Source of the DNA: Solibacillus sp. FSL H8-0523
GTDB taxonomy: Bacteria; Bacillota; Bacilli; Bacillales_A; Planococcaceae
DNA: 64,000 nt
Direction: 5' to 3'
Assembly: GCF_038051985.1 (NCBI RefSeq)
Contig: NZ_CP150291.1
Coordinates: forward strand, 1,240,001 to 1,304,000
Positions 1 through 64,000 of the stretch are shown here, in pieces. The notes beneath the pieces are model-generated. The model was not told where the DNA came from, did not search any database, and was given only the letters and a program-made list of their open reading frames with translations. The translations under genes were made by a program, and so were the position numbers. Positions within the stretch are counted from its first letter, which is position 1, and the number at the start of each line of letters is the position of its first letter.

Positions 1-1
1 A

Positions 2-736
2 ACATCTATTACACAATCTGTTCGAACGTTACAATCAAATATTTATCAGCATGTTCATCATAGAGCATTACGACAAAATGTTGGACAACCTACATTGCAA
101 GAGGAGCAATTATTTTTTATTCAGCTACCATTTCTAAGTGAAACACCGATGAACGCTGAACAAATGACAAGTGCGGTTGCGGTAGGGATTGTACATGCAT
201 CGCTACAAGAGCATGAGAAAGTAAAAGAGACCGAAGCAACGTCAAAAGAGCAGCAATTAACGGTGCTTTCAGGCGATTATTATAGCGGTCGTTATTATCA
301 AATTTTAGCTGGAGCAGGTAATGTTGCTTTAATTCAAAAGCTTTCGCAGGGGATTATTGAACGTTGTGAGCACCAAGTACGCGTTTACGAAAAGCCTTGT
401 ACATTAGCGGATTGGATTGACAGCTTAACGGTCATTGAAAGTAAATTGATTGAGCAATTTTATGCGGTTTACGGCTTTACACATTACGTAGAGCTTATGA
501 AACAAACGCTCACAGTAATTCGCATACAACAAGAGTTAAACGCCTTACAACAAGGCGCATCTTGCTTTTTACACAAGGCATATACATTAAATGAGCAAGC
601 ATTTTCAGTAGAGGCTCTTTGTGAAGCGCTACAGCAGCAAGTACAAATGCGTCAACAGCAAGTACATGCGTTGTTACAGGCTTCTACACTACAAGAAGAG
701 CTGAAGCAGAAAATCGTGCAATATATCACGGCTTAG
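2..736 (+). CDS. hepS: Heptaprenyl diphosphate synthase component I (5'-truncated by window edge)
   Basis: This is the small, non-catalytic subunit of heptaprenyl diphosphate synthase, which works with HepT to make the C35 side chain of menaquinone-7. The reading frame is open from base 2, and its first residues (a Q-S-N-I-Y-Q-H-V-H pattern) resemble the N-terminal region of HepS. The gene therefore starts upstream of the window; the internal TTG at 95 is not the start. The stretch L-T-V-L-S-G-D-Y-Y-S-G-R-Y-Y is the best conserved HepS segment. It is followed by menG and hepT, the order hepS-menG-hepT seen in B. subtilis. Identification rests on this segment plus gene order; the protein family is poorly conserved. 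Confidence 0.85.
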   Translation, partial: TSITQSVRTLQSNIYQHVHHRALRQNVGQPTLQEEQLFFIQLPFLSETPMNAEQMTSAVAVGIVHASLQEHEKVKETEATSKEQQLTVLSGDYYSGRYYQILAGAGNVALIQKLSQGIIERCEHQVRVYEKPCTLADWIDSLTVIESKLIEQFYAVYGFTHYVELMKQTLTVIRIQQELNALQQGASCFLHKAYTLNEQAFSVEALCEALQQQVQMRQQQVHALLQASTLQEELKQKIVQYITA

Positions 737-760
737 TGAAACAAGAGAGGTTTTGAAAAC

Positions 761-1462
761 ATGGCAAAATCGAAAGAAGAGCGCGTTCATGAAGTGTTTG
801 AGAACATTTCTGACAGCTACGACAAAATGAACTCCGTCATCAGCTTCCAAATGCACATCGGCTGGCGTGAAGATACGATGAAGCGTATGGACGTAAAAAA
901 AGGTTCAAAATGCTTAGATGTATGCTGCGGTACAGCAGACTGGACAATCGCTTTAGCGAAAGCAGTAGGCGAAGAGGGCATGGTAAAAGGGTTAGACTTC
1001 AGTGAAAACATGTTAAAGGTCGGGAAAGAAAAAACGGCTGACATGAAAAACATCGAACTAATCCATGGCAATGCGATGGAATTACCGTTCGAGGACAATA
1101 CATTTGATTACGTAACGATTGGCTTTGGCTTACGTAACGTACCAGATTACTTGCAGGTATTACGTGAAATGAACCGTGTCGTAAAGCCTGGTGGAATTGT
1201 GGTATGTCTTGAAACGTCACAATCTGAAATTCCGGGGTACCGTCAGTTATTCCGTTTTTACTTTAAATACGTGATGCCAGTGTTTGGCAAGCTATTTGCG
1301 AAAAGTTATAAGGAATATTCATGGCTACAAGAATCAGCAAATGAATTCCCAGGCATGAAAAAATTAGCGCAAATGTTTAAAGAAGCGGGCTTACAAAATG
1401 TCACATACAAGCCATATAGCGGTGGGGCAGCTGCTATGCATATGGGCTTTAAAAAGAAATAA
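761..1462 (+). CDS. menG: Demethylmenaquinone methyltransferase
   Basis: This class I SAM-dependent methyltransferase of the UbiE/MenG family performs the last step of menaquinone synthesis, C-methylation of demethylmenaquinone. The protein has 233 residues, the usual length. The SAM-binding motif [11 protein letters not shown], lies at about residues 52-61, and the family signature F-G-L-R-N-V-P-D follows in the middle. An AGAGAGG-like ribosome site lies upstream of the ATG. It sits between hepS and hepT, so ring methylation and side-chain synthesis are encoded together. The call is firm. Confidence 0.97.
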
Positions 1463-1484
1463 TAGTGGGAGTAGGTTTTGACGC

Positions 1485-2459
1485 GTGGAAAAGATGAAAC
1501 TAAAAATGCTATATGCGGATATTAAATCAGATATAGAAATCATCGAAAACGAATTAGAACAAGCGTTGAATTCATCTTCACACATATTGAATGATGCCTC
1601 TATTTATTTACTACAAGCCGGCGGGAAACGTATTCGCCCGGTATTTGTGCTACTTAGCGCCAAGTTCGGTGACTATGATATCGAGCGCATGAAGAATATC
1701 GCGGTACCATTAGAGTTAATTCATATGGGATCATTAGTCCATGATGATGTCATTGATGATTCAGACATGCGTCGTGGTCGCGAAACGGTAAAAGCACAGT
1801 ACAACAACCGTGTGGCGATGTATACGGGGAACTTTATTTTCGGTAAAGCACTACAATACGTAACGGATATTGAAAACCCACGTGTGCATCAAATTTTAGC
1901 GAAAACGATGGTGGAGTTAGTAAATGGAGAGGTCATTCAAATCGAGGATAAGTTTCGTTTAGATCAACATTTGAAAGATTATTTCCGTCGCATTAAGCGT
2001 AAAACAGCGCTGTTAATTGAATCGAGCTGCGAGCTAGGTGCGGTTGTGAGCGGAGCGGATGAAAAAATAATTGGTCACTTAAAACGCTACGGCTATTTTG
2101 TGGGCATGAGTTTCCAAATTATTGATGATATTTTGGATTTCACCGCTACGGACAAGCAGCTAGGAAAGCCTGCAGGAAGCGATTTAATGCAAGGGAATAT
2201 TACGTTACCGATTTTACTAATGAAGGACGATCTACGCTTACAGCCGCTGTTACAGAAGGTGGCTACGCATGGATTAACCGAACAAGAGCGCCAAGACATG
2301 CTCGTGCTTGTTCGTAAGTCAGCTGCGATTAAAGAAGCAACAAAAATTAGTAATCTGTATTTACAAAAAGCATTAAAAGAAGTAGAAGCGTTACCAAATC
2401 ATCCGATGAAAAAGAAATTGCGCGATATTGCTTTATATATGGGTAAGAGAAAATCATAA
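1485..2459 (+). CDS. hepT: Heptaprenyl diphosphate synthase component II (catalytic)
   Basis: This catalytic trans-prenyltransferase condenses isopentenyl diphosphate units onto farnesyl diphosphate to give heptaprenyl diphosphate. Both aspartate-rich motifs are intact: D-D-V-I-D at residues 87-91 and D-D-I-L-D at 214-218, with the G-G-K-R-I-R-P motif near 47-52. A GTG start was chosen because GGAGTAGG lies 9 bases upstream; an in-frame ATG lies 9 bases further on and cannot be excluded. The protein has 324 residues, as expected, and belongs to the hepS-menG-hepT transcription unit. Confidence 0.96.
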   Translation: MEKMKLKMLYADIKSDIEIIENELEQALNSSSHILNDASIYLLQAGGKRIRPVFVLLSAKFGDYDIERMKNIAVPLELIHMGSLVHDDVIDDSDMRRGRETVKAQYNNRVAMYTGNFIFGKALQYVTDIENPRVHQILAKTMVELVNGEVIQIEDKFRLDQHLKDYFRRIKRKTALLIESSCELGAVVSGADEKIIGHLKRYGYFVGMSFQIIDDILDFTATDKQLGKPAGSDLMQGNITLPILLMKDDLRLQPLLQKVATHGLTEQERQDMLVLVRKSAAIKEATKISNLYLQKALKEVEALPNHPMKKKLRDIALYMGKRKS

Positions 2460-2496
2460 ATTTTTCAAGCAAATTTCGGTATTACTCTAATATTTG

Positions 2497-2525
2497 TTGC
2501 AGTTTGGACATAGTTTTGGTAATAT
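2497..2525 (+). promoter_or_regulatory. Putative sigma-A promoter of ndk
   Basis: TTGCAG and TAATAT are separated by 17 bases, about 45 bases upstream of the ndk start codon. There is no obvious terminator between hepT and ndk, so ndk may be transcribed both from here and by read-through. Confidence 0.5.
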
Positions 2526-2574
2526 TTATCGGTAGGTGTAAAACCTTTTACTCAAATTTAGGGAGTGTTTTATA

Positions 2575-2994
2575 ATGGCAATCGAAAAAACTTTTTTAAT
2601 GGTTAAACCTGATGGCGTAGAACGTCAAGTAGTTGGAGATATCGTTGACCGCTTTGAACGTCGCGGTTTCGTTTTACGTGGAGCAAAATTAATGGTAGCT
2701 TCTCGTGAATTAGCTGAAGCGCATTACGCTGAGCACGCTGAGCGTCCATTCTTCGGTGAATTAGTAGACTTCATCACTTCTGGTCCAGTATTCGGTATGG
2801 TTTGGGAAGGCGAAAACGTTATCCAATTATCTCGTATCATGATGGGTGCTACAAAGCCTGAAGAATCTAACCCAGGTACAATCCGCGGTGACTACGCTGT
2901 GACTTTATCTCACAACGTTATCCACGGTTCTGACTCTTTAGCTTCTGCTGAACGCGAAATCGGTTTATGGTTTGGCGAAGGTTTAGCTGAATAA
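2575..2994 (+). CDS. ndk: Nucleoside diphosphate kinase
   Basis: It transfers the gamma phosphate of NTPs to NDPs through a phosphohistidine intermediate and so balances nucleotide pools. The 139-residue protein has the active-site motif N-V-I-H-G-S-D with catalytic His117 and begins with the typical [16 protein letters not shown] lies upstream of the ATG. Codon use is strongly biased toward T- and A-ending preferred codons, consistent with high expression. It ends at a clear terminator. Confidence 0.98.
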
Positions 2995-3007
2995 TTTAGA
3001 CTTTACA

Positions 3008-3040
3008 AAAAGCTATCACTTTATGTGGTAGCTTTTTTTT
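3008..3040 (+). terminator. Intrinsic terminator after ndk
   Basis: An AGCTATCAC/GTGGTAGCT stem (one G-T pair) with a short loop is followed by a run of eight T. Confidence 0.9.
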
Positions 3041-3163
3041 CTTGCCATGAATTAAGTAATACTAAAATTCATACTTGATAATGTTATAATGTATCTGAAT
3101 AATGAAACTATATTGAAAATCAAAACGTATAAAAATTATTGGTTGTAGATGAGGAGGATATGT

Positions 3164-3379
3164 ATGTGGGTTTGGGCTATTGTATCGGTAATGGCGGTTG
3201 GAGCGATAGCAGTTATTACAGAAGCACGCAATGAAAGTAAGCGTATTGATGTGAAGAAATTAAATAAAGAAATTGAGTTGGAAAAATTGCGTCTTGAAAA
3301 TTTTGATAGAGAAACTGAAAAAATGCGCTTAGAGTTGGAACATTCAAAACAACTAATGTTAGAGCACAAGCAAAAATAA
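3164..3379 (+). CDS. Small membrane-anchored coiled-coil protein, copy 1 of 3
   Basis: Function is not recognised. The 71-residue protein has one N-terminal membrane segment (about residues 2-19) and a charged heptad-like helix rich in E, K, L and R to the end. The ATG at 3164 was chosen because GGAGG lies 6 bases upstream; an upstream in-frame ATG overlaps that ribosome site and is rejected. The C-terminal half shares the pattern E-I-E-L-E-(K/R)-L-R-L-E-N-F-D with the next gene and E-T-E-K-M-R-L-E-L-E-H-S-K-Q-L with the third, so the three genes are paralogues. The layout resembles PspB-type proteins (one membrane helix followed by a cytoplasmic coiled coil), but this is only a topological likeness. 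Confidence 0.75.
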   Translation: MWVWAIVSVMAVGAIAVITEARNESKRIDVKKLNKEIELEKLRLENFDRETEKMRLELEHSKQLMLEHKQK

Positions 3380-3419
3380 TTTTTTACATAACAAAAGCTA
3401 ATTAAAAGGAGTGGTCAAT

Positions 3420-3635
3420 ATGTATTTTTGGGTAATAATTATGGTTATTGCAATAGTAGGAATTTTATCTGATACGTACACTAAAAATAAAAAAATCGAA
3501 TTAAAGAGAATCGACAAGGAAATTGAACTCGAGCGTCTACGTCTTGAAAATTTCGATAAAGAAACCGAAAAAATGAAATTAGAATTAGATTATACAAAAC
3601 AGCATTTAATAGAAACGAAAAAGCCATCTAAATAA
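3420..3635 (+). CDS. Small membrane-anchored coiled-coil protein, copy 2 of 3
   Basis: This 71-residue paralogue of the preceding gene has a membrane helix at about residues 2-18 and then a charged amphipathic helix. AAAGGAG lies 8 bases before the chosen ATG; a GTG 9 bases earlier overlaps the ribosome site. The N-terminal membrane part differs from copy 1 while the segment I-E-L-E-R-L-R-L-E-N-F-D is nearly the same, so the coiled coil is the conserved part. The cluster is probably transcribed as one unit, since gaps are short and no terminator lies between the copies. Confidence 0.75.
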   Translation: MYFWVIIMVIAIVGILSDTYTKNKKIELKRIDKEIELERLRLENFDKETEKMKLELDYTKQHLIETKKPSK

Positions 3636-3653
3636 GGGAGTGTGTTCGTACGT

Positions 3654-3884
3654 ATGGAAGATATCATCATTTTGTCTATTATTTTTGGTTCAGGTGCTTT
3701 AATTGCGTTAACGGCTATTCTTACAGCTCATAAACGGTCTAGTATGAAGCTACAAATAAAGCAGCTAGAGGTTGAAGCGCAACTAGAACAAATTCGATTG
3801 GAAAGCTATCAGTTTGAAACGGAAAAAATGCGTCTGGAACTTGAACATTCGAAGCAGCTTTTACTGGAAACACGTAGGGACTAG
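3654..3884 (+). CDS. Small membrane-anchored coiled-coil protein, copy 3 of 3
   Basis: Third and most divergent paralogue: about 76 residues, with one hydrophobic segment (about residues 4-24), a short basic stretch, and a coiled-coil helix ending E-H-S-K-Q-L-L-L-E-T. The start is uncertain. AAGGGAG is followed either by a GTG one base later (too close) or by this ATG 13 bases later (rather far). It lies directly upstream of the separate cheR promoter. The positive residues after the membrane helix suggest a cytoplasmic C-terminus. Confidence 0.7.
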   Translation: MEDIIILSIIFGSGALIALTAILTAHKRSSMKLQIKQLEVEAQLEQIRLESYQFETEKMRLELEHSKQLLLETRRD

Positions 3885-3888
3885 TTAA

Positions 3889-4737
<849 letters not shown>

Positions 4738-4800
4738 TAATTGATTGATTTTATAGATGTCGTGAAAGCAGAACGTCAAATTGAATTTTGAGGCTCGAAT

Positions 4801-4840
4801 AAATGCGCTTTTCGTACAGTCACGAAAGGCGTATTTTTAT
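4801..4840 (+). terminator. Intrinsic terminator after cheR
   Basis: AATGCGCTTTTCGT pairs with ACGAAAGGCGTATT (wobbles allowed) and is followed by TTTTATT. Confidence 0.8.
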
Positions 4841-4875
4841 TGAGAATAACTTTGTATAAAGTTTTTCCTACGTCT

Positions 4876-4978
4876 AGGCTAAAGCGCCAGCCACTCGAGC
4901 TTTTCGGTCCCGCCTTCGAAAATGGTTAAGCATTTACTTTCTAGTCGAGGCTTACAGGGAGCTTTAGCGCTTTTGCCT
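4876..4978 (+). repeat. Structured intergenic repeat, copy 1
   Basis: A long imperfect palindrome lies between cheR and aroC. The outer stem AGGCTAAAGCGC/GCGCTTTTGCCT matches at 11 of 12 positions. Inside it are CAGCCACTCG, the core TTTCGGTCCCGCC, a small AAATG/CATTT hairpin, and ACTTTCTAGTCG. A second copy lies at 26527-26702 with the same core but a different outer stem. No gene is visible from 4841 to 5148 other than this element and an untypable promoter region. Confidence 0.75.
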
Positions 4979-5148
4979 TGCTTATTCAATTGTTCCTTGT
5001 TTTGCTATCCCGTGCATTATTTTTTAAGTAAAACGTTCAGAATATTCTAAAATAGTGGATAACTGCTCGGAAATGCTACTGCTATTTGAAAATAAATATG
5101 TTATAGTGAAAATTACATACTTTAGCGAGTTGAAGGGAGAAAGTGTTT

Positions 5149-6330
5149 ATGCGTTATTTAACAGCAGGTGAGTCACACGGACCACAATTAACGACAATTA
5201 TTGAGGGGTTGCCGTCACTTTTACCAGTTACAGCAGAAAAAATTAATTACGATTTAAAACGTCGCCAGGGAGGCCATGGCCGGGGGCGTCGTATGCAAAT
5301 CGAAACAGATACAGTAGAAATCGTTTCCGGTGTTCGTCACGGTAAAACGTTAGGTTCACCCGTTGCTTTAATCGTAACAAATGACGACTGGAAGCACTGG
5401 ACGAAAATCATGGGGGCAGAAGAGCTACCTGAAGATATCGATCCAAACGAAATTAAGCGTCAAATTTCACGTCCACGTCCAGGACATGCGGATTTAGTAG
5501 GTGGCATGAAATACGGTCACCGCGATTTACGTAACGTGTTAGAGCGTTCAAGTGCGCGTGAAACAACAGTGCGTGTAGCCGTTGGTTCAGTTGCCAAGGC
5601 GTTATTAAATGAACTAGGGATTTCAATCGTTGCACACGTAACAGAAATCGTTGGTATTAAAGCAGATGCCGCGCTATTAGAAGGCAAATCAGCAGACGAA
5701 ATCCGTACGATTGTGGAAGAAGATCCATGCTATTGCGTAGACCCAGAAGCTTCAGCGAAAATGGTAGAAGCCATTGATGAAGCAAAACAAGCGGGCGATT
5801 CAATCGGTGGTGTAGTCGAAGTCATTATCGAAGGTTTACCAGCAGGTATTGGCTCATACGTACATTACGATCGAAAGTTAGATGCAAAGCTTGCCGCAGC
5901 GATGTTAAGCATCAATGCCTTTAAAGGTGTTGAGTTTGGTATCGGCTTTGAAATGGCCCGTAAAAAAGGCTCAGAAGTACATGATGAAATTATTTGGGAT
6001 GAAGAAAAAGGCTATACACGTACAACAAACCGCCTAGGTGGATTAGAAGGTGGTATGACGACTGGTATGCCAATCGTGGTACGTGGTGTCATGAAGCCAA
6101 TCCCAACATTATATAAACCACTACAAAGTGTGGATATTGAAACAAAAGAGCCATTTAAAGCAAGCGTAGAGCGCTCTGATAGCTGTGCAGTACCAGCAGC
6201 ATCAATCGTTGCTGAACATGTTATTGCCTGGGAAATTGCAAATGCAATCGTCGAGCAATTCCATAGCGATCAATTACCGCAATTAAAAGCGCAATTAGAC
6301 GCAATGCGTGCGTACACGAAGGAGTATTAA
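5149..6330 (+). CDS. aroC: Chorismate synthase
   Basis: It converts 5-enolpyruvylshikimate-3-phosphate to chorismate, the branch point to Phe, Tyr, Trp, folate and menaquinone, using reduced flavin (the gene is called aroF in B. subtilis). The start [11 protein letters not shown] is diagnostic and fixes the ATG; GAAGGGAGA lies just upstream, and a GTG 6 bases earlier is too close to it. The flavin/substrate motif G-G-H-G-R-G-R-R-M lies at 41-49, and E-R-S-S-A-R-E-T-T further on. First gene of an aroC-aroB-aroH-hisC-tyrA operon with gaps of only a few bases or start/stop overlaps. Confidence 0.97.
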
Positions 6331-6331
6331 T

Positions 6332-7423
6332 ATGAAAATTCCAGTTCGTGCTGCATCCCATTCTTATGCTGTTACGATTGGGAAAGGCATATTAAACGAA
6401 GCGGTTACTTCATTACAAGAAGTGTTCGCAAAAGCAGATAAAATCATTGTGCTAACAGACGAAAATGTCTGGGCAGCACAACAAAGCTATTTTGAAGCAA
6501 ATTTCCCGCACGCCTTTCACGTGTTTGTGATGCCAGCAGGCGAGGCTTGTAAAACATTTGATAACTACAATACAGTTCAAACATTTTTACTAGAGCAAAA
6601 ATGTACACGAAAATCACTGGTCATTGCCTTTGGTGGTGGTGCGGTTGGGGATTTAGCAGGCTTTGTTGCTGCGACTTATATGCGCGGGATTCCGTTCATT
6701 CAAGTACCGACAACGATTTTAGCGCATGACTCAGCGGTTGGTGGCAAAACAGCCATCAACCACGCGCTTGGCAAAAATATGATTGGCGCGTTTTATCAGC
6801 CACAAGCGGTCCTTTATGATACGAATTTTTTACAAAGCTTAAGTGAAAAAGAAGTACGTTCAGGTATGGCCGAAGTGATTAAGCACGCATTAATTTCTGA
6901 TTCACAATGGGTCGAGGAATTACTCGAAGGCGAGCATGTAACCGAGCTACCTGAAGAGCTACTTGCCAATTATTTAGCGCATGGCGTGCAAGTAAAGGCA
7001 AGTATCGTGGAGCAAGATGAAACCGAGCAATCGGTGCGCAAATATTTAAACTTGGGTCATACGTATGGTCATGCAATTGAGGCTGCTGCGGGTTATGGCA
7101 AGGTTGCTCATGGTGAAGCTGTGATGATTGGGTTAGTGTATTGCTTACTACTGAGCGAGCGTTACGGCAAAATCAATCATGAATTCACGAAACGCTTCTT
7201 ACACTTTGCTGAGGAAAATGGTTACCCATTTGACGCAGTACATGACTTTACATTTGATACGCTAGCAGAGTATTTAATGAAAGATAAAAAAGCAGACTAC
7301 GGACAATTACAGTTTGTGTTATTAGATACAATTGGCAAGCCATTTGTTCAAAAAGTTGAATTAGCCGAGTGCAGAGAAATTGATGAACAACTAAGACAGT
7401 TACTAACGGAGGTGCAAGCATGA
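6332..7423 (+). CDS. aroB: 3-Dehydroquinate synthase
   Basis: It makes 3-dehydroquinate from DAHP, the second shikimate step, in an NAD- and metal-dependent reaction. The NAD-binding loop G-G-G-A-V-G-D-L-A-G and the sequence H-D-S-A-V-G-G-K-T are present. Metal ligands are expected in S-G-M-A-E-V-I-K-H and L-N-L-G-H-T-Y-G-H. The ATG 8 bases after AAGGAG is taken as the start; it lies one base beyond the aroC stop. Its stop codon overlaps the aroH start (ATGA), suggesting translational coupling. Confidence 0.96.
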   Translation: MKIPVRAASHSYAVTIGKGILNEAVTSLQEVFAKADKIIVLTDENVWAAQQSYFEANFPHAFHVFVMPAGEACKTFDNYNTVQTFLLEQKCTRKSLVIAFGGGAVGDLAGFVAATYMRGIPFIQVPTTILAHDSAVGGKTAINHALGKNMIGAFYQPQAVLYDTNFLQSLSEKEVRSGMAEVIKHALISDSQWVEELLEGEHVTELPEELLANYLAHGVQVKASIVEQDETEQSVRKYLNLGHTYGHAIEAAAGYGKVAHGEAVMIGLVYCLLLSERYGKINHEFTKRFLHFAEENGYPFDAVHDFTFDTLAEYLMKDKKADYGQLQFVLLDTIGKPFVQKVELAECREIDEQLRQLLTEVQA

Positions 7424-7782
7424 TTCGAGGCGTACGCGGTGCCATTACGATTCCAGAAGATAAAGCGGAATACGTGTGGGGCGAGACAGCTAGACTTGTG
7501 AGAGAAGTAGCACAGAAAAATAACATTGCACCAGAAGATATTGCATCGATTACGATTTCAACAACGCCGGATATTCGTTCGGCGTTCCCAGCAAAATCGG
7601 TGCGTACGATGGAAGGTTGGCAATATGTGCCGATTATGTGCATGCACGAAATGGATGTACCCGGTGCGCTTCCATTATGCATTCGCGTGTTACTCCATGT
7701 AAATACGAATACACCACAAAAAGAAATCCATCATATTTATTTAGAAGATGCAGTAAAACTACGACCAGATTTAGTGAAATAG
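7420..7782 (+). CDS. aroH: Chorismate mutase, AroH (monofunctional) class
   Basis: It rearranges chorismate to prephenate for Phe and Tyr. The 120-residue protein belongs to the trimeric AroH fold, not the helical AroQ type. The catalytic set of the B. subtilis enzyme (Arg7, Glu78, Arg90, Tyr108) is present with a shift of one: Arg6, Glu77, Arg89 and Tyr107, with Cys74 at the active site. It begins R-G-V-R-G-A-I-T. In B. subtilis the trpEDCFBA genes follow aroH; here hisC follows after a short gap. Confidence 0.96.
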   Translation: MIRGVRGAITIPEDKAEYVWGETARLVREVAQKNNIAPEDIASITISTTPDIRSAFPAKSVRTMEGWQYVPIMCMHEMDVPGALPLCIRVLLHVNTNTPQKEIHHIYLEDAVKLRPDLVK

Positions 7783-7805
7783 GTTAGTACGAGGAGACGT
7801 TGATC

Positions 7806-8906
7806 ATGAAGTGGAAACAACAATTATTCGGCATGCAAGCCTACAAACCAGGTAAGCCGATGGAGGAAGTAAAAAAAGAATTCGGATTAGATGAAGTGGT
7901 AAAACTCGCTTCGAATGAAAACCCATTCGGTAGCTCACCAAACGTAAAAACATTTTTACAAGGTGACGCATCCAATCACGCAATTTACCCAGATGGCTAC
8001 GCACAAAGCTTACGTACCGATTTAGCAAACTTCTACGGTGTTGCAGAAGAAGAGCTGATTTTAGGAAATGGTTCAGATGATTTAATCGCAATCATTACAC
8101 GTGCTTTACTTTACCCAGGGGTGAACACAGTAATGGCGGACCTTTCTTTCTCTCAATACTGGCATAATGCAGAAATTGAAGGCGCAGAAGTACGTAAAGT
8201 GCCAATGCAAGCAGGCGTCCATGATTTAGATGCGATGCTTGAAGCGATTGACGAAAATACGTCAGTTGTGTGGGTATGTAATCCGAATAATCCAACTGGA
8301 ACACTTGTATCTGACGAAGCATTAAGTGCCTTTTTAGCGAAAGTGCCAAGTGATGTGTTTGTTGTGTTAGATGAAGCGTACATCGAGTACGTTAATGACC
8401 CAGCTTACAAAGATACACTTCATTATTTCCGTGACTATAATAACTTAATTTTATTACGTACATTCTCAAAAGCATATGGTCTTGCATCATTCCGTGTTGG
8501 TTACGGAATTGCACAAGCAGATGTGATTGCCAAGCTAGACCCAGTACGTGCACCGTTTAACAATACAATTTTAAGTCAAAAGGTCGCGCAAATCGCATTA
8601 GCTGACCAAGACTATATTCAAAATTGCCGCGTTCAAAACGAGGCCGGTAAAAAACAATACGTAGCATTTTGTGAAAAACACGGCTTAAACTACTTCCCGT
8701 CTCAAACAAACTTCGTGATGTTTGAAGTAAAAGCAGATAGCGATGTCGTCTTCCAAGAATTAATGAAGCGCGGCTTTATTATTCGTAGTGGGGCGGCACT
8801 TGGCTTAGATGGCTATATCCGCGTGACAATCGGAACAGAAGCGCAAAATGCGAAGTTCTTACAACTGCTTGAGGAAGTATTAACGGAGCAAGGAGTATTC
8901 GCATGA
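7806..8906 (+). CDS. hisC: Histidinol-phosphate / aromatic aminotransferase
   Basis: This PLP-dependent class II aminotransferase serves histidine synthesis and, in B. subtilis, also the final transamination to Phe and Tyr, which explains its place among aromatic genes. The PLP lysine is in T-F-S-K-A-Y-G-L-A-S-F-R-V-G-Y (about residue 220), preceded by the aspartate of V-L-D-E-A-Y. The ATG lies 9 bases after GAGGAG; an upstream TTG is too close. Its last bases overlap the tyrA start (ATGA). Confidence 0.95.
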   Translation: MKWKQQLFGMQAYKPGKPMEEVKKEFGLDEVVKLASNENPFGSSPNVKTFLQGDASNHAIYPDGYAQSLRTDLANFYGVAEEELILGNGSDDLIAIITRALLYPGVNTVMADLSFSQYWHNAEIEGAEVRKVPMQAGVHDLDAMLEAIDENTSVVWVCNPNNPTGTLVSDEALSAFLAKVPSDVFVVLDEAYIEYVNDPAYKDTLHYFRDYNNLILLRTFSKAYGLASFRVGYGIAQADVIAKLDPVRAPFNNTILSQKVAQIALADQDYIQNCRVQNEAGKKQYVAFCEKHGLNYFPSQTNFVMFEVKADSDVVFQELMKRGFIIRSGAALGLDGYIRVTIGTEAQNAKFLQLLEEVLTEQGVFA

Positions 8907-10000
8907 CACGCAATGTTTTCGTAATCGGACTTGGGCTAATCGGCGGATCCGTGGCATTAGCTCTACAAAAAGCGCCGCATACGAAAGTGTTTGGCTACGA
9001 CTACCATGAACAGACAAGACAATTAGCTAGCACATTGCAGGTGGTACACGAAGTTGTAGAAGATCCGGCTGAATTTGCCAAAGAAGCTGATGTGATTATT
9101 TTTGGAACACCGGTAAATATTACGCTGGATTTTATGGACCAGTTAAAAAGCTGGGAATTAAAAAAAGGTGTGATTATTACCGATACAGGTAGTACAAAGG
9201 CGCAAATTATGGAAAAGGCACTCGAGCTACGTGAACTTGGGATAACGTTCATAGGTGGTCATCCAATGGCCGGTTCGCATAAAAGTGGGATTACCGCTGC
9301 TAAGCCGTATTTACTTGAAAATGCGTATTATATGCTGACGCCAATTGAAGGCGAAGAAATCGAAAAGCTTGCAACACTCGATAGCTTGCTGAAATTTACG
9401 CTAGGGAAAATGGTCGTTGTCGATGCGAAAGCCCATGACCATATGACAGCTGTTGTTAGCCATTTCCCGCATATTATTGCCGCGTCACTTGTGCATCAGT
9501 TAAACGTTGAAAAGAAGTCGTATCCGATGACGTCTTCACTAGCAGCAGGAGGTTTTCGTGACATTACGCGTATTGCTTCGTCAAATCCAGCACTATGGCG
9601 CGATATTACGATGCAAAACCGGAAAGAACTCGTTGGTCAGCTAGATACGTGGTTAGACGAGATGAGCCGTGTGCGTGATCTTTTAGATTACGGAGACGGT
9701 GAGGCAGTAGAATCTTACTTTAGTGAAGCACGTGATGTCCGTGATAGCTTACCAATCGCGAATGGCGCATTGTACATGCCCTATGATTTGTACGTGGATA
9801 TTCCAGACTATCCAGGTGTCATTTCAGAAGTGACGGGCTATTTAGCAGAAGATAATATTAGTATTACAAATATTCGCATCGTGGAAACACGCGTTGACGT
9901 ATTCGGGATTTTAGTGATTAGCTTCCAAACGAATGAAGACCGTGAACGCGCAGCGAAGTGTATTGAAAGTAAGGCCAATTACGAAACACATATTTCTTAA
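8903..10000 (+). CDS. tyrA: Prephenate dehydrogenase with C-terminal ACT domain
   Basis: It oxidatively decarboxylates prephenate to 4-hydroxyphenylpyruvate, the tyrosine precursor. The N-terminal NAD-binding fold carries G-L-G-L-I-G-G-S (9-16), and the dehydrogenase core contains G-G-H-P-M-A-G-S-H. The C-terminal ~70 residues form an ACT domain (D-I-P-D-Y-P-G-V-I-S-E-V), which implies allosteric control by an aromatic amino acid. The protein has 365 residues. It is the last gene before an internal terminator that separates it from aroA. Confidence 0.95.
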   Translation: MTRNVFVIGLGLIGGSVALALQKAPHTKVFGYDYHEQTRQLASTLQVVHEVVEDPAEFAKEADVIIFGTPVNITLDFMDQLKSWELKKGVIITDTGSTKAQIMEKALELRELGITFIGGHPMAGSHKSGITAAKPYLLENAYYMLTPIEGEEIEKLATLDSLLKFTLGKMVVVDAKAHDHMTAVVSHFPHIIAASLVHQLNVEKKSYPMTSSLAAGGFRDITRIASSNPALWRDITMQNRKELVGQLDTWLDEMSRVRDLLDYGDGEAVESYFSEARDVRDSLPIANGALYMPYDLYVDIPDYPGVISEVTGYLAEDNISITNIRIVETRVDVFGILVISFQTNEDRERAAKCIESKANYETHIS

Positions 10001-10004
10001 ACTC

Positions 10005-10037
10005 AACATCTCGCTTTTTAAGGCGAGATGTATTTTT
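10005..10037 (+). terminator. Intrinsic terminator between tyrA and aroA
   Basis: ACATCTCGC pairs with GCGAGATGT and is followed by ATTTTT. Because it sits only 18 bases before the aroA start, it partly separates aroA from the operon. An in-frame ATG at 10028 lies inside this hairpin and is therefore not the aroA start. Confidence 0.8.
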
Positions 10038-10054
10038 CTAAGGGGGCACTATGT

Positions 10055-11344
10055 ATGAGTTCAAAAGTATTGCAATATAATAACCCGACACTAGTTGGTG
10101 AGATTACGGTTCCTGGTGATAAATCGATTTCGCATCGCTCAGTGATGTTTGGCTCGATTGCAAAAGGCAAAACGACCGTAAGTGGCTTTTTACTAGGTGA
10201 AGACTGCTTAAGTACAATTGACTGCTTTAAAAAGCTTGGTGTTGAAATTGAAGTAGATGGGACGAATGTGTCAATTGAGAGCCCCGGTATGGATGGTTGG
10301 GCAGAGCCGACAGAAGTGTTATACACAGGGAACTCTGGTACTACGACTCGTTTGATGTTAGGGATTTTATCCGGCACAAAATTACATACGGTGATGACAG
10401 GTGATGCATCGATTGGCAAGCGTCCAATGCGCCGTGTAGCGGATCCACTTCGTTTAATGGGTGCACAAATCGCAGGACGTGAAAATGGTCAATTTACCCC
10501 TTTAGCGATTCAAGGTGGCACACTTCAGGCAATTGACTATACCATGCCAGTAGCGAGCGCACAGGTAAAGTCCGCCGTTTTACTAGCAGGGCTTCGTGCA
10601 AATGGAACAACGATTGTGCGTGAAAGTGAAGTCTCTCGTGACCACACAGAGCGTATGCTACGTCAGTTCGGCGCGGAAATCGATGTAACGGACGGTATTG
10701 TCTCGTTTAAAGGCGGTCAAACGTTAACAGGTACGCATGTTAACGTACCGGGGGATATCTCTTCGGCCGCGTTCTTCTTAGTAGCGGGTTCGATTACACA
10801 AGGCAGCCGCATCGTTCTAGAAAATGTTGGGGTCAATGAAACGCGCGACGGCATCCTCGAAGTACTGAAAAAAATGGGTGCAAAAATGACTGTCCAAGTT
10901 GACGATGAAAATGCAGCAGAGCCAACAGCAACAATCACTATCGAAACGTCTGAATTAACAGGCACGACAGTTGGTGGATCCATTATTCCACGTTTAATCG
11001 ACGAAATTCCAATTATCGCGTTACTTGCAACACAGGCAAACGGTAAAACAATTATTAAAGACGCAGAAGAGCTAAAAGTAAAAGAAACAAACCGCATTGA
11101 TGCGGTTGTTAATGAATTAAAAAAACTAGGTGCGAACATCGAAGCAACTGACGATGGCATGATTATCGAAGGCCCAACACCACTTACAGGCGGCGCACTA
11201 AAAACATACGGTGACCACCGCATTGGTATGATGGGCGCAGTCGCAGCATTAGTTGCTAAGGGCGCAGTCGAACTAGACGACGCAGACTGCATCGCGGTAA
11301 GCTACCCAACGTTCTTTGAGCATGTAGAGAAGCTCTTGAAATAG
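10055..11344 (+). CDS. aroA: 5-Enolpyruvylshikimate-3-phosphate synthase
   Basis: It joins shikimate-3-phosphate and PEP to give EPSP, the step before chorismate synthase (gene name aroE in B. subtilis). Substrate-binding motifs G-D-K-S-I-S-H-R (21-28), G-N-S-G-T-T-T-R (92-99) and R-P-M-R-R (123-127) are intact. The start ATG follows AGGGGG by 8 bases. The protein has 429 residues. It follows the aroC-tyrA operon after a terminator and has its own terminator downstream. Confidence 0.96.
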
Positions 11345-11350
11345 TACGTT

Positions 11351-11385
11351 AAAAACCACTTCTTAATTGAGGTGGTTTTTTTGTT
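11351..11385 (+). terminator. Intrinsic terminator after aroA
   Basis: AAAAACCACTTC pairs with GAGGTGGTTTTT, ending in seven T. Confidence 0.9.
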
Positions 11386-11434
11386 TCCGATAAATAAGTA
11401 TTTCGCATCATTTTTCAGAATATTCAAAATGTAG

Positions 11435-11477
11435 TGGAATTTCCATTTATGTAAGGTTATTATGAAATAAAGTTTCA
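11435..11477 (+). promoter_or_regulatory. Candidate operator region of the muropeptide operon
   Basis: Two inverted repeats lie just upstream of the regulator gene: TGGAATTTCCA (11435-11445) and TGAAATAAAGTTTCA (11463-11477). A TATTAT hexamer (11458-11463) between them could be a -10 box, which would place the second repeat over the start region, a repressor position. RpiR/MurR-type regulators bind palindromes of this kind; binding here is inferred only. Confidence 0.4.
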
Positions 11478-11493
11478 AAAAAGGGTGTTTATT

Positions 11494-12348
11494 ATGAAAG
11501 ATGCGTTGACTAGAATTCAAATGGTATATAACAATTTGAAACCAACTCAAAAACAGATTGCAAAATTTATGTTAGAAAATCCACAAACCGTTATAAATAG
11601 TTCGATTAAGCAAGTGTCCCAGGCGTGTAACTTTAGTGAGGCTACGATTGTACGCTTTTGTAAGGAACTTGAGTTTGAGGGCTTCAAAGATTTAAAAATG
11701 GGTGTTTTCACCTCGATTAATTTACAAAAAGAAACTTTGCAAGAAGGTATTCATAAACAATTGTTAAAGGATTCTAGTATTGAAGATTCCGTCGCTATAA
11801 TTTCTCATAATAATCAGCAAGCAATTTTAGATATGGTGAAGCTCGTTGACTATGAAAAGTTAGAAAGTGCAATTGAATTATTATATGGTGCCCGGTCGAT
11901 TTGTATTGCAGGTGTAGGGGCATCTGCACTTGTAGCACAGGATTTTTTGCTGAAATGTCAACGAATTAATAAGCATTGTGAAGCCTTACTTGATATGCAT
12001 CAAATGCTTGTGAAATCTGTACATTTAACTGAAGGAGATGTACTATTTTTGATTACCTATTCAGGAGAAACACCTGAAATTATCGAATTTGCTAATTTAG
12101 CAAGGAAAAAAAATATTCCGATTATTGCTTTAACAACATTTAAGTTGAATACAGTGCAGTCATTGGCGACGGTTAATTTATATGTATCGGCAAGTGAAGC
12201 AAATGAACGAATTGGCGCTACATCATCACGAATATCTCAACTTAATATGATTGATATTTTGTTTACATGTATTGCACGTAAAGCTTACGAACAGTCAGTA
12301 CAAATGTTTAAAGAAACGAAGGCAATTATTCAAAGGGGGGTAAAGTGA
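11494..12348 (+). CDS. MurR/RpiR family transcriptional regulator (HTH plus SIS domain)
   Basis: Sugar-phosphate-responsive regulator. The N-terminal ~75 residues are the RpiR helix-turn-helix (V-S-Q-A-C-N-F-S-E-A-T-I-V-R-F-C-K); the remainder is a SIS domain with the hallmark T-Y-S-G-E-T-P-E that binds phosphosugars. The ATG follows AAGGGTG by about 8 bases. First gene of an operon containing an AmiE-like hydrolase, an oligopeptide transporter and AnmK, so N-acetylmuramate-6-phosphate is the likely effector, as for MurR. The exact effector is inference. Confidence 0.88.
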   Translation: MKDALTRIQMVYNNLKPTQKQIAKFMLENPQTVINSSIKQVSQACNFSEATIVRFCKELEFEGFKDLKMGVFTSINLQKETLQEGIHKQLLKDSSIEDSVAIISHNNQQAILDMVKLVDYEKLESAIELLYGARSICIAGVGASALVAQDFLLKCQRINKHCEALLDMHQMLVKSVHLTEGDVLFLITYSGETPEIIEFANLARKKNIPIIALTTFKLNTVQSLATVNLYVSASEANERIGATSSRISQLNMIDILFTCIARKAYEQSVQMFKETKAIIQRGVK

Positions 12349-13371
12349 TTGATTCGTGAAATTGTTCAGCAAGGGATAATAGAGCAACTTTACACTGGGG
12401 CCGTTTATAGCATTTGGAAAAATGGAAAAGAACAAGCAGTTGGAGCTGTAGGTATCGCGGACCGACAAACAAATGAAGCTATGACTATACATCATGTTTA
12501 TGATTTGGCAAGTGTCACGAAGCTATTCACGACGACGTTAATACTGCATCATGTCTCTAAAAAACGCCTTACATTAGATGATACACTTGCTTCTTTTCAG
12601 ATTGGACCCACCGAAATTGAAGATATAACTATTAGACAATTGCTAATGCACAATTCTGGTTTACTTGCCTGGTATCCGTTTTATGAACAGAACATGCGAG
12701 GATTAGCATTTGAAGAAATTGTTCAGCGGATCCCTCATATTCGCCCATATGCACCAGGGGAAATGGTTTACAGTGATATAAATTTTATGCTTTTACGTAC
12801 GGTTTGTGAACGTATTGATAGCCGAAAATTTGAACAACAAATTGAATTTATTTTAAATGAAATTGGCGATGAGGATGGATTTTTTGGCCAACCATCCAAT
12901 GAGCAGTTAGTGGTAGCAACAGAATATGGTAATAAAATTGAACATAGAATGTGTGATGATCGAGGGTTTACGTTTCAATATTGGCGTACACAATCTTTAC
13001 CAATAAAAGGTGAAGTGAATGATGGAAATTGTCATTATTATTTTAATGGCGTGTCAGGTCATGCAGGGTTATTTGGTTCAAAAAATACATTATTAAAACT
13101 AGGGCAGTTGTATCTTAAAGGAGGTGGTTCACTCATTGATGCTGAGATTGTGGACAAAGTGATTATGGATGAAGAAAATGGAAGAACGTTAGGATTCAGC
13201 AAAGAGGGAATGTTTAGCAAAGGGCTTGGTCATACAGGCTTTACAGGAACAATGCTATACATGGAGCCAAGTAGTAATTCAATTCTTGTTTTACTAACAA
13301 ATCGCTTACATGTTGATACACCTAGAGATATTAGTGGAATTCGTAAAAAGATTATTGATTTGATTCATTAA
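12349..13371 (+). CDS. Class C beta-lactamase-fold serine hydrolase, AmiE-like
   Basis: Serine hydrolase of the beta-lactamase/transpeptidase family. Catalytic S-V-T-K lies at residues 55-58, the Y-S-D triad member at 141-143, and H-T-G-F-T-G near 293. There is no signal peptide, so it should act in the cytoplasm. B. subtilis AmiE (YbbE) of the MurNAc-recycling operon belongs to the same family and removes peptide from MurNAc-peptides; the same role is inferred here from context. The TTG start lies directly behind the regulator stop codon, with a GGGGGG ribosome site 8 bases upstream. Confidence 0.82.
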   Translation: MIREIVQQGIIEQLYTGAVYSIWKNGKEQAVGAVGIADRQTNEAMTIHHVYDLASVTKLFTTTLILHHVSKKRLTLDDTLASFQIGPTEIEDITIRQLLMHNSGLLAWYPFYEQNMRGLAFEEIVQRIPHIRPYAPGEMVYSDINFMLLRTVCERIDSRKFEQQIEFILNEIGDEDGFFGQPSNEQLVVATEYGNKIEHRMCDDRGFTFQYWRTQSLPIKGEVNDGNCHYYFNGVSGHAGLFGSKNTLLKLGQLYLKGGGSLIDAEIVDKVIMDEENGRTLGFSKEGMFSKGLGHTGFTGTMLYMEPSSNSILVLLTNRLHVDTPRDISGIRKKIIDLIH

Positions 13372-13384
13372 CGGAGGGGTTTCT

Positions 13385-14968
13385 TTGAAAAAATATTGGA
13401 TAATTCTTTTTAGTATGTTAATCACGATTTTATTGGTAGCTTGTTCAAGTGATGATTCTAGTGTATCAACAAATTCTCCAGCTTCTGTTGATTCTGAAGA
13501 AAATACGGATAACGTAGCATCCGACAATTCAGCAGCAACGAGTGAAATTAAAATTGCTAATGACCAGGAACCAGCAGGATTAGATCCTCATAAAGTTCCA
13601 GCGGCTTCATCTTCACGAATTTATTCTCAAATGTATGAAGGTCTTTTATCTTTCGATGAAAACATGAAGATCATAGGGAGCTTAGCGACAGAGTGGAATC
13701 AAGAGAATGAAACAACATATGTATTTAAATTAAAACAAGGTGTGACATTCCACAATGGCCGTGAAATGAAAGCGGAAGATGTAAAATATAGCTTTGAACG
13801 TATTTTAGATGAAAATACAGCATCACATATTCGGTCATACTTTGCAGATGTAGCGTCAATTGAACCACTTGGTGCTTATGAAGTGAAATTTGTATTAAGC
13901 AAACCGAATGCTACGTTTTTATCAAATTTAACGCATGGAAGTGCGGTTGTTGTAGCAAAGGAAACAGTGGAAGCAAATGGAGATCTACAACAAAAAGCAG
14001 ATGGAACAGGGCCTTTTAAATTAGAGCAATGGGTTCCAGATAATAACGTAACTTTAATTAGGAATGATGCTTATCATGTTGATAGTGAGCCGAAAGCAGC
14101 GAAACTAGCATTCTATACAATGACTGAAGAATCAGCTCGTTTATCAGCGATTCGTACGGGAGAAATTGATTTTACAACGATTTCAGCAAAATCCACAAAA
14201 CTTTTAGATGGAAAAGCAGATGTTAATATTATTCCATATCAATCACTAGAATATAGCTATGTAGGTTTCAATAATGCCAATGCACCCTTAGACAATGAAA
14301 AGGTTCGCCAAGCATTAAGCTTAGCTACAGACCGAGAAGCAATTTTAAAAATCGTATGGAATGGTGAAGGATTAGTTACAGGGCCAGTTGCACCATCAAT
14401 GGGTGATTGGGCAATTGATGTACAAGCACAAGATTTATATAAAACAAATGTTGAAAAAGCGAAAGCATTATTAGCAGAAGCGGGGCTAGCAGATGGCTTT
14501 GACATTACAATTACAACCGCTTCAACATATCCTGACATGGTGGATACCGCGCAGCTATTACAACAACAATGGAAAGAAATTGGCGTAAACGCAACAATTA
14601 AACAAATTGAATGGGGCGAGTATGTTGATACTTGGAGTAATAAAACAGCAGACATTTTAATTGGTCGAAACACTTCGGGGATTGATCCAGATCGTGCATT
14701 AAATTACTTCTTCAGTTCAACAGGTTCTGCAAACGTTTGGAATTTCTCAAATCAAGCATATGACGATTTAGTAGCGAAAGGATTAGGGACTACAGATGAG
14801 GCAGAACGTAAAAAAGTATATGCAGAAGCACAAGAAATGTTAATTAATTTATCGCCAAATCTATTTTTAGTATCTCCGAAAAACTATGTAGCGGTACGTA
14901 AAGACATTTCAGGATATACACCATATCCGCATAATGCGTCTGATTACAATAATGTTGAAAAAAAATAA
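13385..14968 (+). CDS. ABC transporter substrate-binding lipoprotein, oligopeptide/muropeptide type
   Basis: Extracytoplasmic solute-binding protein of family 5 (DppA/OppA/MppA type). A lipoprotein signal with lipobox L-V-A-C places the lipidated cysteine at residue 20, followed by a Ser/Asn/Asp-rich linker (21-52). The mature domain contains L-K-Q-G-V-T-F-H-N-G-R, the family signature region. It starts with TTG behind GGAGGGG. A terminator-like hairpin directly after it would give more binding protein than permease. The substrate is inferred from neighbours to be a muropeptide or cell-wall peptide; a simple di/oligopeptide is the alternative. Confidence 0.88.
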   Translation: MKKYWIILFSMLITILLVACSSDDSSVSTNSPASVDSEENTDNVASDNSAATSEIKIANDQEPAGLDPHKVPAASSSRIYSQMYEGLLSFDENMKIIGSLATEWNQENETTYVFKLKQGVTFHNGREMKAEDVKYSFERILDENTASHIRSYFADVASIEPLGAYEVKFVLSKPNATFLSNLTHGSAVVVAKETVEANGDLQQKADGTGPFKLEQWVPDNNVTLIRNDAYHVDSEPKAAKLAFYTMTEESARLSAIRTGEIDFTTISAKSTKLLDGKADVNIIPYQSLEYSYVGFNNANAPLDNEKVRQALSLATDREAILKIVWNGEGLVTGPVAPSMGDWAIDVQAQDLYKTNVEKAKALLAEAGLADGFDITITTASTYPDMVDTAQLLQQQWKEIGVNATIKQIEWGEYVDTWSNKTADILIGRNTSGIDPDRALNYFFSSTGSANVWNFSNQAYDDLVAKGLGTTDEAERKKVYAEAQEMLINLSPNLFLVSPKNYVAVRKDISGYTPYPHNASDYNNVEKK

Positions 14969-14977
14969 TAGAAATTC

Positions 14978-15014
14978 AATAGAGTGGTAGGGCATCCTAG
15001 CACTCTATTTTTTT
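14978..15014 (+). terminator. Partial terminator inside the ABC transporter operon
   Basis: AATAGAGTGGTAGG pairs with CCTAGCACTCTATT at 13 of 14 positions and is followed by seven T. It lies between the binding-protein and permease genes and probably sets their expression ratio. Confidence 0.85.
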
Positions 15015-15034
15015 AAAGGGGATGAAATCGAACA

Positions 15035-15979
15035 ATGACAAGCTATATTATTCGAAGATTATTCATGCTTGTTCCAGTGTTATTTGGCGTCTCGATTTTT
15101 ATCTTTTTGATGATGCGTGTTGTACCGGGGGATGTAGCACAAACGATTTTAGGTACAGACGCAACGCCACAAGCACTTGAAGTTTTACGTAATCAATTTG
15201 GCTTAAATGATTCCTATTTTAAACAATATGTAAACTGGATGGGCGGTGTGTTGACGGGGGATTTTGGCGAATCCATGCGTAATGGTCGTGAAGTGCTTCC
15301 AGAAATAATAAATCGTTTTAAAATAACGTTTGAATTAACAATCATAGCAGCAATAATTTCTTGGATCATTTCAATTCCTCTTGGTGTATTAGCTGCAGTA
15401 AAACGTAATAGCGCAACGGATATTACGATTCGTACGATTTCACTATTCGGTGTATCCATTCCTAACTTTGCCTTTGCAACAGTATTGCTATTAATACTAG
15501 CGTTGTTTTTCAATTATAGTCCACCAATTGGTTATGTCAGTCTTTTAGAGAATCCACTAAAAAATTTAGAAATTATGTTTTTACCTTCGCTCGTACTTGG
15601 TATGACCATGGCAGCTGCCGTTATGCGTATGACACGTTCTTCTGTGTTAGAGGTGTTAAGACAGGATTTTGTTCGAACAGTTCGTGCTAAAGGGGCAAAA
15701 GAAAGAGTTACCATCTTTAATCATGCCTTACGTAATGCACTTATTCCTATTTTAACTATCATTGGGATGCAAGTTGGTACCCTTTTAGGCGGCGCGGTTA
15801 TTATTGAACAAATCTTTTCATTGCCAGGCTTAGGTCAATATGTTCTAACGGGAATAACGCAACGTGATTTGACTGTAGTACAAGGGAGTGTTTTATTTAT
15901 TTCATTTGTATTTGTCATGATTAATTTAATTGTTGATATTTTATATGCATACTTAGACCCGCGTATTAATTATAAATAA
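15035..15979 (+). CDS. Oligopeptide-type ABC transporter permease (DppB/OppB-like)
   Basis: Inner-membrane permease of the binding-protein-dependent family with six predicted hydrophobic segments over 314 residues. The N-terminus Y-I-I-R-R-L-F-M-L-V-P-V-L-F-G is characteristic of DppB/OppB. The EAA loop that contacts the ATPases includes V-R-T-V-R-A-K-G-A-K-E. It should pair with the next permease to form the channel. Its place between the binding protein and the second permease is the standard order. Confidence 0.92.
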   Translation: MTSYIIRRLFMLVPVLFGVSIFIFLMMRVVPGDVAQTILGTDATPQALEVLRNQFGLNDSYFKQYVNWMGGVLTGDFGESMRNGREVLPEIINRFKITFELTIIAAIISWIISIPLGVLAAVKRNSATDITIRTISLFGVSIPNFAFATVLLLILALFFNYSPPIGYVSLLENPLKNLEIMFLPSLVLGMTMAAAVMRMTRSSVLEVLRQDFVRTVRAKGAKERVTIFNHALRNALIPILTIIGMQVGTLLGGAVIIEQIFSLPGLGQYVLTGITQRDLTVVQGSVLFISFVFVMINLIVDILYAYLDPRINYK

Positions 15980-15996
15980 GGCTTGGGGTGAAAGAG

Positions 15997-16824
15997 ATGA
16001 AAGAATTTGCAAGTCAGTTAGTTAAAGATAAAGTGGGATTAATCGGAGCAATTGGCATTTTACTAATTGTAATTGTAAGTCTATTTGCATCTGTTATTGC
16101 TCCATTCTCACCAGAAAAAATGTATACGGATGCCATTTTACAATCACCCAATGCTACATACTTTTTTGGTACCGATGAATTTGGGCGAGATATTTTTTCT
16201 CGTATTATTTATGGTGCACAAGTATCGGTAAAAGTAAGTGTAATTGCGGTTGGCATTGGAGCTACTCTAGGATTAATATTTGGACTTATTAGTGGATACT
16301 TTCAAGGGAAAGTCGACAGTATCATTATGCGGGTAATGGATGTACTATTTGCATTTCCAGATATTTTACTTGCATTAGCTATTGTCGCAGTTTTAGGAGC
16401 AAATATTACAAATACAATGATTGCCATCGGGATCGTGTTCACACCAGTATTTACAAGGACTGTACGCGCGGCAACAATATCAATTAAGGAAAATGAGTAC
16501 ATTCAAAGTGCTGTAGCAATTGGAGTTCGTCCATTTCAAATCATTATTCGTCATGTGCTTCCAAACATTATTGCGCCTTTTATTGTTCAAGTTACGCTTG
16601 CTTTATCAGGCGCAATTTTAACTGAAGCGGCACTGAGCTTTTTGGGGTTAGGGGTACAGCCACCCAATCCTTCGTGGGGGAGTATGCTAAATGAAAGTAG
16701 AACTTATATGGAATTTGCGCCATGGACAATTATTTTTCCAGCAGCTGCAATTGTAATTACGATTTTTTGTTTCAATTTATTAGGGGATAGCCTGCGAGAT
16801 ATTTTAGATCCTAAAATGAAATAG
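15997..16824 (+). CDS. Oligopeptide-type ABC transporter permease (DppC/OppC-like)
   Basis: Second permease of the transporter, about 275 residues. The segment F-G-T-D-E-F-G-R-D-I-F-S-R-I-I-Y-G is the DppC/OppC hallmark, and S-F-L-G-L-G-V-Q-P-P-N-P-S-W-G lies near the C-terminus. The ATG was chosen because GGGG lies 8 bases upstream; a GTG 9 bases earlier has no ribosome site of its own. The two ATPase genes come later, after anmK, an unusual split of the transporter genes. Confidence 0.92.
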   Translation: MKEFASQLVKDKVGLIGAIGILLIVIVSLFASVIAPFSPEKMYTDAILQSPNATYFFGTDEFGRDIFSRIIYGAQVSVKVSVIAVGIGATLGLIFGLISGYFQGKVDSIIMRVMDVLFAFPDILLALAIVAVLGANITNTMIAIGIVFTPVFTRTVRAATISIKENEYIQSAVAIGVRPFQIIIRHVLPNIIAPFIVQVTLALSGAILTEAALSFLGLGVQPPNPSWGSMLNESRTYMEFAPWTIIFPAAAIVITIFCFNLLGDSLRDILDPKMK

Positions 16825-16834
16825 GAGGAATACG

Positions 16835-16941
16835 ATGGCAGAAATAAAGCGAGTGTGAATATATCCGTTGCAACAGAGGCACTTAAGCAACAACAAAATA
16901 ATATTGATGAGGCAATTCAGTGGCTTAAAGGGGGGGACTGA
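16835..16941 (+). pseudogene. Possible murQ (MurNAc-6-phosphate etherase) remnant
   Basis: A good ribosome site (AGGAGG) precedes ATG-GCA-GAA-ATA-AAG, which meets a stop after seven codons. A second frame through the same bases is open to 16941 and encodes a helix-turn-helix-like tail, E-A-L-K-Q-Q-Q-N-N-I-D-E-A-I-Q-W-L. This resembles the C-terminal UBA-like helices of MurQ, where a residue run of the type A-x-x-x-L then A-I-x-x-L is usual; EF-Ts has a similar fold. Given AnmK, AmiE-like and MurR-like neighbours, an internally deleted murQ is the best reading. This is inference from about 30 residues. Confidence 0.4.
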
Positions 16942-16944
16942 ATA

Positions 16945-18132
16945 ATGTATGGAATTGGTGTAATGTCAGGAACTTCATTAGATGGGTTAGATATTGTTTG
17001 TATTGATCTAGTGGCCTATGAAAAAAATAAGGAAATTACCTTAGTTGCTAGTAAAACGGTTGATTATGAGATGAATTTTAAAGAACAATTATCTGAGCAA
17101 TGCCATAATCACACAGCTTCCTTAGCAAAAATTACAATGATGAATGCCTATTTAGGACAATTTATTGGTGAACAGGTGATACAGTTTTTACGTGAACAGC
17201 AACTATTAGTGGAGAAAGTAGCCTTTATTAGTTCGCATGGTCAAACGATTTTCCATGAACCTGTTGGCGCTGAGGGAATATTCGAGATTCCTTCAACATT
17301 ACAAATTGGTGATATTTCATATATTTCAGAGGTGACAAGATTACCGGTAATTGGTGATTTTAGGACTGCAGATATGGCGGCTGGTGGCCAAGGTGCGCCA
17401 TTACTATCATTCTTTGACGCAAACTTTTTATATTCAAGTTCAGCAGGGCGAGCTATTCAAAATATTGGTGGAATCGGAAATGTGACGTTTGTATCAAAAG
17501 ATGAGAAAGCGCCAGTAATTTCATTTGATACAGGGCCGGGAAATGTCTTAATTGATAGCGCCATTCAAAAGCTAACAAATGGAGAGAAGAAATTTGATCA
17601 AAATGGAGAAATGGCTAGAAAAGGCACTATCCATGAACAGATCGTTGAACAGTTGATGCAACATCCCTATTATGAAATGCCGTTGCCAAAAACAACAGGA
17701 CGTGAACTGTATACGACTCATTATTTGAATGAAATAGTAAATGAAATGAAAGGTGCTTCAACAGAGGATATTCTTGCAACATTAACAGCTTATACAGTTG
17801 AAACGATTAAGCAGAGCTATGGGCGTTATTTGCCGCTTGAGCAAATCGATGAGATTTATATTAATGGTGGAGGTAGCCTAAATGGTTATTTGATGGAGTT
17901 ATTAAAACAAGCATTTCCTACAAAAAAGGTAGCTCCTTTAGATGGGTTAGGGGTCCCTGCTGTCTGGAAAGAAGCGATTGCCTTCGCACTTTTTGGTTAC
18001 AATACTATGCTTGGTATACCAAATCAATTACCTTCTGCCACAGGAGCTAGGCGTGAAGTGGTTATGGGAAAAGTCGCGTATTGCGATGGGAATCCATTGA
18101 TGCGATTTCAAAAATTACGAGGTGAGACGTAA
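16945..18132 (+). CDS. anmK: Anhydro-N-acetylmuramic acid kinase
   Basis: It opens the 1,6-anhydro ring of anhydroMurNAc and phosphorylates it to MurNAc-6-phosphate, a cell-wall recycling step. The diagnostic start G-V-M-S-G-T-S-L-D-G lies at residues 5-14, with G-D-F-R-T-A-D-M-A-A-G-G-Q-G-A-P-L and the phosphate-binding F-D-T-G-P-G-N. At 395 residues it has normal length. GGGGGGGACTG precedes the ATG. It lies between the permease and ATPase genes of a peptide transporter, which argues that the transporter brings in muropeptides. Its product would normally go to MurQ, which is possibly decayed here. Confidence 0.95.
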   Translation: MYGIGVMSGTSLDGLDIVCIDLVAYEKNKEITLVASKTVDYEMNFKEQLSEQCHNHTASLAKITMMNAYLGQFIGEQVIQFLREQQLLVEKVAFISSHGQTIFHEPVGAEGIFEIPSTLQIGDISYISEVTRLPVIGDFRTADMAAGGQGAPLLSFFDANFLYSSSAGRAIQNIGGIGNVTFVSKDEKAPVISFDTGPGNVLIDSAIQKLTNGEKKFDQNGEMARKGTIHEQIVEQLMQHPYYEMPLPKTTGRELYTTHYLNEIVNEMKGASTEDILATLTAYTVETIKQSYGRYLPLEQIDEIYINGGGSLNGYLMELLKQAFPTKKVAPLDGLGVPAVWKEAIAFALFGYNTMLGIPNQLPSATGARREVVMGKVAYCDGNPLMRFQKLRGET

Positions 18133-19121
18133 TGGGAATTTTACTAGCTATTGAAAATTTAACAATCGCAGTTGGCAAAAAATCACGTAACGAACCACTA
18201 GTGAAAAATGTTTCGCTGCAATTAGAAGAGGGCAAAACCTATGGCATTGTTGGAGAATCTGGAAGTGGTAAAAGTTTGACGTCTTTATCCATTTTAAATT
18301 TATTAGATGATAAATTAGCAATTTCAGATGGACGAATTGAATTTGCCGATAAGGGAAATTTACTGACATTAAAAAAGGATGAGTTACAAAAAATCCGGGG
18401 TAAGGAAATTTCGATGATTTTCCAAGAGCCGATGACAGCGCTCGATCCAATGTATACGATTCAGTATCAATTATTTGAAGTATTAAGGTTTCATAAAAAA
18501 CTATCAAAAAAACAAATGTATGACCAAGTACTTGAAATGTTAAATGCTGTTGGAATCTCAAGACCAGAAAAAGTATTAAAAAACTACCCGCATGAGTTAT
18601 CGGGTGGTATGCGACAACGTATCATGATTGCTATGGCATTATTATGTAATCCGAAATTGTTAATTGCGGATGAGCCAACAACGGCACTTGATGTTACGAT
18701 TCAAGCTCAAATTTTAGAGCTGATGAAAAGTTTAAAACAACAATACCAATCGACAATTTTATTAATTACGCATGATTTAGGTGTCGTTGCTGAAAGTTGT
18801 GATGATGTTGCGGTGATGTATGCAGGGCAAATTGTTGAAATTGGGCAGGTCGCAGAGATATTTGATCATCCGAAGCATCCATATACGCAAGGCCTACTAA
18901 AAGCGGTGAATAGCATTGATAACCAAACAAAGGATTTATATGCGATTCCAGGAAATGTACCAACGCAAGATGAATTCAATTCAGGTTGTCGATTTGCTTC
19001 AAGATGTCCAGATGTGATGGAGCGCTGTTGGAAAGAAGTACCGACGAGCGAACAAATATCGCAAAGTCATACCGTGAGATGTTGGGCGGTTGATCAAGGG
19101 GGCGTATCGAATGAACCATGA
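18132..19121 (+). CDS. Oligopeptide-type ABC transporter ATPase (DppD/OppD-like)
   Basis: First ATP-binding subunit. Walker A G-E-S-G-S-G-K-S (41-48), ABC signature L-S-G-G-M-R-Q-R, and Walker [13 protein letters not shown] are intact. The C-terminal oligopeptide-transporter extension with cysteines (G-C-R-F-A-S-R-C-P) is typical of OppD/DppD and in some relatives carries an iron-sulfur cluster. Its first base overlaps the last base of the anmK stop codon, tying the kinase and transporter to one message. Confidence 0.93.
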
Positions 19122-20094
19122 AGCAATTATAGAGCTTAAAAATGTAAAACAGTATTTTCCGATTAAGGGTGGCGTATTTAAACAGGTAGTTGGTCATGTA
19201 CGAGCAGTTGACGATATATCGATTGCGATAAAGGGACAGGAAACATTAGCATTAGTAGGAGAAAGCGGTTGTGGTAAATCGACAACAGGTAAAATGATAC
19301 TACGACTCCTTCAACCGACAGCTGGCGAAATTTTGTATAATGGGCAAAATATTTTAGCACTCTCCAATTCACAATTTCGTGATTTAAGAAAGGAGATTCA
19401 AATTGTTTTTCAAGATCCATATAGCTCGTTGAATCCACGTATGACAGTAAAACAATTACTATTGGAACCGATTTTGACACATAAATTAATGTCAAAACAA
19501 CAGGCGGAAATTGAAGTTAACGAAATCATAAGAAACGTAGGCTTAACCGAAAAAAGCTTATCTAAATACCCACACGAATTTTCTGGTGGACAAAGGCAGC
19601 GTATAAGTATTGCGCGCGCGTTAGTACTGAAACCAAAGTTTTTAGTGTTAGACGAGCCTGTTTCCGCATTGGATGTATCCATTCAAGCACAAATTTTAAA
19701 TTTATTGAATAAATTGCAGCATCAATATCAATTAACCTATTTATTTATTTCGCATGATTTAAATGTTGTTCGCCATGTGAGTGACAGAATTGCAGTGATG
19801 TATTTAGGACATATTGTAGAAATCAGTACCGCTCAAGAACTATTTGAAAATCCGAAGCATCCGTATAGCCAAGCGCTCATTTCGGCAATTCCTAAAAAGC
19901 ATCCCAATGATTTTGTAGAGCGTATTATTTTAAAGGGGGAAATTCCAGACCCTTCAAATCCGCCAACGGGCTGCCCGTTTCACACACGCTGTCTTTATGT
20001 ACAAGATCAATGTAAAATAGGCGGAATTTCAATGGTTCAGTTAAATGAACATCACCATGTAAAATGCATTCTATACAATGATGAAAAAAGCTAG
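19111..20094 (+). CDS. Oligopeptide-type ABC transporter ATPase (DppF/OppF-like)
   Basis: Second ATP-binding subunit, about 327 residues. Walker A G-E-S-G-C-G-K-S-T (50-58), signature F-S-G-G-Q-R-Q-R and Walker B F-L-V-L-D-E-P-V-S-A-L-D are intact, and the C-terminal G-C-P-F-H-T-R-C extension is present. The ATG was chosen because AAGGGGG lies 8 bases upstream; an upstream TTG is rejected. It overlaps the preceding ATPase by 11 bases and is the last gene of the operon, followed by a terminator. Confidence 0.93.
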   Translation: MNHEAIIELKNVKQYFPIKGGVFKQVVGHVRAVDDISIAIKGQETLALVGESGCGKSTTGKMILRLLQPTAGEILYNGQNILALSNSQFRDLRKEIQIVFQDPYSSLNPRMTVKQLLLEPILTHKLMSKQQAEIEVNEIIRNVGLTEKSLSKYPHEFSGGQRQRISIARALVLKPKFLVLDEPVSALDVSIQAQILNLLNKLQHQYQLTYLFISHDLNVVRHVSDRIAVMYLGHIVEISTAQELFENPKHPYSQALISAIPKKHPNDFVERIILKGEIPDPSNPPTGCPFHTRCLYVQDQCKIGGISMVQLNEHHHVKCILYNDEKS

Positions 20095-20135
20095 CTACTC
20101 TAAAGGACCAACTCAATGTTTATTGATCGTATTGT

Positions 20136-20176
20136 AAGTGGGTGTCCCGAATATTAATTCTGGGCTCCCACTTTTT
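20136..20176 (+). terminator. Intrinsic terminator after the muropeptide operon
   Basis: AAGTGGG and CCC pair with GGG and CCCACTT across a small internal loop, followed by TTTTTG. Confidence 0.8.
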
Positions 20177-20277
20177 GTTAAAAGAAAAATAATAGAAGAA
20201 ACAGACGGTTTTTCTTGAGCAAAGCGGCGTAGTCATGTAGCATGATATTGAAACCAAAGAAAAAGGTGAACGATTTT

Positions 20278-21522
20278 ATGGAACAATTATTACAAGCGAT
20301 TCAAGAAGGCGACATTCAATTAATCAACCAACAACTTGAATCATTTTTAGTAGATTCAGAACCGGCTGCACAATATGAAGTGGCTGAGGCACTGGTACAT
20401 TTTGGATTTGTAACCGAAGCAAATCAAGTATTTGAACATTTACAATTTTTATTCCCAGAAGAGGCACAAATTGCGATAGATCGTGCAGGAGTTTTAATCG
20501 AATTAGGCGAAGAAGATGAAGCATTAGATTTATTAATGGCTGTATCGGACGAAGCGCCTGAATACCCACAAGCGTTACTTGTATTAGCGGATTATTATCA
20601 AATGCAAGGACTATTTGAAGTAGCCGAGCAACGCATTAATGAAGCACTACAGCTATTACCAAATGAGCCATTATTACAATTTGCAAAAGCGGAATTATTA
20701 TTCGAAACAGGTCGTTTTGCGGAAGCAGCACGTATCTATGAAGAATTGTATGCCGTGGACAAGAAGTTTGCAGGCACGATTTTAGCACAGCGCCTAGCAG
20801 AAGTTTACCGTGCAGGTGCGGCTTATGAATCAGCGCTTGATTACTATATGGAAGCACTTGAAGAAGAAGTAACGGCTGATTTATTATTCGGCTCAGGCTA
20901 TGCAGCATTCCAAACACAAAAATACGACTTAGCGATTAAGCAATTAGAAGATTTAAAAGAACTTGATCCAGATTACTTCTCTGCTTATTTACTATTAGCG
21001 GAAAGCTATGCGATGCAAGAAGATAATAAGCGTGCTTTAAAAGTCATTCAAGAAGGCTTAAAGCGTGATGAATATGATAAATCACTGTTCTTATTTGCGG
21101 GGAAAATGGCGCTTAAAAATAGTATGCCAACCGAAGCAATCGACTATTTATCACAAGCGATTGCCCTTGATCCGGAGTATATGGAAGCGATTATGGTGTT
21201 AATGTCTGTCTATAGCCAGCAAGAAAGCTATGAAGAAATTATTTCACTATATGAGCAATTGAAGCAATATGACTTTGAATGGGTGTCATTATCTCCATTT
21301 GTCGCGAATGCATATAACGAAGAAGAACAGTTCGATAAAGCATACGAAATTTATAAAGAGGCATATACTGAGTTTAACGAGGACGTTGAATTTTTAGAGA
21401 AATATTGCTTATTCTTATTGGAAGAAGGTAAACGTGAAGAAGCAAAACAAATTGCGACACGTTTAGTTCAGTTACAACCTACTGAACAGCAATGGATTGA
21501 CCTGTTAGAGCGCTTTGAGTAA
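20278..21522 (+). CDS. ypiA: Tetratricopeptide repeat protein YpiA
   Basis: This TPR-repeat protein of about 414 residues is made almost wholly of helix-turn-helix repeats, with Y-x-x-A-L, L-x-x-D and P-E-Y patterns every ~34 residues. The phrase Y-Q-M-Q-G-L-F-E-V-A-E-Q is shared, in my memory, with B. subtilis YpiA, and its place upstream of ypiB agrees. It is cytoplasmic and probably a protein-interaction scaffold; its molecular role is not known to me. The ATG 8 bases after AAAGGTGA is preferred over an ATG 36 bases upstream that has no ribosome site. Confidence 0.88.
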   Translation: MEQLLQAIQEGDIQLINQQLESFLVDSEPAAQYEVAEALVHFGFVTEANQVFEHLQFLFPEEAQIAIDRAGVLIELGEEDEALDLLMAVSDEAPEYPQALLVLADYYQMQGLFEVAEQRINEALQLLPNEPLLQFAKAELLFETGRFAEAARIYEELYAVDKKFAGTILAQRLAEVYRAGAAYESALDYYMEALEEEVTADLLFGSGYAAFQTQKYDLAIKQLEDLKELDPDYFSAYLLLAESYAMQEDNKRALKVIQEGLKRDEYDKSLFLFAGKMALKNSMPTEAIDYLSQAIALDPEYMEAIMVLMSVYSQQESYEEIISLYEQLKQYDFEWVSLSPFVANAYNEEEQFDKAYEIYKEAYTEFNEDVEFLEKYCLFLLEEGKREEAKQIATRLVQLQPTEQQWIDLLERFE

Positions 21523-21534
21523 AGGGAGGATCGC

Positions 21535-22083
21535 ATGTTGACTTATTCCGTACCACTCAATGAAAAAAAGGCTTTCATTCGATGGTTTTTAAAAAACTTT
21601 CAATTAAAACGACGCGAAGGGGTATGGATACTCAATTATTTATTGAGTAACGACGAATTGCTCGAGCATGTGCATTTTGTTGATGAAGCGCATTATTGTC
21701 CGCGCGCGATTGTCATGTCAACAGTGGATACGACGAGCATCCCGTTCCGTTTTTATAAAGAGAATATTATGACGTCAGATGCAGAAAAGGCATTTCATGA
21801 TTTACGCCTAAACACTTCTGAAGAAATCTATTTCCAATTAAATTTCCCAAGCATACCGCCAGATCCTCTGTATTTGGCGGTACTTGAGGAAAATCCATAT
21901 GTTCCGGAATTATTCATTCCTGAAAAGGACCGAATTGCGGCGCAACAATTATTGGAAAATAGTGTTTTAGCGTTTCAAGAGCAACTTTTGTTAAAGCAAA
22001 TTGACGAAGCACTGGATGCGGGAGATAAAGAACGATTTTTTGAGTTATCGAATTTACTACAGGCGTTGAAACATACGAAGTAG
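21535..22083 (+). CDS. ypiB: YpiB family protein (UPF0302)
   Basis: This conserved 182-residue Bacillales protein has unknown biochemical function. It begins with a segment rich in aromatic and basic residues, F-I-R-W-F-L-K-N-F-Q-L-K-R-R-E, typical of the UPF0302 family, and ends with the IDEAL motif (I-D-E-A-L-D-A-G-D), a short region near the C-terminus. It follows ypiA by 12 bases with the ribosome site AAGGGAGGA, the same pair as in B. subtilis. Confidence 0.88.
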   Translation: MLTYSVPLNEKKAFIRWFLKNFQLKRREGVWILNYLLSNDELLEHVHFVDEAHYCPRAIVMSTVDTTSIPFRFYKENIMTSDAEKAFHDLRLNTSEEIYFQLNFPSIPPDPLYLAVLEENPYVPELFIPEKDRIAAQQLLENSVLAFQEQLLLKQIDEALDAGDKERFFELSNLLQALKHTK

Positions 22084-22141
22084 TTTTTTCTTTGTCACTC
22101 GTGTAAAAAATGACTTTTATAGAAATAATAGGTTAGTAGCG

Positions 22142-22178
22142 TGTGGATTGATGTGATGAGCAAACGATCCACATTTTA
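22142..22178 (+). other. Hairpin between ypiB and ypiF
   Basis: TGTGGAT pairs with ATCCACA across an 18-base loop and is followed by TTTTAC. It could be a weak terminator for ypiAB. The loop is long and the T run short, so the call is weak. Confidence 0.35.
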
Positions 22179-22227
22179 CTAATGTAGTAGAGAAAATAAT
22201 GAGGATAGGCTTCTAGGAGGAAATAAA

Positions 22228-22674
22228 ATGATTTATAAAGTAAGTGATGTTGAGCAATTTCAAGCACAAAAAGAATTTATTGATACAGCGATAGTGCCAT
22301 TAGTACAATTAGATTTTTCTGAGCTTGGCATGAAGCAAACAGGCTCTGCGTCTGAATATTTAATGTCATTGACAACATTTGTTGAACAACAATTTCGTGG
22401 CCGTTTAATGCTTTTACCACCATTTTCATATACAAAATTAACGAAATCTTCGGAATTAGCTATTACCATTGAAAAAGAATTGAAAGAAGCGGGGTTCAAA
22501 TCGGTATTATTTATGACATGTGATTCGGAATGGACAGAGCTAAAAGAGCAATTGAATATTATATGGTTGCCAGCAATTCCTTTAGAATCTATGGACAAGA
22601 CCGTGAAACAGCGTATTTTAGAAGATCAGCTGAAGCAAGTGATTCCCGTATTAACTTCTGTATGGGTTAATTAA
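22228..22674 (+). CDS. ypiF: YpiF family protein (DUF2487)
   Basis: This 148-residue cytoplasmic protein lies between ypiB and qcrA, the same position as B. subtilis ypiF. The sequence is soluble with no membrane segment. The recognisable segment is the central R-G-R-L-M-L-L-P-P-F-S-Y, typical of this uncharacterised family. AGGAGG lies 8 bases before the ATG. Function unknown; the constant link to the qcr operon hints at a role tied to respiration but proves nothing. Confidence 0.75.
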   Translation: MIYKVSDVEQFQAQKEFIDTAIVPLVQLDFSELGMKQTGSASEYLMSLTTFVEQQFRGRLMLLPPFSYTKLTKSSELAITIEKELKEAGFKSVLFMTCDSEWTELKEQLNIIWLPAIPLESMDKTVKQRILEDQLKQVIPVLTSVWVN

Positions 22675-22730
22675 CCAATAGTACTTTCATCAAATGTTCA
22701 CAATATACACAATTGGAAATGAATGCTATA

Positions 22731-22759
22731 TTGACCAACTTATTCACATGATATATCAT
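22731..22759 (+). promoter_or_regulatory. Putative sigma-A promoter of qcrABC
   Basis: TTGACC and TATCAT are separated by exactly 17 bases, about 75 bases before the qcrA start. Confidence 0.6.
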
Positions 22760-22834
22760 AGATATGTCCTAGTTATTTACTATTTTTAAAAGTATGTCCG
22801 TTGGACTGACCTTTTAGTAAGAGGGGGGAAAAGG

Positions 22835-23338
22835 ATGAGTAAGAATCGAGTTACAAGACGTCAATTTTTAACCTACTCAATTACTGGAGTAGGTGGATTC
22901 ATGGCTGCGGGTATGTTAATGCCTATGGTTCGTTTCGCAGTTGACCCAATTCTTCAAACGAAAGAAGAAGGGGATTTTGTATTAACGGCACAAAAAGTAG
23001 CAGAAATCACGGATGCACCAGTTAAAGTTGACTTCTCGTATGAGCAAACTGATGGTTGGTATAAATCAGAGGTTTCAGATGCAGCTTGGGTTTACAAAGA
23101 AGGCGACCAAATTATCGCGATATCACCTGTATGTAAACACTTAGGTTGTACGGTAAACTGGGCTGGTGACTCAGCACACCCAGATCAGTTCTTCTGTGCA
23201 TGTCACGCAGGTCGTTATGAAAAAACTGGTAAAAACGTAAAAGGTACACCGCCACTTGGACCACTTGATCAATATGAAGTGGATGAAAAAGACGGCTTCT
23301 TAATGCTTGGGAAAAAAATCGCAAACACACACAGTTAA
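22835..23338 (+). CDS. qcrA: Menaquinol:cytochrome c reductase, Rieske iron-sulfur subunit
   Basis: Rieske [2Fe-2S] subunit of the bc-type complex that moves electrons from menaquinol to cytochrome c. Cluster ligands are C100-x-H102 and C121-x-x-H124, with C105 and C123 as the stabilising disulfide. The N-terminus has a twin-arginine motif R-R-Q-F-L followed by one hydrophobic segment, so export by Tat with the signal kept as anchor is expected. At 167 residues it has normal length. It heads qcrA-qcrB-qcrC, preceded by its own promoter. Confidence 0.97.
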   Translation: MSKNRVTRRQFLTYSITGVGGFMAAGMLMPMVRFAVDPILQTKEEGDFVLTAQKVAEITDAPVKVDFSYEQTDGWYKSEVSDAAWVYKEGDQIIAISPVCKHLGCTVNWAGDSAHPDQFFCACHAGRYEKTGKNVKGTPPLGPLDQYEVDEKDGFLMLGKKIANTHS

Positions 23339-23360
23339 TTAAGTTAGGGGGAAGACATAA

Positions 23361-24035
23361 GTGCTAAACAAAATTTATGATTGGGTCGATGAACGTTTAG
23401 ATATTACTCCTATTTGGCGTGATATTGCCGACCATGAAGTACCAGAGCACGTTAACCCTGCCCATCACTTCTCAGCATTCGTATACTGTTTTGGCGGATT
23501 AACATTCTTCATTACAGTTATTCAAATTCTATCAGGTATGTTCTTAACGATGTATTACGTACCAGACGTAGAAAATGCTTGGAAATCAGTTTATTACTTA
23601 CAAAACGAAGTAGCGTTCGGTGAAATCGTTCGTGGTATGCATCACTGGGGAGCTTCACTTGTTATCGTCATGATGTTCTTACATACACTTCGTGTGTTCT
23701 TCACAGGTTCATTCAAGAAACCTCGTGAATTAAACTGGTTAGTTGGTGTAGGTATCTTTGCAGTTATGTTAGGTTTAGGTTTCACAGGTTATTTATTACC
23801 TTGGGACATGAAAGCGTTATTCGCAACTAAAGTAGGTATCGAAATCGCAGCCTCAGTTCCGTTTTTAGGTGAAACAATTAAGATTTTACTTGCTGGAGAT
23901 TCAACAATTCTTGGTGCGCAAACGTTAACACGTTTCTTTGCAATTCATGTATTCTTCTTACCAGCAGTATTATTCGCTTTATTGGCAGTTCACTTTATCA
24001 TGATCCGCCGACAAGGTATTTCAGGTCCTCTATGA
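23361..24035 (+). CDS. qcrB: Menaquinol:cytochrome c reductase, cytochrome b6 subunit
   Basis: Four-helix cytochrome b6-type subunit (224 residues) that binds the two b hemes and the quinol-oxidation site. It carries the heme-ligating histidines, one pair in helix 2 (G-M-H-H-W-G-A-S) and one in helix 4 (F-F-A-I-H-V-F-F-L-P). The L-P-W-D-M-K-A segment is characteristic of the b6 family. It starts with GTG behind TAGGGGGA. As in other Bacillales, the b subunit is split as in b6f, with subunit IV fused to a cytochrome c domain in the next gene. Confidence 0.96.
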   Translation: MLNKIYDWVDERLDITPIWRDIADHEVPEHVNPAHHFSAFVYCFGGLTFFITVIQILSGMFLTMYYVPDVENAWKSVYYLQNEVAFGEIVRGMHHWGASLVIVMMFLHTLRVFFTGSFKKPRELNWLVGVGIFAVMLGLGFTGYLLPWDMKALFATKVGIEIAASVPFLGETIKILLAGDSTILGAQTLTRFFAIHVFFLPAVLFALLAVHFIMIRRQGISGPL

Positions 24036-24075
24036 TCTGAATTGATTTGTATGATTTACTAAAGGAGGGGACAAT

Positions 24076-24867
24076 ATGCAACGCGGAAAAGGTATGAAGT
24101 TCGTAGGCGATTCACGTGTAAAAGCGACTAATCGTATGCCGAACGTGCCCAAAGATTATTCCGAGTATCCTGGGAAAACAGAAGCTTTCTGGCCTGACTT
24201 CTTATTAAAAGAATGGATGGTTGGTGCGGTTTTCTTAATTGGTTATTTATTATTAACTGTCGCTCACCCTTCACCACTTGAAGGTCCGGCAGATCCAACT
24301 AACGCATCTTATATTCCGTTACCAGACTGGTATTTCTTATCAATGTACCAATTATTAAAATACACATATGCTTCTGGTCCGTATAACGTAATCGGAGCTA
24401 TGGTTATTCCTGGTATCGCATTTGGTGCATTAGCATTAGCACCATTCTTAGACACAACGCCTGAGCGTCGTCCATCAAAACGCCCATTGCCAACAGCATT
24501 TATGTTATTAGCAGTAGCTGCACTTATTTATACAACTTGGGAATCTGTTGAAGCTACTAACTGGGAAGCGGTTGATGCACAAGGTGAAATCACTGCCAAG
24601 CATTTAGGTTTATTACCAGATGTAGAAGTGGATGAAACGTCTGAAGGTTATGAGATTTATCAAGCACAAGCATCATGTATCGGATGTCACGGTGGCGACT
24701 TAGCTGGTGTGTCTGGTCCAATGCTATTAGGCAATGAATTAACTGCTGAAGAAGTAGCAGAAGTAATCGCAAATGGCCGTGGTGGTATGCCACCTGGTAC
24801 ATTTACAGGTACTCCTGAAGAGTTACAAACTTTAGCAGACTTCATCGCTGGCTTAAAAGAACAATAA
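24076..24867 (+). CDS. qcrC: Menaquinol:cytochrome c reductase, subunit IV-cytochrome c fusion
   Basis: This 263-residue fusion has an N-terminal subunit IV-like part with three membrane helices and the quinol-site P-D-W-Y (83-86, the counterpart of the PEWY motif). A C-terminal cytochrome c domain on the outer face has the heme site C201-I-G-C-H205 and a methionine ligand in G-G-M-P-P-G-T. The fusion is typical of Bacillus-type bc complexes. It is the last gene of the operon and ends at a terminator. Confidence 0.96.
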   Translation: MQRGKGMKFVGDSRVKATNRMPNVPKDYSEYPGKTEAFWPDFLLKEWMVGAVFLIGYLLLTVAHPSPLEGPADPTNASYIPLPDWYFLSMYQLLKYTYASGPYNVIGAMVIPGIAFGALALAPFLDTTPERRPSKRPLPTAFMLLAVAALIYTTWESVEATNWEAVDAQGEITAKHLGLLPDVEVDETSEGYEIYQAQASCIGCHGGDLAGVSGPMLLGNELTAEEVAEVIANGRGGMPPGTFTGTPEELQTLADFIAGLKEQ

Positions 24868-24875
24868 TTTCACTT

Positions 24876-24909
24876 AAAAAAGAGGGTCCATTGTGACTCT
24901 CTTTTTTTC
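24876..24909 (+). terminator. Intrinsic terminator after qcrC
   Basis: AAAGAGGGTC pairs with GACTCTCTTT and is followed by seven T. Confidence 0.85.
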
Positions 24910-25002
24910 AATATTTCAATTTAATTCAGTGGGGTTTAACGAACACTCGAAAAAAGTCTGGACGCAATTTCGCCGAGGCGTAATTGATCATGGTTAGAAT
25001 AC

Positions 25003-25030
25003 TTGCGTAACAATGCTTTCGGTATATAAT
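25003..25030 (+). promoter_or_regulatory. Putative promoter of ypjA
   Basis: TTGCGT and a perfect TATAAT lie 16 bases apart. A 16-base palindrome, CGTAAGTAAACTTACG, follows at 25037-25052, covering the likely transcription start. Confidence 0.6.
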
Positions 25031-25075
25031 TAAAGACGTAAGTAAACTTACGAAGTTGCACAAAATACATAAAAA

Positions 25076-25090
25076 TGAAAATGATTTTCA
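25076..25090 (+). promoter_or_regulatory. Fur-box-like inverted repeat in the ypjA leader
   Basis: TGAAAATGATTTTCA is a perfect 7-1-7 inverted repeat. It differs from the Bacillus Fur consensus TGATAATNATTATCA at one symmetrical position per half. It lies downstream of the promoter and 23 bases before the ypjA start. A role in iron or other metal control is inference. Confidence 0.4.
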
Positions 25091-25113
25091 TTACAAAATT
25101 CAAAGGAGATTAT

Positions 25114-25713
25114 ATGAAAGCATATGTACTGCAAGCCTGGTATTTCATGAACCATCGTGCCTTTTTAACACTGTTATTAGTGATCAATGTATTGGGTACG
25201 GTTTATGGATACTATTGGTATAAAGGGCAACTGTCCATTACGGAACCGATATTTTATATTTTCGTTCCGGATTCACCGACTGCAAGTTTGTTTTTCTGTT
25301 TTGCGATAGTTGCCTGGTTAATTGGACGAAACTTCAAGCTTATGGAGGCACTTGCACTTATTACGCTTATTAAATATGGGTTATGGGCCGTAGCGATGAA
25401 TTTATTAACGTTTGTGGAAACGGGGGATTTAAGTCCTGTCGGCTGGATGCTGGTTGCGTCACATTTTTTAATGGCGGTACAAGCCGTACTTTACTTGCCG
25501 AATTACCGTTTCACAAAGTGGCACGTGCTAGTTGCGGCGATTTGGACGTTGCATAATGACGTTATTGACTATTTATTTGGGCAAATGCCGATTTATCAGG
25601 TCATTAATAATTATCCGAGTCACATAGGTTACTTTACGTTTTGGTTATCAATCGCCTGTATTATGCTGGCTTATTTAGAAAGTACGAAGCGTGAATATTT
25701 GCAACAGCGCTAG
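25114..25713 (+). CDS. ypjA: YpjA family membrane protein (DUF1405)
   Basis: This 199-residue integral membrane protein has about six hydrophobic segments and is conserved in Bacillales next to the qcr genes. F-M-N-H-R-A-F-L near the N-terminus and the histidine/aspartate-bearing T-L-H-N-D-V-I-D-Y in the second half fit the DUF1405 family. Its function is not established. The ATG 5 bases after AAAGGAG is the start; an upstream in-frame ATG lies at the Fur-like repeat and has no ribosome site. ypjB, which follows in B. subtilis, is absent. Confidence 0.82.
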   Translation: MKAYVLQAWYFMNHRAFLTLLLVINVLGTVYGYYWYKGQLSITEPIFYIFVPDSPTASLFFCFAIVAWLIGRNFKLMEALALITLIKYGLWAVAMNLLTFVETGDLSPVGWMLVASHFLMAVQAVLYLPNYRFTKWHVLVAAIWTLHNDVIDYLFGQMPIYQVINNYPSHIGYFTFWLSIACIMLAYLESTKREYLQQR

Positions 25714-25764
25714 AAAGCCTTTAAAATTAAGGAGAATTGTAAGATATAGAAAGGAAGTTCGAAA

Positions 25765-26445
25765 ATGGGGATTATTGTATACTTTATCATCATTATGCTG
25801 TTACCGTTATACGCGCAAATGAAAGTAAAAAGCACGTATAAAAAGTTTTCTAAAGTACCAGCTGAAAAAGGGATGACAGGTGCTCAAGTAGCACGTTACA
25901 TTTTAGACCAGCATGGTTTAACAGATGTACGTGTTGTACCAACACAAGGTTTTTTAGCAGACCACTACAATCCGGCAACGAAAACAGTAGCGTTATCAGA
26001 AGATAATTACTACAACTCGTCAATTGCAGGGACATCTGTAGCGGCGCATGAGGTTGGCCACGCGATTCAACACGCTGAAGCTTACTCATTCTTAACGTTA
26101 CGTGCTAAATTAGTGCCAGTAGCTAACTTCTCGTCGAATGCATCATGGATTTTCGTGTTAATAGGTATTTTTGCATCTTCTTCAGGTTTCTTGTTATTAG
26201 GGATTGTGTTGCTTCTTGCGGGTGTTATCTTCCAAGTAGTAACATTACCAGTCGAGTTTGATGCCTCAAAGCGTGCCATGAATGAAGTGGTTGCATTAGG
26301 TATTATTAATAATGGTGAAGAACGTTCAGCGAAAAAAGTATTAAATGCAGCGGCAATGACATATGTAGCGGCAGCAGCAGTTGCTATTCTAGAGTTATTA
26401 CGTTTAATTTTAATCTATACTGGTATGACAAGTTCAGACGATTAA
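25765..26445 (+). CDS. yugP: YugP-type neutral zinc metallopeptidase, membrane protein
   Basis: Membrane-bound metallopeptidase of the Zn_peptidase_2 family, 226 residues. The zinc site H-E-V-G-H is in A-A-H-E-V-G-H-A-I-Q-H. There is an N-terminal membrane segment and two or three hydrophobic segments after the active site. In B. subtilis the yugP gene is elsewhere; here it stands between ypjA and ypjC. Its substrate is unknown. It ends at a strong terminator. Confidence 0.9.
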   Translation: MGIIVYFIIIMLLPLYAQMKVKSTYKKFSKVPAEKGMTGAQVARYILDQHGLTDVRVVPTQGFLADHYNPATKTVALSEDNYYNSSIAGTSVAAHEVGHAIQHAEAYSFLTLRAKLVPVANFSSNASWIFVLIGIFASSSGFLLLGIVLLLAGVIFQVVTLPVEFDASKRAMNEVVALGIINNGEERSAKKVLNAAAMTYVAAAAVAILELLRLILIYTGMTSSDD

Positions 26446-26451
26446 TACAAT

Positions 26452-26486
26452 AAAAGGAGTTCGGCGATGATGCCGAGCTCCTTTTT
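26452..26486 (+). terminator. Intrinsic terminator after yugP
   Basis: AAAGGAGTTCGGC pairs with GCCGAGCTCCTTT around GATGAT, followed by TTTTT. Confidence 0.9.
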
Positions 26487-26526
26487 GAGCTAAGAAGGTA
26501 TAAATTTTAACACCCTAACACTGGCT

Positions 26527-26702
26527 AGGCATTCGCGCCAGCCCCTCGGTCATTTCGGTCCCGCCGTCGAAAGTGATAAAACGTTCACTTTCTAGTCGGG
26601 CCCTCCAATGCCTGAGGCTCACACGACGTGAGTCATTTCGGTCATGCCACATGGATGTGGCGCTTTGACCGATCGGGGCTAAAAGGGCGCGAATGCGCTT
26701 TT
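26527..26702. repeat. Structured intergenic repeat, copy 2 (long form)
   Basis: Long imperfect palindrome filling the space between yugP and the convergent ypjC gene. The outer stem GCATTCGCGCC/GGCGCGAATGC is 11 perfect pairs, extended by AGCCCC/GGGGCT. Inside are GAAAGTGA/TCACTTTC, AGGCATT/AATGCCT, TCGGTC/GACCGA and GCCACA/TGTGGC. The core TTTCGGTCCCGCC and ACTTTCTAGTCG are the same as in the copy near 4900. TCATTTCGGTC occurs twice inside this copy. No open frame is visible. Confidence 0.75.
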
Positions 26703-26703
26703 A

Positions 26704-27570
26704 TTAATGAATCGGTTGTTTTTTATCGTCTAATGTAAAGCCTTCACCGGCTACGTCTCGCACGTCCATGATCGAAACAAAGGCATGTGGATCAACTCGG
26801 TGAATGATAGATTTCAAACGGACAAGCTCATTGCGCGACACGACACAGTATAAGACATCACGGTGCTCTTTTGTAAAGTGACCATGGCCATCAAATACCG
26901 TCACGCCGCGTTCCATATTTTTTGAAATTAAATCGGCAATTTCATCCGATTTTAATGAAATGATAAATGCCCCTTTTGCTGTGTATGCGCCTTCTTGTAC
27001 TAAGTCAATCACACGTCCACCGACATAAACTGCAACTAATGTATACATCATCGAACGGGCATCTAAGAATGTTGCCCAAGAGATGAGAATCACGAAAAAG
27101 TCAAAGCCAAACATCGTTTTCCCAATGCTCCAGCCTAAATATTTGTTCGCTAAGCGCGCTAAAATATCGACCCCACCAGTTGTCCCACCAAAGCGGAAGA
27201 CAATCCCTAGACCGACGCCGACAAATACCCCAGCAAATAACGAGACGAGCAGTAAGTCGTCTTGTAAATTCATGTTGACTTCATACTTTTGGAAGATTTT
27301 CAAGAAAACCGATACGCTAACTGTCCCAATGATTGTATAAATAAATGTGCGTTTACCAAGTAGTTTCCATCCTAAGATGAACATTGGAATATTTAATAGC
27401 AAATTCATTAATGCTGGGTCCCAATTTAGTGTAAAATATAAAATAAGTGTAATACCACTAAAGCCGCCTTCGCCAAGCTGGTTTTGCATATTAAAATGTA
27501 CAAAGCCAAAGCTAAAGAGAGCAGTTCCGATGAGGATCCCGATAATGTTTTGTATTTTAATGCCCTTCAT
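26704..27570 (-). CDS. ypjC: YitT family membrane protein (DUF161/DUF2179)
   Basis: Integral membrane protein of 288 residues with about five to six N-terminal helices (DUF161, about residues 8-205) and a C-terminal soluble DUF2179 domain (about 220-278) containing R-D-V-L-Y-C-V-V. The glycine-rich G-F-G-G-T-T-G-G-V-D-I-like segment (R-F-G-G-T-T-G-G-V-D) is the family hallmark. The start ATG follows GGAGG by 5 bases on the minus strand. The gene is in the position and orientation of B. subtilis ypjC. Transport or sensor function is unproven. Confidence 0.88.
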   Translation of the reverse strand: MKGIKIQNIIGILIGTALFSFGFVHFNMQNQLGEGGFSGITLILYFTLNWDPALMNLLLNIPMFILGWKLLGKRTFIYTIIGTVSVSVFLKIFQKYEVNMNLQDDLLLVSLFAGVFVGVGLGIVFRFGGTTGGVDILARLANKYLGWSIGKTMFGFDFFVILISWATFLDARSMMYTLVAVYVGGRVIDLVQEGAYTAKGAFIISLKSDEIADLISKNMERGVTVFDGHGHFTKEHRDVLYCVVSRNELVRLKSIIHRVDPHAFVSIMDVRDVAGEGFTLDDKKQPIH

Positions 27571-27647
27571 TGTTATCCTCCTAATACGAATGTACGAAAT
27601 TTTGTGTTCAAGTAGTAAAAAGCTACATTTGTTATTATGTTAGATTT

Positions 27648-27677
27648 TTGCACGTTTTACAACATCCATTGCATAAT
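27648..27677 (+). promoter_or_regulatory. Putative promoter of dapB
   Basis: TTGCAC and CATAAT lie 18 bases apart, with TG just before the -10 box, about 73 bases before the dapB start. No lysine riboswitch is seen in the leader. Confidence 0.4.
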
Positions 27678-27750
27678 AATAACAAGGACAGATTTTTCGG
27701 GTTTCGTTAGCGTATAAAATAACTTGTATTAGAAAAAAGGAGTTTTTGTA

Positions 27751-28548
27751 ATGACGATTAAAGTAGCAATTGCCGGTGCACGTGGCAAAATGGGAACAGA
27801 GGCAGTACATACTGTAATGAAGCATGAAGCGATGGAATTAGTCGCCGTATTAGATTACAAAGAAGTTGGGGAGACATTAGCTGATTTAGAGCAATTTCCA
27901 GCGTCTTATGAAGTGCCTGTTTATACAGATTTAGATAAATTAGTTGCCGATACAAAGCCTGATGTGTTCGTAGATTTAACGAATCCACATCTAGTTTATG
28001 AGCGTACAAAAGCGGCCCTTTTACATAATGTTCGTCCAGTTGTCGGTACAACAGGCTTTACAGACGAGCAGTTACAAGAATTAACGGATTTAGCGAAGGA
28101 CAAAAAGATGGGCTGCATCATTGCGCCGAATTTTGCGATTGGTGCTATTTTAATGATGAAATTTGCAAAAGAAGCGGCAAAATATTTCCCGGATGTAGAA
28201 ATTATCGAAATGCATCATGACCAAAAGCTTGACGCCCCATCAGGAACTGGTATTAAAACCGCACAAATGATTAGTGAAGTGCGAAAAGCAAAACAGCAAG
28301 GGCATCCAGATGAACAAGAAACACATGCAGGCGCGCGCGGTGCAGATTACGAAGGCATGCGTATCCATTCAGTACGTCTTCCTGGTTTAGTTGCGCACCA
28401 ACAAGTATTATTTGGAGGAACAGGTGAATTATTAACGATTCGACATGATTCCTTAAATCGTGGGAGTTTCATGGGCGGAATCGCGTATTGCGTTGAAGAA
28501 GTGATGAAACGTAATTCGTTAATTTACGGCTTAGAGAATATTATTTAG
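27751..28548 (+). CDS. dapB: 4-Hydroxy-tetrahydrodipicolinate reductase
   Basis: It reduces hydroxytetrahydrodipicolinate to tetrahydrodipicolinate in the diaminopimelate/lysine pathway, feeding both lysine and peptidoglycan. The NAD(P)-binding loop G-A-R-G-K-M-G lies at 9-15, and the catalytic region [14 protein letters not shown] contains the expected histidines and lysine. At 265 residues it has the family length. AAAAGGAG lies upstream of the ATG. First gene of dapB-mgsA-bshA-cca-birA. Confidence 0.97.
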
Positions 28549-28563
28549 AAACGAGATGATCTT

Positions 28564-28968
28564 ATGAAGATTGCATTAATTGCGCATGATCGTAAAAAAG
28601 ACAATTTAATTCAGTTTGCCATTGCCTACCGTGATATTTTAGCGGAGCATGATTTATATGCAACCGGTACGACCGGAACAATGATAGAAGCAGAAACCAA
28701 ATTACCGATTACCAAATTCCGTTCAGGTCCACTTGGGGGAGATCAGCAAATTGGTGCGATGATTGCCAATAATGATATGGATATGGTGTTTTTCTTCCGT
28801 GATCCATTAACAGCGCAGCCGCACGAGCCAGATGTAATGGCGTTAGTCCGTTTATGTGACTTGTATCATATCCCACTGGCGACAAATATGGGTACAGCAG
28901 AAATCATTTTAAAAGGGTTGCAAGAGGGCTTTGTCGACTGGCGCATCTTAGAAGAACGTAGACAATAA
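28564..28968 (+). CDS. mgsA: Methylglyoxal synthase
   Basis: It converts dihydroxyacetone phosphate to methylglyoxal and phosphate, a bypass that relieves sugar-phosphate stress. The 134-residue protein begins [10 protein letters not shown] and has G-T-T-G-T and [12 protein letters not shown], which contain the phosphate-binding and catalytic aspartate residues. In B. subtilis bshB1 follows; here bshA follows directly. Confidence 0.96.
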
Positions 28969-29033
28969 CGAATAAGTCGATTATGCCTTGGTATAATTGA
29001 ATTCAGCTTATTTTTGAAAGGATGGAGAGACGA

Positions 29034-30197
29034 ATGAAAAAATTAAAAATTGGGATTACATGTTACCCAACAGTTGGAGGCTCTGGCGTTATCGCAACAG
29101 AGCTTGGAAAAATGTTAGCCGAGCGAGGGCATGAAATTCATTTCATTACATCGAGCGTGCCATTTCGACTAAATAAAATTTATCCAAACGTCTTTTTCCA
29201 CGAAGTAGAAGTGAATAATTATTCGGTATTTCAATATCCGCCTTATGATATTGCACTAGCAAGCAAAATGGCGGACGTTATTAAAGAAGAGCAATTAGAT
29301 ATTTTACATGTGCATTATGCCATTCCACACGCAGTATGTGCCGTTTTAGCACGTGATATGAGTGGACAAGACGTCGGTATTGTTACAACGTTACACGGGA
29401 CAGATATTTCCGTATTAGGGGAAGATTCGACGCTATCACAGGCCATTAAATACGGGATTGACCGCTCTGATGCAGTAACGGCTGTTTCAGAAGCACTGAA
29501 GCAACAAACGTATGACCTAATCGATACAAAGGCTCCGATTGATACACTGTATAACTTCGTCGATGAGAATGTCTTTAAGCCGGTAGATCCAGGTGATTTA
29601 AAGCAGCAATTTGGAATAAAGGACGAAGAAAAAGTAATCATCCACATCTCGAACTTCCGTAAAATTAAAAATTTACCGGATATCGTTGAATCGTTTATGA
29701 AAATTCGTGAAAAAATGCCGGCTAAACTATTACTAGTCGGAGATGGACCTGAAAAGCATCGTGTAATGGAGCAAGTAAAGGCTTCTCCGTATAAAAAAGA
29801 TGTGTTGTTTTTAGGTAAGCAGGAAAACATTACAGAGCTATTCGCGATTAGTGATTTAAAGCTACTGTTATCGGAAAAAGAATCATTTGGGCTTGTCTTA
29901 CTCGAAGCGATGGCTTGTGCGGTGCCGGGTATTGGGACAAATATTGGTGGTATTCCTGAAGTGATTGAACATGGAAAAAACGGATATATCGTCGAGCTTG
30001 GTGATACGCAGGCCGTAGCAGATTATGCGGTACAGTTATTACAAGATGAAGAAAAACTAGCTTCGTTTAGTGAAGCTGCATTATATGCGGTATCGGAGCA
30101 TTTCCATGAACACAAAATTATTAAGCAATATGAAGATATATATGAAAGAGTGGTAGCAAAGAAAAATGATTCCAAAGCATTGGCAGGGCGCGATTGA
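29034..30197 (+). CDS. bshA: N-acetyl-alpha-D-glucosaminyl L-malate synthase (bacillithiol)
   Basis: This GT4 glycosyltransferase joins UDP-GlcNAc and L-malate, the first step of bacillithiol synthesis. The N-terminus I-G-I-T-C-Y-P-T-V-G-G-S-G-V-I-A is the family hallmark, and the E-x7-E donor motif is in E-S-F-G-L-V-L-L-E-A. The ATG 7 bases after GGAG is chosen; an ATG 12 bases earlier overlaps the ribosome site. The gene overlaps cca by 32 bases. The deacetylase gene bshB1, its usual neighbour, is not in this window. Confidence 0.94.
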   Translation: MKKLKIGITCYPTVGGSGVIATELGKMLAERGHEIHFITSSVPFRLNKIYPNVFFHEVEVNNYSVFQYPPYDIALASKMADVIKEEQLDILHVHYAIPHAVCAVLARDMSGQDVGIVTTLHGTDISVLGEDSTLSQAIKYGIDRSDAVTAVSEALKQQTYDLIDTKAPIDTLYNFVDENVFKPVDPGDLKQQFGIKDEEKVIIHISNFRKIKNLPDIVESFMKIREKMPAKLLLVGDGPEKHRVMEQVKASPYKKDVLFLGKQENITELFAISDLKLLLSEKESFGLVLLEAMACAVPGIGTNIGGIPEVIEHGKNGYIVELGDTQAVADYAVQLLQDEEKLASFSEAALYAVSEHFHEHKIIKQYEDIYERVVAKKNDSKALAGRD

Positions 30198-31332
30198 CGT
30201 AATAAAAAGCATTGAAAACGCCGGTTTTGAAGCATTTATCGTTGGTGGCGCGGTCCGTGATTACTATTTAAACAAAAAAAATCATGATGTCGACATTGCC
30301 ACAAGTGCACTCCCAGAAGAAATTCAGGCGATTTTTCCGCAGACGATTGACGTCGGTATTGAACATGGTACCGTACTCGTCATGCACAAAGGTGAGCCGA
30401 TTGAAGTGACGACATATCGTACGGAATCGACGTATTCAGACCACCGAAGACCAGATGCCGTTCATTTCGTCCGCAATTTAGCAGAAGATTTAAAGCGTCG
30501 TGATTTTACAATGAATGCGATGGCGTTAAGTCAAACGGGTGAATATATTGACCTGTATGAAGGACGCAAGCATATTGATGAACAGTTGATTTGCGCGGTT
30601 GGCATTGCAGCGGAACGCTTTGGCGAGGATGCGCTCAGAATGCTGCGTGCTGTTCGTTTTGCAGCCCAGCTGAATTTTACAATTGAGGCTGAGACCTTTG
30701 CAGCAATCGGGCAGCAAGCCACTTCGATTGAGCTTATTGCAATGGAACGCATTCAAGTAGAGCTTTCAAAAATATTTACAGCAAGCCACGTAGCACAAGG
30801 GATTCATTATCTAGAAACCTCGGGGCTTGCTGCGTATTTACCAGGACAGTTTGATGCAACGGCTTGGCATAATTTTAATTCAGATAACCGCCAAGTAGGA
30901 TGGGCGTATTTTTGTTTAGTAAATGAGGATGCGACCTTATTAACAAACTATCGTTGCTCGAATAAGGATAAGCAGTTTACAAAGCTGGTATTAGAGGCAT
31001 ATGACTGTCTGATCCGTGGTGTGAAGCGAATCGATTTACTGCGCTTTGACCTGGACGTTCTTCAAACAGCGTATCAGTTTATGAAGCTGCGCAAACAAGA
31101 AGTAACAATTACTTGGCAAGAGGTACAGCAGCGAAAACAAGCTTTACCGATTCAATCGGCAAAGGAGCTTGCGATTACTGGACAAGATGTCATGATGTGG
31201 TCAGCAAAAAAACGCGGTCCATGGATAAAAGAAACGCTTGAAGCCGCGGTATCTGCCGTTGTAAATGGTGAAGTAACAAATGATAAACAACAATTAAAGG
31301 ACTGGTTTCATGCAACGATCGATGAAGGATGA
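30166..31332 (+). CDS. cca: CCA-adding tRNA nucleotidyltransferase
   Basis: Adds or repairs the 3' CCA of tRNAs without a nucleic acid template. The class II nucleotidyltransferase motif G-G-A-V-R-D lies at 27-32, with catalytic D41 and D43 in H-D-V-D-I-A-T; R-R-D-F-T-M-N-A-M-A follows, and E-D-x-L-R-M-L-R-A-V-R-F (with A between D and L) marks the helical neck. At 388 residues it has normal length. It overlaps bshA upstream and birA downstream, showing tight operon packing. Confidence 0.96.
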   Translation: MIPKHWQGAIDVIKSIENAGFEAFIVGGAVRDYYLNKKNHDVDIATSALPEEIQAIFPQTIDVGIEHGTVLVMHKGEPIEVTTYRTESTYSDHRRPDAVHFVRNLAEDLKRRDFTMNAMALSQTGEYIDLYEGRKHIDEQLICAVGIAAERFGEDALRMLRAVRFAAQLNFTIEAETFAAIGQQATSIELIAMERIQVELSKIFTASHVAQGIHYLETSGLAAYLPGQFDATAWHNFNSDNRQVGWAYFCLVNEDATLLTNYRCSNKDKQFTKLVLEAYDCLIRGVKRIDLLRFDLDVLQTAYQFMKLRKQEVTITWQEVQQRKQALPIQSAKELAITGQDVMMWSAKKRGPWIKETLEAAVSAVVNGEVTNDKQQLKDWFHATIDEG

Positions 31333-32293
31333 GATTTTACATCGTTTTTTAAATGCACAGGGTGAACCAATTTCGGGTCAGCAGTTAGCTGATGATTTCC
31401 AAGTGTCGCGCACTGCAATTTGGAAGCATTTGCAAAGCTTACAGCAGGAGGGCTATACATTTGAAACGCTTAAAAAGCGTGGCTATAAACTCCTTGCTGT
31501 ACCAGACCGCGTAGATTTTGGTCAGTTAAAGCAGCTATTAACAACGAAGCGCTATGGCCAGCAGGTGCATTACTTTGAACGTGTGGAATCCACGCAGCTT
31601 GTGGCACATGACTTAGTACGTCAAGGTGTACCAGATGGCACGCTTGTCATTGCTGAGCATCAAACCGCAGGGCGTGGCCGTATGCAGCGTGAATGGGAAT
31701 CGTCTGAGGGCAAAGGGATTTGGATGACGCTTATTATTCGTCCTGAAATTGCGCCACATCAAGCACCACAATTTACACTTGTAACGGCTGTTGCTGTTGT
31801 CAATGCAATGAAAGTAAGTTTTCAAAACTTCACACCACAAATTAAGTGGCCGAATGATATTTTAGTAAATGGGAAAAAAACGACGGGCATTTTAACGGAA
31901 ATGATTGCCGAAGAAAATCGTATTCAAGCTTTACTGATTGGTATTGGCATTAATGTCAATCAAGAGCAAGCCGATTTCCCAGATGCTCTGCAAACGATTG
32001 CAACTTCCGTGGCAATTGAAGAAGGCCAGCAAGTCGACCGTGTGCAATTAGTGGCAAAGGTGCTCGATTTTTTAGAGCATTACGGCGACCATTATGTCAA
32101 ACACGGTTTCCCGCTTATTAAAAAGCTATGGGAAGAATCTTCCTGCACGATTGGCAGTCAAGTACGCGCGACAACGCTACGTGAAGTCGTAGAAGGTGAA
32201 GCGATTGCGATTACGGATTCAGGTGTCCTTGAAATTCGCCAGGCTAATGGGGAGATAAAAGGCGTTTATTCAGCGGATATCGAGATTTTATAG
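31310..32293 (+). CDS. birA: Biotin-protein ligase and biotin repressor
   Basis: Bifunctional protein: an N-terminal winged helix (about 1-65, S-R-T-A-I-W-K-H-L) that represses biotin genes when loaded, and a ligase domain that attaches biotin to acetyl-CoA and pyruvate carboxylases. The biotinyl-AMP motif G-R-G-R-M-Q-R-E-W lies in the ligase domain, followed by K-W-P-N-D-I. The start ATG is 9 bases after TAAAGG and overlaps cca by 23 bases; a second in-frame ATG lies 12 bases on. Confidence 0.95.
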   Translation: MQRSMKDEILHRFLNAQGEPISGQQLADDFQVSRTAIWKHLQSLQQEGYTFETLKKRGYKLLAVPDRVDFGQLKQLLTTKRYGQQVHYFERVESTQLVAHDLVRQGVPDGTLVIAEHQTAGRGRMQREWESSEGKGIWMTLIIRPEIAPHQAPQFTLVTAVAVVNAMKVSFQNFTPQIKWPNDILVNGKKTTGILTEMIAEENRIQALLIGIGINVNQEQADFPDALQTIATSVAIEEGQQVDRVQLVAKVLDFLEHYGDHYVKHGFPLIKKLWEESSCTIGSQVRATTLREVVEGEAIAITDSGVLEIRQANGEIKGVYSADIEIL

Positions 32294-32302
32294 CCTTTTG
32301 AT

Positions 32303-32340
32303 ACTCCCCGCGGAAAGCATCCGCCGTAGCGTAGCAGAAC
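32303..32340. repeat. GC-rich intergenic repeat-like hairpin
   Basis: ACTCCCCGCGGAAAGC continues into ATCCGCCGTAGCG; GCGG pairs with CCGC. It lies 10 bases after birA and may help terminate it. This type of CCCCGCGGAAAGC element is one I associate with Bacillaceae intergenic repeats, but only one copy is present here. Confidence 0.4.
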
Positions 32341-32396
32341 CGTCAACTTATGATGATTAACATTAAAATAATATTCTGTACGTTTTCTTCTAAAAT

Positions 32397-32405
32397 TGTT
32401 ATAGT
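32397..32405 (+). promoter_or_regulatory. Extended -10 promoter of the pan leader
   Basis: TG-T-TATAGT is an extended -10 element; no good -35 box is present. Transcription would begin near 32411, at the base of the first pan hairpin. Confidence 0.45.
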
Positions 32406-32409
32406 AGCT

Positions 32410-32504
32410 CTAGGACAGTATCTACTTGCTTAGAACTGTACCTAGTAAGAAATGATTACACTACTATAAAAAAATCTGCCTTGATCTAACTAGACAGGGA
32501 CGGA
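32410..32504 (+). ncRNA. Pan-motif-like tandem hairpin leader upstream of panBCD
   Basis: There are two hairpins of the same build. Hairpin 1 (32410-32445): CTAGG, ACAGT, bulged A, TCTA, loop, TAGA, ACTGT, bulged A, CCTAG. Hairpin 2 (32475-32504): TCTG, CCTTG, bulged A, TCTA, loop, TAGA, CAGGG, bulged A, CGGA. The inner TCTA/TAGA stem and both bulged adenosines are in identical places, while the other stems differ in sequence but still pair. This matches, as far as I recall it, the pan RNA motif described upstream of pantothenate genes. A strong terminator follows at 32622, so control of read-through is likely. Confidence 0.72.
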
Positions 32505-32556
32505 AGAAAACAAGCGTTAATAAGCAAGGCTAATAGGCGACTAGGAACCTTGATAA

Positions 32557-32590
32557 AGCACTATTTTGATTTTTCGAAAAGTGTTTTTTG
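32557..32590 (+). terminator. Possible weak terminator in the pan leader
   Basis: CAC and TTTT pair with AAAA and GTG across a two-base bulge, followed by TTTTTTG. It is upstream of the stronger terminator. Confidence 0.4.
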
Positions 32591-32621
32591 ACGCACAAAA
32601 ACCTAATTGTAATTTTACAAT

Positions 32622-32662
32622 GGGGCTCTTCTGTCTAATTTTAGACAGGAGAGCTCTTTTTT
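32622..32662 (+). terminator. Terminator/attenuator immediately upstream of panB
   Basis: A 14-pair stem, GGGCTCTTCTGTCT with AGACAGGAGAGCTC (G-T pairs allowed), loop AATTTT, then six T. It lies about 30 bases before the panB start and after the tandem hairpins, so it is a probable expression platform. Confidence 0.9.
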
Positions 32663-32690
32663 GTTTTCTTCCTCAAATAAGGAGGACAGA

Positions 32691-33527
32691 ATGAAAACGA
32701 CAGCTCAGTTTTTAACAATGAAAGAGCAGCAAGAAAAAATCGTTATGGTCACGGCGTATGATTACCCTGGCGCGAAATTTAGTGAAGAGGCCGGGGTCGA
32801 TATGATCTTAGTTGGGGATTCACTTGGCATGGTCGTACTTGGCTATGACTCAACAATGCGCGTGACGGTCGATGATATGATTCACCATAGTAAAGCGGTT
32901 CGTCGCGGTGCCCCAGATACGTTCATCGTAGTCGATATGCCGTTTGGGTCGTATCACGGGGATGTCAATGACACATTAAAAACAGCGGTACGCATGATGC
33001 AAGAAACGAATGCCAATGCGGTAAAAGTCGAAGGCGCTGGCGATATCGTACCGGTCATTAAAAAGTTAACCGATGCTGGTATTCCTGTTGTAGCGCATCT
33101 TGGTTTACTGCCACAATCCGCAGGTGTTTTAGGTGGCTATAAGGTGCAAGGAAAAACGGCGGAGCAAGCAGCAAAATTAATTGAAGATGCACGCGCGGTA
33201 GAACAGGCGGGTGCATGTGCGGTTGTACTCGAGTGTATTCCACATCAATTAACAGCGGTTGTTTCAGAAAAGCTAGTGATCCCAACAATCGGTATTGGTG
33301 CGGGCGTTGAAGCAGATGGTCAAGTGCTTGTCTTCCATGATTTACTGCAATACGGCAAACATCATATCCCAAAATTTGTGCACGGCTTTGCACAAGTTGG
33401 CAATGAAATCGAGCGTGGGTTAAAAGGCTATACAGCTTCAGTAAAAGCAGAAACATTCCCAACACTTGCGCATAGCTTTACGATGAAAGAGGAGCAATTA
33501 AACGAGCTGTATGGAGGCATAAAATAA
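32691..33527 (+). CDS. panB: 3-Methyl-2-oxobutanoate hydroxymethyltransferase
   Basis: It forms ketopantoate from ketoisovalerate and methylene-tetrahydrofolate, the first committed step to pantothenate and CoA. T-A-Y-D-Y-P-G-A and [13 protein letters not shown] are the substrate- and metal-binding motifs, and I-P-T-I-G-I-G-A-G lies near the C-terminus. The ATG 5 bases after AAGGAGG gives 278 residues, the usual length. A longer frame starting in the terminator is rejected. Its stop overlaps the panC start. Confidence 0.96.
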
Positions 33528-34390
33528 TGAATGTACTCACAACAATTGCACAGCTTCGCCAAGTTGTGTTAGATACTAAAAATCAACATCAAACAATCGG
33601 CTTAGTGCCAACAATGGGCTATTTACACGAGGGGCATTTAACATTAGCACAACATGCCAAACGTGAAAATGATGTCGCCATCATGAGTATTTTCGTCAAT
33701 CCAACACAGTTTGGACCAAACGAAGATTTCGAATCGTATCCACGCGACTTAGCACGTGATACGAAGCTAGCGGCATCAGTGGGTGTTGACTATATTTTTG
33801 CGCCAGCAGTTGAAGAGATGTATCCACAAGACGGTGGGATTCGCATTCGCGCCGGACGCCAAGCAGAGCTACTATGCGGGGCAAGTCGTCCCGGTCATTT
33901 CGACGGAGTACTGCAAGTCGTTGCCAAATTATTTAATTTAGTTCAGCCAGATCGTGCCTACTTTGGACAAAAGGACGCGCAGCAAGTCGCGATTATTCAA
34001 ACGATGGTACGCGATTACAATTTCCCGATTGAGCTACGCGTAGTTCCAGTCGTGCGTGAAGAGGACGGATTAGCAAAATCAAGCCGCAATGTGTATTTAA
34101 ATGAAACAGAGCGCACACAAGCACCGGCCATTCAGCAAGCATTACAACTAGCAAAATGCGAGCTTCAAGAAACACAAGATGTAAAAAAAGCGCTCGCACT
34201 TGCAACAAAACTAATTGAAGACAATACGGATGGAAATATTGATTATTTGTCGATTTTATCGTATCCAGATCTTAACGAAGTAACAGTAGATACAGAACAA
34301 ATTGTTTTAGCCGCAGCTGTTTATCTAGGTAAAACAAGATTAATTGATAACGTGATTTTTTCATTAAAAGGAGAAATGGCACATGTTTAG
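33527..34390 (+). CDS. panC: Pantothenate synthetase
   Basis: ATP-dependent ligase joining pantoate and beta-alanine. The nucleotidyltransferase motif [11 protein letters not shown] (27-37) is the HIGH-like signature, and [10 protein letters not shown] and the K-S-S-R-N motif are present. At 287 residues it has normal length. It overlaps both panB (TAATG) and panD, so the three steps are translated together. Confidence 0.96.
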
Positions 34391-34766
34391 AATGATGATG
34401 AATAGTAAAATTCACCGCGCACAAGTCACACAAGCAGACTTAAATTATGTCGGTTCGATTACGATTGACCAAGATATTTTAGATGCGGTGGGTATGCTAG
34501 CAAATGAAAAGGTGCATATCGTGAATAATAATAATGGTGCCCGCTTTGAAACATATATTATCGCAGGCGAGCGCGGATCGGGTGTTATTTGTGTGAATGG
34601 TGCAGCAGCTCGTTTAGTGCAAAAAGGCGACATTGTCATCATTATCTCCTATGTGTACGTTGATCATAAAGAAGCTGCGAATCATAAGCCAACTGTAGCA
34701 ATTATGGGCGAACACAATACAATTAAAGAAATGATCAGCTACGAACCAGAAGCAACGGTGATGTAG
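34383..34766 (+). CDS. panD: Aspartate 1-decarboxylase (pyruvoyl-dependent)
   Basis: It makes beta-alanine from aspartate for PanC. The pro-enzyme cleaves itself between G24 and S25 in N-Y-V-G-S-I-T-I-D, and Ser25 becomes the pyruvoyl cofactor. [10 protein letters not shown] and N-G-A-A-A-R-L match the family core. At 127 residues it has normal length. It ends the pan operon at a terminator. Confidence 0.97.
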
Positions 34767-34772
34767 ATTAAT

Positions 34773-34814
34773 AAAAAGGCGTTACGTGGATAAATTTCTG
34801 CGTAGCGTCTTTTA
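34773..34814 (+). terminator. Intrinsic terminator after panD
   Basis: AAAAGGCGTTACG pairs with CGTAGCGTCTTTT, with wobbles, ending TTTTAT. Confidence 0.75.
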
Positions 34815-34955
34815 TGTTACAAAATATTATTAGTTACATAATTTTGTAATCTTTATATTATATCCCTGTAATATACTTGAAATATTGTTTTAGTAAGATG
34901 AGTGTAGGTTGCAAATACCGAATATTTTAAGTTGAAGTAGGAGGAACAAGCTAGA

Positions 34956-35528
34956 ATGTTTAAAAACAAACTATTTTTAAGCTTAGTACTAGTGTTAATG
35001 GGCTCTATCTTCTATGTAAATGTAACAAATGCAGCTACTCATACAGTTAAGACTGATGAAGAATTAGATGAAATCGCCGATCGCTATGATACAACAGTAG
35101 ATATACTTTTAAAATTAAATGGTTTAACAGAAATGGAAGAAGCCGTTACCGGTTTTGTTTTACAGTTACCTGACCAAATTCAAAACAAACCTGCTGTTAA
35201 AGAGGAAAAGATAGAAATGTTAGAGGATTATGAAGTTGTCAAAACAATGACTGTTGAAGCAAGTGCCTTTACCGCGAATTGCAAAGGGTGCTCGGGTAAA
35301 ACAGCTTACGGTATTGATTTACGTAAAAATCCGAACATCAAATTAATTGCTGTAGATCCAAAAATAATTCCGCTTGGCACGAAAGTTTGGGTGAAGGGCT
35401 ACGGAATTGCTATTGCTGGTGATACAGGCGGGTCGATTAAAGGTGGCAAAATTGATTTATTTATGAAAACAAAAAAGCAAGCGTATAGCTGGGGTCGTAA
35501 AAAAGTAGAAATAAAAATTTTAAAATAA
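34956..35528 (+). CDS. Secreted LysM-like/3D-domain protein
   Basis: This 190-residue secreted protein has a signal peptide (about 1-27, cleavage after N-A-A) and a LysM-like cell-wall-binding segment (H-T-V-K-T-D-E-E-L-D-E-I-A-D-R-Y, about 29-75). A C-terminal 3D domain contains three key aspartates in V-D-P-K-I-I-P-L-G, D-T-G-G and K-I-D-L-F. The 3D fold is shared with Rpf/MltA-type wall enzymes (YocH, YabE, YuiC in B. subtilis), so muralytic activity at the wall is likely. A 9-base inverted repeat, TTACAAAAT/ATTTTGTAA (34817-34849), lies upstream. Confidence 0.85.
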   Translation: MFKNKLFLSLVLVLMGSIFYVNVTNAATHTVKTDEELDEIADRYDTTVDILLKLNGLTEMEEAVTGFVLQLPDQIQNKPAVKEEKIEMLEDYEVVKTMTVEASAFTANCKGCSGKTAYGIDLRKNPNIKLIAVDPKIIPLGTKVWVKGYGIAIAGDTGGSIKGGKIDLFMKTKKQAYSWGRKKVEIKILK

Positions 35529-35531
35529 GTA

Positions 35532-35575
35532 AAACGCAACAGTCACTGTAAAATGTGATTGTTGTGTTTTTTTGT
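35532..35575 (+). terminator. Intrinsic terminator after the 3D-domain gene
   Basis: AACGCAACAGTCAC pairs with GTGATTGTTGTGTT (a few wobbles), followed by seven T. Confidence 0.85.
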
Positions 35576-35576
35576 G

Positions 35577-35692
35577 AAAAAAAATACAATCCAACAATTT
35601 GGCTCATCGGTAGCGGTAGTCAATCAAGAAGTAGGTAATTTAGATGCCATGTCAGATACGTTACAAAAACAAGTAAAACATTTTTATCCGTT
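35577..35692 (+). pseudogene. Possible C-terminal remnant of a chemotaxis receptor
   Basis: A short open stretch with no start or ribosome site encodes a helix ending in L-D-A-M-S-D-T-L-Q-K-Q-V-K-H-F, which resembles the last helix of methyl-accepting chemotaxis proteins (L-x-x-x-S-x-x-L-x-x-x-V-x-x-F). It runs directly into a terminator. The rest of the gene is absent, so deletion before or with intron arrival is likely. The similarity covers about 35 residues only. Confidence 0.4.
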
Positions 35693-35732
35693 TAAGAGTC
35701 GTTCTGAAGTATTTTTCAGAACGACTCTTTTC
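35693..35732 (+). terminator. Terminator used as group IIC intron target
   Basis: AAGAGTCGTTCTGAA pairs perfectly with TTCAGAACGACTCTT around GTATTT; the T-rich tail TTCTT then meets the intron 5' end. Confidence 0.9.
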
Positions 35733-35734
35733 TT

Positions 35735-37623
35735 GTGCGCCCGGCATGCGCATGAACTATAGGGTGCAAGTCCCGAACCCCGAAGACAGAAGTAGAGGTT
35801 AGCCAAAAGCAAGGGTGTCCGTGGCGACGCGGAATCTGAAGGAAGCTGGCGGCAAAACACCGGTCCGAGGAACACGAATCTCATAGAAGGCTAGGTATGA
35901 TTGGATGAATCTGCAAGACAAGATAAAGTCCCTTCTGTCGAAGGTCATATCAAGTAAATGAGGCGGATAGATGGTGTGAAAGTGCATGCGCTTACCCGGG
36001 GAGGTCTGACAGTAATGTGAAGTACCCTTCATAACCTACTTGGTGACAAGTAGCTGAACTGTCAGAAGTCAGCAGAGGTCATAGTACAAGTAAGTCTAGA
36101 ATTACTTGGAAGGACTGAACAATTAGGAGAGAATAGCCCTTGGCTTTCCAATTAGGATGAACGAACACAGAAAACAGTAGAAACCTCACGCTTAGAAAGT
36201 AGTGGTGAATTCCACGAGGGTATTTGCGGAGGGTGTAGTCCAGTTGGGTAAAAGAAGAACAGCTATTCACGGAAAGGAACGAAATGGTGATGTTGAATCA
36301 AATTTTGGAGCGACAAAACATGATACAAGCATTAAAGCGAGTAGAAGCGAATAAAGGAAGCCACGGAGTAGACATGATGCCCGTACAAACCGTACGACAG
36401 CACATCCTCGAAAATTGGCATACGATTAAATCGCAGATTTTAGATGGTACCTATGAACCGCAGCCAGTCCGTCGTGTCGAAATCCCGAAACCAGATGGCG
36501 GTGTGCGCTTATTAGGAATACCAACCGTGACAGACCGTTTGATTCAACAAGCCATCTCGCAGATTTTATCAAAAGAATATGACCCAACATTTTCAGACCA
36601 CAGTTATGGCTTTCGTCCAAATCGAAGCGCTCATGATGCGGTCAGAAAAGCGAAAGGCTATTTAAAAGAGGGCTATCGATGGGTGATTGATATGGATTTG
36701 GAGAAATTCTTTGATAAGGTCAACCATGACCGTCTAATGGCAACATTAGCAAAACGAATTTCAGATAAACCATTATTAATACTGATTCGTAAATACCTCC
36801 AAGCGGGTGTCATGATAAATGGAGTAGTTTCAAGTACAGAAGAAGGGACACCTCAAGGTGGTCCTTTAAGTCCTTTACTTTCTAATATCGTCTTAGACGA
36901 ACTCGATAAAGAATTAGAGAAACGTGGACATAAATTCGTTCGATACGCAGATGACTGTAATATTTATGTGAAAACAGAGCGTGCAGGAATACGGGTAATG
37001 GCAAGTGTACAGCGATTTATCGAAGGAAAACTTCGCCTGAAAGTAAATGAAAAGAAATCAGCGGTAGACCGTCCGTGGAACCGTAAATTCCTAGGCTTCA
37101 GTTTTACACATCATAAAGAACCGAAAGTTCGCATTGCGAAATCAAGCCTCATACGAATGAAGAAGAAAATACGAGAAATTACCTCAAGAAAGATGCCTTA
37201 TTCCATCGAATACAGAATCGAAAAGTTGAATCAATATCTGATAGGTTGGTGTGGCTACTTCGCTCTAGCGGATACGTACTCCATATTTAAAGCATTAGAT
37301 GGCTGGATTAAACGAAGATTACGTATGTGTTTGTGGAAGAATTGGAAGAACCCCCGAACAAGAGTCAGAAATCTCATTCGTCTAAAAGTACCTTACGGGA
37401 AAGCATACGAGTGGGGAAATACCCGAAAAGGGTACTGGCGCATTTCAAATAGCCCCATATTACACAGAACCCTCGGCAATTCCTATTGGGAAAGCCAAGG
37501 GCTGAAAAGTCTGCAAGTTCGTTACGAAACTTTGCGTTATTCATCTTAATTGAACCGCCGTATACGGATCCGTACGTACGGTGGTGTGAGAGGTCGGGAG
37601 TTAATCACTCCCTCCTACTCGAT
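35735..37623 (+). mobile_element. Group IIC intron with intron-encoded protein
   Basis: The element begins GTGCGCCCGG, the conserved GUGYG 5' end, two bases after the T tail of a terminator hairpin, the known landing site of class C introns. About 550 bases of ribozyme precede the reverse transcriptase gene. Domain V is seen at about 37552-37587 (ACCGCCGTA/TACGGTGGT), and domain VI at 37596-37612 (GGGAG/CTCCC). The 3' end is probably the AT of CTACTCGAT. All core parts seem present, so it may be active. The exact 3' junction is uncertain by a few bases. Confidence 0.9.
36284..37549 (+). CDS. ltrA: Group IIC intron reverse transcriptase/maturase
   Basis: This 421-residue intron-encoded protein helps the intron splice and copies it into DNA targets. 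It has the RT domain with catalytic R-Y-A-D-D and G-T-P-Q-G-G-P-L-S-P-L-L, then the maturase (X) domain with L-N-Q-Y-L-I-G-W-C-G-Y-F. There is no C-terminal endonuclease domain, as expected for class C. The length and many segments match my memory of the GsI-IIC protein of Geobacillus stearothermophilus. The frame is undamaged. The ATG follows AAAGGA by 5 bases. Confidence 0.95.
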   Translation: MVMLNQILERQNMIQALKRVEANKGSHGVDMMPVQTVRQHILENWHTIKSQILDGTYEPQPVRRVEIPKPDGGVRLLGIPTVTDRLIQQAISQILSKEYDPTFSDHSYGFRPNRSAHDAVRKAKGYLKEGYRWVIDMDLEKFFDKVNHDRLMATLAKRISDKPLLILIRKYLQAGVMINGVVSSTEEGTPQGGPLSPLLSNIVLDELDKELEKRGHKFVRYADDCNIYVKTERAGIRVMASVQRFIEGKLRLKVNEKKSAVDRPWNRKFLGFSFTHHKEPKVRIAKSSLIRMKKKIREITSRKMPYSIEYRIEKLNQYLIGWCGYFALADTYSIFKALDGWIKRRLRMCLWKNWKNPRTRVRNLIRLKVPYGKAYEWGNTRKGYWRISNSPILHRTLGNSYWESQGLKSLQVRYETLRYSS

Positions 37624-37792
37624 TTTATGGACTCCTCGTAATAGTTTACTAATAGGGGGTGTTGGGGAATTCTAATTCTGTTAGGATCTTTTTGTATAAA
37701 TTCAGCTTATTTGTAAAGATTGATACGTAAAAAGGTCAAGTTCAGTTGCATTCCAAATTTTGTGATGTTAATGTGAAAAACGAGGTGAAAAA

Positions 37793-39127
37793 ATGGAAAA
37801 TTTTGATTTAGCAGTAATTGGTGCTGGCCCGGGTGGCTATGTTGCGGCGATTCATGCAGCAAAAAGTGGCTTAAAAGTAGCACTGATAGAACGCGATAAA
37901 GTAGGTGGTGCATGCTATAACGTGGGCTGTATCCCATCAAAAATTATGTTAGAGCATAGTAAGCTCGTACAGGAAATTCGCCGCGGGACGGACTGGGGCG
38001 TAACGGTACCAACGATCAATATTGATTTCCCCAAATTAATGCAACGCAAAGATAACGTCGTACAAGAGCTAATAACAAATATTGAAACATTTATTGAAAA
38101 CGCACAAATTACGATGTTCCGTGGTGACGCAACGGTAACGGCTGAGCGAAAAGTGATCATTGAAAATGAGGCTTTTACAGCAACGAATGTTATTTTAGCA
38201 ACAGGTAGCCGTCCGTTTGTTCCCCCGTTTAAAGGGATTGAATCAGCAAATTATCATACAACGGATACTTTCTTTGGCATTCAAGAGCTTCCAAAACAGC
38301 TGACAATTATCGGCGGCGGGGTTATCGCAATTGAAATGGCCTTTGCCTTAGCGCCAATGGGTACGCAGGTAACGGTATTAAACCATAGCAAGGATATTTT
38401 GCAAACAGAAGAGCCGGATGCACGTCCAATTATTAAAGATAAGATGAAGGCACTGGGCATTGAATTAATCACAGAATTTACATTCGAAGAAATTCATGCA
38501 CAGTATATTCAAACGTCAATTGGTAATTTTCCTTATGAAAACTTATTATTCGCCACAGGACGTCGCCCGAATACACAAATTGCCGAAGCGCTTGAAATGG
38601 ACATGGATGGTCGCTTAATTAAAGTGAACAATCACTACGAAACAAGCATTCCGGGTATTTTTGCGATTGGTGATTTAGTCGGTGGCTTCCAATTAGCTCA
38701 CTCAGCAAGTGCAGAGGGTGTGCATGCGGTGGATTACATTTTAGGAAAGCATCCAAAGGTCATTAATCAGCAGGAAATTCCACGCTGTGTGTATACGCAT
38801 CCGGAAATTGCAACGTTCGGTATGCTTGAGCATGAAGCACCGGCCGATTCGATTGTGACGAAAATGTATTTACCGACAAATCCAAAGGCGTTGCTTGAAG
38901 GCAATACGCAAGGCTTTATGAAGTTTGTCGCAAGTCCTGAAGGCGATATTTATGGTGCCTGTGTGGTTGGTGACGGCGCAACAGAAATGATTAATTCCAT
39001 GCTTGCAGCTAAAGTACTAGGCGGCTCGGTAAAAGATTTAGCGCGAATGATTTTCCCGCATCCAACAGTCAGTGAGCATGTTGGCGATGCGGCACGTTCT
39101 GTATTTGGTAAAGCCATTCACGCATAA
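37793..39127 (+). CDS. Dihydrolipoamide dehydrogenase-like flavoprotein
   Basis: FAD-dependent pyridine nucleotide-disulfide oxidoreductase of 444 residues. The FAD site G-A-G-P-G-G lies at 10-15, the redox disulfide C41-Y-N-V-G-C46 next, then the NAD-binding G-G-G-V-I-A-I-E-M. The C-terminal H-P-T-V-S-E, with the catalytic His-Glu pair, is near residue 423. It has no lipoyl domain and no E1/E2 genes next to it, so it is a stand-alone copy. The usual Leu between the first cysteine and Asn is Tyr. Partners are unknown. Confidence 0.85.
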   Translation: MENFDLAVIGAGPGGYVAAIHAAKSGLKVALIERDKVGGACYNVGCIPSKIMLEHSKLVQEIRRGTDWGVTVPTINIDFPKLMQRKDNVVQELITNIETFIENAQITMFRGDATVTAERKVIIENEAFTATNVILATGSRPFVPPFKGIESANYHTTDTFFGIQELPKQLTIIGGGVIAIEMAFALAPMGTQVTVLNHSKDILQTEEPDARPIIKDKMKALGIELITEFTFEEIHAQYIQTSIGNFPYENLLFATGRRPNTQIAEALEMDMDGRLIKVNNHYETSIPGIFAIGDLVGGFQLAHSASAEGVHAVDYILGKHPKVINQQEIPRCVYTHPEIATFGMLEHEAPADSIVTKMYLPTNPKALLEGNTQGFMKFVASPEGDIYGACVVGDGATEMINSMLAAKVLGGSVKDLARMIFPHPTVSEHVGDAARSVFGKAIHA

Positions 39128-39135
39128 GGGTTAGA

Positions 39136-39169
39136 AAATGTGTTCAAGTTAATAGAGCACATTTTTTTG
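39136..39169 (+). terminator. Intrinsic terminator after the lipoamide dehydrogenase-like gene
   Basis: AATGTGTTC pairs with GAGCACATT, followed by TTTTT. Confidence 0.75.
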
Positions 39170-39257
39170 TGCAAAAAGTTGAGGGGATTGCATATTTCTT
39201 TAAAACCGATTATTTGTTGCTATACTGTAAGTTACAAATAGCTACATGAGGTGACTT

Positions 39258-39596
39258 ATGGAACAAGAAATGTTGGAATTTGTTGAAAAAGAAGTGGAGC
39301 AAACACTCTTTACTTGTATCGATTTTAATATAGAAGAAGATTATATTGGGATGGGGCAAGCGTTTGCGAAAATCTTAGCATTGTTGCAAAAGCAAAATTT
39401 AATCAGTTCCACATTGAAGGTGAGCGCGGATCCAATCGATTGCTTACCAGAAACACGTATTTTACTTGAAAGCTTACAAGAGGCACAGCGTCGACATAGC
39501 TCACGCCGAAAGCTATTAACACATCGTAAAGTTCTAAATGTATGGCTGCGTAAAAATGCGCATTTTCAGCGTGAAGTTTTACCAGGTTTCTTTTAA
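39258..39596 (+). CDS. Hypothetical protein, 112 residues
   Basis: Not recognised. The ribosome site GAGGTG lies 6 bases before the ATG, and codon use is like that of its neighbours, so it is probably real. The protein is acidic in the first half and strongly basic in the second (R-R-H-S-S-R-R-K-L-L-T-H-R-K), with no membrane segment. The pattern suggests a small helical cytoplasmic protein that may bind nucleic acid, but this is a guess. A TTGTTG element upstream may be part of a promoter. Confidence 0.6.
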   Translation: MEQEMLEFVEKEVEQTLFTCIDFNIEEDYIGMGQAFAKILALLQKQNLISSTLKVSADPIDCLPETRILLESLQEAQRRHSSRRKLLTHRKVLNVWLRKNAHFQREVLPGFF

Positions 39597-39633
39597 TGAA
39601 AGAAAAGAATTTTCAGATAATGAAAGAAAATCA

Positions 39634-39662
39634 TTGCAAGTTACGACTTAGTTCGTTAAAAT
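39634..39662 (+). promoter_or_regulatory. Putative promoter of the antiporter gene
   Basis: TTGCAA and TAAAAT are separated by 17 bases; the predicted start near 39669 lies just upstream of a terminator-like hairpin. Confidence 0.5.
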
Positions 39663-39684
39663 AAGTATATTCATATACAAACGC

Positions 39685-39730
39685 AAGGCATGGTGGAGTC
39701 AGTCAATTTCTGGCACCGCCATGCCTTTTT
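39685..39730 (+). terminator. Terminator-like hairpin in the antiporter leader
   Basis: AAGGCATGG and GG pair with CC and CCATGCCTT across a long loop, followed by TTTTTG. If the promoter at 39634 is real, this is an attenuator rather than a terminator of the upstream gene. Confidence 0.65.
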
Positions 39731-39757
39731 GTATGGTTTACAAAAGGGGGGTTTTGC

Positions 39758-40906
39758 GTGTTTATTTTCCAAATTGTTATTGTATTAATAGCAACAAAAC
39801 TAGCGGGACATTTGTCTGTTCGACTAGGGCAACCGTCCGTACTTGGGAAAATTTTAATCGGGATTATTATTGGTCCTGCGATGCTTGGTTGGGTTACGGA
39901 TAGCGACGTCATGCAAGCATTCAGTCAAATCGGTGTAATCTTACTGATGTTTTTAGCGGGGTTAGAAACGGATTTAGAAGAGTTAAATGCGAATATGAAA
40001 GGGGCCATCTTTGTTGCCATCGGTGGTGTTATTTTACCGATTGCGATGAGTTATCCACTTGCACTAGCATTCGGTTTATCTCAAGGGCAAGCCATTTTCG
40101 TCGGGTTAACGCTTGCTGCGACATCGGTTAGTATTTCGGTGCAAACGTTAAATGAAATTGGATGGTTAAAAAGTAAAGAGGGCTCTGTTTTACTAGGGGC
40201 TGCTGTATTAGATGACATTATCGTCGTTGTAATGCTGGCTATTGCGATGAGCTTCCTAATTGGCGATGATGTATCGATTCCGGCATTAATCGGGGGGAAA
40301 GTATTCTTCTTCGTCTTACTATTTGTAGTAGCGAAATATGTCATTCCGCCATTCTTAAAAATGTTTAGCCGTTTAAAAGTAACAGAGGCACTGCTTAGTG
40401 GTGCGCTAGTGGCATGTTTTGCGATGGCTTATGTCGGTGAACATTATTTCGGGATTGCAACAATTATCGGGGCGTTCTTTATGGGGATTGCGATTGGACG
40501 TACAGAGTTTAAAGAAACGGTTGAACATAAAGTTGAGCCACTTGCGAGTAGCTTATTCGTACCGTTCTTCTTTGTAAGTATTGGATTATCAGTTACGTTT
40601 GATGGCATTACGGAAAATATTTGGTTCTTAGTCATCTTCTCAATCGTTGCGATTTTCTCTAAACTAATTGGTTCTGGTTTAGGTGCAAAGCTTGCTGGCT
40701 TCAACTGGCGATCATCAGCCGGTATCGGTTCAGGGATGGTATCTCGTGGTGAGGTAGCATTAATTTTAGCGGCGATGGGTCTTTCAAGTGGATTACTTCC
40801 AGCAGAAGACTACACACCAATGGTTATCGTAATTATTGTTACAACATTAGTGACACCGCCAATGTTAAAAGGTATTTTCGGTGAACGTGATCATTATCAC
40901 TCTTAA
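39758..40906 (+). CDS. CPA2-family cation/proton antiporter
   Basis: Sodium/proton- or potassium/proton-exchanger family protein, 382 residues with about 11-12 hydrophobic segments. The N-terminal G-Q-P-S-V-L-G-K-I-L-I-G-I-I-I-G-P, the segment F-L-A-G-L-E-T-D, and the ion-site V-L-D-D-I-I with two aspartates are family hallmarks. There is no C-terminal TrkA/RCK domain, so nucleotide control through such a domain is absent. The GTG start lies 7 bases after AAAGGGGGG. Ion choice cannot be told from sequence. Confidence 0.9.
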   Translation: MFIFQIVIVLIATKLAGHLSVRLGQPSVLGKILIGIIIGPAMLGWVTDSDVMQAFSQIGVILLMFLAGLETDLEELNANMKGAIFVAIGGVILPIAMSYPLALAFGLSQGQAIFVGLTLAATSVSISVQTLNEIGWLKSKEGSVLLGAAVLDDIIVVVMLAIAMSFLIGDDVSIPALIGGKVFFFVLLFVVAKYVIPPFLKMFSRLKVTEALLSGALVACFAMAYVGEHYFGIATIIGAFFMGIAIGRTEFKETVEHKVEPLASSLFVPFFFVSIGLSVTFDGITENIWFLVIFSIVAIFSKLIGSGLGAKLAGFNWRSSAGIGSGMVSRGEVALILAAMGLSSGLLPAEDYTPMVIVIIVTTLVTPPMLKGIFGERDHYHS

Positions 40907-40916
40907 AAAATAGTAC

Positions 40917-40945
40917 TTGAAATTAGGCGGGGAATCAGGTATTCT
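40917..40945 (+). promoter_or_regulatory. Promoter of the candidate small RNA
   Basis: TTGAAA and TATTCT are separated by exactly 17 bases, with the predicted start near 40952. Confidence 0.65.
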
Positions 40946-40951
40946 AATAAA

Positions 40952-41120
40952 TAGGTGCCAAAAACCTCAGTGAAGATTTAGTCTTCACAAACAAAAGACT
41001 CCATCCAACAGCACGGATTCGCTGGGAGACTTTTGAATGTGCAGGGAGATGAGCCCCTGCACACCCTTACATAATAATCATTAACCTAGTGCTTGCATTC
41101 ATGCGGTACTAGGTTTTTTT
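40952..41120 (+). ncRNA. Candidate small RNA of about 170 nt, family not recognised
   Basis: The segment has no open frame but several stable hairpins: AGGT/ACCT, GTGAAGA/TCTTCAC (perfect 7), AAAAG-CTCC paired with GGAG-CTTTT around one mismatch, TGTGCAGG/CCTGCACA, and a terminator stem CCTAGT/ACTAGG with GCAT/ATGC inside, followed by eight T. It has its own promoter upstream. dinG has a separate promoter downstream (TTTACA-18-TATGAT), so it is not simply a dinG leader. A C-rich single-stranded run (CACACCC) could be an mRNA-pairing seed. It is not a T-box; no known riboswitch was recognised. Confidence 0.6.
41090..41120 (+). terminator. Terminator of the candidate small RNA
   Basis: AACCTAGT pairs with ACTAGGTT, with an inner GCAT/ATGC, followed by eight T. 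Confidence 0.9.
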
Positions 41121-41123
41121 TCG

Positions 41124-41153
41124 TTTACATGACCTTTTCTACGTAGTTATGAT
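41124..41153 (+). promoter_or_regulatory. Putative promoter of dinG
   Basis: TTTACA and TATGAT are separated by 18 bases, directly after the small RNA terminator. Confidence 0.55.
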
Positions 41154-41193
41154 AAAATGCCGTTATATTACTTGAACTGTGAGTTGAAAAATT

Positions 41194-43974
41194 ATGAATG
41201 AAAGTCAAAAATATGCCATTGTCGATATCGAGACGACCGGGCATTCACCGGCAAATGGCGATCGCATGATTCAAATCGCGATTGTCATCATGCAAGATTG
41301 GCAAGTCGTGAAAACCTATACGAAATTTATTCATCCAGGAAAAAAGATTCCTTTATTTATTCAAGATTTAACGAATATTACTGATGACGATGTAAAAGAC
41401 GCCCTGCCATTTGAAGCGTATGCAGATTATATTTATGAGCTGTTGCAAGATACGGTATTTGTCGCGCATAATACCGATTTTGACTTGGCATTTTTACAAG
41501 CAGAATTTACACGTGCGGGATTATCGAAATGGCACGGCAAAAAAATGGACACGGTGGAACTCGCGAAAATTTTATTCCCCATGTCATTGAGCTATAAGCT
41601 AGGTGATTTAGCGAGTGATTTAAAGATTCCACTTGAAAGTGCGCACCGTGCGGATGATGATGCACTTGCGACGGCCTATTTACTGAAAAGTTGCTGGGAA
41701 GAGCTTTTAACATTACCGCTTGTCACACTGGAGCAATTGCATAAACGTTCATTTCGCTTGCGTTCGAATTTAGCCCAACTCTTTTTTGATGCACTTGTGT
41801 TGAAGCGCTCAAAAATATCAATTGACATCGACCATGTATTTTTCAATAAATTAGCGATTCGCAAAATGGCGCCAACTCCTAAAAATGGTGATGAGATAGT
41901 GCCGTACCCACAAACAACGGACGATAAGCTGTTATTATTACAAAAGGCAATCCCGAATTTTGAGGTACGTCCACAGCAATTTAAGATGATGGACAGCATT
42001 TATGAAAAGCTAAATGCCAAAGAGGAACATGTCATTGAAGCGTCAACAGGCATCGGTAAAACGCTTGGTTATTTAGTGCCGGCGATTTTCTATGCGAAAC
42101 AAACCAATCAAAAAATTGGGATTAGTACGTATACGTCACACTTACTGGACCAGCTGCTACAAAATGAAATTCCGGTTTTAGAGCAAATGCTCGGCCAACG
42201 GATTAAAGTTGCGTTACTTAAAGGGATGAATCACTATGTCGATTTGGAAAAGTTTGAAAAACAGCTAAAATCACTCGACGAATCCTATGATGAAACCTTT
42301 ACAATACTACAAACGCTGATTTGGGTTGCGAAAACGGAAACAGGTGATTTAAACGAGCTTAATGTGTCCGGTGGGGGTCAATTATTACTTGATAAAATTC
42401 GTAAAACCGCGCTACCAAAAACGACAATGCCCTTGTATGATTTTTATTCACGTGCTATTCAAAATAGCAGACAGGCGGACATTGTTGTGACAAATCATGC
42501 GATGCTACTAAGTGATTTAGTGCGCCATGAGCAAATTTTCAACTCGTTTGGTGGTTTTATCATTGATGAAGCACATCAATTTATTCAAGCGGCTATTAAT
42601 CAGGACGAAAAAATCTTCTCTTATACGAACTGGAAGTATTTATTTGGCCAAATTGGCAATTATGAAGACGAGGGACTCTACTATAAATTATGTAAAGTGG
42701 CTTATAAAAAGCATATAACAAACCAGCAAACGCTGAAGCAAGTAGAAAAGCGATTTAAACAGATGGTGCAAGGTTTTGATGAAGCAATCGCACTCCTTTA
42801 TAACGATGTGAAAAAGCATCCGAAAAATGCGATGAAGCAGCAGAAAATGTCATTGTTTTTAACGGAATTAGCATTGCCACAAGAGGCTTTTGAAAAAGTC
42901 GCGTCACTGGTTCAGCAGTGGCTCGATGCAGCGAAATCACTCCATGCGCAGTTTTTACATGACGTCAATGAACTAGCGCCGGAACATCACTATTTACTAG
43001 AGCAATGGCAGTACTGGATGGACGAATTTACAATTAAATTATCAGAGTGGGATGATGTGTTCTTGCGTCATGAGGATCATTATTCGTGCTGGCTAGAGCT
43101 AGATAAACGGAGCTTACCAGGCAGTATTCAACTGTTTAAAAAGCCTGTTGATGTGACCGAAATGATTGGGAAATTATTCGCGCCAATTCGTGAAAAAAAT
43201 GCGGTTATTTGGACATCGGGAACGTTAACGGTTCCAAATAATGAACGCTTTATTACGAACCAATTAGGGATAGACGCGTCTATAGCTATTGAAAAATTAC
43301 AAGCGGATCCAAGCTATTATGCTGGAGCACAAGTATATATTGTCGAGGATATGCCAGATATTCAAACGGTTTCACAGTCGGATTATATTGAAGAGGTGGC
43401 AAATGCGATTACCCATGCCGTTCGTATGACTGAGGGACGCTCTTTTGTGTTGTTTACATCACAAGAAATGCTGCGTCAAACGGTGGATTTAATTAATGAA
43501 AGTGAATTGTTAAGCGAGTATATGCTGTTTGCACAAGGTGTGACAGGCGGTAGCCGTATGCGCCTATTAAAGTCCTTCCAGAAGTTTAACCATTCTGTGT
43601 TATTTGGGACGAATAGTTTCTGGGAAGGTGTGGATGTACCTGGCGACGGGCTAGCAACGGTTATTGTTGTGCGCTTACCGTTTTCCGCACCAGAAGAGCC
43701 ATCGTTTAAGGCACGTTCGGAGCATTTACAAAAACAAGGCATGAACGCATTTGCGGAACTTGCCTTACCTGAAGCGGTACTGAGATTTAAACAAGGCTTT
43801 GGTCGCTTAATTCGCTCGAGCCAAGATCGGGGAGCATTTATTGTGCTCGATCGCCGGATTGAAACAAAATCGTATGGTGAGCAGTTTATCGAGTCATTAC
43901 CGCCAATATCAATACAAAAACTGCCACTTCACAGTATGGTACAACAGCTTGGAAATTGGTATAATGAAAGATGA
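41194..43974 (+). CDS. dinG: DinG-type helicase/exonuclease
   Basis: This 926-residue protein has an N-terminal DnaQ-like 3'-5' exonuclease domain (about 1-165; D11 and E13 in I-V-D-I-E-T-T-G) and a superfamily 2 XPD/DinG-like helicase fold. Walker A is A-S-T-G-I-G-K-T near residue 282 and the DEAH box is I-I-D-E-A-H. There are no cysteines between Walker A and the DEAH box, so the iron-sulfur cluster of E. coli DinG is absent, as in other Firmicutes. In these relatives nuclease activity is established and helicase activity doubtful. It follows the pan region as in B. subtilis. Confidence 0.94.
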   Translation: MNESQKYAIVDIETTGHSPANGDRMIQIAIVIMQDWQVVKTYTKFIHPGKKIPLFIQDLTNITDDDVKDALPFEAYADYIYELLQDTVFVAHNTDFDLAFLQAEFTRAGLSKWHGKKMDTVELAKILFPMSLSYKLGDLASDLKIPLESAHRADDDALATAYLLKSCWEELLTLPLVTLEQLHKRSFRLRSNLAQLFFDALVLKRSKISIDIDHVFFNKLAIRKMAPTPKNGDEIVPYPQTTDDKLLLLQKAIPNFEVRPQQFKMMDSIYEKLNAKEEHVIEASTGIGKTLGYLVPAIFYAKQTNQKIGISTYTSHLLDQLLQNEIPVLEQMLGQRIKVALLKGMNHYVDLEKFEKQLKSLDESYDETFTILQTLIWVAKTETGDLNELNVSGGGQLLLDKIRKTALPKTTMPLYDFYSRAIQNSRQADIVVTNHAMLLSDLVRHEQIFNSFGGFIIDEAHQFIQAAINQDEKIFSYTNWKYLFGQIGNYEDEGLYYKLCKVAYKKHITNQQTLKQVEKRFKQMVQGFDEAIALLYNDVKKHPKNAMKQQKMSLFLTELALPQEAFEKVASLVQQWLDAAKSLHAQFLHDVNELAPEHHYLLEQWQYWMDEFTIKLSEWDDVFLRHEDHYSCWLELDKRSLPGSIQLFKKPVDVTEMIGKLFAPIREKNAVIWTSGTLTVPNNERFITNQLGIDASIAIEKLQADPSYYAGAQVYIVEDMPDIQTVSQSDYIEEVANAITHAVRMTEGRSFVLFTSQEMLRQTVDLINESELLSEYMLFAQGVTGGSRMRLLKSFQKFNHSVLFGTNSFWEGVDVPGDGLATVIVVRLPFSAPEEPSFKARSEHLQKQGMNAFAELALPEAVLRFKQGFGRLIRSSQDRGAFIVLDRRIETKSYGEQFIESLPPISIQKLPLHSMVQQLGNWYNER

Positions 43975-44074
43975 TGAGGAAGGAAAGCAGGGCGACAATT
44001 ATGAAACAAAACCATCTACAATGTACAGAACGTTTTTCTGTACGACAAAATCAATTGAAATGTAAGGTGCAGTC

Positions 44075-44557
44075 ATGAAAAACTGGATTATCTTTTCGGT
44101 TGTCTTTATTTTATCTTTGTCACTTGTGATTACCGTGTTAGTAGTGTGGAAAGCAAATGCACCGTTTTCTGACATCGAGCAAAAAGCGGAGGCATTTGCT
44201 CTTGATACGAAGGCACTTGCTGTCGTTGAGGATTCTTACGTATATAACGGCAATAAGCCGTATGTAACGGTCTTTGGCGTAGATGAATACGGTAAAGAAA
44301 AAGCAATTTTTGTCCCGATGAGTTTAGATGAGAATTCAATGCAGGAAGTATTTTTAGCAGAGGGCATTACAAAAGAAGATGCATTAGAGCGCTTCCGTAA
44401 TGAAACTGCTGTAAAAGAAATTCTTCATACAAAATTAGGCTTTGAGCAAGCCGGTGCCGTATGGGAAATTACGTACATTTCGACATCGGGTAGCTTGAAT
44501 TATGTCTACTTAATGCATGAGGACGGACAATGGTGGAAACGCATATTGAATTTGTAG
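44075..44557 (+). CDS. ypmB: YpmB/TseB family membrane-anchored protein
   Basis: This 160-residue protein has an N-terminal membrane anchor (about 4-27) and an extracellular domain of two PepSY-like repeats (DUF5590), including A-L-A-V-V-E-D-S-Y-V-Y-N-G and the closing V-Y-L-M-H-E-D-G-Q-W-W. In B. subtilis this protein (TseB) interacts with the class A/B penicillin-binding machinery and affects elongation. AAGGTG lies before the ATG. It lies immediately upstream of aspB, as in B. subtilis. No convincing ypmA was found in the 100-base gap after dinG. Confidence 0.88.
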   Translation: MKNWIIFSVVFILSLSLVITVLVVWKANAPFSDIEQKAEAFALDTKALAVVEDSYVYNGNKPYVTVFGVDEYGKEKAIFVPMSLDENSMQEVFLAEGITKEDALERFRNETAVKEILHTKLGFEQAGAVWEITYISTSGSLNYVYLMHEDGQWWKRILNL

Positions 44558-44570
44558 AGGAGAAATGACC

Positions 44571-45764
44571 ATGAAACAATTGTTAGCAAACCGTGTAAAA
44601 ACATTAACACCATCAACAACTTTAGCGATTACAGCTAAAGCGAAAGAGCTGAAAGAGCAAGGGATTGATGTGATCGGTCTTGGAGCTGGCGAACCAGACT
44701 TCAACACACCAGAAAACATTTTAAATGCCGCTAAAAAGTCAATGGATGCAGGTCTTACAAAGTATACGCCAGCAGGTGGTTTACCGGTATTAAAGAAAGC
44801 AATCATTGATAAGTTGGCGCGCGACAACAACCTTACATATCAAGCAAATGAAATTTTAGTTGGTGTTGGTGCAAAGCATGTACTGTATACATTGTTCCAA
44901 GTGATTTTAGATGAGGGCGATGAAGTAATCATCCCAATTCCATACTGGGTGTCTTACCCAGAGCAAGTGAAGTTAGCGGGCGGTGTACCAGTTCATGTAG
45001 AAGGTACAGCAGAGCAAGGCTACAAAATTACAGCTGCTCAGTTACGTGATGCGGTTACAGAGAAAACGAAAGCGGTTATTATTAACTCGCCTTCAAATCC
45101 ATCTGGTATGATTTACTCAAAAGAAGAGTTAGCTGAATTAGCAGCAGTAGCAGAAGAAAAAGATATTTTAATCGTTTCAGATGAAATTTATGAAAAGCTT
45201 GTTTACAATGGAGTAGAACATTATTCAATTGCACAGCTTTCAGAAGAAGTTAAAGCGCGTACAATCGTTGTCAACGGTGTTGCAAAATCGCATTCAATGA
45301 CAGGCTGGCGTATTGGTTACGCTGCTGGCGACAAAACAATCATCAATGCAATGACGGACTTAGCGTCTCACTCTACATCAAATGCAACAACGACAGCTCA
45401 ACATGCAACAGTAGAAGCTTATAATGGCTCTCAAGAGGCAGTTGAAATGATGCGTCAAGCGTTTGAATCTCGTTTAGAGGCAATTTTCCCGAAATTAGCA
45501 GCGATTCCTGGTTTCAAAGTATTAAAGCCACAAGGGGCATTCTACTTATTACCGGACGTTTCAGAAGCGGCAGCAAAAACAGGTTACGCATCTGTAGATG
45601 ATTTTGCAAGTGCATTATTAACAGAAGCAAACGTAGCAGTAATCCCAGGCTCAGGCTTTGGTGCACCTACCACAATGCGTTTATCGTATGCAACATCATT
45701 AGAATTATTAGAAGAAGCAGTAAATCGTATCGAAAACTTTGTGAAATCAAAGTGGCAAGATTAA
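44571..45764 (+). CDS. aspB: Aspartate aminotransferase
   Basis: This class I PLP aminotransferase interconverts aspartate and oxaloacetate with glutamate and 2-oxoglutarate. The PLP lysine is in G-V-A-K-S-H-S-M-T-G-W-R-I-G-Y; I-N-S-P-S-N-P-S-G and S-D-E-I-Y-E are also present. The ATG 8 bases after AGAGGAGA is preferred to one 6 bases earlier. The 397 residues are typical. It supplies aspartate to the adjacent asnS and to the panD and dapB pathways in this window. Confidence 0.96.
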   Translation: MKQLLANRVKTLTPSTTLAITAKAKELKEQGIDVIGLGAGEPDFNTPENILNAAKKSMDAGLTKYTPAGGLPVLKKAIIDKLARDNNLTYQANEILVGVGAKHVLYTLFQVILDEGDEVIIPIPYWVSYPEQVKLAGGVPVHVEGTAEQGYKITAAQLRDAVTEKTKAVIINSPSNPSGMIYSKEELAELAAVAEEKDILIVSDEIYEKLVYNGVEHYSIAQLSEEVKARTIVVNGVAKSHSMTGWRIGYAAGDKTIINAMTDLASHSTSNATTTAQHATVEAYNGSQEAVEMMRQAFESRLEAIFPKLAAIPGFKVLKPQGAFYLLPDVSEAAAKTGYASVDDFASALLTEANVAVIPGSGFGAPTTMRLSYATSLELLEEAVNRIENFVKSKWQD

Positions 45765-45795
45765 TTTAGCTGCGGCTTAAGTTTTGGAGGATCTT

Positions 45796-47091
45796 ATGAA
45801 AAAAATTATGATTAAAGATATGCCTCAGCATATCGGTGAAACAGTCAAAATCGGTGCTTGGTTAGCAAACAAACGTGCTAGCGGTAAAATGGCATTCTTA
45901 CAATTACGTGATGGCTCAGGCTTCGCGCAAGGCGTTGTTGTAAAAGAAGAAGTAGGCGAAGAACTATTTGCAGTAGCTAAAGGGATGACGCAAGAAACGT
46001 CAATGTACATTATTGGTGAAGTAAAAGTAGATGAGCGTAATTCATTCGGTGCCGAGTTAAACGTAACAGGTATCGAAGTAATTCACGCGGCAACAGACTT
46101 CCCAATCACACCAAAAGAACACGGTACAGAGTTCTTAATGGACAACCGTCATCTTTGGTTACGTTCTCGTAAACAACACGCAGTTATGAAAGTGCGTAAC
46201 GAAATTATTCGTGCAACTTACGAATTCTTTAACGAAAACGGCTTCACAAAAATGGATCCACCAATTTTAACGGGTTCAGCGCCAGAAGGTACTTCAGAGC
46301 TATTCGCAACTAAATACTTTGATGAAGATGCTTACCTATCTCAATCAGGTCAGCTATACATGGAAGCTGCTGCAATGGCACAAGGCCGTGTATTCTCATT
46401 CGGTCCTACATTCCGTGCAGAAAAATCAAAAACACGTCGTCACTTAATCGAGTTTTGGATGATCGAGCCAGAAATGGCATTCGTAGAGTTTGAAGAAAAC
46501 TTAGAAGTGCAAGAGCAATACGTGTCGCATTTAGTGCAATCTGTATTGAAAAACTGTAAATTAGATTTAGAGCGTTTAGGACGCGATACGTCTAAATTAG
46601 AGCAAATTCAAGCACCATTCCCACGTATTTCTTACGATGATGCGATCAAGTTCTTACACGAACAAGGTTTTGATGATATTCAGTGGGGCGATGACTTCGG
46701 TGCACCACACGAAACAGCAATTGCTAATCACTACGACAAGCCTGTATTCATTACATGCTACCCAGTAGGCATCAAGCCATTCTACATGCAACCACACCCA
46801 GAGCGTGATGATGTTGTATTATGTGCGGACTTAATCGCACCAGAAGGCTACGGCGAAATTATCGGTGGTTCTGAGCGTATTCATGATTATGATTTATTAA
46901 AATCACGTTTAGAAGAACACGGTCTTTCAATGGACGCTTATGCTTGGTACTTAGAATTACGTAAACAAGGTTCAGTACCTCACTCAGGCTTCGGTCTTGG
47001 TTTAGAACGTACAGTGGCTTGGATTTCAGGGACGGAACATATCCGTGAAACGATTCCATTCCCACGTTTATTAAACCGTCTGTATCCATAA
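45796..47091 (+). CDS. asnS: Asparaginyl-tRNA synthetase
   Basis: Class IIb aminoacyl-tRNA synthetase charging tRNA-Asn. The N-terminal OB fold (about 1-105) has G-A-W-L-A-N-K-R; motif 2 is [11 protein letters not shown]; motif 3 is G-F-G-L-G-L-E-R. At 431 residues it has normal length. The ATG follows GGAGG by 5 bases. There is no T-box leader upstream, so it is read from the aspB message, which lies 31 bases upstream. A GC-rich hairpin without a clear T run follows it. Confidence 0.97.
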
Positions 47092-47208
47092 GACGAACAG
47101 CGTATTCGCGCTCGTCAAAACATTGCTAAAATAAATGAAATAATACACGAAGCGTCCGGCCAATCCCCGGGCGCTTTGTCGTTACGATAGACTAGGGGGA
47201 TTCAGTGT

Positions 47209-47943
47209 ATGAACAATCAATTTAATCGAATCCGCGTTTGGACAGAGCAAAAACAAATTACCGTACCACAGCTATTTTTTAAGCATTACACGGAAATGAA
47301 TATTCAAGATGATGAAGCATTAATCGTGCTCCATTTAATTGCGTTCGCGCAAGAAGGTGTGGATTTCCCAACGCCGAATGATTTAGTCGCACGGACAAAT
47401 TTTCAATTGGTGGCAATTAGTCAAAACTTGCAGCGTTTAATGCAAAAAGGCTATGTTGAAATTTCGCAAAGTACAGATGATTCAGGCCGTATTGTTGAGA
47501 AATATTCACTTTCTCCGTTGTGGGAACGTCTACTTGATTTGCTGCAATCAAAGGAAATGCAAAGCCAAGTGAAAACGCAAAAAATCGATGAGGCGAGAAT
47601 TTTCCAATTGTTTGAGCAGGAATTAGGACGCCTCCTTTCGCCAATTGAAATTGAAACGATTGGCATGTGGATGGACATTGATCATCACTCACCGGAAGTG
47701 ATTAAAGCGGCACTAAAAGAGGCGGTTCTTGCGAGTAAGGTAAGTCTGCGTTATGTGGACCGTATTTTAATTGAGTGGAAAAAGAAAAATATTAAAACAT
47801 TGGCACAAATTGAGCAGCATAGTGAGCAGTATCGTAAGCACACGATGCAGCCACCTGTGCAACGTCAGCAACACAATCCGCCACAACAAGCACCACAAAC
47901 AAAAAAAGCGCCATTCTACAACTGGTTAGAAGAACGCGAATAA
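47209..47943 (+). CDS. dnaD: DNA replication initiation protein DnaD
   Basis: Firmicute primosome protein that acts with DnaA and DnaB in loading the helicase at oriC and restarts. The N-terminal winged-helix DnaD domain (about 1-115) and the C-terminal DnaB_2/YdhI-type domain (about 128-195) with I-G-M-W-M-D are visible. A flexible Q/P-rich tail follows, and the end is K-A-P-F-Y-N-W-L-E-E-R-E, a typical DnaD terminus. It is directly upstream of nth, as in B. subtilis. Confidence 0.94.
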   Translation: MNNQFNRIRVWTEQKQITVPQLFFKHYTEMNIQDDEALIVLHLIAFAQEGVDFPTPNDLVARTNFQLVAISQNLQRLMQKGYVEISQSTDDSGRIVEKYSLSPLWERLLDLLQSKEMQSQVKTQKIDEARIFQLFEQELGRLLSPIEIETIGMWMDIDHHSPEVIKAALKEAVLASKVSLRYVDRILIEWKKKNIKTLAQIEQHSEQYRKHTMQPPVQRQQHNPPQQAPQTKKAPFYNWLEERE

Positions 47944-47959
47944 GAGGGGAGAAGCGCGC

Positions 47960-48619
47960 ATGTTAACAAAAGCGAAATGGCTTGAATTTTTAGATACAAT
48001 GGACGACATGTATCCAGATGCACACTGTGAGTTAGTACACGACAATCCGTTTGAATTAACGATTGCGACACTTCTTTCAGCACAGTGTACGGATGTACTG
48101 GTAAACAAAGTAACGAAGGATTTATTCCAAAAATATAAAACACCGCACGATTATTTAGCTGTGCCACTAGAAGAGCTACAAAATGATATTCGTTCCATTG
48201 GGTTATACCGCAACAAGGCGAAGAACATTCAGCTGTTATGTATGCGTGTGTTAACGGAGTATGATGGCCAGATTCCAGCATCACGTGAGGAACTCGTTAC
48301 ATTACCTGGTGTTGGACGAAAGACGGCGAACGTAGTGCTATCGGTCGCATTTGATGTACCTGCGATGGCCGTGGATACACATGTAGAACGCGTAACAAAG
48401 CGTTTAGGGCTATGTCGCTGGAAAGATAATGTGCTTGAAGTGGAAGAAACAATCATGAAGAAAACGCCGATTGAGCGCTGGAGTCGTGCGCATCATCAAA
48501 TTATTTTCTTTGGGCGTTATCATTGTAAAGCGCAAAACCCAGGCTGCGGGAAATGTCCGTTACTTTCTGATTGCCGAGAAGGTCAAAAGCGTTTGAAAAA
48601 AGGTTTGGTGAACGTATGA
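47960..48619 (+). CDS. nth: Endonuclease III
   Basis: Bifunctional DNA glycosylase/AP lyase removing oxidised pyrimidines. The helix-hairpin-helix L-P-G-V-G-R-K-T contains catalytic Lys121; Asp139 lies in A-V-D-T-H-V. The [4Fe-4S] ligands C189, C196, C199 and C205 show the exact C-x6-C-x2-C-x5-C spacing. The 219 residues are normal. Its stop codon overlaps the next start (ATGA). Confidence 0.97.
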   Translation: MLTKAKWLEFLDTMDDMYPDAHCELVHDNPFELTIATLLSAQCTDVLVNKVTKDLFQKYKTPHDYLAVPLEELQNDIRSIGLYRNKAKNIQLLCMRVLTEYDGQIPASREELVTLPGVGRKTANVVLSVAFDVPAMAVDTHVERVTKRLGLCRWKDNVLEVEETIMKKTPIERWSRAHHQIIFFGRYHCKAQNPGCGKCPLLSDCREGQKRLKKGLVNV

Positions 48620-48960
48620 TTTTAGTGAAAAAAGAGATGATTTCAAAAGAACGTGTGGATGCGTGGTTTCTTGAGTGGGAACGTTTACGTGAGGAAATCC
48701 ACGCTGCACACGAGCTTCGCGACGGTTCTGCGTTAGCGGTTATGTTAGAAGGGATTACGCATTTTGAACAACTGTTAATCGACAGCGCGGAAACCGAACA
48801 AGCATTTTCTACCGCGGCAGAGTATGAGTTGATGCCAATTAACGGTATGGAGCGTTTAGGGTTTATTAAAATGCGTCCCGCGCAATATGCGTGCTATCGT
48901 CAGTTAGATGAGCTATATAAGGAAACGAAGAAGCGTTGTGCGCGACTACGTTTGAAATAA
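48616..48960 (+). CDS. ypoC: YpoC family protein
   Basis: Small cytoplasmic protein of 114 residues found between nth and ponA in Bacillales; function unknown. The segment N-G-M-E-R-L-G-F-I-K-M-R-P-A-Q-Y is the recognisable part. The ATG overlapping the nth stop is chosen because GGTG lies just upstream and lengths then agree; a longer frame reaching back into nth is possible but unlikely. It ends at a strong bidirectional terminator. Confidence 0.8.
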   Translation: MILVKKEMISKERVDAWFLEWERLREEIHAAHELRDGSALAVMLEGITHFEQLLIDSAETEQAFSTAAEYELMPINGMERLGFIKMRPAQYACYRQLDELYKETKKRCARLRLK

Positions 48961-48961
48961 C

Positions 48962-49005
48962 AAAAGGCTAAGCAGGAGAATTGATCTCGCTGCTTAGCCT
49001 TTTTT
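48962..49005. terminator. Bidirectional terminator between ypoC and ponA
   Basis: AAAAGGCTAAGCAG pairs perfectly with CTGCTTAGCCTTTT, with T runs on both strands. It serves the two convergent genes. Confidence 0.95.
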
Positions 49006-49012
49006 ATGTTAT

Positions 49013-51673
49013 TTATTCCCGATCATCATCGATAGAGTCATCCTCTGTCGGTGGTGGAGTAGGTTGTGTAGGTTCTGTTGGTGTTGGATTCGGCTCTGGC
49101 TCTGGTTCTGGTTCAACGGTGTTGCCATTACCATTTCCGTTATTCGAACCTCCATTGCCATTGTTCCCGTTGTTCCCGTTGTCACTCGGATTTTCTGGTT
49201 GACCTGGAGTTGATGGGTTTTCCGAATTATCATTCGGATCTACCGGCTCAATCGGTTCTACTTCGATTGGATCCCCTTCAACAAATAATGTCGCGGATAC
49301 AGGATCACTACGTAAATCTCCAGAAATCGCGGTTACTGTAAAGGTATATGTTTTCCCTTTTTCGATGCCCGGAATTTGAAGCACTGTTGAACTTGTAATT
49401 GTAACAACGCTTGATGCGCCGCCCTCAACGCCCATTGACACTTCGTATGTGACAGGGTCAGTAGTTTCTCCCTCAGCGTTTGCTAACGAAGGGTGTGACC
49501 AAGTTAAGTCTGCAAGTTGCGACACTTCATTGAATGTAGCGGAAAGGCCTGTTGGTGCAGCTAGTGTTTGTGGAACGTGCGCCTCTGAATATTGAGAAGG
49601 CTGCGTTCCTCTTACGAATAGCTCGGTGCTACGTAAATTTGATGGCGTGTAGCTGCTTGCTAATTGTAATGGGTTCGATCCGATTACAATCTCTGCTGAT
49701 ACAACCGAATTTGGTTGTTTAAATGATGACGCTGGGTTGTGCTGGTTTAAATCTGTCATAATTGATTTGAATAAATATTGTGGCATCCAACGCTCATCCC
49801 ATGTTGTAATGGCATCTTGACGCTTCGTGTAACCGCCCCAAATTGCAATCGAGTAGTTCGTTGAATAGCCGGCAAACCAACTATCCGGTACGGAACCGCT
49901 CTTAAGGTTATATTTACTAAATTCGTCTGATGAATAGTTGGTTGTTCCCGTTTTCCCTGCGATATCCACACCTGCTACAGCAGCACGTGGGGCAGAGGCG
50001 TTACGTTTGTTACTTACGACATCACGTAAAATGTCTGTCACCATATATGCTGTGTAATCGCTCATCGCAAGTGTTGGTTCAGATTTATAAGATTTTGATG
50101 TTTTACCATCACGGAACACGATTTTTGTAATCGAGTGTGCATCATGATACGTCCCGTTATTACCAAATGCCGCATAAGATGCCGCCATTTGAACTGGAGA
50201 CATTGTGACATGACCTCCACCGATTGCATCTGATTCTACTAAATTATCCGTTTCAATGCCTAGGTTAGCGATAAATTTCTTTGCACGATCTACGCCGACT
50301 TCTTTAAATGTTTTTACAGCTGGGATGTTACGAGATGCATACAGTGCTTCACGCGCTGTCATTGCCCCTAAGTACTTGCTATCCCAGTTTGTAATCACTT
50401 GTTTTGAGCCTGTATAGTTCATTGGCTCATCGACTAATGTTTCACCTGTCGACCAATTTAAATATTCAATGGCTGGACCGTAGTCGATTAACGGTTTGAT
50501 AGTTGAACCAGGTGAACGTGTTTGTAAATCATACGCATGGTTGTAATTAAATTCACCAGTATAGTTACGTCCGCCACCGATTGCGCGAATTTCACCCGTT
50601 TGTGTATCAAGTACTGCAACCCCTGCCTGAATGTTTTCTGTTGGGAAGTTGCTGTCGTTGTTCATCATATTTTCAACGATTGTTTGTGCTTGTGGGTCAA
50701 GTGTTGTGTAAACTTTAATACCTTCTGCCAGTAAATCTCCGTCACCGTTTTCTTCAAGCTCTGATAAGGCAACATCTAAAAATGCAGGGTATTTTGTTTC
50801 AAGATTCGCAACACGTTGCTCTTCTGGAATTAACCCAGCTACAATGTCTTCGGCTTTTGCTTCTTTTGCTTTTGCCTCGGTAATTTTCCCATGCTGAACC
50901 ATTAATGAAAGCACGATATTACGACGCTTTTCTGCGCGATCTGGCTTTTTGTATGGGTTAAAGTTATTTGGACTTTGTGGCATCCCTGCTAATTGAGCAG
51001 ACTCTGCTAAAGTTAATTCGCTTAACTCTTTACCGTAAAATTCTTTTGCCGCTGTTCCGAAGCCGTATACACGACCGGACATTAATACTTTATTAAAGTA
51101 CATTTCAAAAATTTCTTCTTTAGAATAGTTACGTTCTAATTGAATCGCTAACCATGCTTCTTGTGCTTTACGCTCTAGTTTCTTTTCATTCGTAAAGAAC
51201 GAGTTTTTCACAACTTGCTGTGTAATTGTACTCGCTCCTTGTGCACCATAACCGTCACGCAGGTTGGCAATGACCGCGCCACCTAAACGCCAAACATCTA
51301 GACCAAAGTGCTCGAAGAAACGAACGTCTTCTGTAGCAGTAATCGCATCAATCATTTGCTGTGGAATGTCTTCATATTTCACATATTGGCGGGTTTGCGC
51401 TCCGATTGTTGCGAATAACTCCCCGTTCACATCATAAAACTCTGAAGATACTGGATCTTTTAATAGCTCTTCGTCTAATTCGGGCGCATTACTCACGTAG
51501 TAGCCAAATAGTGCCGCGCCACTTGCTAAGCCCAATACCCCTAAAAGAACAATGGTTAAGAGGCTACGTTTCACCCATTTACCAGTAGTTGTTTTATTTT
51601 TTGTTTTCTTTGCTTTTTGTTGTTGTTGACGTTCACGTTTAATTTCCTCACGTGTTCTTCTTTTTTCTGTCAC
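49013..51673 (-). CDS. ponA: Class A penicillin-binding protein 1 (transglycosylase/transpeptidase)
   Basis: Bifunctional peptidoglycan synthase: short basic cytoplasmic tail, one membrane helix (about 38-60), a GT51 glycosyltransferase domain with A-T-E-D-V-R-F-F-E-H-F-G, and a transpeptidase domain with S-T-I-K and K-T-G-T. A fibronectin-III-like domain (P-T-G-L-S-A-T-F to T-F-T-V-T-A) follows, then an Asn/Gly-, Pro/Glu- and acidic-rich tail of about 90 residues. The GTG start preceded by GAGGAGA is chosen; an ATG 27 bases upstream lies inside recU and before that ribosome site. It is co-transcribed behind recU. Confidence 0.95.
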   Translation of the reverse strand: MTEKRRTREEIKRERQQQQKAKKTKNKTTTGKWVKRSLLTIVLLGVLGLASGAALFGYYVSNAPELDEELLKDPVSSEFYDVNGELFATIGAQTRQYVKYEDIPQQMIDAITATEDVRFFEHFGLDVWRLGGAVIANLRDGYGAQGASTITQQVVKNSFFTNEKKLERKAQEAWLAIQLERNYSKEEIFEMYFNKVLMSGRVYGFGTAAKEFYGKELSELTLAESAQLAGMPQSPNNFNPYKKPDRAEKRRNIVLSLMVQHGKITEAKAKEAKAEDIVAGLIPEEQRVANLETKYPAFLDVALSELEENGDGDLLAEGIKVYTTLDPQAQTIVENMMNNDSNFPTENIQAGVAVLDTQTGEIRAIGGGRNYTGEFNYNHAYDLQTRSPGSTIKPLIDYGPAIEYLNWSTGETLVDEPMNYTGSKQVITNWDSKYLGAMTAREALYASRNIPAVKTFKEVGVDRAKKFIANLGIETDNLVESDAIGGGHVTMSPVQMAASYAAFGNNGTYHDAHSITKIVFRDGKTSKSYKSEPTLAMSDYTAYMVTDILRDVVSNKRNASAPRAAVAGVDIAGKTGTTNYSSDEFSKYNLKSGSVPDSWFAGYSTNYSIAIWGGYTKRQDAITTWDERWMPQYLFKSIMTDLNQHNPASSFKQPNSVVSAEIVIGSNPLQLASSYTPSNLRSTELFVRGTQPSQYSEAHVPQTLAAPTGLSATFNEVSQLADLTWSHPSLANAEGETTDPVTYEVSMGVEGGASSVVTITSSTVLQIPGIEKGKTYTFTVTAISGDLRSDPVSATLFVEGDPIEVEPIEPVDPNDNSENPSTPGQPENPSDNGNNGNNGNGGSNNGNGNGNTVEPEPEPEPNPTPTEPTQPTPPPTEDDSIDDDRE

Positions 51674-51674
51674 G

Positions 51675-52334
51675 TTATTTCTCCTCACTTTCACACACAT
51701 TGATGTCTGTGATTATTGCATCCACTGCTTTTAAATAATCGAGGCGAGGCAAGTAGCCTTCCTTAAGTTCGATAGCCTCGTTTTCAAAAATAGTGAACGG
51801 AATCGATTTTCTACCACCGCTGTCCATCGCGTCATAGAATCGTGCCACAAGGTTATATGATACGACAAAATTCCGGCGAAGCGTACTAAAACGCACAATG
51901 AAAAATGCTATTCCACGCTGGTGGAGAACTGATTTCATGTGTTCCATTTGGTGTGGATGGATGTTTTTTAATGGAAAGGATGTTTTTTTATCGGTTTCCT
52001 TCGCTTCAAAATCAATGTAATAGCCATTATACACACCATTGTAATCCGTCGTAGAAGGTGTTCGGAAATAGGCCTCACGAATGACCGCTGCACTTCTTGC
52101 CGGATAATCTACTTTGACGATTTGAATGGGAACAGGTTTCTTGTGTATATTTGCCAATTTTTGCTGTAAATAAAACATGTTTGTTTCATTTAAATCATCT
52201 TCCAAGCTTTTTCCACGGTTACTGTACGAAACATCCGCTTTTTTCGTCCCTTTAGGTGGCGGTGTTTTTGCCTGCATTGGCGCTTCTTTTTTCTCACCAA
52301 CGTATAGCTTGCCATTTGGATAACGAATGACCAT
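51675..52334 (-). CDS. recU: Holliday junction resolvase RecU
   Basis: Nuclease that resolves Holliday junctions and modulates RecA. The 219-residue protein has the catalytic region S-T-T-D-Y-N-G-V-Y-N-G-Y-Y-I-D-F-E-A-K-E-T with the key aspartate and E-x-K, and the typical N-terminus Y-P-N-G-K. AAGGTGATT precedes the ATG on the minus strand. It is upstream of ponA, separated by two bases, as in other Bacillales. Confidence 0.96.
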   Translation of the reverse strand: MVIRYPNGKLYVGEKKEAPMQAKTPPPKGTKKADVSYSNRGKSLEDDLNETNMFYLQQKLANIHKKPVPIQIVKVDYPARSAAVIREAYFRTPSTTDYNGVYNGYYIDFEAKETDKKTSFPLKNIHPHQMEHMKSVLHQRGIAFFIVRFSTLRRNFVVSYNLVARFYDAMDSGGRKSIPFTIFENEAIELKEGYLPRLDYLKAVDAIITDINVCESEEK

Positions 52335-52518
52335 GGAATCACCTTCTTTCTTCTGAAAAAATCATACATACCTAGTTTACCATAAAGAAACTAGTACAAA
52401 ATAATTTTAATAAAAGGAAACGAAATCACACAACTTATAGCGAATTATCACTAGTTTTGTCGGTTAGAAAGGAATTAGACACGCACTCTCGAATGTTATC
52501 GGAAAAAGGAGGGAAGCG

Positions 52519-52716
52519 ATGAAAAAAATTGCAGCAATCATTCAGCAAATTGAATTAGCCCAAAATTTGCTTACACTTCAATGTGAGAAACAGTGTCTAC
52601 AACTTTCACAACACTATTTGTTAAGCGTCCTGGCTGTTTATCAAAAAGTTAGCGTAGCAGAAATCAGTGGTCAAGTAAAGAATACACGTTCGCATATGAG
52701 TAGTACAAATGATTAG
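52519..52716 (+). CDS. Hypothetical protein, 65 residues
   Basis: Not recognised. A very good ribosome site, AAAGGAGGG, lies 6 bases before the ATG. The product is a small helical protein with two cysteines (C-E-K-Q-C) and no membrane segment. It is divergent from recU and precedes yppE. The 184-base gap to recU shows no clear -10/-35 pair. Confidence 0.5.
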   Translation: MKKIAAIIQQIELAQNLLTLQCEKQCLQLSQHYLLSVLAVYQKVSVAEISGQVKNTRSHMSSTND

Positions 52717-52765
52717 AATTTGTTACACTAAACGAAAAATGAGCTTTTACGTTGAGGTGTAGACA

Positions 52766-53134
52766 ATGCAATTAATAGATGAAACGAAACAACTAGTACA
52801 AGAATGTGAAAATTGTTTAACACGTTTTCAAAAAATGCGTGATGAGGACCGCGAGCCAGACTTTTTTAATGAAGTAAAACCGCACGCAGATGTCGTTCAT
52901 GCGCAATTAAAAAGTTGGCAGCAACATGCGAGTAAATGGATTACAACAACAGGACCAAAAAATTTATATGTACAACAAATTGACCATGCAGCTGATGCAA
53001 TGGAGCAATTTGTTGTGCAGTCTTTTTATAAAGGAACGAGCAAAAAACGTTTCATTCAATCGATTCAGTCTACGATTTATACACTTAGTTTAGTCGTACG
53101 AAAAATAGAGGAAGGTGAAGCGGATGCTCAGTAA
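52766..53134 (+). CDS. yppE: YppE family protein (DUF1798)
   Basis: Small helical-bundle protein of 122 residues, conserved in Bacillales; function unknown. D-F-F-N-E-V-K-P in the first half and Q-S-F-Y-K-G-T-S-K-K-R-F near the end fit the family. GAGGTG precedes the ATG. It overlaps mrfA by 11 bases, so it is in the same transcript as the mitomycin repair genes. Confidence 0.82.
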   Translation: MQLIDETKQLVQECENCLTRFQKMRDEDREPDFFNEVKPHADVVHAQLKSWQQHASKWITTTGPKNLYVQQIDHAADAMEQFVVQSFYKGTSKKRFIQSIQSTIYTLSLVVRKIEEGEADAQ

Positions 53135-55400
53135 AAAACGCACAGTGAGCGAGTTGTTAAATGAATGGCGCTTTGATGAAGAGCTACAACAAAACATCGT
53201 CAGTACGCATACAGTTGATGCGTTACCGGCTCATTATGCGGATTTTCCGGATGCTCTTCATCCTTCCATCAAAAAAGCGCTTGAAGCACGTGGTATCAAG
53301 CAGCTTTATACGCATCAGCGCCAGGCATTTGATTTTGCACAGCAAGGCAAGCATTTTACTGCAATTACGCCAACTGCATCGGGCAAGTCGTATTGCTATC
53401 ACTTACCGGTGCTGCAGCAAATTTTACAGGACAAATCGAGTCGTGCGATTTATTTGTTTCCGACAAAAGCGCTCGCACAAGATCAAAAGTCTGATTTAAA
53501 TGAACTAATCGAGTTAATGGACGAGGATATTTTAAGCTATACATATGACGGGGACACTGCACCTGGCATTCGACAAAAGATTCGTAAGGCGGGTCATATC
53601 GTCATGACCAACCCTGATATGTTGCATTCAGGCATTTTGCCGCATCATACGAAATGGGTATCACTGTTTGAAAACTTGAAGTATATCGTCATTGATGAGC
53701 TTCATACGTATAAAGGTGTATTTGGCTCGCATGTGGCACATGTCATTCGCAGGCTACAACGGATTTGTGCATTTTATGGTAGTAACCCGATTTTTATTTG
53801 TACAAGTGCAACGATTAAAAATCCAAAGGAACTGGCGGAAAGCTTAACAAATACGCAGCATGAACTGATCGCGAAATCCGGTGCACCGGTTGGAAAGAAA
53901 ACATTTGTCTTTTATAATCCGCCAATTGTTCACCCTACATTTGGTGTGCGACGTAGTGCAGTACTAGAAGTGCGTGATATTTCGAAGCGCTTATTTGAAG
54001 CCGGCATTCAAACAATTATTTTCGCGAAATCCCGTGTGCGAGTAGAAATGCTTGTGACGTATTTAAAATCGCTCACAACGAAAAAAATTGGCGATGAATC
54101 GATTCAAGGATACCGGGGCGGCTATTTACCGAGTGAGCGTCGTGAAATTGAAAAAGGTTTACGTGATGGCGCGATTCAAATGGTCATTAGTACTAATGCT
54201 TTGGAGCTTGGAGTCGATATTGGGCAATTACAAGCATGTGTGATGACGGGATATCCGGGGAATATTGCCAGTGCATGGCAGCAAGCAGGGCGTGCGGGGC
54301 GTCGTCAAGACGAGGCACTTATTGTCTACGTCGCACAGTCGACAGCACTAGATCAATACGTGGTGCAGCATCCAAGCTTTATGCTCGGGAGCTCACCAGA
54401 AGAAGCGCGTATAAATCCAGAAAATATACTTATTTTAATGCAGCATTTAAAATGCGCGGCGTTTGAATTACCATTTTCAATGGAGGAAGCATACGGTGAA
54501 TATGAGGTACAAGAGCTACTTACCTATTTAGAAGAAGAGGGTGTACTAGTGAAAACCTCGACGAAATGGCACTGGATGAGTGACCGTTTCCCAGCACATG
54601 AAATTTCCTTGCGCTCTGCGGCACAGGAAAACGTCGTTATTATTGACCTGACGACACCAGCGAATACAAAGGTCATTGGTGAAATGGATACGTACAGTGC
54701 AATGACGTTACTGCATGAAGAAGCGATATACATTCACCAGGGCACACAGTTCCAAGTCGAAAAGCTCGATTGGGAGGAAAAAAAGGCTTACGTACGTGAA
54801 GTTGATGTCGATTACTTTACGGATGCTAATTTGGCAGTAGAATTAAAGGTATTAAGTGAGGACAAGTCGGAACAATTTAGCGGCGCAACCGTCAGCTACG
54901 GTGATGTCGGTTTGCTTGCGATTCCGACTATTTTCAAAAAAATCCGTTTCAATACGCATGATAATATTGGTTCAGGTCCGATTTCGATTCCGCCGATGGA
55001 AATGCATACAAATGCCACATGGATGAGCTTTGACCTGCCGGATAACTGGACAGAAGAACAGCTAACGGATGCGTTAACGGGCGCGGCCTATGCGATTAGT
55101 AGCTTTGTGCCACTGTTTATTCATTGTGACCGTTCAGATATATCGGTTGTGCCGCAAGTAAAGGCCATTCACAATGAAAAGCCAACGCTCTTTATTTATG
55201 ATAGCTACCCGGGTGGGATTGGTTTAAGTGAGCGTGTTTATGATGTGCTACTACCACTGCTTGAGCAAACAAAGCAACATGTCTATCTATGTCCGTGTGA
55301 GCACGGCTGCCCATCATGTATCGGTGCACAGGACACATTAGGTGAAAGTAAAAAACAAGTCATCAAAGTATTAACAACATTAATCAATGAAATGATGTGA
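53124..55400 (+). CDS. mrfA: Mitomycin repair helicase MrfA (YprA)
   Basis: DEAD/DEAH-box 3'-5' helicase with a C-terminal DUF1998 zinc-binding region, 758 residues. Walker A is T-A-S-G-K-S (84-89), the box II is D-E-L-H, and motif VI is Q-A-G-R-A-G-R-R. Four C-terminal cysteines lie in C-P-C-E-H-G-C-P-S-C (723-732). In B. subtilis MrfA and MrfB form a UvrABC-independent pathway for mitomycin C lesions. The ATG after GAAGGTGA is chosen over a GTG 9 bases earlier. Confidence 0.93.
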   Translation: MLSKKRTVSELLNEWRFDEELQQNIVSTHTVDALPAHYADFPDALHPSIKKALEARGIKQLYTHQRQAFDFAQQGKHFTAITPTASGKSYCYHLPVLQQILQDKSSRAIYLFPTKALAQDQKSDLNELIELMDEDILSYTYDGDTAPGIRQKIRKAGHIVMTNPDMLHSGILPHHTKWVSLFENLKYIVIDELHTYKGVFGSHVAHVIRRLQRICAFYGSNPIFICTSATIKNPKELAESLTNTQHELIAKSGAPVGKKTFVFYNPPIVHPTFGVRRSAVLEVRDISKRLFEAGIQTIIFAKSRVRVEMLVTYLKSLTTKKIGDESIQGYRGGYLPSERREIEKGLRDGAIQMVISTNALELGVDIGQLQACVMTGYPGNIASAWQQAGRAGRRQDEALIVYVAQSTALDQYVVQHPSFMLGSSPEEARINPENILILMQHLKCAAFELPFSMEEAYGEYEVQELLTYLEEEGVLVKTSTKWHWMSDRFPAHEISLRSAAQENVVIIDLTTPANTKVIGEMDTYSAMTLLHEEAIYIHQGTQFQVEKLDWEEKKAYVREVDVDYFTDANLAVELKVLSEDKSEQFSGATVSYGDVGLLAIPTIFKKIRFNTHDNIGSGPISIPPMEMHTNATWMSFDLPDNWTEEQLTDALTGAAYAISSFVPLFIHCDRSDISVVPQVKAIHNEKPTLFIYDSYPGGIGLSERVYDVLLPLLEQTKQHVYLCPCEHGCPSCIGAQDTLGESKKQVIKVLTTLINEMM

Positions 55401-55404
55401 GCGC

Positions 55405-56652
55405 ATGTCATATGAAAATAAAATTTTACAAATGAAAAAAATGCTTGGTAAAAAAACAGAAACGAAGCAGGAAAAGCCCAAGTTCATCAAACCTGATCCA
55501 CCAAGCTACACGAAGGCCTGGCAACAGCAAGGCTTGGAATTAATCGAAAATGATTTTGGTGTGCTATTTAAACGTGAAGTACATTATCCGTTCATGTATC
55601 AGCATGGCGATTACCGCCTTGGGGAACTGTTTCATGCGTTGAAACGTTGGAAATCACAGGGAGAGGATCATCCGTTTGCGATTTCAGAGGACGAAACGAT
55701 TGTTTTCTTTGATACTGAAACAACAGGTCTAAAGGGCGCTGGCACGCATATCTTTTTATTAGGCTTTTTAGAGGCGAATGATGAGGGCTTCACACTAACG
55801 CAGTATGTTCTAGCAGACCCGTCAAATGAAGCAGCGATGTTATTTGAATCCAACATGTGGAAGCGCAATGTGACAATCGTGTCGTATAATGGCAAAAGCT
55901 TTGACTGGCCGCAGCTTCATGTGCGCTGGACACTGAATCAGCAACATCTCCCGAAATTAAAAGAGCAGCGCCAAGTCGATTTATTGCATAGCTCAAAGCG
56001 TTTATGGAAGGACGATCTGTCACGGATGAAGCTCACACAGGTCGAGCAGGATAAGTTAGGCTTTTACCGACAAGGCGATATTCCAGGTCATTTAGCGCCG
56101 ATAATTTATTTTGATGCGGTGAGAAGTGGGAACGCCGAGACGTTGATGAAGGTCCTTGTGCATAATGAGTGGGATTTACTATCACTGATTACGCTCTACA
56201 TTCATTCGACCAATTTACTGCATGATTCGATTACAACCGAATCTGCGACAACGTACACCAATATTGGAAAATGGTTTGGGGATTTAAAGCAGCGTCAAAC
56301 GAGTTCGGATATTTTAAAAGCCGTTACATCGCATTTTGATTCGGAGGAAACCGGCTTTGCCCATTTTTATTTAGCTTATGAGTTAAAGCGCGAAGGAGAG
56401 TATGAGCTGGCGATTGAAGCGTTTCAATCGGCATTGCCAACAATTCCTGATAAAAAGCAACTCCAGGCCTATGAACAGCTAGCGATGCTATATGAGCACC
56501 AACTCAAGGATTATGCCCAGGCGTATGTGTATTCACAAAAAGGAAGTGAGCTAATCGAGCACCTAACCTTTGCAAAGCCACAACAATTAGAAAATCAAAT
56601 CGGCAACTGGCAAAAGCGATTAACGCGACTAGCAAAAAAACAAAACGATTAA
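55405..56652 (+). CDS. mrfB: Mitomycin repair exonuclease MrfB (YprB)
   Basis: RNase H-like DEDD exonuclease with C-terminal TPR helices, 415 residues. The first catalytic motif is V-F-F-D-T-E-T-T-G-L (D103, E105), and the following D-E-D residues lie in S-Y-N-G-K-S-F-D and H-N-E-W-D-L-L-S-L. Partner of MrfA in lesion excision, lying four bases downstream of it. The TPR region (about 335-400) has E-L-A-I-E-A-F-Q-S-A-L-like repeats. Confidence 0.92.
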   Translation: MSYENKILQMKKMLGKKTETKQEKPKFIKPDPPSYTKAWQQQGLELIENDFGVLFKREVHYPFMYQHGDYRLGELFHALKRWKSQGEDHPFAISEDETIVFFDTETTGLKGAGTHIFLLGFLEANDEGFTLTQYVLADPSNEAAMLFESNMWKRNVTIVSYNGKSFDWPQLHVRWTLNQQHLPKLKEQRQVDLLHSSKRLWKDDLSRMKLTQVEQDKLGFYRQGDIPGHLAPIIYFDAVRSGNAETLMKVLVHNEWDLLSLITLYIHSTNLLHDSITTESATTYTNIGKWFGDLKQRQTSSDILKAVTSHFDSEETGFAHFYLAYELKREGEYELAIEAFQSALPTIPDKKQLQAYEQLAMLYEHQLKDYAQAYVYSQKGSELIEHLTFAKPQQLENQIGNWQKRLTRLAKKQND

Positions 56653-56715
56653 CAACTCACCTGCATAAATTTTGCGAAGTCGACATATGTAAATAGGTAC
56701 GGAATGTCTGACCTA

Positions 56716-56724
56716 TGCTATAAT
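56716..56724 (+). promoter_or_regulatory. Extended -10 promoter of gpsB
   Basis: TG-C-TATAAT lies 39 bases before the gpsB start; no good -35 is seen. Confidence 0.5.
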
Positions 56725-56762
56725 ACAACCAAGAAAGTTGCATAACGGAAGGACGATGAACG

Positions 56763-57065
56763 ATGGATATTAAATTAACAGCTGACTATATATTAGAAAA
56801 AGAATTTAAAAAAAGTATGAAGGGCTATAACGTGGATGAAGTGGATCAATTTTTAGATATTATTCGTGAAGATTATGATGCATTCGCTACGAAACTTGCT
56901 GCGCTTGAAGAAGAGAATGCGCGCTTAAAGCAGGAAATGACAAACACAAGCCGTAAAAGTTCGACACCACCACCGCCAACAGGTGCGAACAATACAAACT
57001 TTGATATTTTAAAACGTCTATCAAATTTAGAGAAACATGTATTTGGAAGTAAACTATACGAATAG
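56763..57065 (+). CDS. gpsB: Cell division regulator GpsB
   Basis: DivIVA-like coiled-coil protein that directs penicillin-binding proteins, chiefly PBP1, between side wall and septum. The N-terminal lipid/PBP-binding domain is intact (L-T-A-D-Y-I-L-E-K-E-F, then G-Y-N-V-D-E-V-D-Q-F-L-D). A coiled coil, a Pro-rich linker and a short C-terminal trimer helix (L-K-R-L-S-N-L-E-K-H-V-F-G) follow. The 100 residues are normal. Its known partner PonA is encoded 5 kb away. Confidence 0.96.
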   Translation: MDIKLTADYILEKEFKKSMKGYNVDEVDQFLDIIREDYDAFATKLAALEEENARLKQEMTNTSRKSSTPPPPTGANNTNFDILKRLSNLEKHVFGSKLYE

Positions 57066-57085
57066 TTAAACTATTCTTAGTGATA

Positions 57086-57114
57086 TTGTTTTTTTGTAAC
57101 ATGTGCAGTATACT
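57086..57114 (+). promoter_or_regulatory. Promoter of rnpB
   Basis: TTGTTT and TATACT lie 17 bases apart; the predicted start near 57122 coincides with the first bases of the RNase P P1 helix. Confidence 0.65.
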
Positions 57115-57122
57115 TACGTCAT

Positions 57123-57520
57123 ACATCAATTATCGAGTAATCGCTGCGCTCATTCGAGTGTAGAGGAAAGTCCATGCTCACACGGTGCTGAGATGCCCGT
57201 AGTGTTCGTGCTTACTGAAAAAATAAGGTAAGGCAAGGTGCAAGCCTTGACGGCGGAAGGAACTCCTAAGTCTTTTTGATATGGACGAAACTTCCTGAAA
57301 GTGCCACAGTGACGGAGCTTATTAGGAAACTAATGAGGTGGAACGAGGTAAACCCCATGAGTGAGAAACCCAAATTATGGTAGGGGCACTCTCCTGAAGG
57401 AATTGAACAGATGGAGGGACGCAAATTCGTTTGCGTAGATAGATGATTACTACCTAGTCGTACGAGGCGCAAGCTGTTTGAGTACTTAGGAACAAAACAT
57501 GGCTTATTGATTATTGATGC
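57123..57520 (+). ncRNA. rnpB: RNase P RNA, B type
   Basis: Catalytic RNA of RNase P, which trims tRNA 5' ends. Conserved segments are clear: GTAATCGCTGCG, GAGGAAAGTCCATGCTC, GGTGCTGAGATGCCCGTAG, GAAAGTGCCACAGTGACG, GTAAACCCC, GAGAAACCCAAATT and ATAGATGATTACTACC, ending AACAAAACATGGCTTA. The ends pair as helix P1 (CATCAAT/ATTGATG). The order of conserved blocks is that of the Bacillus (B-type) RNA. It follows gpsB, as in B. subtilis. The ends are exact to within a few bases. Confidence 0.96.
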
Positions 57521-57535
57521 TTTTTTTAACAGTAA

Positions 57536-57571
57536 AAAGGCTCTCCATTATTTTTTGTGGAGAGCCTTTCT
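57536..57571 (+). terminator. Intrinsic terminator after rnpB
   Basis: AAAGGCTCTCCA pairs perfectly with TGGAGAGCCTTT across a T-rich loop, followed by CTT. Confidence 0.85.
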
Positions 57572-57648
57572 TAGTAGGTAAAATACTTTATAATGTATAT
57601 AAATAAGAAATTGAAAAGTTTATGAATAGAATATAAGGGGATATTTAC

Positions 57649-59397
57649 GTGAACGGAATAATGTCAAATTTACCAAACGTACAAGGGCTAACCTTATCGC
57701 AATATCCAAACGATTTAATTGAAAAAGTTTTTGCCAATATTGCGGAAGGTATCATGATTACCGATTGCCAAAAAAAAATCGTGACGGTGAATGCAGCATT
57801 TGAATTTGTAACGGGCTATACAATAGAGGAAGTACGAGGGCAAAATCCCTCGGTTTTACAATCCGGTGTACATGAACGTGATTTTTACATAAAGATGTGG
57901 GATCAAATTGATGCAGAAGGCTTTTGGCAAGGAGAAATCTGGAACCGCCGTAAAACGGGAGAAGTGTATCCAGAATGGCTGACAATCTTAGCGATTAAAT
58001 GCGCTAAAGGCATCGTGACCAACTATTGTGCGATTTTTACGGATTTATCTGAGCGTAAAGTAGTTGAAGATGAACTAGAAAAGCGTGCCTTGCATGATTC
58101 ATTAACAGATGTATGTAACCGCTTTGCCTTTATCGAACGCATGAAAACCTTGTTAGACGTTTCCGAAAACAAAACGCAACCGATTCAACATGCCGTCTTT
58201 TTCATGGATTTAGATCGTTTTAAGCAACTTAATGATACGTTAGGTCATTCAATTGGAGATTTACTTCTAGTTGAAGTGTCAAAGCGTGTGAAAAGCTTAT
58301 TAAAAAATAAAGATATTTTAGCTCGTTTTGGTGGCGATGAATTTGTCATTACGTTAACAAATATTCTGCATCCACGTGAAGCAGCTCAATTTGCCGAGAA
58401 GGTCATTCATGCATTTGAACAGCCGATTCAAATTAATAACCAGGATATTTATGTGTCCACGAGTATGGGCATCAGTATTTATCCAGAGGATGGTACAACA
58501 ACAGAAGAACTGTTAAACCGTGCTGACCGCGCGATGTCCTTTTCAAAGGAAAATGGCCGAAATTGCTTCTCGTTTTACTTTGAAGAGTTAAAAACCGATT
58601 CAAATCGTGTATTAGCTCTTGATAGTGAGTTGAGAAAAGCAATCGAAAATCGTGAATTTACATTAGCATACCAGCCGAAAATTTGTGTAGAGACAGAAGA
58701 TATTGTAGGTGTAGAAGCACTAGTTCGCTGGAAGAGTGACAAGCTAGGTTTTGTATCACCGGCTGAATTTATTGACCATGCAGAGGAATCGGGTTTAATT
58801 ATTCCGCTGAGCGAAATAATTTTTGATTTGGCTTGTGAAGGGTATCATAAGCTTGAGGCTGCGGGTTATCCAAAAGTACCAATTGCCATTAATGTATCGA
58901 GCATTCACTTCCAACAACAAAGCTTTTTAGATTCGATCCAAACGATTTTAGAACGCAACAATACATCGGCACAAAACTTTGAAATTGAAGTAACAGAGCG
59001 CACGGTCATGAACAGTGCACAAGAAACAATTAGTAAGCTCGTCAAGCTAAAACAGCTGGGCTTTAAATTATCGATTGATGACTTCGGGACAGGCTACTCG
59101 TCACTAAGCTATTTAGTACGTTTCCCACTCGATGTCTTAAAAATCGACCGTAGCTTTATTCAACATATTTGCTCGTTAGATGATAAGCAAGCCATTGTCG
59201 ATGCGATCATTCAAATGGCGCATCGCTTACAAATGAAAGTAGTCGCGGAAGGTGTAGAAACAGGTCCGCAAGCAGCATTACTCAAGTCAATGGGCTGCGA
59301 TTTTATTCAAGGCTATTACTACAGCAAGCCATTGCCAATGGACGAATTAATCGACTTCATTCAATTTTGGGAAGTCGAGCATCAAGGAAGGGTTTAA
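57649..59397 (+). CDS. PAS-GGDEF-EAL cyclic-di-GMP protein
   Basis: This 582-residue cytoplasmic protein has a PAS sensor (about 22-135, then D-L-S-E-R-K), a GGDEF diguanylate cyclase domain (about 145-312) and an EAL phosphodiesterase domain (about 325-570). Both active motifs are intact: G-G-D-E-F at 228-232 and E-A-L at 356-358, with D-D-F-G-T-G-Y in the EAL part. The product-inhibition RxxD site is K-N-K-D (219-222), so the arginine is lost. It has no membrane segment. The GTG start lies 8 bases after AAGGGG. Net direction of activity cannot be told. Confidence 0.94.
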   Translation: MNGIMSNLPNVQGLTLSQYPNDLIEKVFANIAEGIMITDCQKKIVTVNAAFEFVTGYTIEEVRGQNPSVLQSGVHERDFYIKMWDQIDAEGFWQGEIWNRRKTGEVYPEWLTILAIKCAKGIVTNYCAIFTDLSERKVVEDELEKRALHDSLTDVCNRFAFIERMKTLLDVSENKTQPIQHAVFFMDLDRFKQLNDTLGHSIGDLLLVEVSKRVKSLLKNKDILARFGGDEFVITLTNILHPREAAQFAEKVIHAFEQPIQINNQDIYVSTSMGISIYPEDGTTTEELLNRADRAMSFSKENGRNCFSFYFEELKTDSNRVLALDSELRKAIENREFTLAYQPKICVETEDIVGVEALVRWKSDKLGFVSPAEFIDHAEESGLIIPLSEIIFDLACEGYHKLEAAGYPKVPIAINVSSIHFQQQSFLDSIQTILERNNTSAQNFEIEVTERTVMNSAQETISKLVKLKQLGFKLSIDDFGTGYSSLSYLVRFPLDVLKIDRSFIQHICSLDDKQAIVDAIIQMAHRLQMKVVAEGVETGPQAALLKSMGCDFIQGYYYSKPLPMDELIDFIQFWEVEHQGRV

Positions 59398-59400
59398 TTT

Positions 59401-60540
59401 ATGACAAAATTTCAATTAGTTGCGACAGCTGCAATGGGTCTAGAGGCCATCGTAGCAGAAGAAGTACGCGATTTAGGTTACGAAACACGTGTCGATAACG
59501 GCAAAGTGTATTTTGAAGGAGACGAGCTTGCAATTGCTCGTGCCAATCTGTGGTTACGTGTAGCAGACCGTGTGAAAATCGTTGTTGCACAATTCCCAGC
59601 AAGAACATTCGATCAATTATTTGAGGGTGTAAAAGCACTTGAATGGGAAAAATATTTGCCAGTAGACGCAAACTTCCCAGTATCGGGTAAATCTGTAAAA
59701 TCAACATTATTCAGTGTGCCTGACTGTCAGGCCATCACAAAAAAAGCCATTGTCGAGCGTTTAAAGTTCGCACATAAACGTTTAGGCTTTTTAGATGAAT
59801 CAGGTCCGTTATTTAAAATTGAAATTTCAATTTTAAAAGATGTGGCGACATTAACAATCGATACATCTGGCGCAGGGCTACATAAACGTGGCTATCGTAC
59901 AGTTCAAGGTGAAGCACCACTTAAAGAAACATTAGCGGCAGCGCTTGTAAAGGTTTCAAAATGGTCACCAAACCGTCCATTCGTTGACCCGTTCTGTGGT
60001 TCAGGGACAATTGCGCTTGAAGCAGCGATGATCGGTCAAAACATCGCACCAGGCTATAACCGAGAGTTCGTGTCAGAATCATGGCCTTGGATGAAAGAAG
60101 CCGTTTGGGAGAAAGCACGTGACGAAGCGGATGAAAAAGCAGATTATGACCAAGAGCTAACAATCATTGGTACAGATATCGACCACCGCATGGTTTCTAT
60201 TGCACAAGATAACGCAGTAGAAGCGGGCTTTGGTGATTTAATTACATTCAAACAAATGCAATCAATCGATTTCACGACGCAATTAACAGATGGCGTAATC
60301 GTAACAAACCCGCCATACGGAGAGCGTATCGGTGAGGTTGAAGAAATTGAAAAAATGCTACGTCAATTTGGCGATGTGATGAAAAAATATCCAACATGGT
60401 CAGTGTACATGCTGTCATCAATGGAGGATTTTGAAGTCCATTACGGTAAAAAAGCGACGAAAAAACGCAAATTATTTAACGGTTTCATCCGTACTGACTT
60501 ATACCAATACTGGGGTCAAAAATCAAGACGTGAGCAATAA
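59401..60540 (+). CDS. rlmL: rRNA (guanine-N2-)-methyltransferase, RlmL/YpsC type
   Basis: THUMP-domain SAM methyltransferase for N2-guanine of 23S rRNA (ypsC in B. subtilis), 379 residues. The N-terminal ferredoxin-like and THUMP part covers about 1-160; the SAM motif D-P-F-C-G-S-G-T-I-A-L-E follows, and the catalytic V-T-N-P-P-Y-G-E-R lies near 300. GGAAGGG precedes the ATG, three bases after the preceding stop codon. It has a strong terminator. Confidence 0.92.
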   Translation: MTKFQLVATAAMGLEAIVAEEVRDLGYETRVDNGKVYFEGDELAIARANLWLRVADRVKIVVAQFPARTFDQLFEGVKALEWEKYLPVDANFPVSGKSVKSTLFSVPDCQAITKKAIVERLKFAHKRLGFLDESGPLFKIEISILKDVATLTIDTSGAGLHKRGYRTVQGEAPLKETLAAALVKVSKWSPNRPFVDPFCGSGTIALEAAMIGQNIAPGYNREFVSESWPWMKEAVWEKARDEADEKADYDQELTIIGTDIDHRMVSIAQDNAVEAGFGDLITFKQMQSIDFTTQLTDGVIVTNPPYGERIGEVEEIEKMLRQFGDVMKKYPTWSVYMLSSMEDFEVHYGKKATKKRKLFNGFIRTDLYQYWGQKSRREQ

Positions 60541-60556
60541 CCAAAAGTAAACGAAG

Positions 60557-60596
60557 GCATCAGAAACATCATTTACATGTTTCTGATGCTTTTTTG
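60557..60596 (+). terminator. Intrinsic terminator after rlmL
   Basis: GCATCAGAAACAT pairs perfectly with ATGTTTCTGATGC, followed by six T. Confidence 0.95.
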
Positions 60597-60695
60597 TGCT
60601 TAAAAGAAAAATTATTATTACTAAAGACATGGTTTCTGAGATAAAAATTATAGAAAATAGTCATTTTTGTGTATATTATTTGAATTTTCAGACTG

Positions 60696-60807
60696 TAAAT
60701 TTGTGCTCTTTTATGCAAGTTTTCGATAGTGGTAGAGTTAATATTCTTATTGTTTGAAAATGGGGAATTTTCAATTCTGGAAAACTATAGACTTTTAATT
60801 TGTGCTC
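60696..60807 (+). repeat. Direct and inverted repeats upstream of the chemoreceptor gene
   Basis: AATTTGTGCTC occurs twice, 99 bases apart, each within a longer similar context (ACT-N5-ATTTGTGCTC-N2-TTA). Between them is an 8-base inverted repeat, TTGAAAAT/ATTTTCAA (60754-60774). The 260-base gap holds no gene; these repeats may be regulator sites. Confidence 0.4.
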
Positions 60808-60856
60808 CATTATTCTTACGTTTATGTAACAAATTTGATATAGAGGGGTACAATTG

Positions 60857-62905
60857 ATGAATAAACAGCATAAAAAGTTTAAATCGATTAAGTGGGGATG
60901 GATACTGTTTATCTCATTAGGCGTTTTACTGGCAGTCATTACAACTGTCGCAATGAATTATTTTCAAATAAATAAGGTGCTTTCAAACGATAATGAGAAA
61001 AATGCAAAAGTAGAAGCCAACCATGCGATTAGTCAAATTGCATTAGGGTTAGAAAAATATGATACCGCCTTATATCAATTTGGTAATACGGTAGCCGTTA
61101 ATGTAGAAAATGACATTCCAATGCATCATTTAGAAGCATTGATGGACAGCTTACGTAAAGACAATGAAGAATATGTAGCCGTTTATTTTATGGATTTTAA
61201 AACGGGTGCACTCAATATGTCACCAAGAGCTGATTTTGAATTTGACGTATTCAGTTCAAATACATACAAAACCATTATGGACAAGAAGGAATTGTCATGG
61301 ATGGATGTTTATTTAGATCAAAGTACACAAAAATTAATGACATCTGTTATTGCGCCCGTAACGGTAAACAATGAAATTATTGGTGCAGTAGGAATCGACT
61401 TAGATTTCTCAACTATTGGAACGATTCGTACGCAAATCGAACAAGGGTCAGATACGGATTTAATGATTTTAGATAAGCAGGGGATGATTGTTTCCTCGTT
61501 TATTGACAAGAAAGATGGTCAAAATATGAACCCGGCTATGTCAGGAAAAGTAGATGGGGTAACAGATATTGATTCGTCAATCTTTACGGATTCTTTAGAG
61601 TGGGTAACAACAGCTGTTAATGAAACAGAGTATGCCATTGATGCGTTAGGCATTAACGGTAATCACTATTCAGGTCAGTTAATGACGATGGAACTGAATG
61701 GCTGGAACGTAATCGCCTTAAAAGATGATTCCATTTTCCAGGCAAAAATGAATTCATTTAATAAATCGATTATACTCGCATTAATTATAGGCATGACCAT
61801 TGGCGTTATTGTAGCGGTTATTTTAGCTGGTCAAATTATAAAAATTGTTAAAAATATACGTCATGTAATTGATGAAACCGCGCAAGGGAATTTACATGTT
61901 CAGTTCGAAAATAGCCGGAATAATGAATTAGGTCAACTTGAACAAAGCTACAACGACATGCTCGGCCAAATGCGTATGCTGCTTACACAAGTGAACGACA
62001 ATTCTTCAAATTTAAAGCAAGTGTCACGAAATGTCGCACAGATTGCTAATGAAAATAAAGAATCCTTACAAGAAGTTTCAAAGGCCATTGAAGAGATTGC
62101 AACAAATGCAAACTATCAATCAGAAAAAATGAACGATGGGGCACAGGTGTTGGCTGAACTGGCACAAGAAATGGAGCACGTACAGCAGCAAACAGCTGAA
62201 ATGGACGAAGAATCTCATGAAGCAAATGAACAAATCCAAGCAGGCTTTGCCAAAGTAGCAGAACTACAAAACTCTTATAAAAACTTAGAACATTCATTTT
62301 CACGCGTAACGGACATGACGGTTGCGTTAAATGAAAAATCTAAAACCATTTCAGAAGTAACAAACGTCATTGCACAAATTACAGACCAAACGAACTTACT
62401 AGCGCTAAATGCATCGATTGAGGCAGCGCGAGCAGGTGAGCATGGGAAAGGCTTTGCAGTAGTTGCAGATGAGGTACGTAACCTAGCGGAAAGTTCGAAA
62501 AAGGCAACGACAAATATTCAAACGATTTTAGCGAGTGTCCTCCATGATACAAGCTCACTCGTACAGGTTATTGATGAAACCAATGCGATGAGCGATACGC
62601 AAAAGCAAGCAGTCGTAAAAGTATATGAAGTCATTGACGAACTGTCACAATCCATCGGCGAAATGTCTACGGTCATTCAACAAACATCTGGTAAAATGCA
62701 GGAAATGAATGCAACGAAAACACATGTTGTTGAAATTATGAATGAAGTGGCCAACCTTTCAAGTGATGTGACTGCTTCGACGGAAGAAATGGCGAGTGCC
62801 ATTTCCGAGCAAGCTGCCTCTACAGTAGAACTTGCAAATTATACCAATAAACTAAATGAGCAATCCGAACATCTACAACATTCGGTTGATCGATTTAACC
62901 TATAA
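60857..62905 (+). CDS. Methyl-accepting chemotaxis protein (double-Cache type)
   Basis: Transmembrane chemoreceptor of 682 residues: first membrane helix about 14-37, an extracellular dCache-like ligand domain about 40-300 (Y-F-M-D-F-K-T-G and [10 protein letters not shown]), a second membrane helix about 307-330, a HAMP domain, then the cytoplasmic signalling hairpin. The hairpin tip [18 protein letters not shown] is fully conserved. It has no CheW/B-binding pentapeptide at the end. The ATG 8 bases after AGAGGGG is the start. The ligand is unknown; it is a likely CheR substrate. Confidence 0.94.
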
Positions 62906-62910
62906 AAGAT

Positions 62911-62947
62911 GCGCCATTTGTCTGTAACGAGGCAAATGGCGTTTTTT
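62911..62947 (+). terminator. Intrinsic terminator after the chemoreceptor gene
   Basis: CGCCATTTG pairs with CAAATGGCG, followed by six T. Confidence 0.9.
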
Positions 62948-63095
62948 GTATTTATTTCAATTACTGTGAGTAGGATTTTTTTTCGTTTCATAGTATAATA
63001 ATCAGTACGAGTTTTTTAAAAAATAGTTGAAATTGATTTTATGCGGAAGGGATGAGTGAGCGTTCCTTCCGCTTCATATTGAGGGGGAACGTTGA

Positions 63096-64000
63096 TTTGA
63101 GAAAATCATTACCGTTTGAATTGTCACGAGATAAAACATTCTTTGAATCATTAGGAGATTGGCTTGGAGACGTATTATACGATGAGCTACCGGAGCGCGG
63201 ATTCGAATGTCGTGACGAGCAAATTTTCATGGCTTACCAGATCGAGCAAGCTTTAAAGGAAAAAAACGTATTATTCGCTGAAGCAGGTGTAGGGACAGGG
63301 AAAACGATTGCTTACCTATTACCAGCCATCTCGTATGCACGCTATACAGGAAAACCGGCATTAATCGCTTGTGCAGACGAAACATTAATCGACCAGCTTG
63401 TAAAGGATGGCGGCGATATTCATAAATTACGTGATGTGCTTGGCTTAGATATCGACGTACGTTTAGCAAAATCACGCGACCAATACTTATGTTTAAAACG
63501 CTTTGAAGAAGCGGAAAAAACAGAAACGGAAGACTGGATTGACGATATCGCCTTTTCGATTCCGGATGGCGTATACGCACAGGGCAGTATGATTGCTGTA
63601 CAACCTTACGGAGATCGTTCGAATTATCCGTTAGTGAGCGACGAAGATTGGCAAAAAGTGAACTACAATTCGATTATGCAATGTGCCGTGTGTGATTTAC
63701 GTAACCGTTGTGGCCAAACATTGCACCGTGGACATTACCGTAAATCGACAGACCTTATTATTTGTTCACAGGATTTCTTAATGGAGCATTTAGCGACAAA
63801 GGAATCACGTGAACGTGAAGGGCAATTGCCGTTACTTCCTGAAGTATCGATGGTTGTTTTAGATGAAGGGCACTTATTAGAATATGCCGCACAAAAAGCC
63901 TTAACATATAAAGTCCAAGCATATACAATTGTTGAGCTACTAGAGCGTTTAATGGTAGATGGTGTGCGTGCGCGTACATTATACGGCATGGAGTACTTAC
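63096..64000 (+). CDS. ypvA: DinG-family iron-sulfur helicase YpvA (3'-truncated by window edge)
   Basis: XPD/DinG-like superfamily 2 DNA helicase; about 301 residues lie in the window and the frame is still open at its end. Walker A is A-G-V-G-T-G-K-T and the box II is D-E-G-H. Four cysteines between them (one in Q-Y-L-C, three in C-A-V-C-D-L-R-N-R-C) form the probable [4Fe-4S] cluster site. The TTG start lies 7 bases after GAGGGGGA; the frame has no earlier start with a ribosome site. It lies near rlmL/ypsC, the position of ypvA in B. subtilis. Confidence 0.88.

Follow-up and report, generated by a model that had tools for sequence, protein, structure and literature searches.

Organization of the panBCD locus

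The window, by which we mean the whole 64,000-nucleotide stretch of Solibacillus sp. FSL H8-0523 DNA that was analysed, carries the genes panB, panC and panD downstream of a birA-like biotin protein ligase gene, and the leader that is the subject of this study occupies the space between birA and panB (Table 1). Further downstream, a LysM/3D-domain protein (34956-35528) is encoded between panD and a group II intron (35818-37623; Rfam domain matches at 35818-35990, 36032-36115 and 37553-37623), which contains a reverse transcriptase/maturase (36284-37549). A bacterial RNase P class B RNA is found at 57129-57511 (325.5 bits).

Table 1. Coordinates of the genes and leader elements in the window
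Feature	Coordinates	Strand	Evidence or remark
Biotin protein ligase gene (birA-like)	31310-32293		Upstream flank of the leader
-10-like TATAGT; transcription start expected near 32412	32400-32405	+	Sequence
pan hairpin 1, two bulged A	32412-32443	+	Rfam RF01749; fold
pan hairpin 2, two bulged A	32475-32504	+	Rfam RF01749; fold
b strand GGACGGAAG, hairpin-2 base (3' side) with the bases that follow; proposed 5' half of the antiterminator	32498-32506	+	Nascent folds, 154 leaders
A strand GGAAGAAAAC, upstream partner in the predicted long-range helix	32502-32511	+	Swap tests, examples, fold to 32676
Branched insert with closing stem GCGUUAA/UUGACGC, within the antiterminator loop	32514-32594	+	Fold
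Intrinsic terminator hairpin, T-run to 32662	32622-32657	+	Terminator scan; fold
b' strand CTTCTGTCT, 5' side of the terminator stem; proposed 3' half of the antiterminator	32628-32636	+	Folds, leader comparison
A' strand GTTTTCTTCC, partner of A, with an end able to pair with the Shine-Dalgarno sequence	32663-32672	+	Swap tests, fold
Shine-Dalgarno sequence AAGGAGGA, partly within a hairpin at 32670-32686 (fold to 32692)	32679-32686	+	Sequence, fold
panB	32691-33527	+	PF02548, 3.2e-108
panC	33527-34390	+	PF02569, 7.4e-107
panD	34383-34766	+	PF02261, 1.8e-51

A sigma-70 scan of 32240-32720 returned zero promoters. The hexamer TATAGT lies 7 bases from hairpin 1, and a -10-like hexamer within 22 bases upstream of hairpin 1 is present in 134 of 154 related leaders compared with 90 of 154 shuffled ones, 9 bases being the commonest spacing. 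Given this hexamer just upstream, the RNA probably starts about at hairpin 1. An outer stem proposed by the fold, TATAGTAG/CTACTATA (32400-32407 with 32461-32468), was rejected: the likely -10 box makes up its 5' half, which would therefore be missing from the transcript.

The leader belongs to the pan family

The first-pass annotation had recognized the pan motif in this leader and had suggested a covariance-model search. The Rfam model RF01749 (pan) matches 32412-32507 with 61.9 bits, well above its gathering score of 36.2, with E-values of 2e-8 when the whole window is searched and 1.3e-10 when the search is confined to 401 bases. The source genome holds one pan match in total. Together with a folding z of -8.6 for the leader (32400-32666, against 200 shuffles), this score bears out the earlier judgement that the arrangement is beyond chance. 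The covariance alignment and the fold place two bulged A residues in each of the tandem stems, and in the fetched relatives panB or panC is preceded by a leader built the same way, so the assignment withstood both outcomes named as fatal to it, a missing pan match and unconserved pairing. The leader is thus a member of a known family and no new motif; other Rfam families gave only sub-threshold matches within it.

The common plan described for the two hairpins, with one bulged A immediately 5' of TCTA and a second one five bases 3' of TAGA, was recovered in both. The inner TCTA and TAGA sequences are likewise present in each hairpin, but the four-pair inner stem does not close in hairpin 2, which folds with three pairs and a 4-base loop because only two bases separate TCTA from TAGA. 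In the leaders of relatives that we inspected by eye, the inner stem is short and variable, mostly UC/GA, so the complete agreement of the two hairpins here in TCTA/TAGA looks like a local coincidence.

Distribution of pan leaders

A pan match was found in 111 of 121 genomes of the family sample, in 250 of 261 genomes of an order search whose listed genomes all belong to the same family, and in 222 of 398 genomes of a class sample (stricter filters apply above 40 genomes). Five of the 11 family genomes without a match have panB; all five belong to one genus (g10) and make up five of its eight genomes. By eye, the corresponding loci (L267, L268, L269, L271 and L272) have panB with no pan leader seen upstream, and in L271 birA is almost directly followed by panB. 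To judge by this inspection, these cases would be natural losses of the switch. Two pan matches per listed genome were found in another genus (g8), and its ten fetched genomes (L032-L051) have one pan leader before panB and another before panC, pairs that provide natural duplicates for the comparison of variants. In L207 and L208 the leader is followed by a Rossmann-fold reading frame, assigned by Pfam to PF10728 (DUF2520) for the L207 protein only, which we take to be a possible ketopantoate reductase.

For the comparative analyses, 265 loci were collected, of which 240 were parsed (25 were not), 211 were distinct and 207 had a terminator called by script. The final set comprises 154 leaders with a terminator found and with less than 85% identity over the first 240 coding bases; the script-called terminators are doubtful in some leaders, such as L005, L052 and L194. 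We labelled the leaders by the sequence at the 3' base of hairpin 2 as GGGACGG, GGACAGAGG and GAGACAG types, which we assume to be mainly Planococcaceae-like, Bacillaceae-like and Paenibacillus/Brevibacillus-like, respectively. A pattern search requiring the GGGACGG type gave 118 stretches, all of which were analysed as loci; Lysinibacillus, Sporosarcina and Planococcus are among the matches listed.

A putative antiterminator competing with hairpin 2

The terminator that had been proposed as a plausible off switch ahead of panB was recovered, with corrected dimensions: it has 16 pairs instead of 14 and ends 33 bases, not 30, before the ATG at 32691. Its role as an off switch is supported and gains from the present analysis a predicted antiterminator partner. 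Folding showed that b, made up of the 3' base of hairpin 2 and the nucleotides that follow, is able to pair with b', the terminator's 5' strand; this pairing excludes the base of hairpin 2 and reaches a probability of 0.81 in the window leader. On stepwise folding, hairpin 2 is intact in the RNA ending at 32622; at 32635 and 32641 the b:b' antiterminator is formed and has opened hairpin 2 at its base; in the RNA to 32657 the terminator has formed and hairpin 2 is restored; and at 32676 the A:A' helix described below appears. Leaving b' unpaired costs 3.2 kcal/mol at 32641 relative to the antiterminator state, a margin that a binding effector could outweigh. This figure replaces an earlier energy penalty of 15 kcal/mol, which looked like a constraint artefact.

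The competing pairing is also predicted in the related leaders. For the hairpin-2 strand against the 5' strand plus loop of the terminator, the pairing energy is -14.1 kcal/mol compared with -10.1 when that region is shuffled, the real sequence doing better in 139 of the 154 leaders, whereas the control, the same strand against the terminator 3' strand, gave no excess in these leaders (-4.65 versus -4.55). With the hairpin-2 5' strand omitted, the mean probability of pairing between the hairpin-2 base strand and b' is 0.78, compared with 0.34 for composition-preserving shuffles, and is higher than in the shuffles in 148 of 154 leaders. When that 5' strand is included, the antiterminator is still favoured over hairpin 2 in 123 of 154, so that sensor and expression platform are mutually exclusive as judged by folding. 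In the minimum-energy folds, hairpin 2 is broken and then restored upon completion of the terminator in 90 of 154 leaders; counting against the model, it stays unbroken at both folding stages in 50 of 154.

Co-variation between b and b' was not detected over the whole set, in which own partners scored -14.11 and swapped ones -13.92, with 569 of 5000 permutations as good. Since both strands are nearly constant across species, the case for b:b' is one of conserved complementarity. Swap tests within subsets hint weakly at co-variation, in the GGGACGG type (151/5000 at 97 leaders, the signal being lost at 35) and in the GAGACAG type (92/5000 at 28 and 249/5000 at 24). At five of eight core positions, conservation is higher on the 5' strand of the terminator than on the 3' strand, whichever strand serves as the anchor. 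The 5'-anchored comparison (143 of 154 leaders) is biased toward the 5' strand and was therefore repeated with 3' anchoring (91 of 154) and without anchoring; unanchored counting of pairs from the outer or the inner end showed no clear excess of 5'-strand conservation, and the asymmetry is small.

By eye, some leaders have a CUGCCC ahead of the terminator that could pair with the hairpin-1 5' strand; as CUGCCC is missing from other leaders, this pairing was not retained. In four GAGACAG-type leaders (L221, L225, L226 and L227), GTCCC is found by eye in or next to the terminator loop, complementary to GGGAC of the hairpin-2 3' strand near its loop, which suggests a differently placed antiterminator in these leaders.

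The 81-base branched insert between A and b' is replaced by a shorter hairpin in several relatives, and is probably a lineage-specific elaboration of that hairpin. The stretch 32508-32622 is single-copy in its own genome, which rules out a repeat.

A predicted long-range helix to the ribosome-binding region

The A strand, adjoining hairpin 2, can pair with A', which is located directly upstream of the panB Shine-Dalgarno sequence. The complementarity is seen with differing sequences in different leaders, for example GGAAGAAAACA with TGTTTTCTTCC in L010, GGAGGAAACCAA with TTGGTTTCCTC in L026, CAGAGGGTCGAAACAA with TTGTTTCGTCTCCTCTG in L070 and GGGACAGAGGGATGAAACAAT with ATTGTTTTATCGCCTCTTTTCC in L062. 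With the Shine-Dalgarno sequence removed, the real partners in the 154 leaders pair at -15.25 kcal/mol and swapped partners at -12.43. Permutations as good as the real pairing numbered 0 of 5000 at 154 leaders, 0 at 73, 7 at 30 and 94 at 9. When only bases outside the purine core were used, the corresponding counts were 0, 0, 2000 and 1131 of 5000, the result at 30 leaders thus not being significant. The strongest effect was observed in the GGACAGAGG-type leaders (-20.65 versus -15.74, 0/5000, in 11 lineages below 75% identity). The swap-test signal is absent in GAGACAG-type leaders, and it is absent within the window's own sequence type (4270/5000 at 30 leaders), in which the strand hardly varies.

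An alignment in a fixed register, covering 140 of the 154 leaders, gave a weaker result than the swap test: the paired fraction was 0.628, compared with 0.598 when permuted (maximum 0.620 of 2000), with 14/5000 at 68 rows and 581/5000 at 32 rows, and a slide by two columns surpassed the chosen register (0.639 versus 0.628). A count of double changes on the tree of 140 panB leaders did not discriminate (212 versus 222.5, sd 11.5, 40 shuffles), whereas a tree-based test of the paired fraction exceeded the shuffles (summed 11.71 versus at most 10.80 in 40). In the full-leader ensembles, fewer than two bases of the strand are paired with A' in 38 of 154 leaders.

The helix probably adds a translational step, because the Shine-Dalgarno sequence can be partly masked by A' when A' is not paired with A. 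Pairing of the Shine-Dalgarno sequence is only slightly above shuffles (0.73 versus 0.66; 96 of 146 leaders), and when the window leader is folded to 32692, A' is divided between A and the Shine-Dalgarno sequence. In L008, L012 and L013, inserts part the terminator from A', and A' still adjoins the Shine-Dalgarno sequence, which fits a role in translation. The leader L194 has hairpin 2, a short A:A' stem-loop and a Shine-Dalgarno sequence, with no separate terminator, and is a candidate for a translation-only pan switch.

Discussion

Our analyses support, with reasonable probability, a model in which this pan-family leader is a cis-regulatory element attenuating panBCD. Transcription would begin about at hairpin 1, and b could pair with b' once the latter has emerged from the polymerase. 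The resulting antiterminator would open hairpin 2 at its base, together with the pairs that flank its second bulged A, and would block the terminator, so that the operon is read. If instead an effector holds both pan hairpins, hairpin 2 would retain b, the terminator would form and transcription would stop. After passage of the polymerase, the A strand could pair with A' ahead of the ribosome-binding site. The pan identity, the competing pairings with their presence in relatives and the A:A' co-variation across lineages were computed here; the order of events, the polarity (bound meaning off) and any effect on translation are what we infer.

Regulation of this design has known counterparts. 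At the Bacillus pyr operons, PyrR binds a leader hairpin that is followed by a terminator and a competing antiterminator, and in the riboswitches of Bacilli that terminate transcription, such as those for FMN and TPP, a strand of the aptamer is shared with the antiterminator. The pan leader resembles the former in its leader hairpin, terminator and competing antiterminator, these being predicted here by folding and the regulator being putative; its sequence is not that of a PyrR leader (RF00515, 24.6 bits, below the cut-off of 54). It resembles the latter in the strand common to sensor and antiterminator, but its conserved core is much smaller. The pan motif itself was described in 2010 and deposited in Rfam (Weinberg et al. 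2010, PMC2864571). As far as the available part of that description goes, our leader agrees with it in the tandem stems with two bulged A residues each and in the position ahead of panB, and shows no differences in the core. What lies beyond the Rfam match, which ends at 32507, is most of the partner bases of the antiterminator and of A:A'. Excerpts of three transcriptome papers list the motif (PMC4342826, PMC4634765 and PMC5670726), the first and the last of them before panB. Among the matches listed from open-licence PubMed Central, neither a pan ligand nor the antiterminator or the A:A' helix was recognized in titles and abstracts.

A direct riboswitch, in which both pan hairpins would bind a small molecule of the pantothenate/CoA pathway in front of the same attenuator, has in our judgement a little less than an even prospect. 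It accounts for leaders that sit before panB, panC or, in two instances, the DUF2520 gene, and for a platform that is mutually exclusive by folding. The conserved core, just two bulged A residues per hairpin, is very small, however, and the discoverers, in the part of their report available to us, marked the motif as an ambiguous 'switch?' and proposed a dimeric protein-binding motif (PMC2864571). Two reviews from 2022, in their excerpts, also place CoA among the compounds without a known riboswitch (PMC10043782, PMC9971707). Following Weinberg et al. (PMC2864571, as excerpted), who pointed to the tandem, simple stems, we lean slightly toward a protein rather than a metabolite as the effector.

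The attenuation model also has to be weighed against a plain attenuator or polarity terminator, in which no antiterminator forms, the b/b' match is simply that of a purine-rich with a pyrimidine-rich strand, and the sole action of pan is on translation, by way of A:A'. The missing overall co-variation of b:b' would be expected in that case, and the sole terminator-like hairpin that the script found in L194 is made of the A and A' strands themselves. We nevertheless regard it as unlikely, because shuffles that keep the composition fall short of the observed b:b' pairing in nearly all leaders, the control with the terminator 3' strand is null, and of the two terminator strands the 5' one shows slightly higher conservation. 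Less probable still is the opposite polarity, with a bound effector favouring readthrough or translation. Folding leaves the polarity unfixed, as the completed terminator and hairpin 2 coexist; the antiterminator, however, draws on the base of hairpin 2 that the effector would stabilize, so that binding should favour the terminator, and repression by the end product is usual in biosynthetic operons.

Returning to the model of an effector-held hairpin 2, we tentatively propose a wider reading, namely that many pan leaders of Bacilli may be two-stage switches. The strand that begins in the base of hairpin 2 and runs on beyond it would serve first in the antiterminator and would then be handed over to the anti-Shine-Dalgarno strand near panB, so that one strand would control transcription and subsequently translation, through a co-varying handover helix that lies outside the Rfam match. 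With a specific antiterminator proposed, and with a helix to the ribosome-binding region that co-varies, the pan class becomes testable by simple mutations, and the ratio of terminated to full-length RNA would provide a readout for whether pantothenate, CoA or a protein is sensed.
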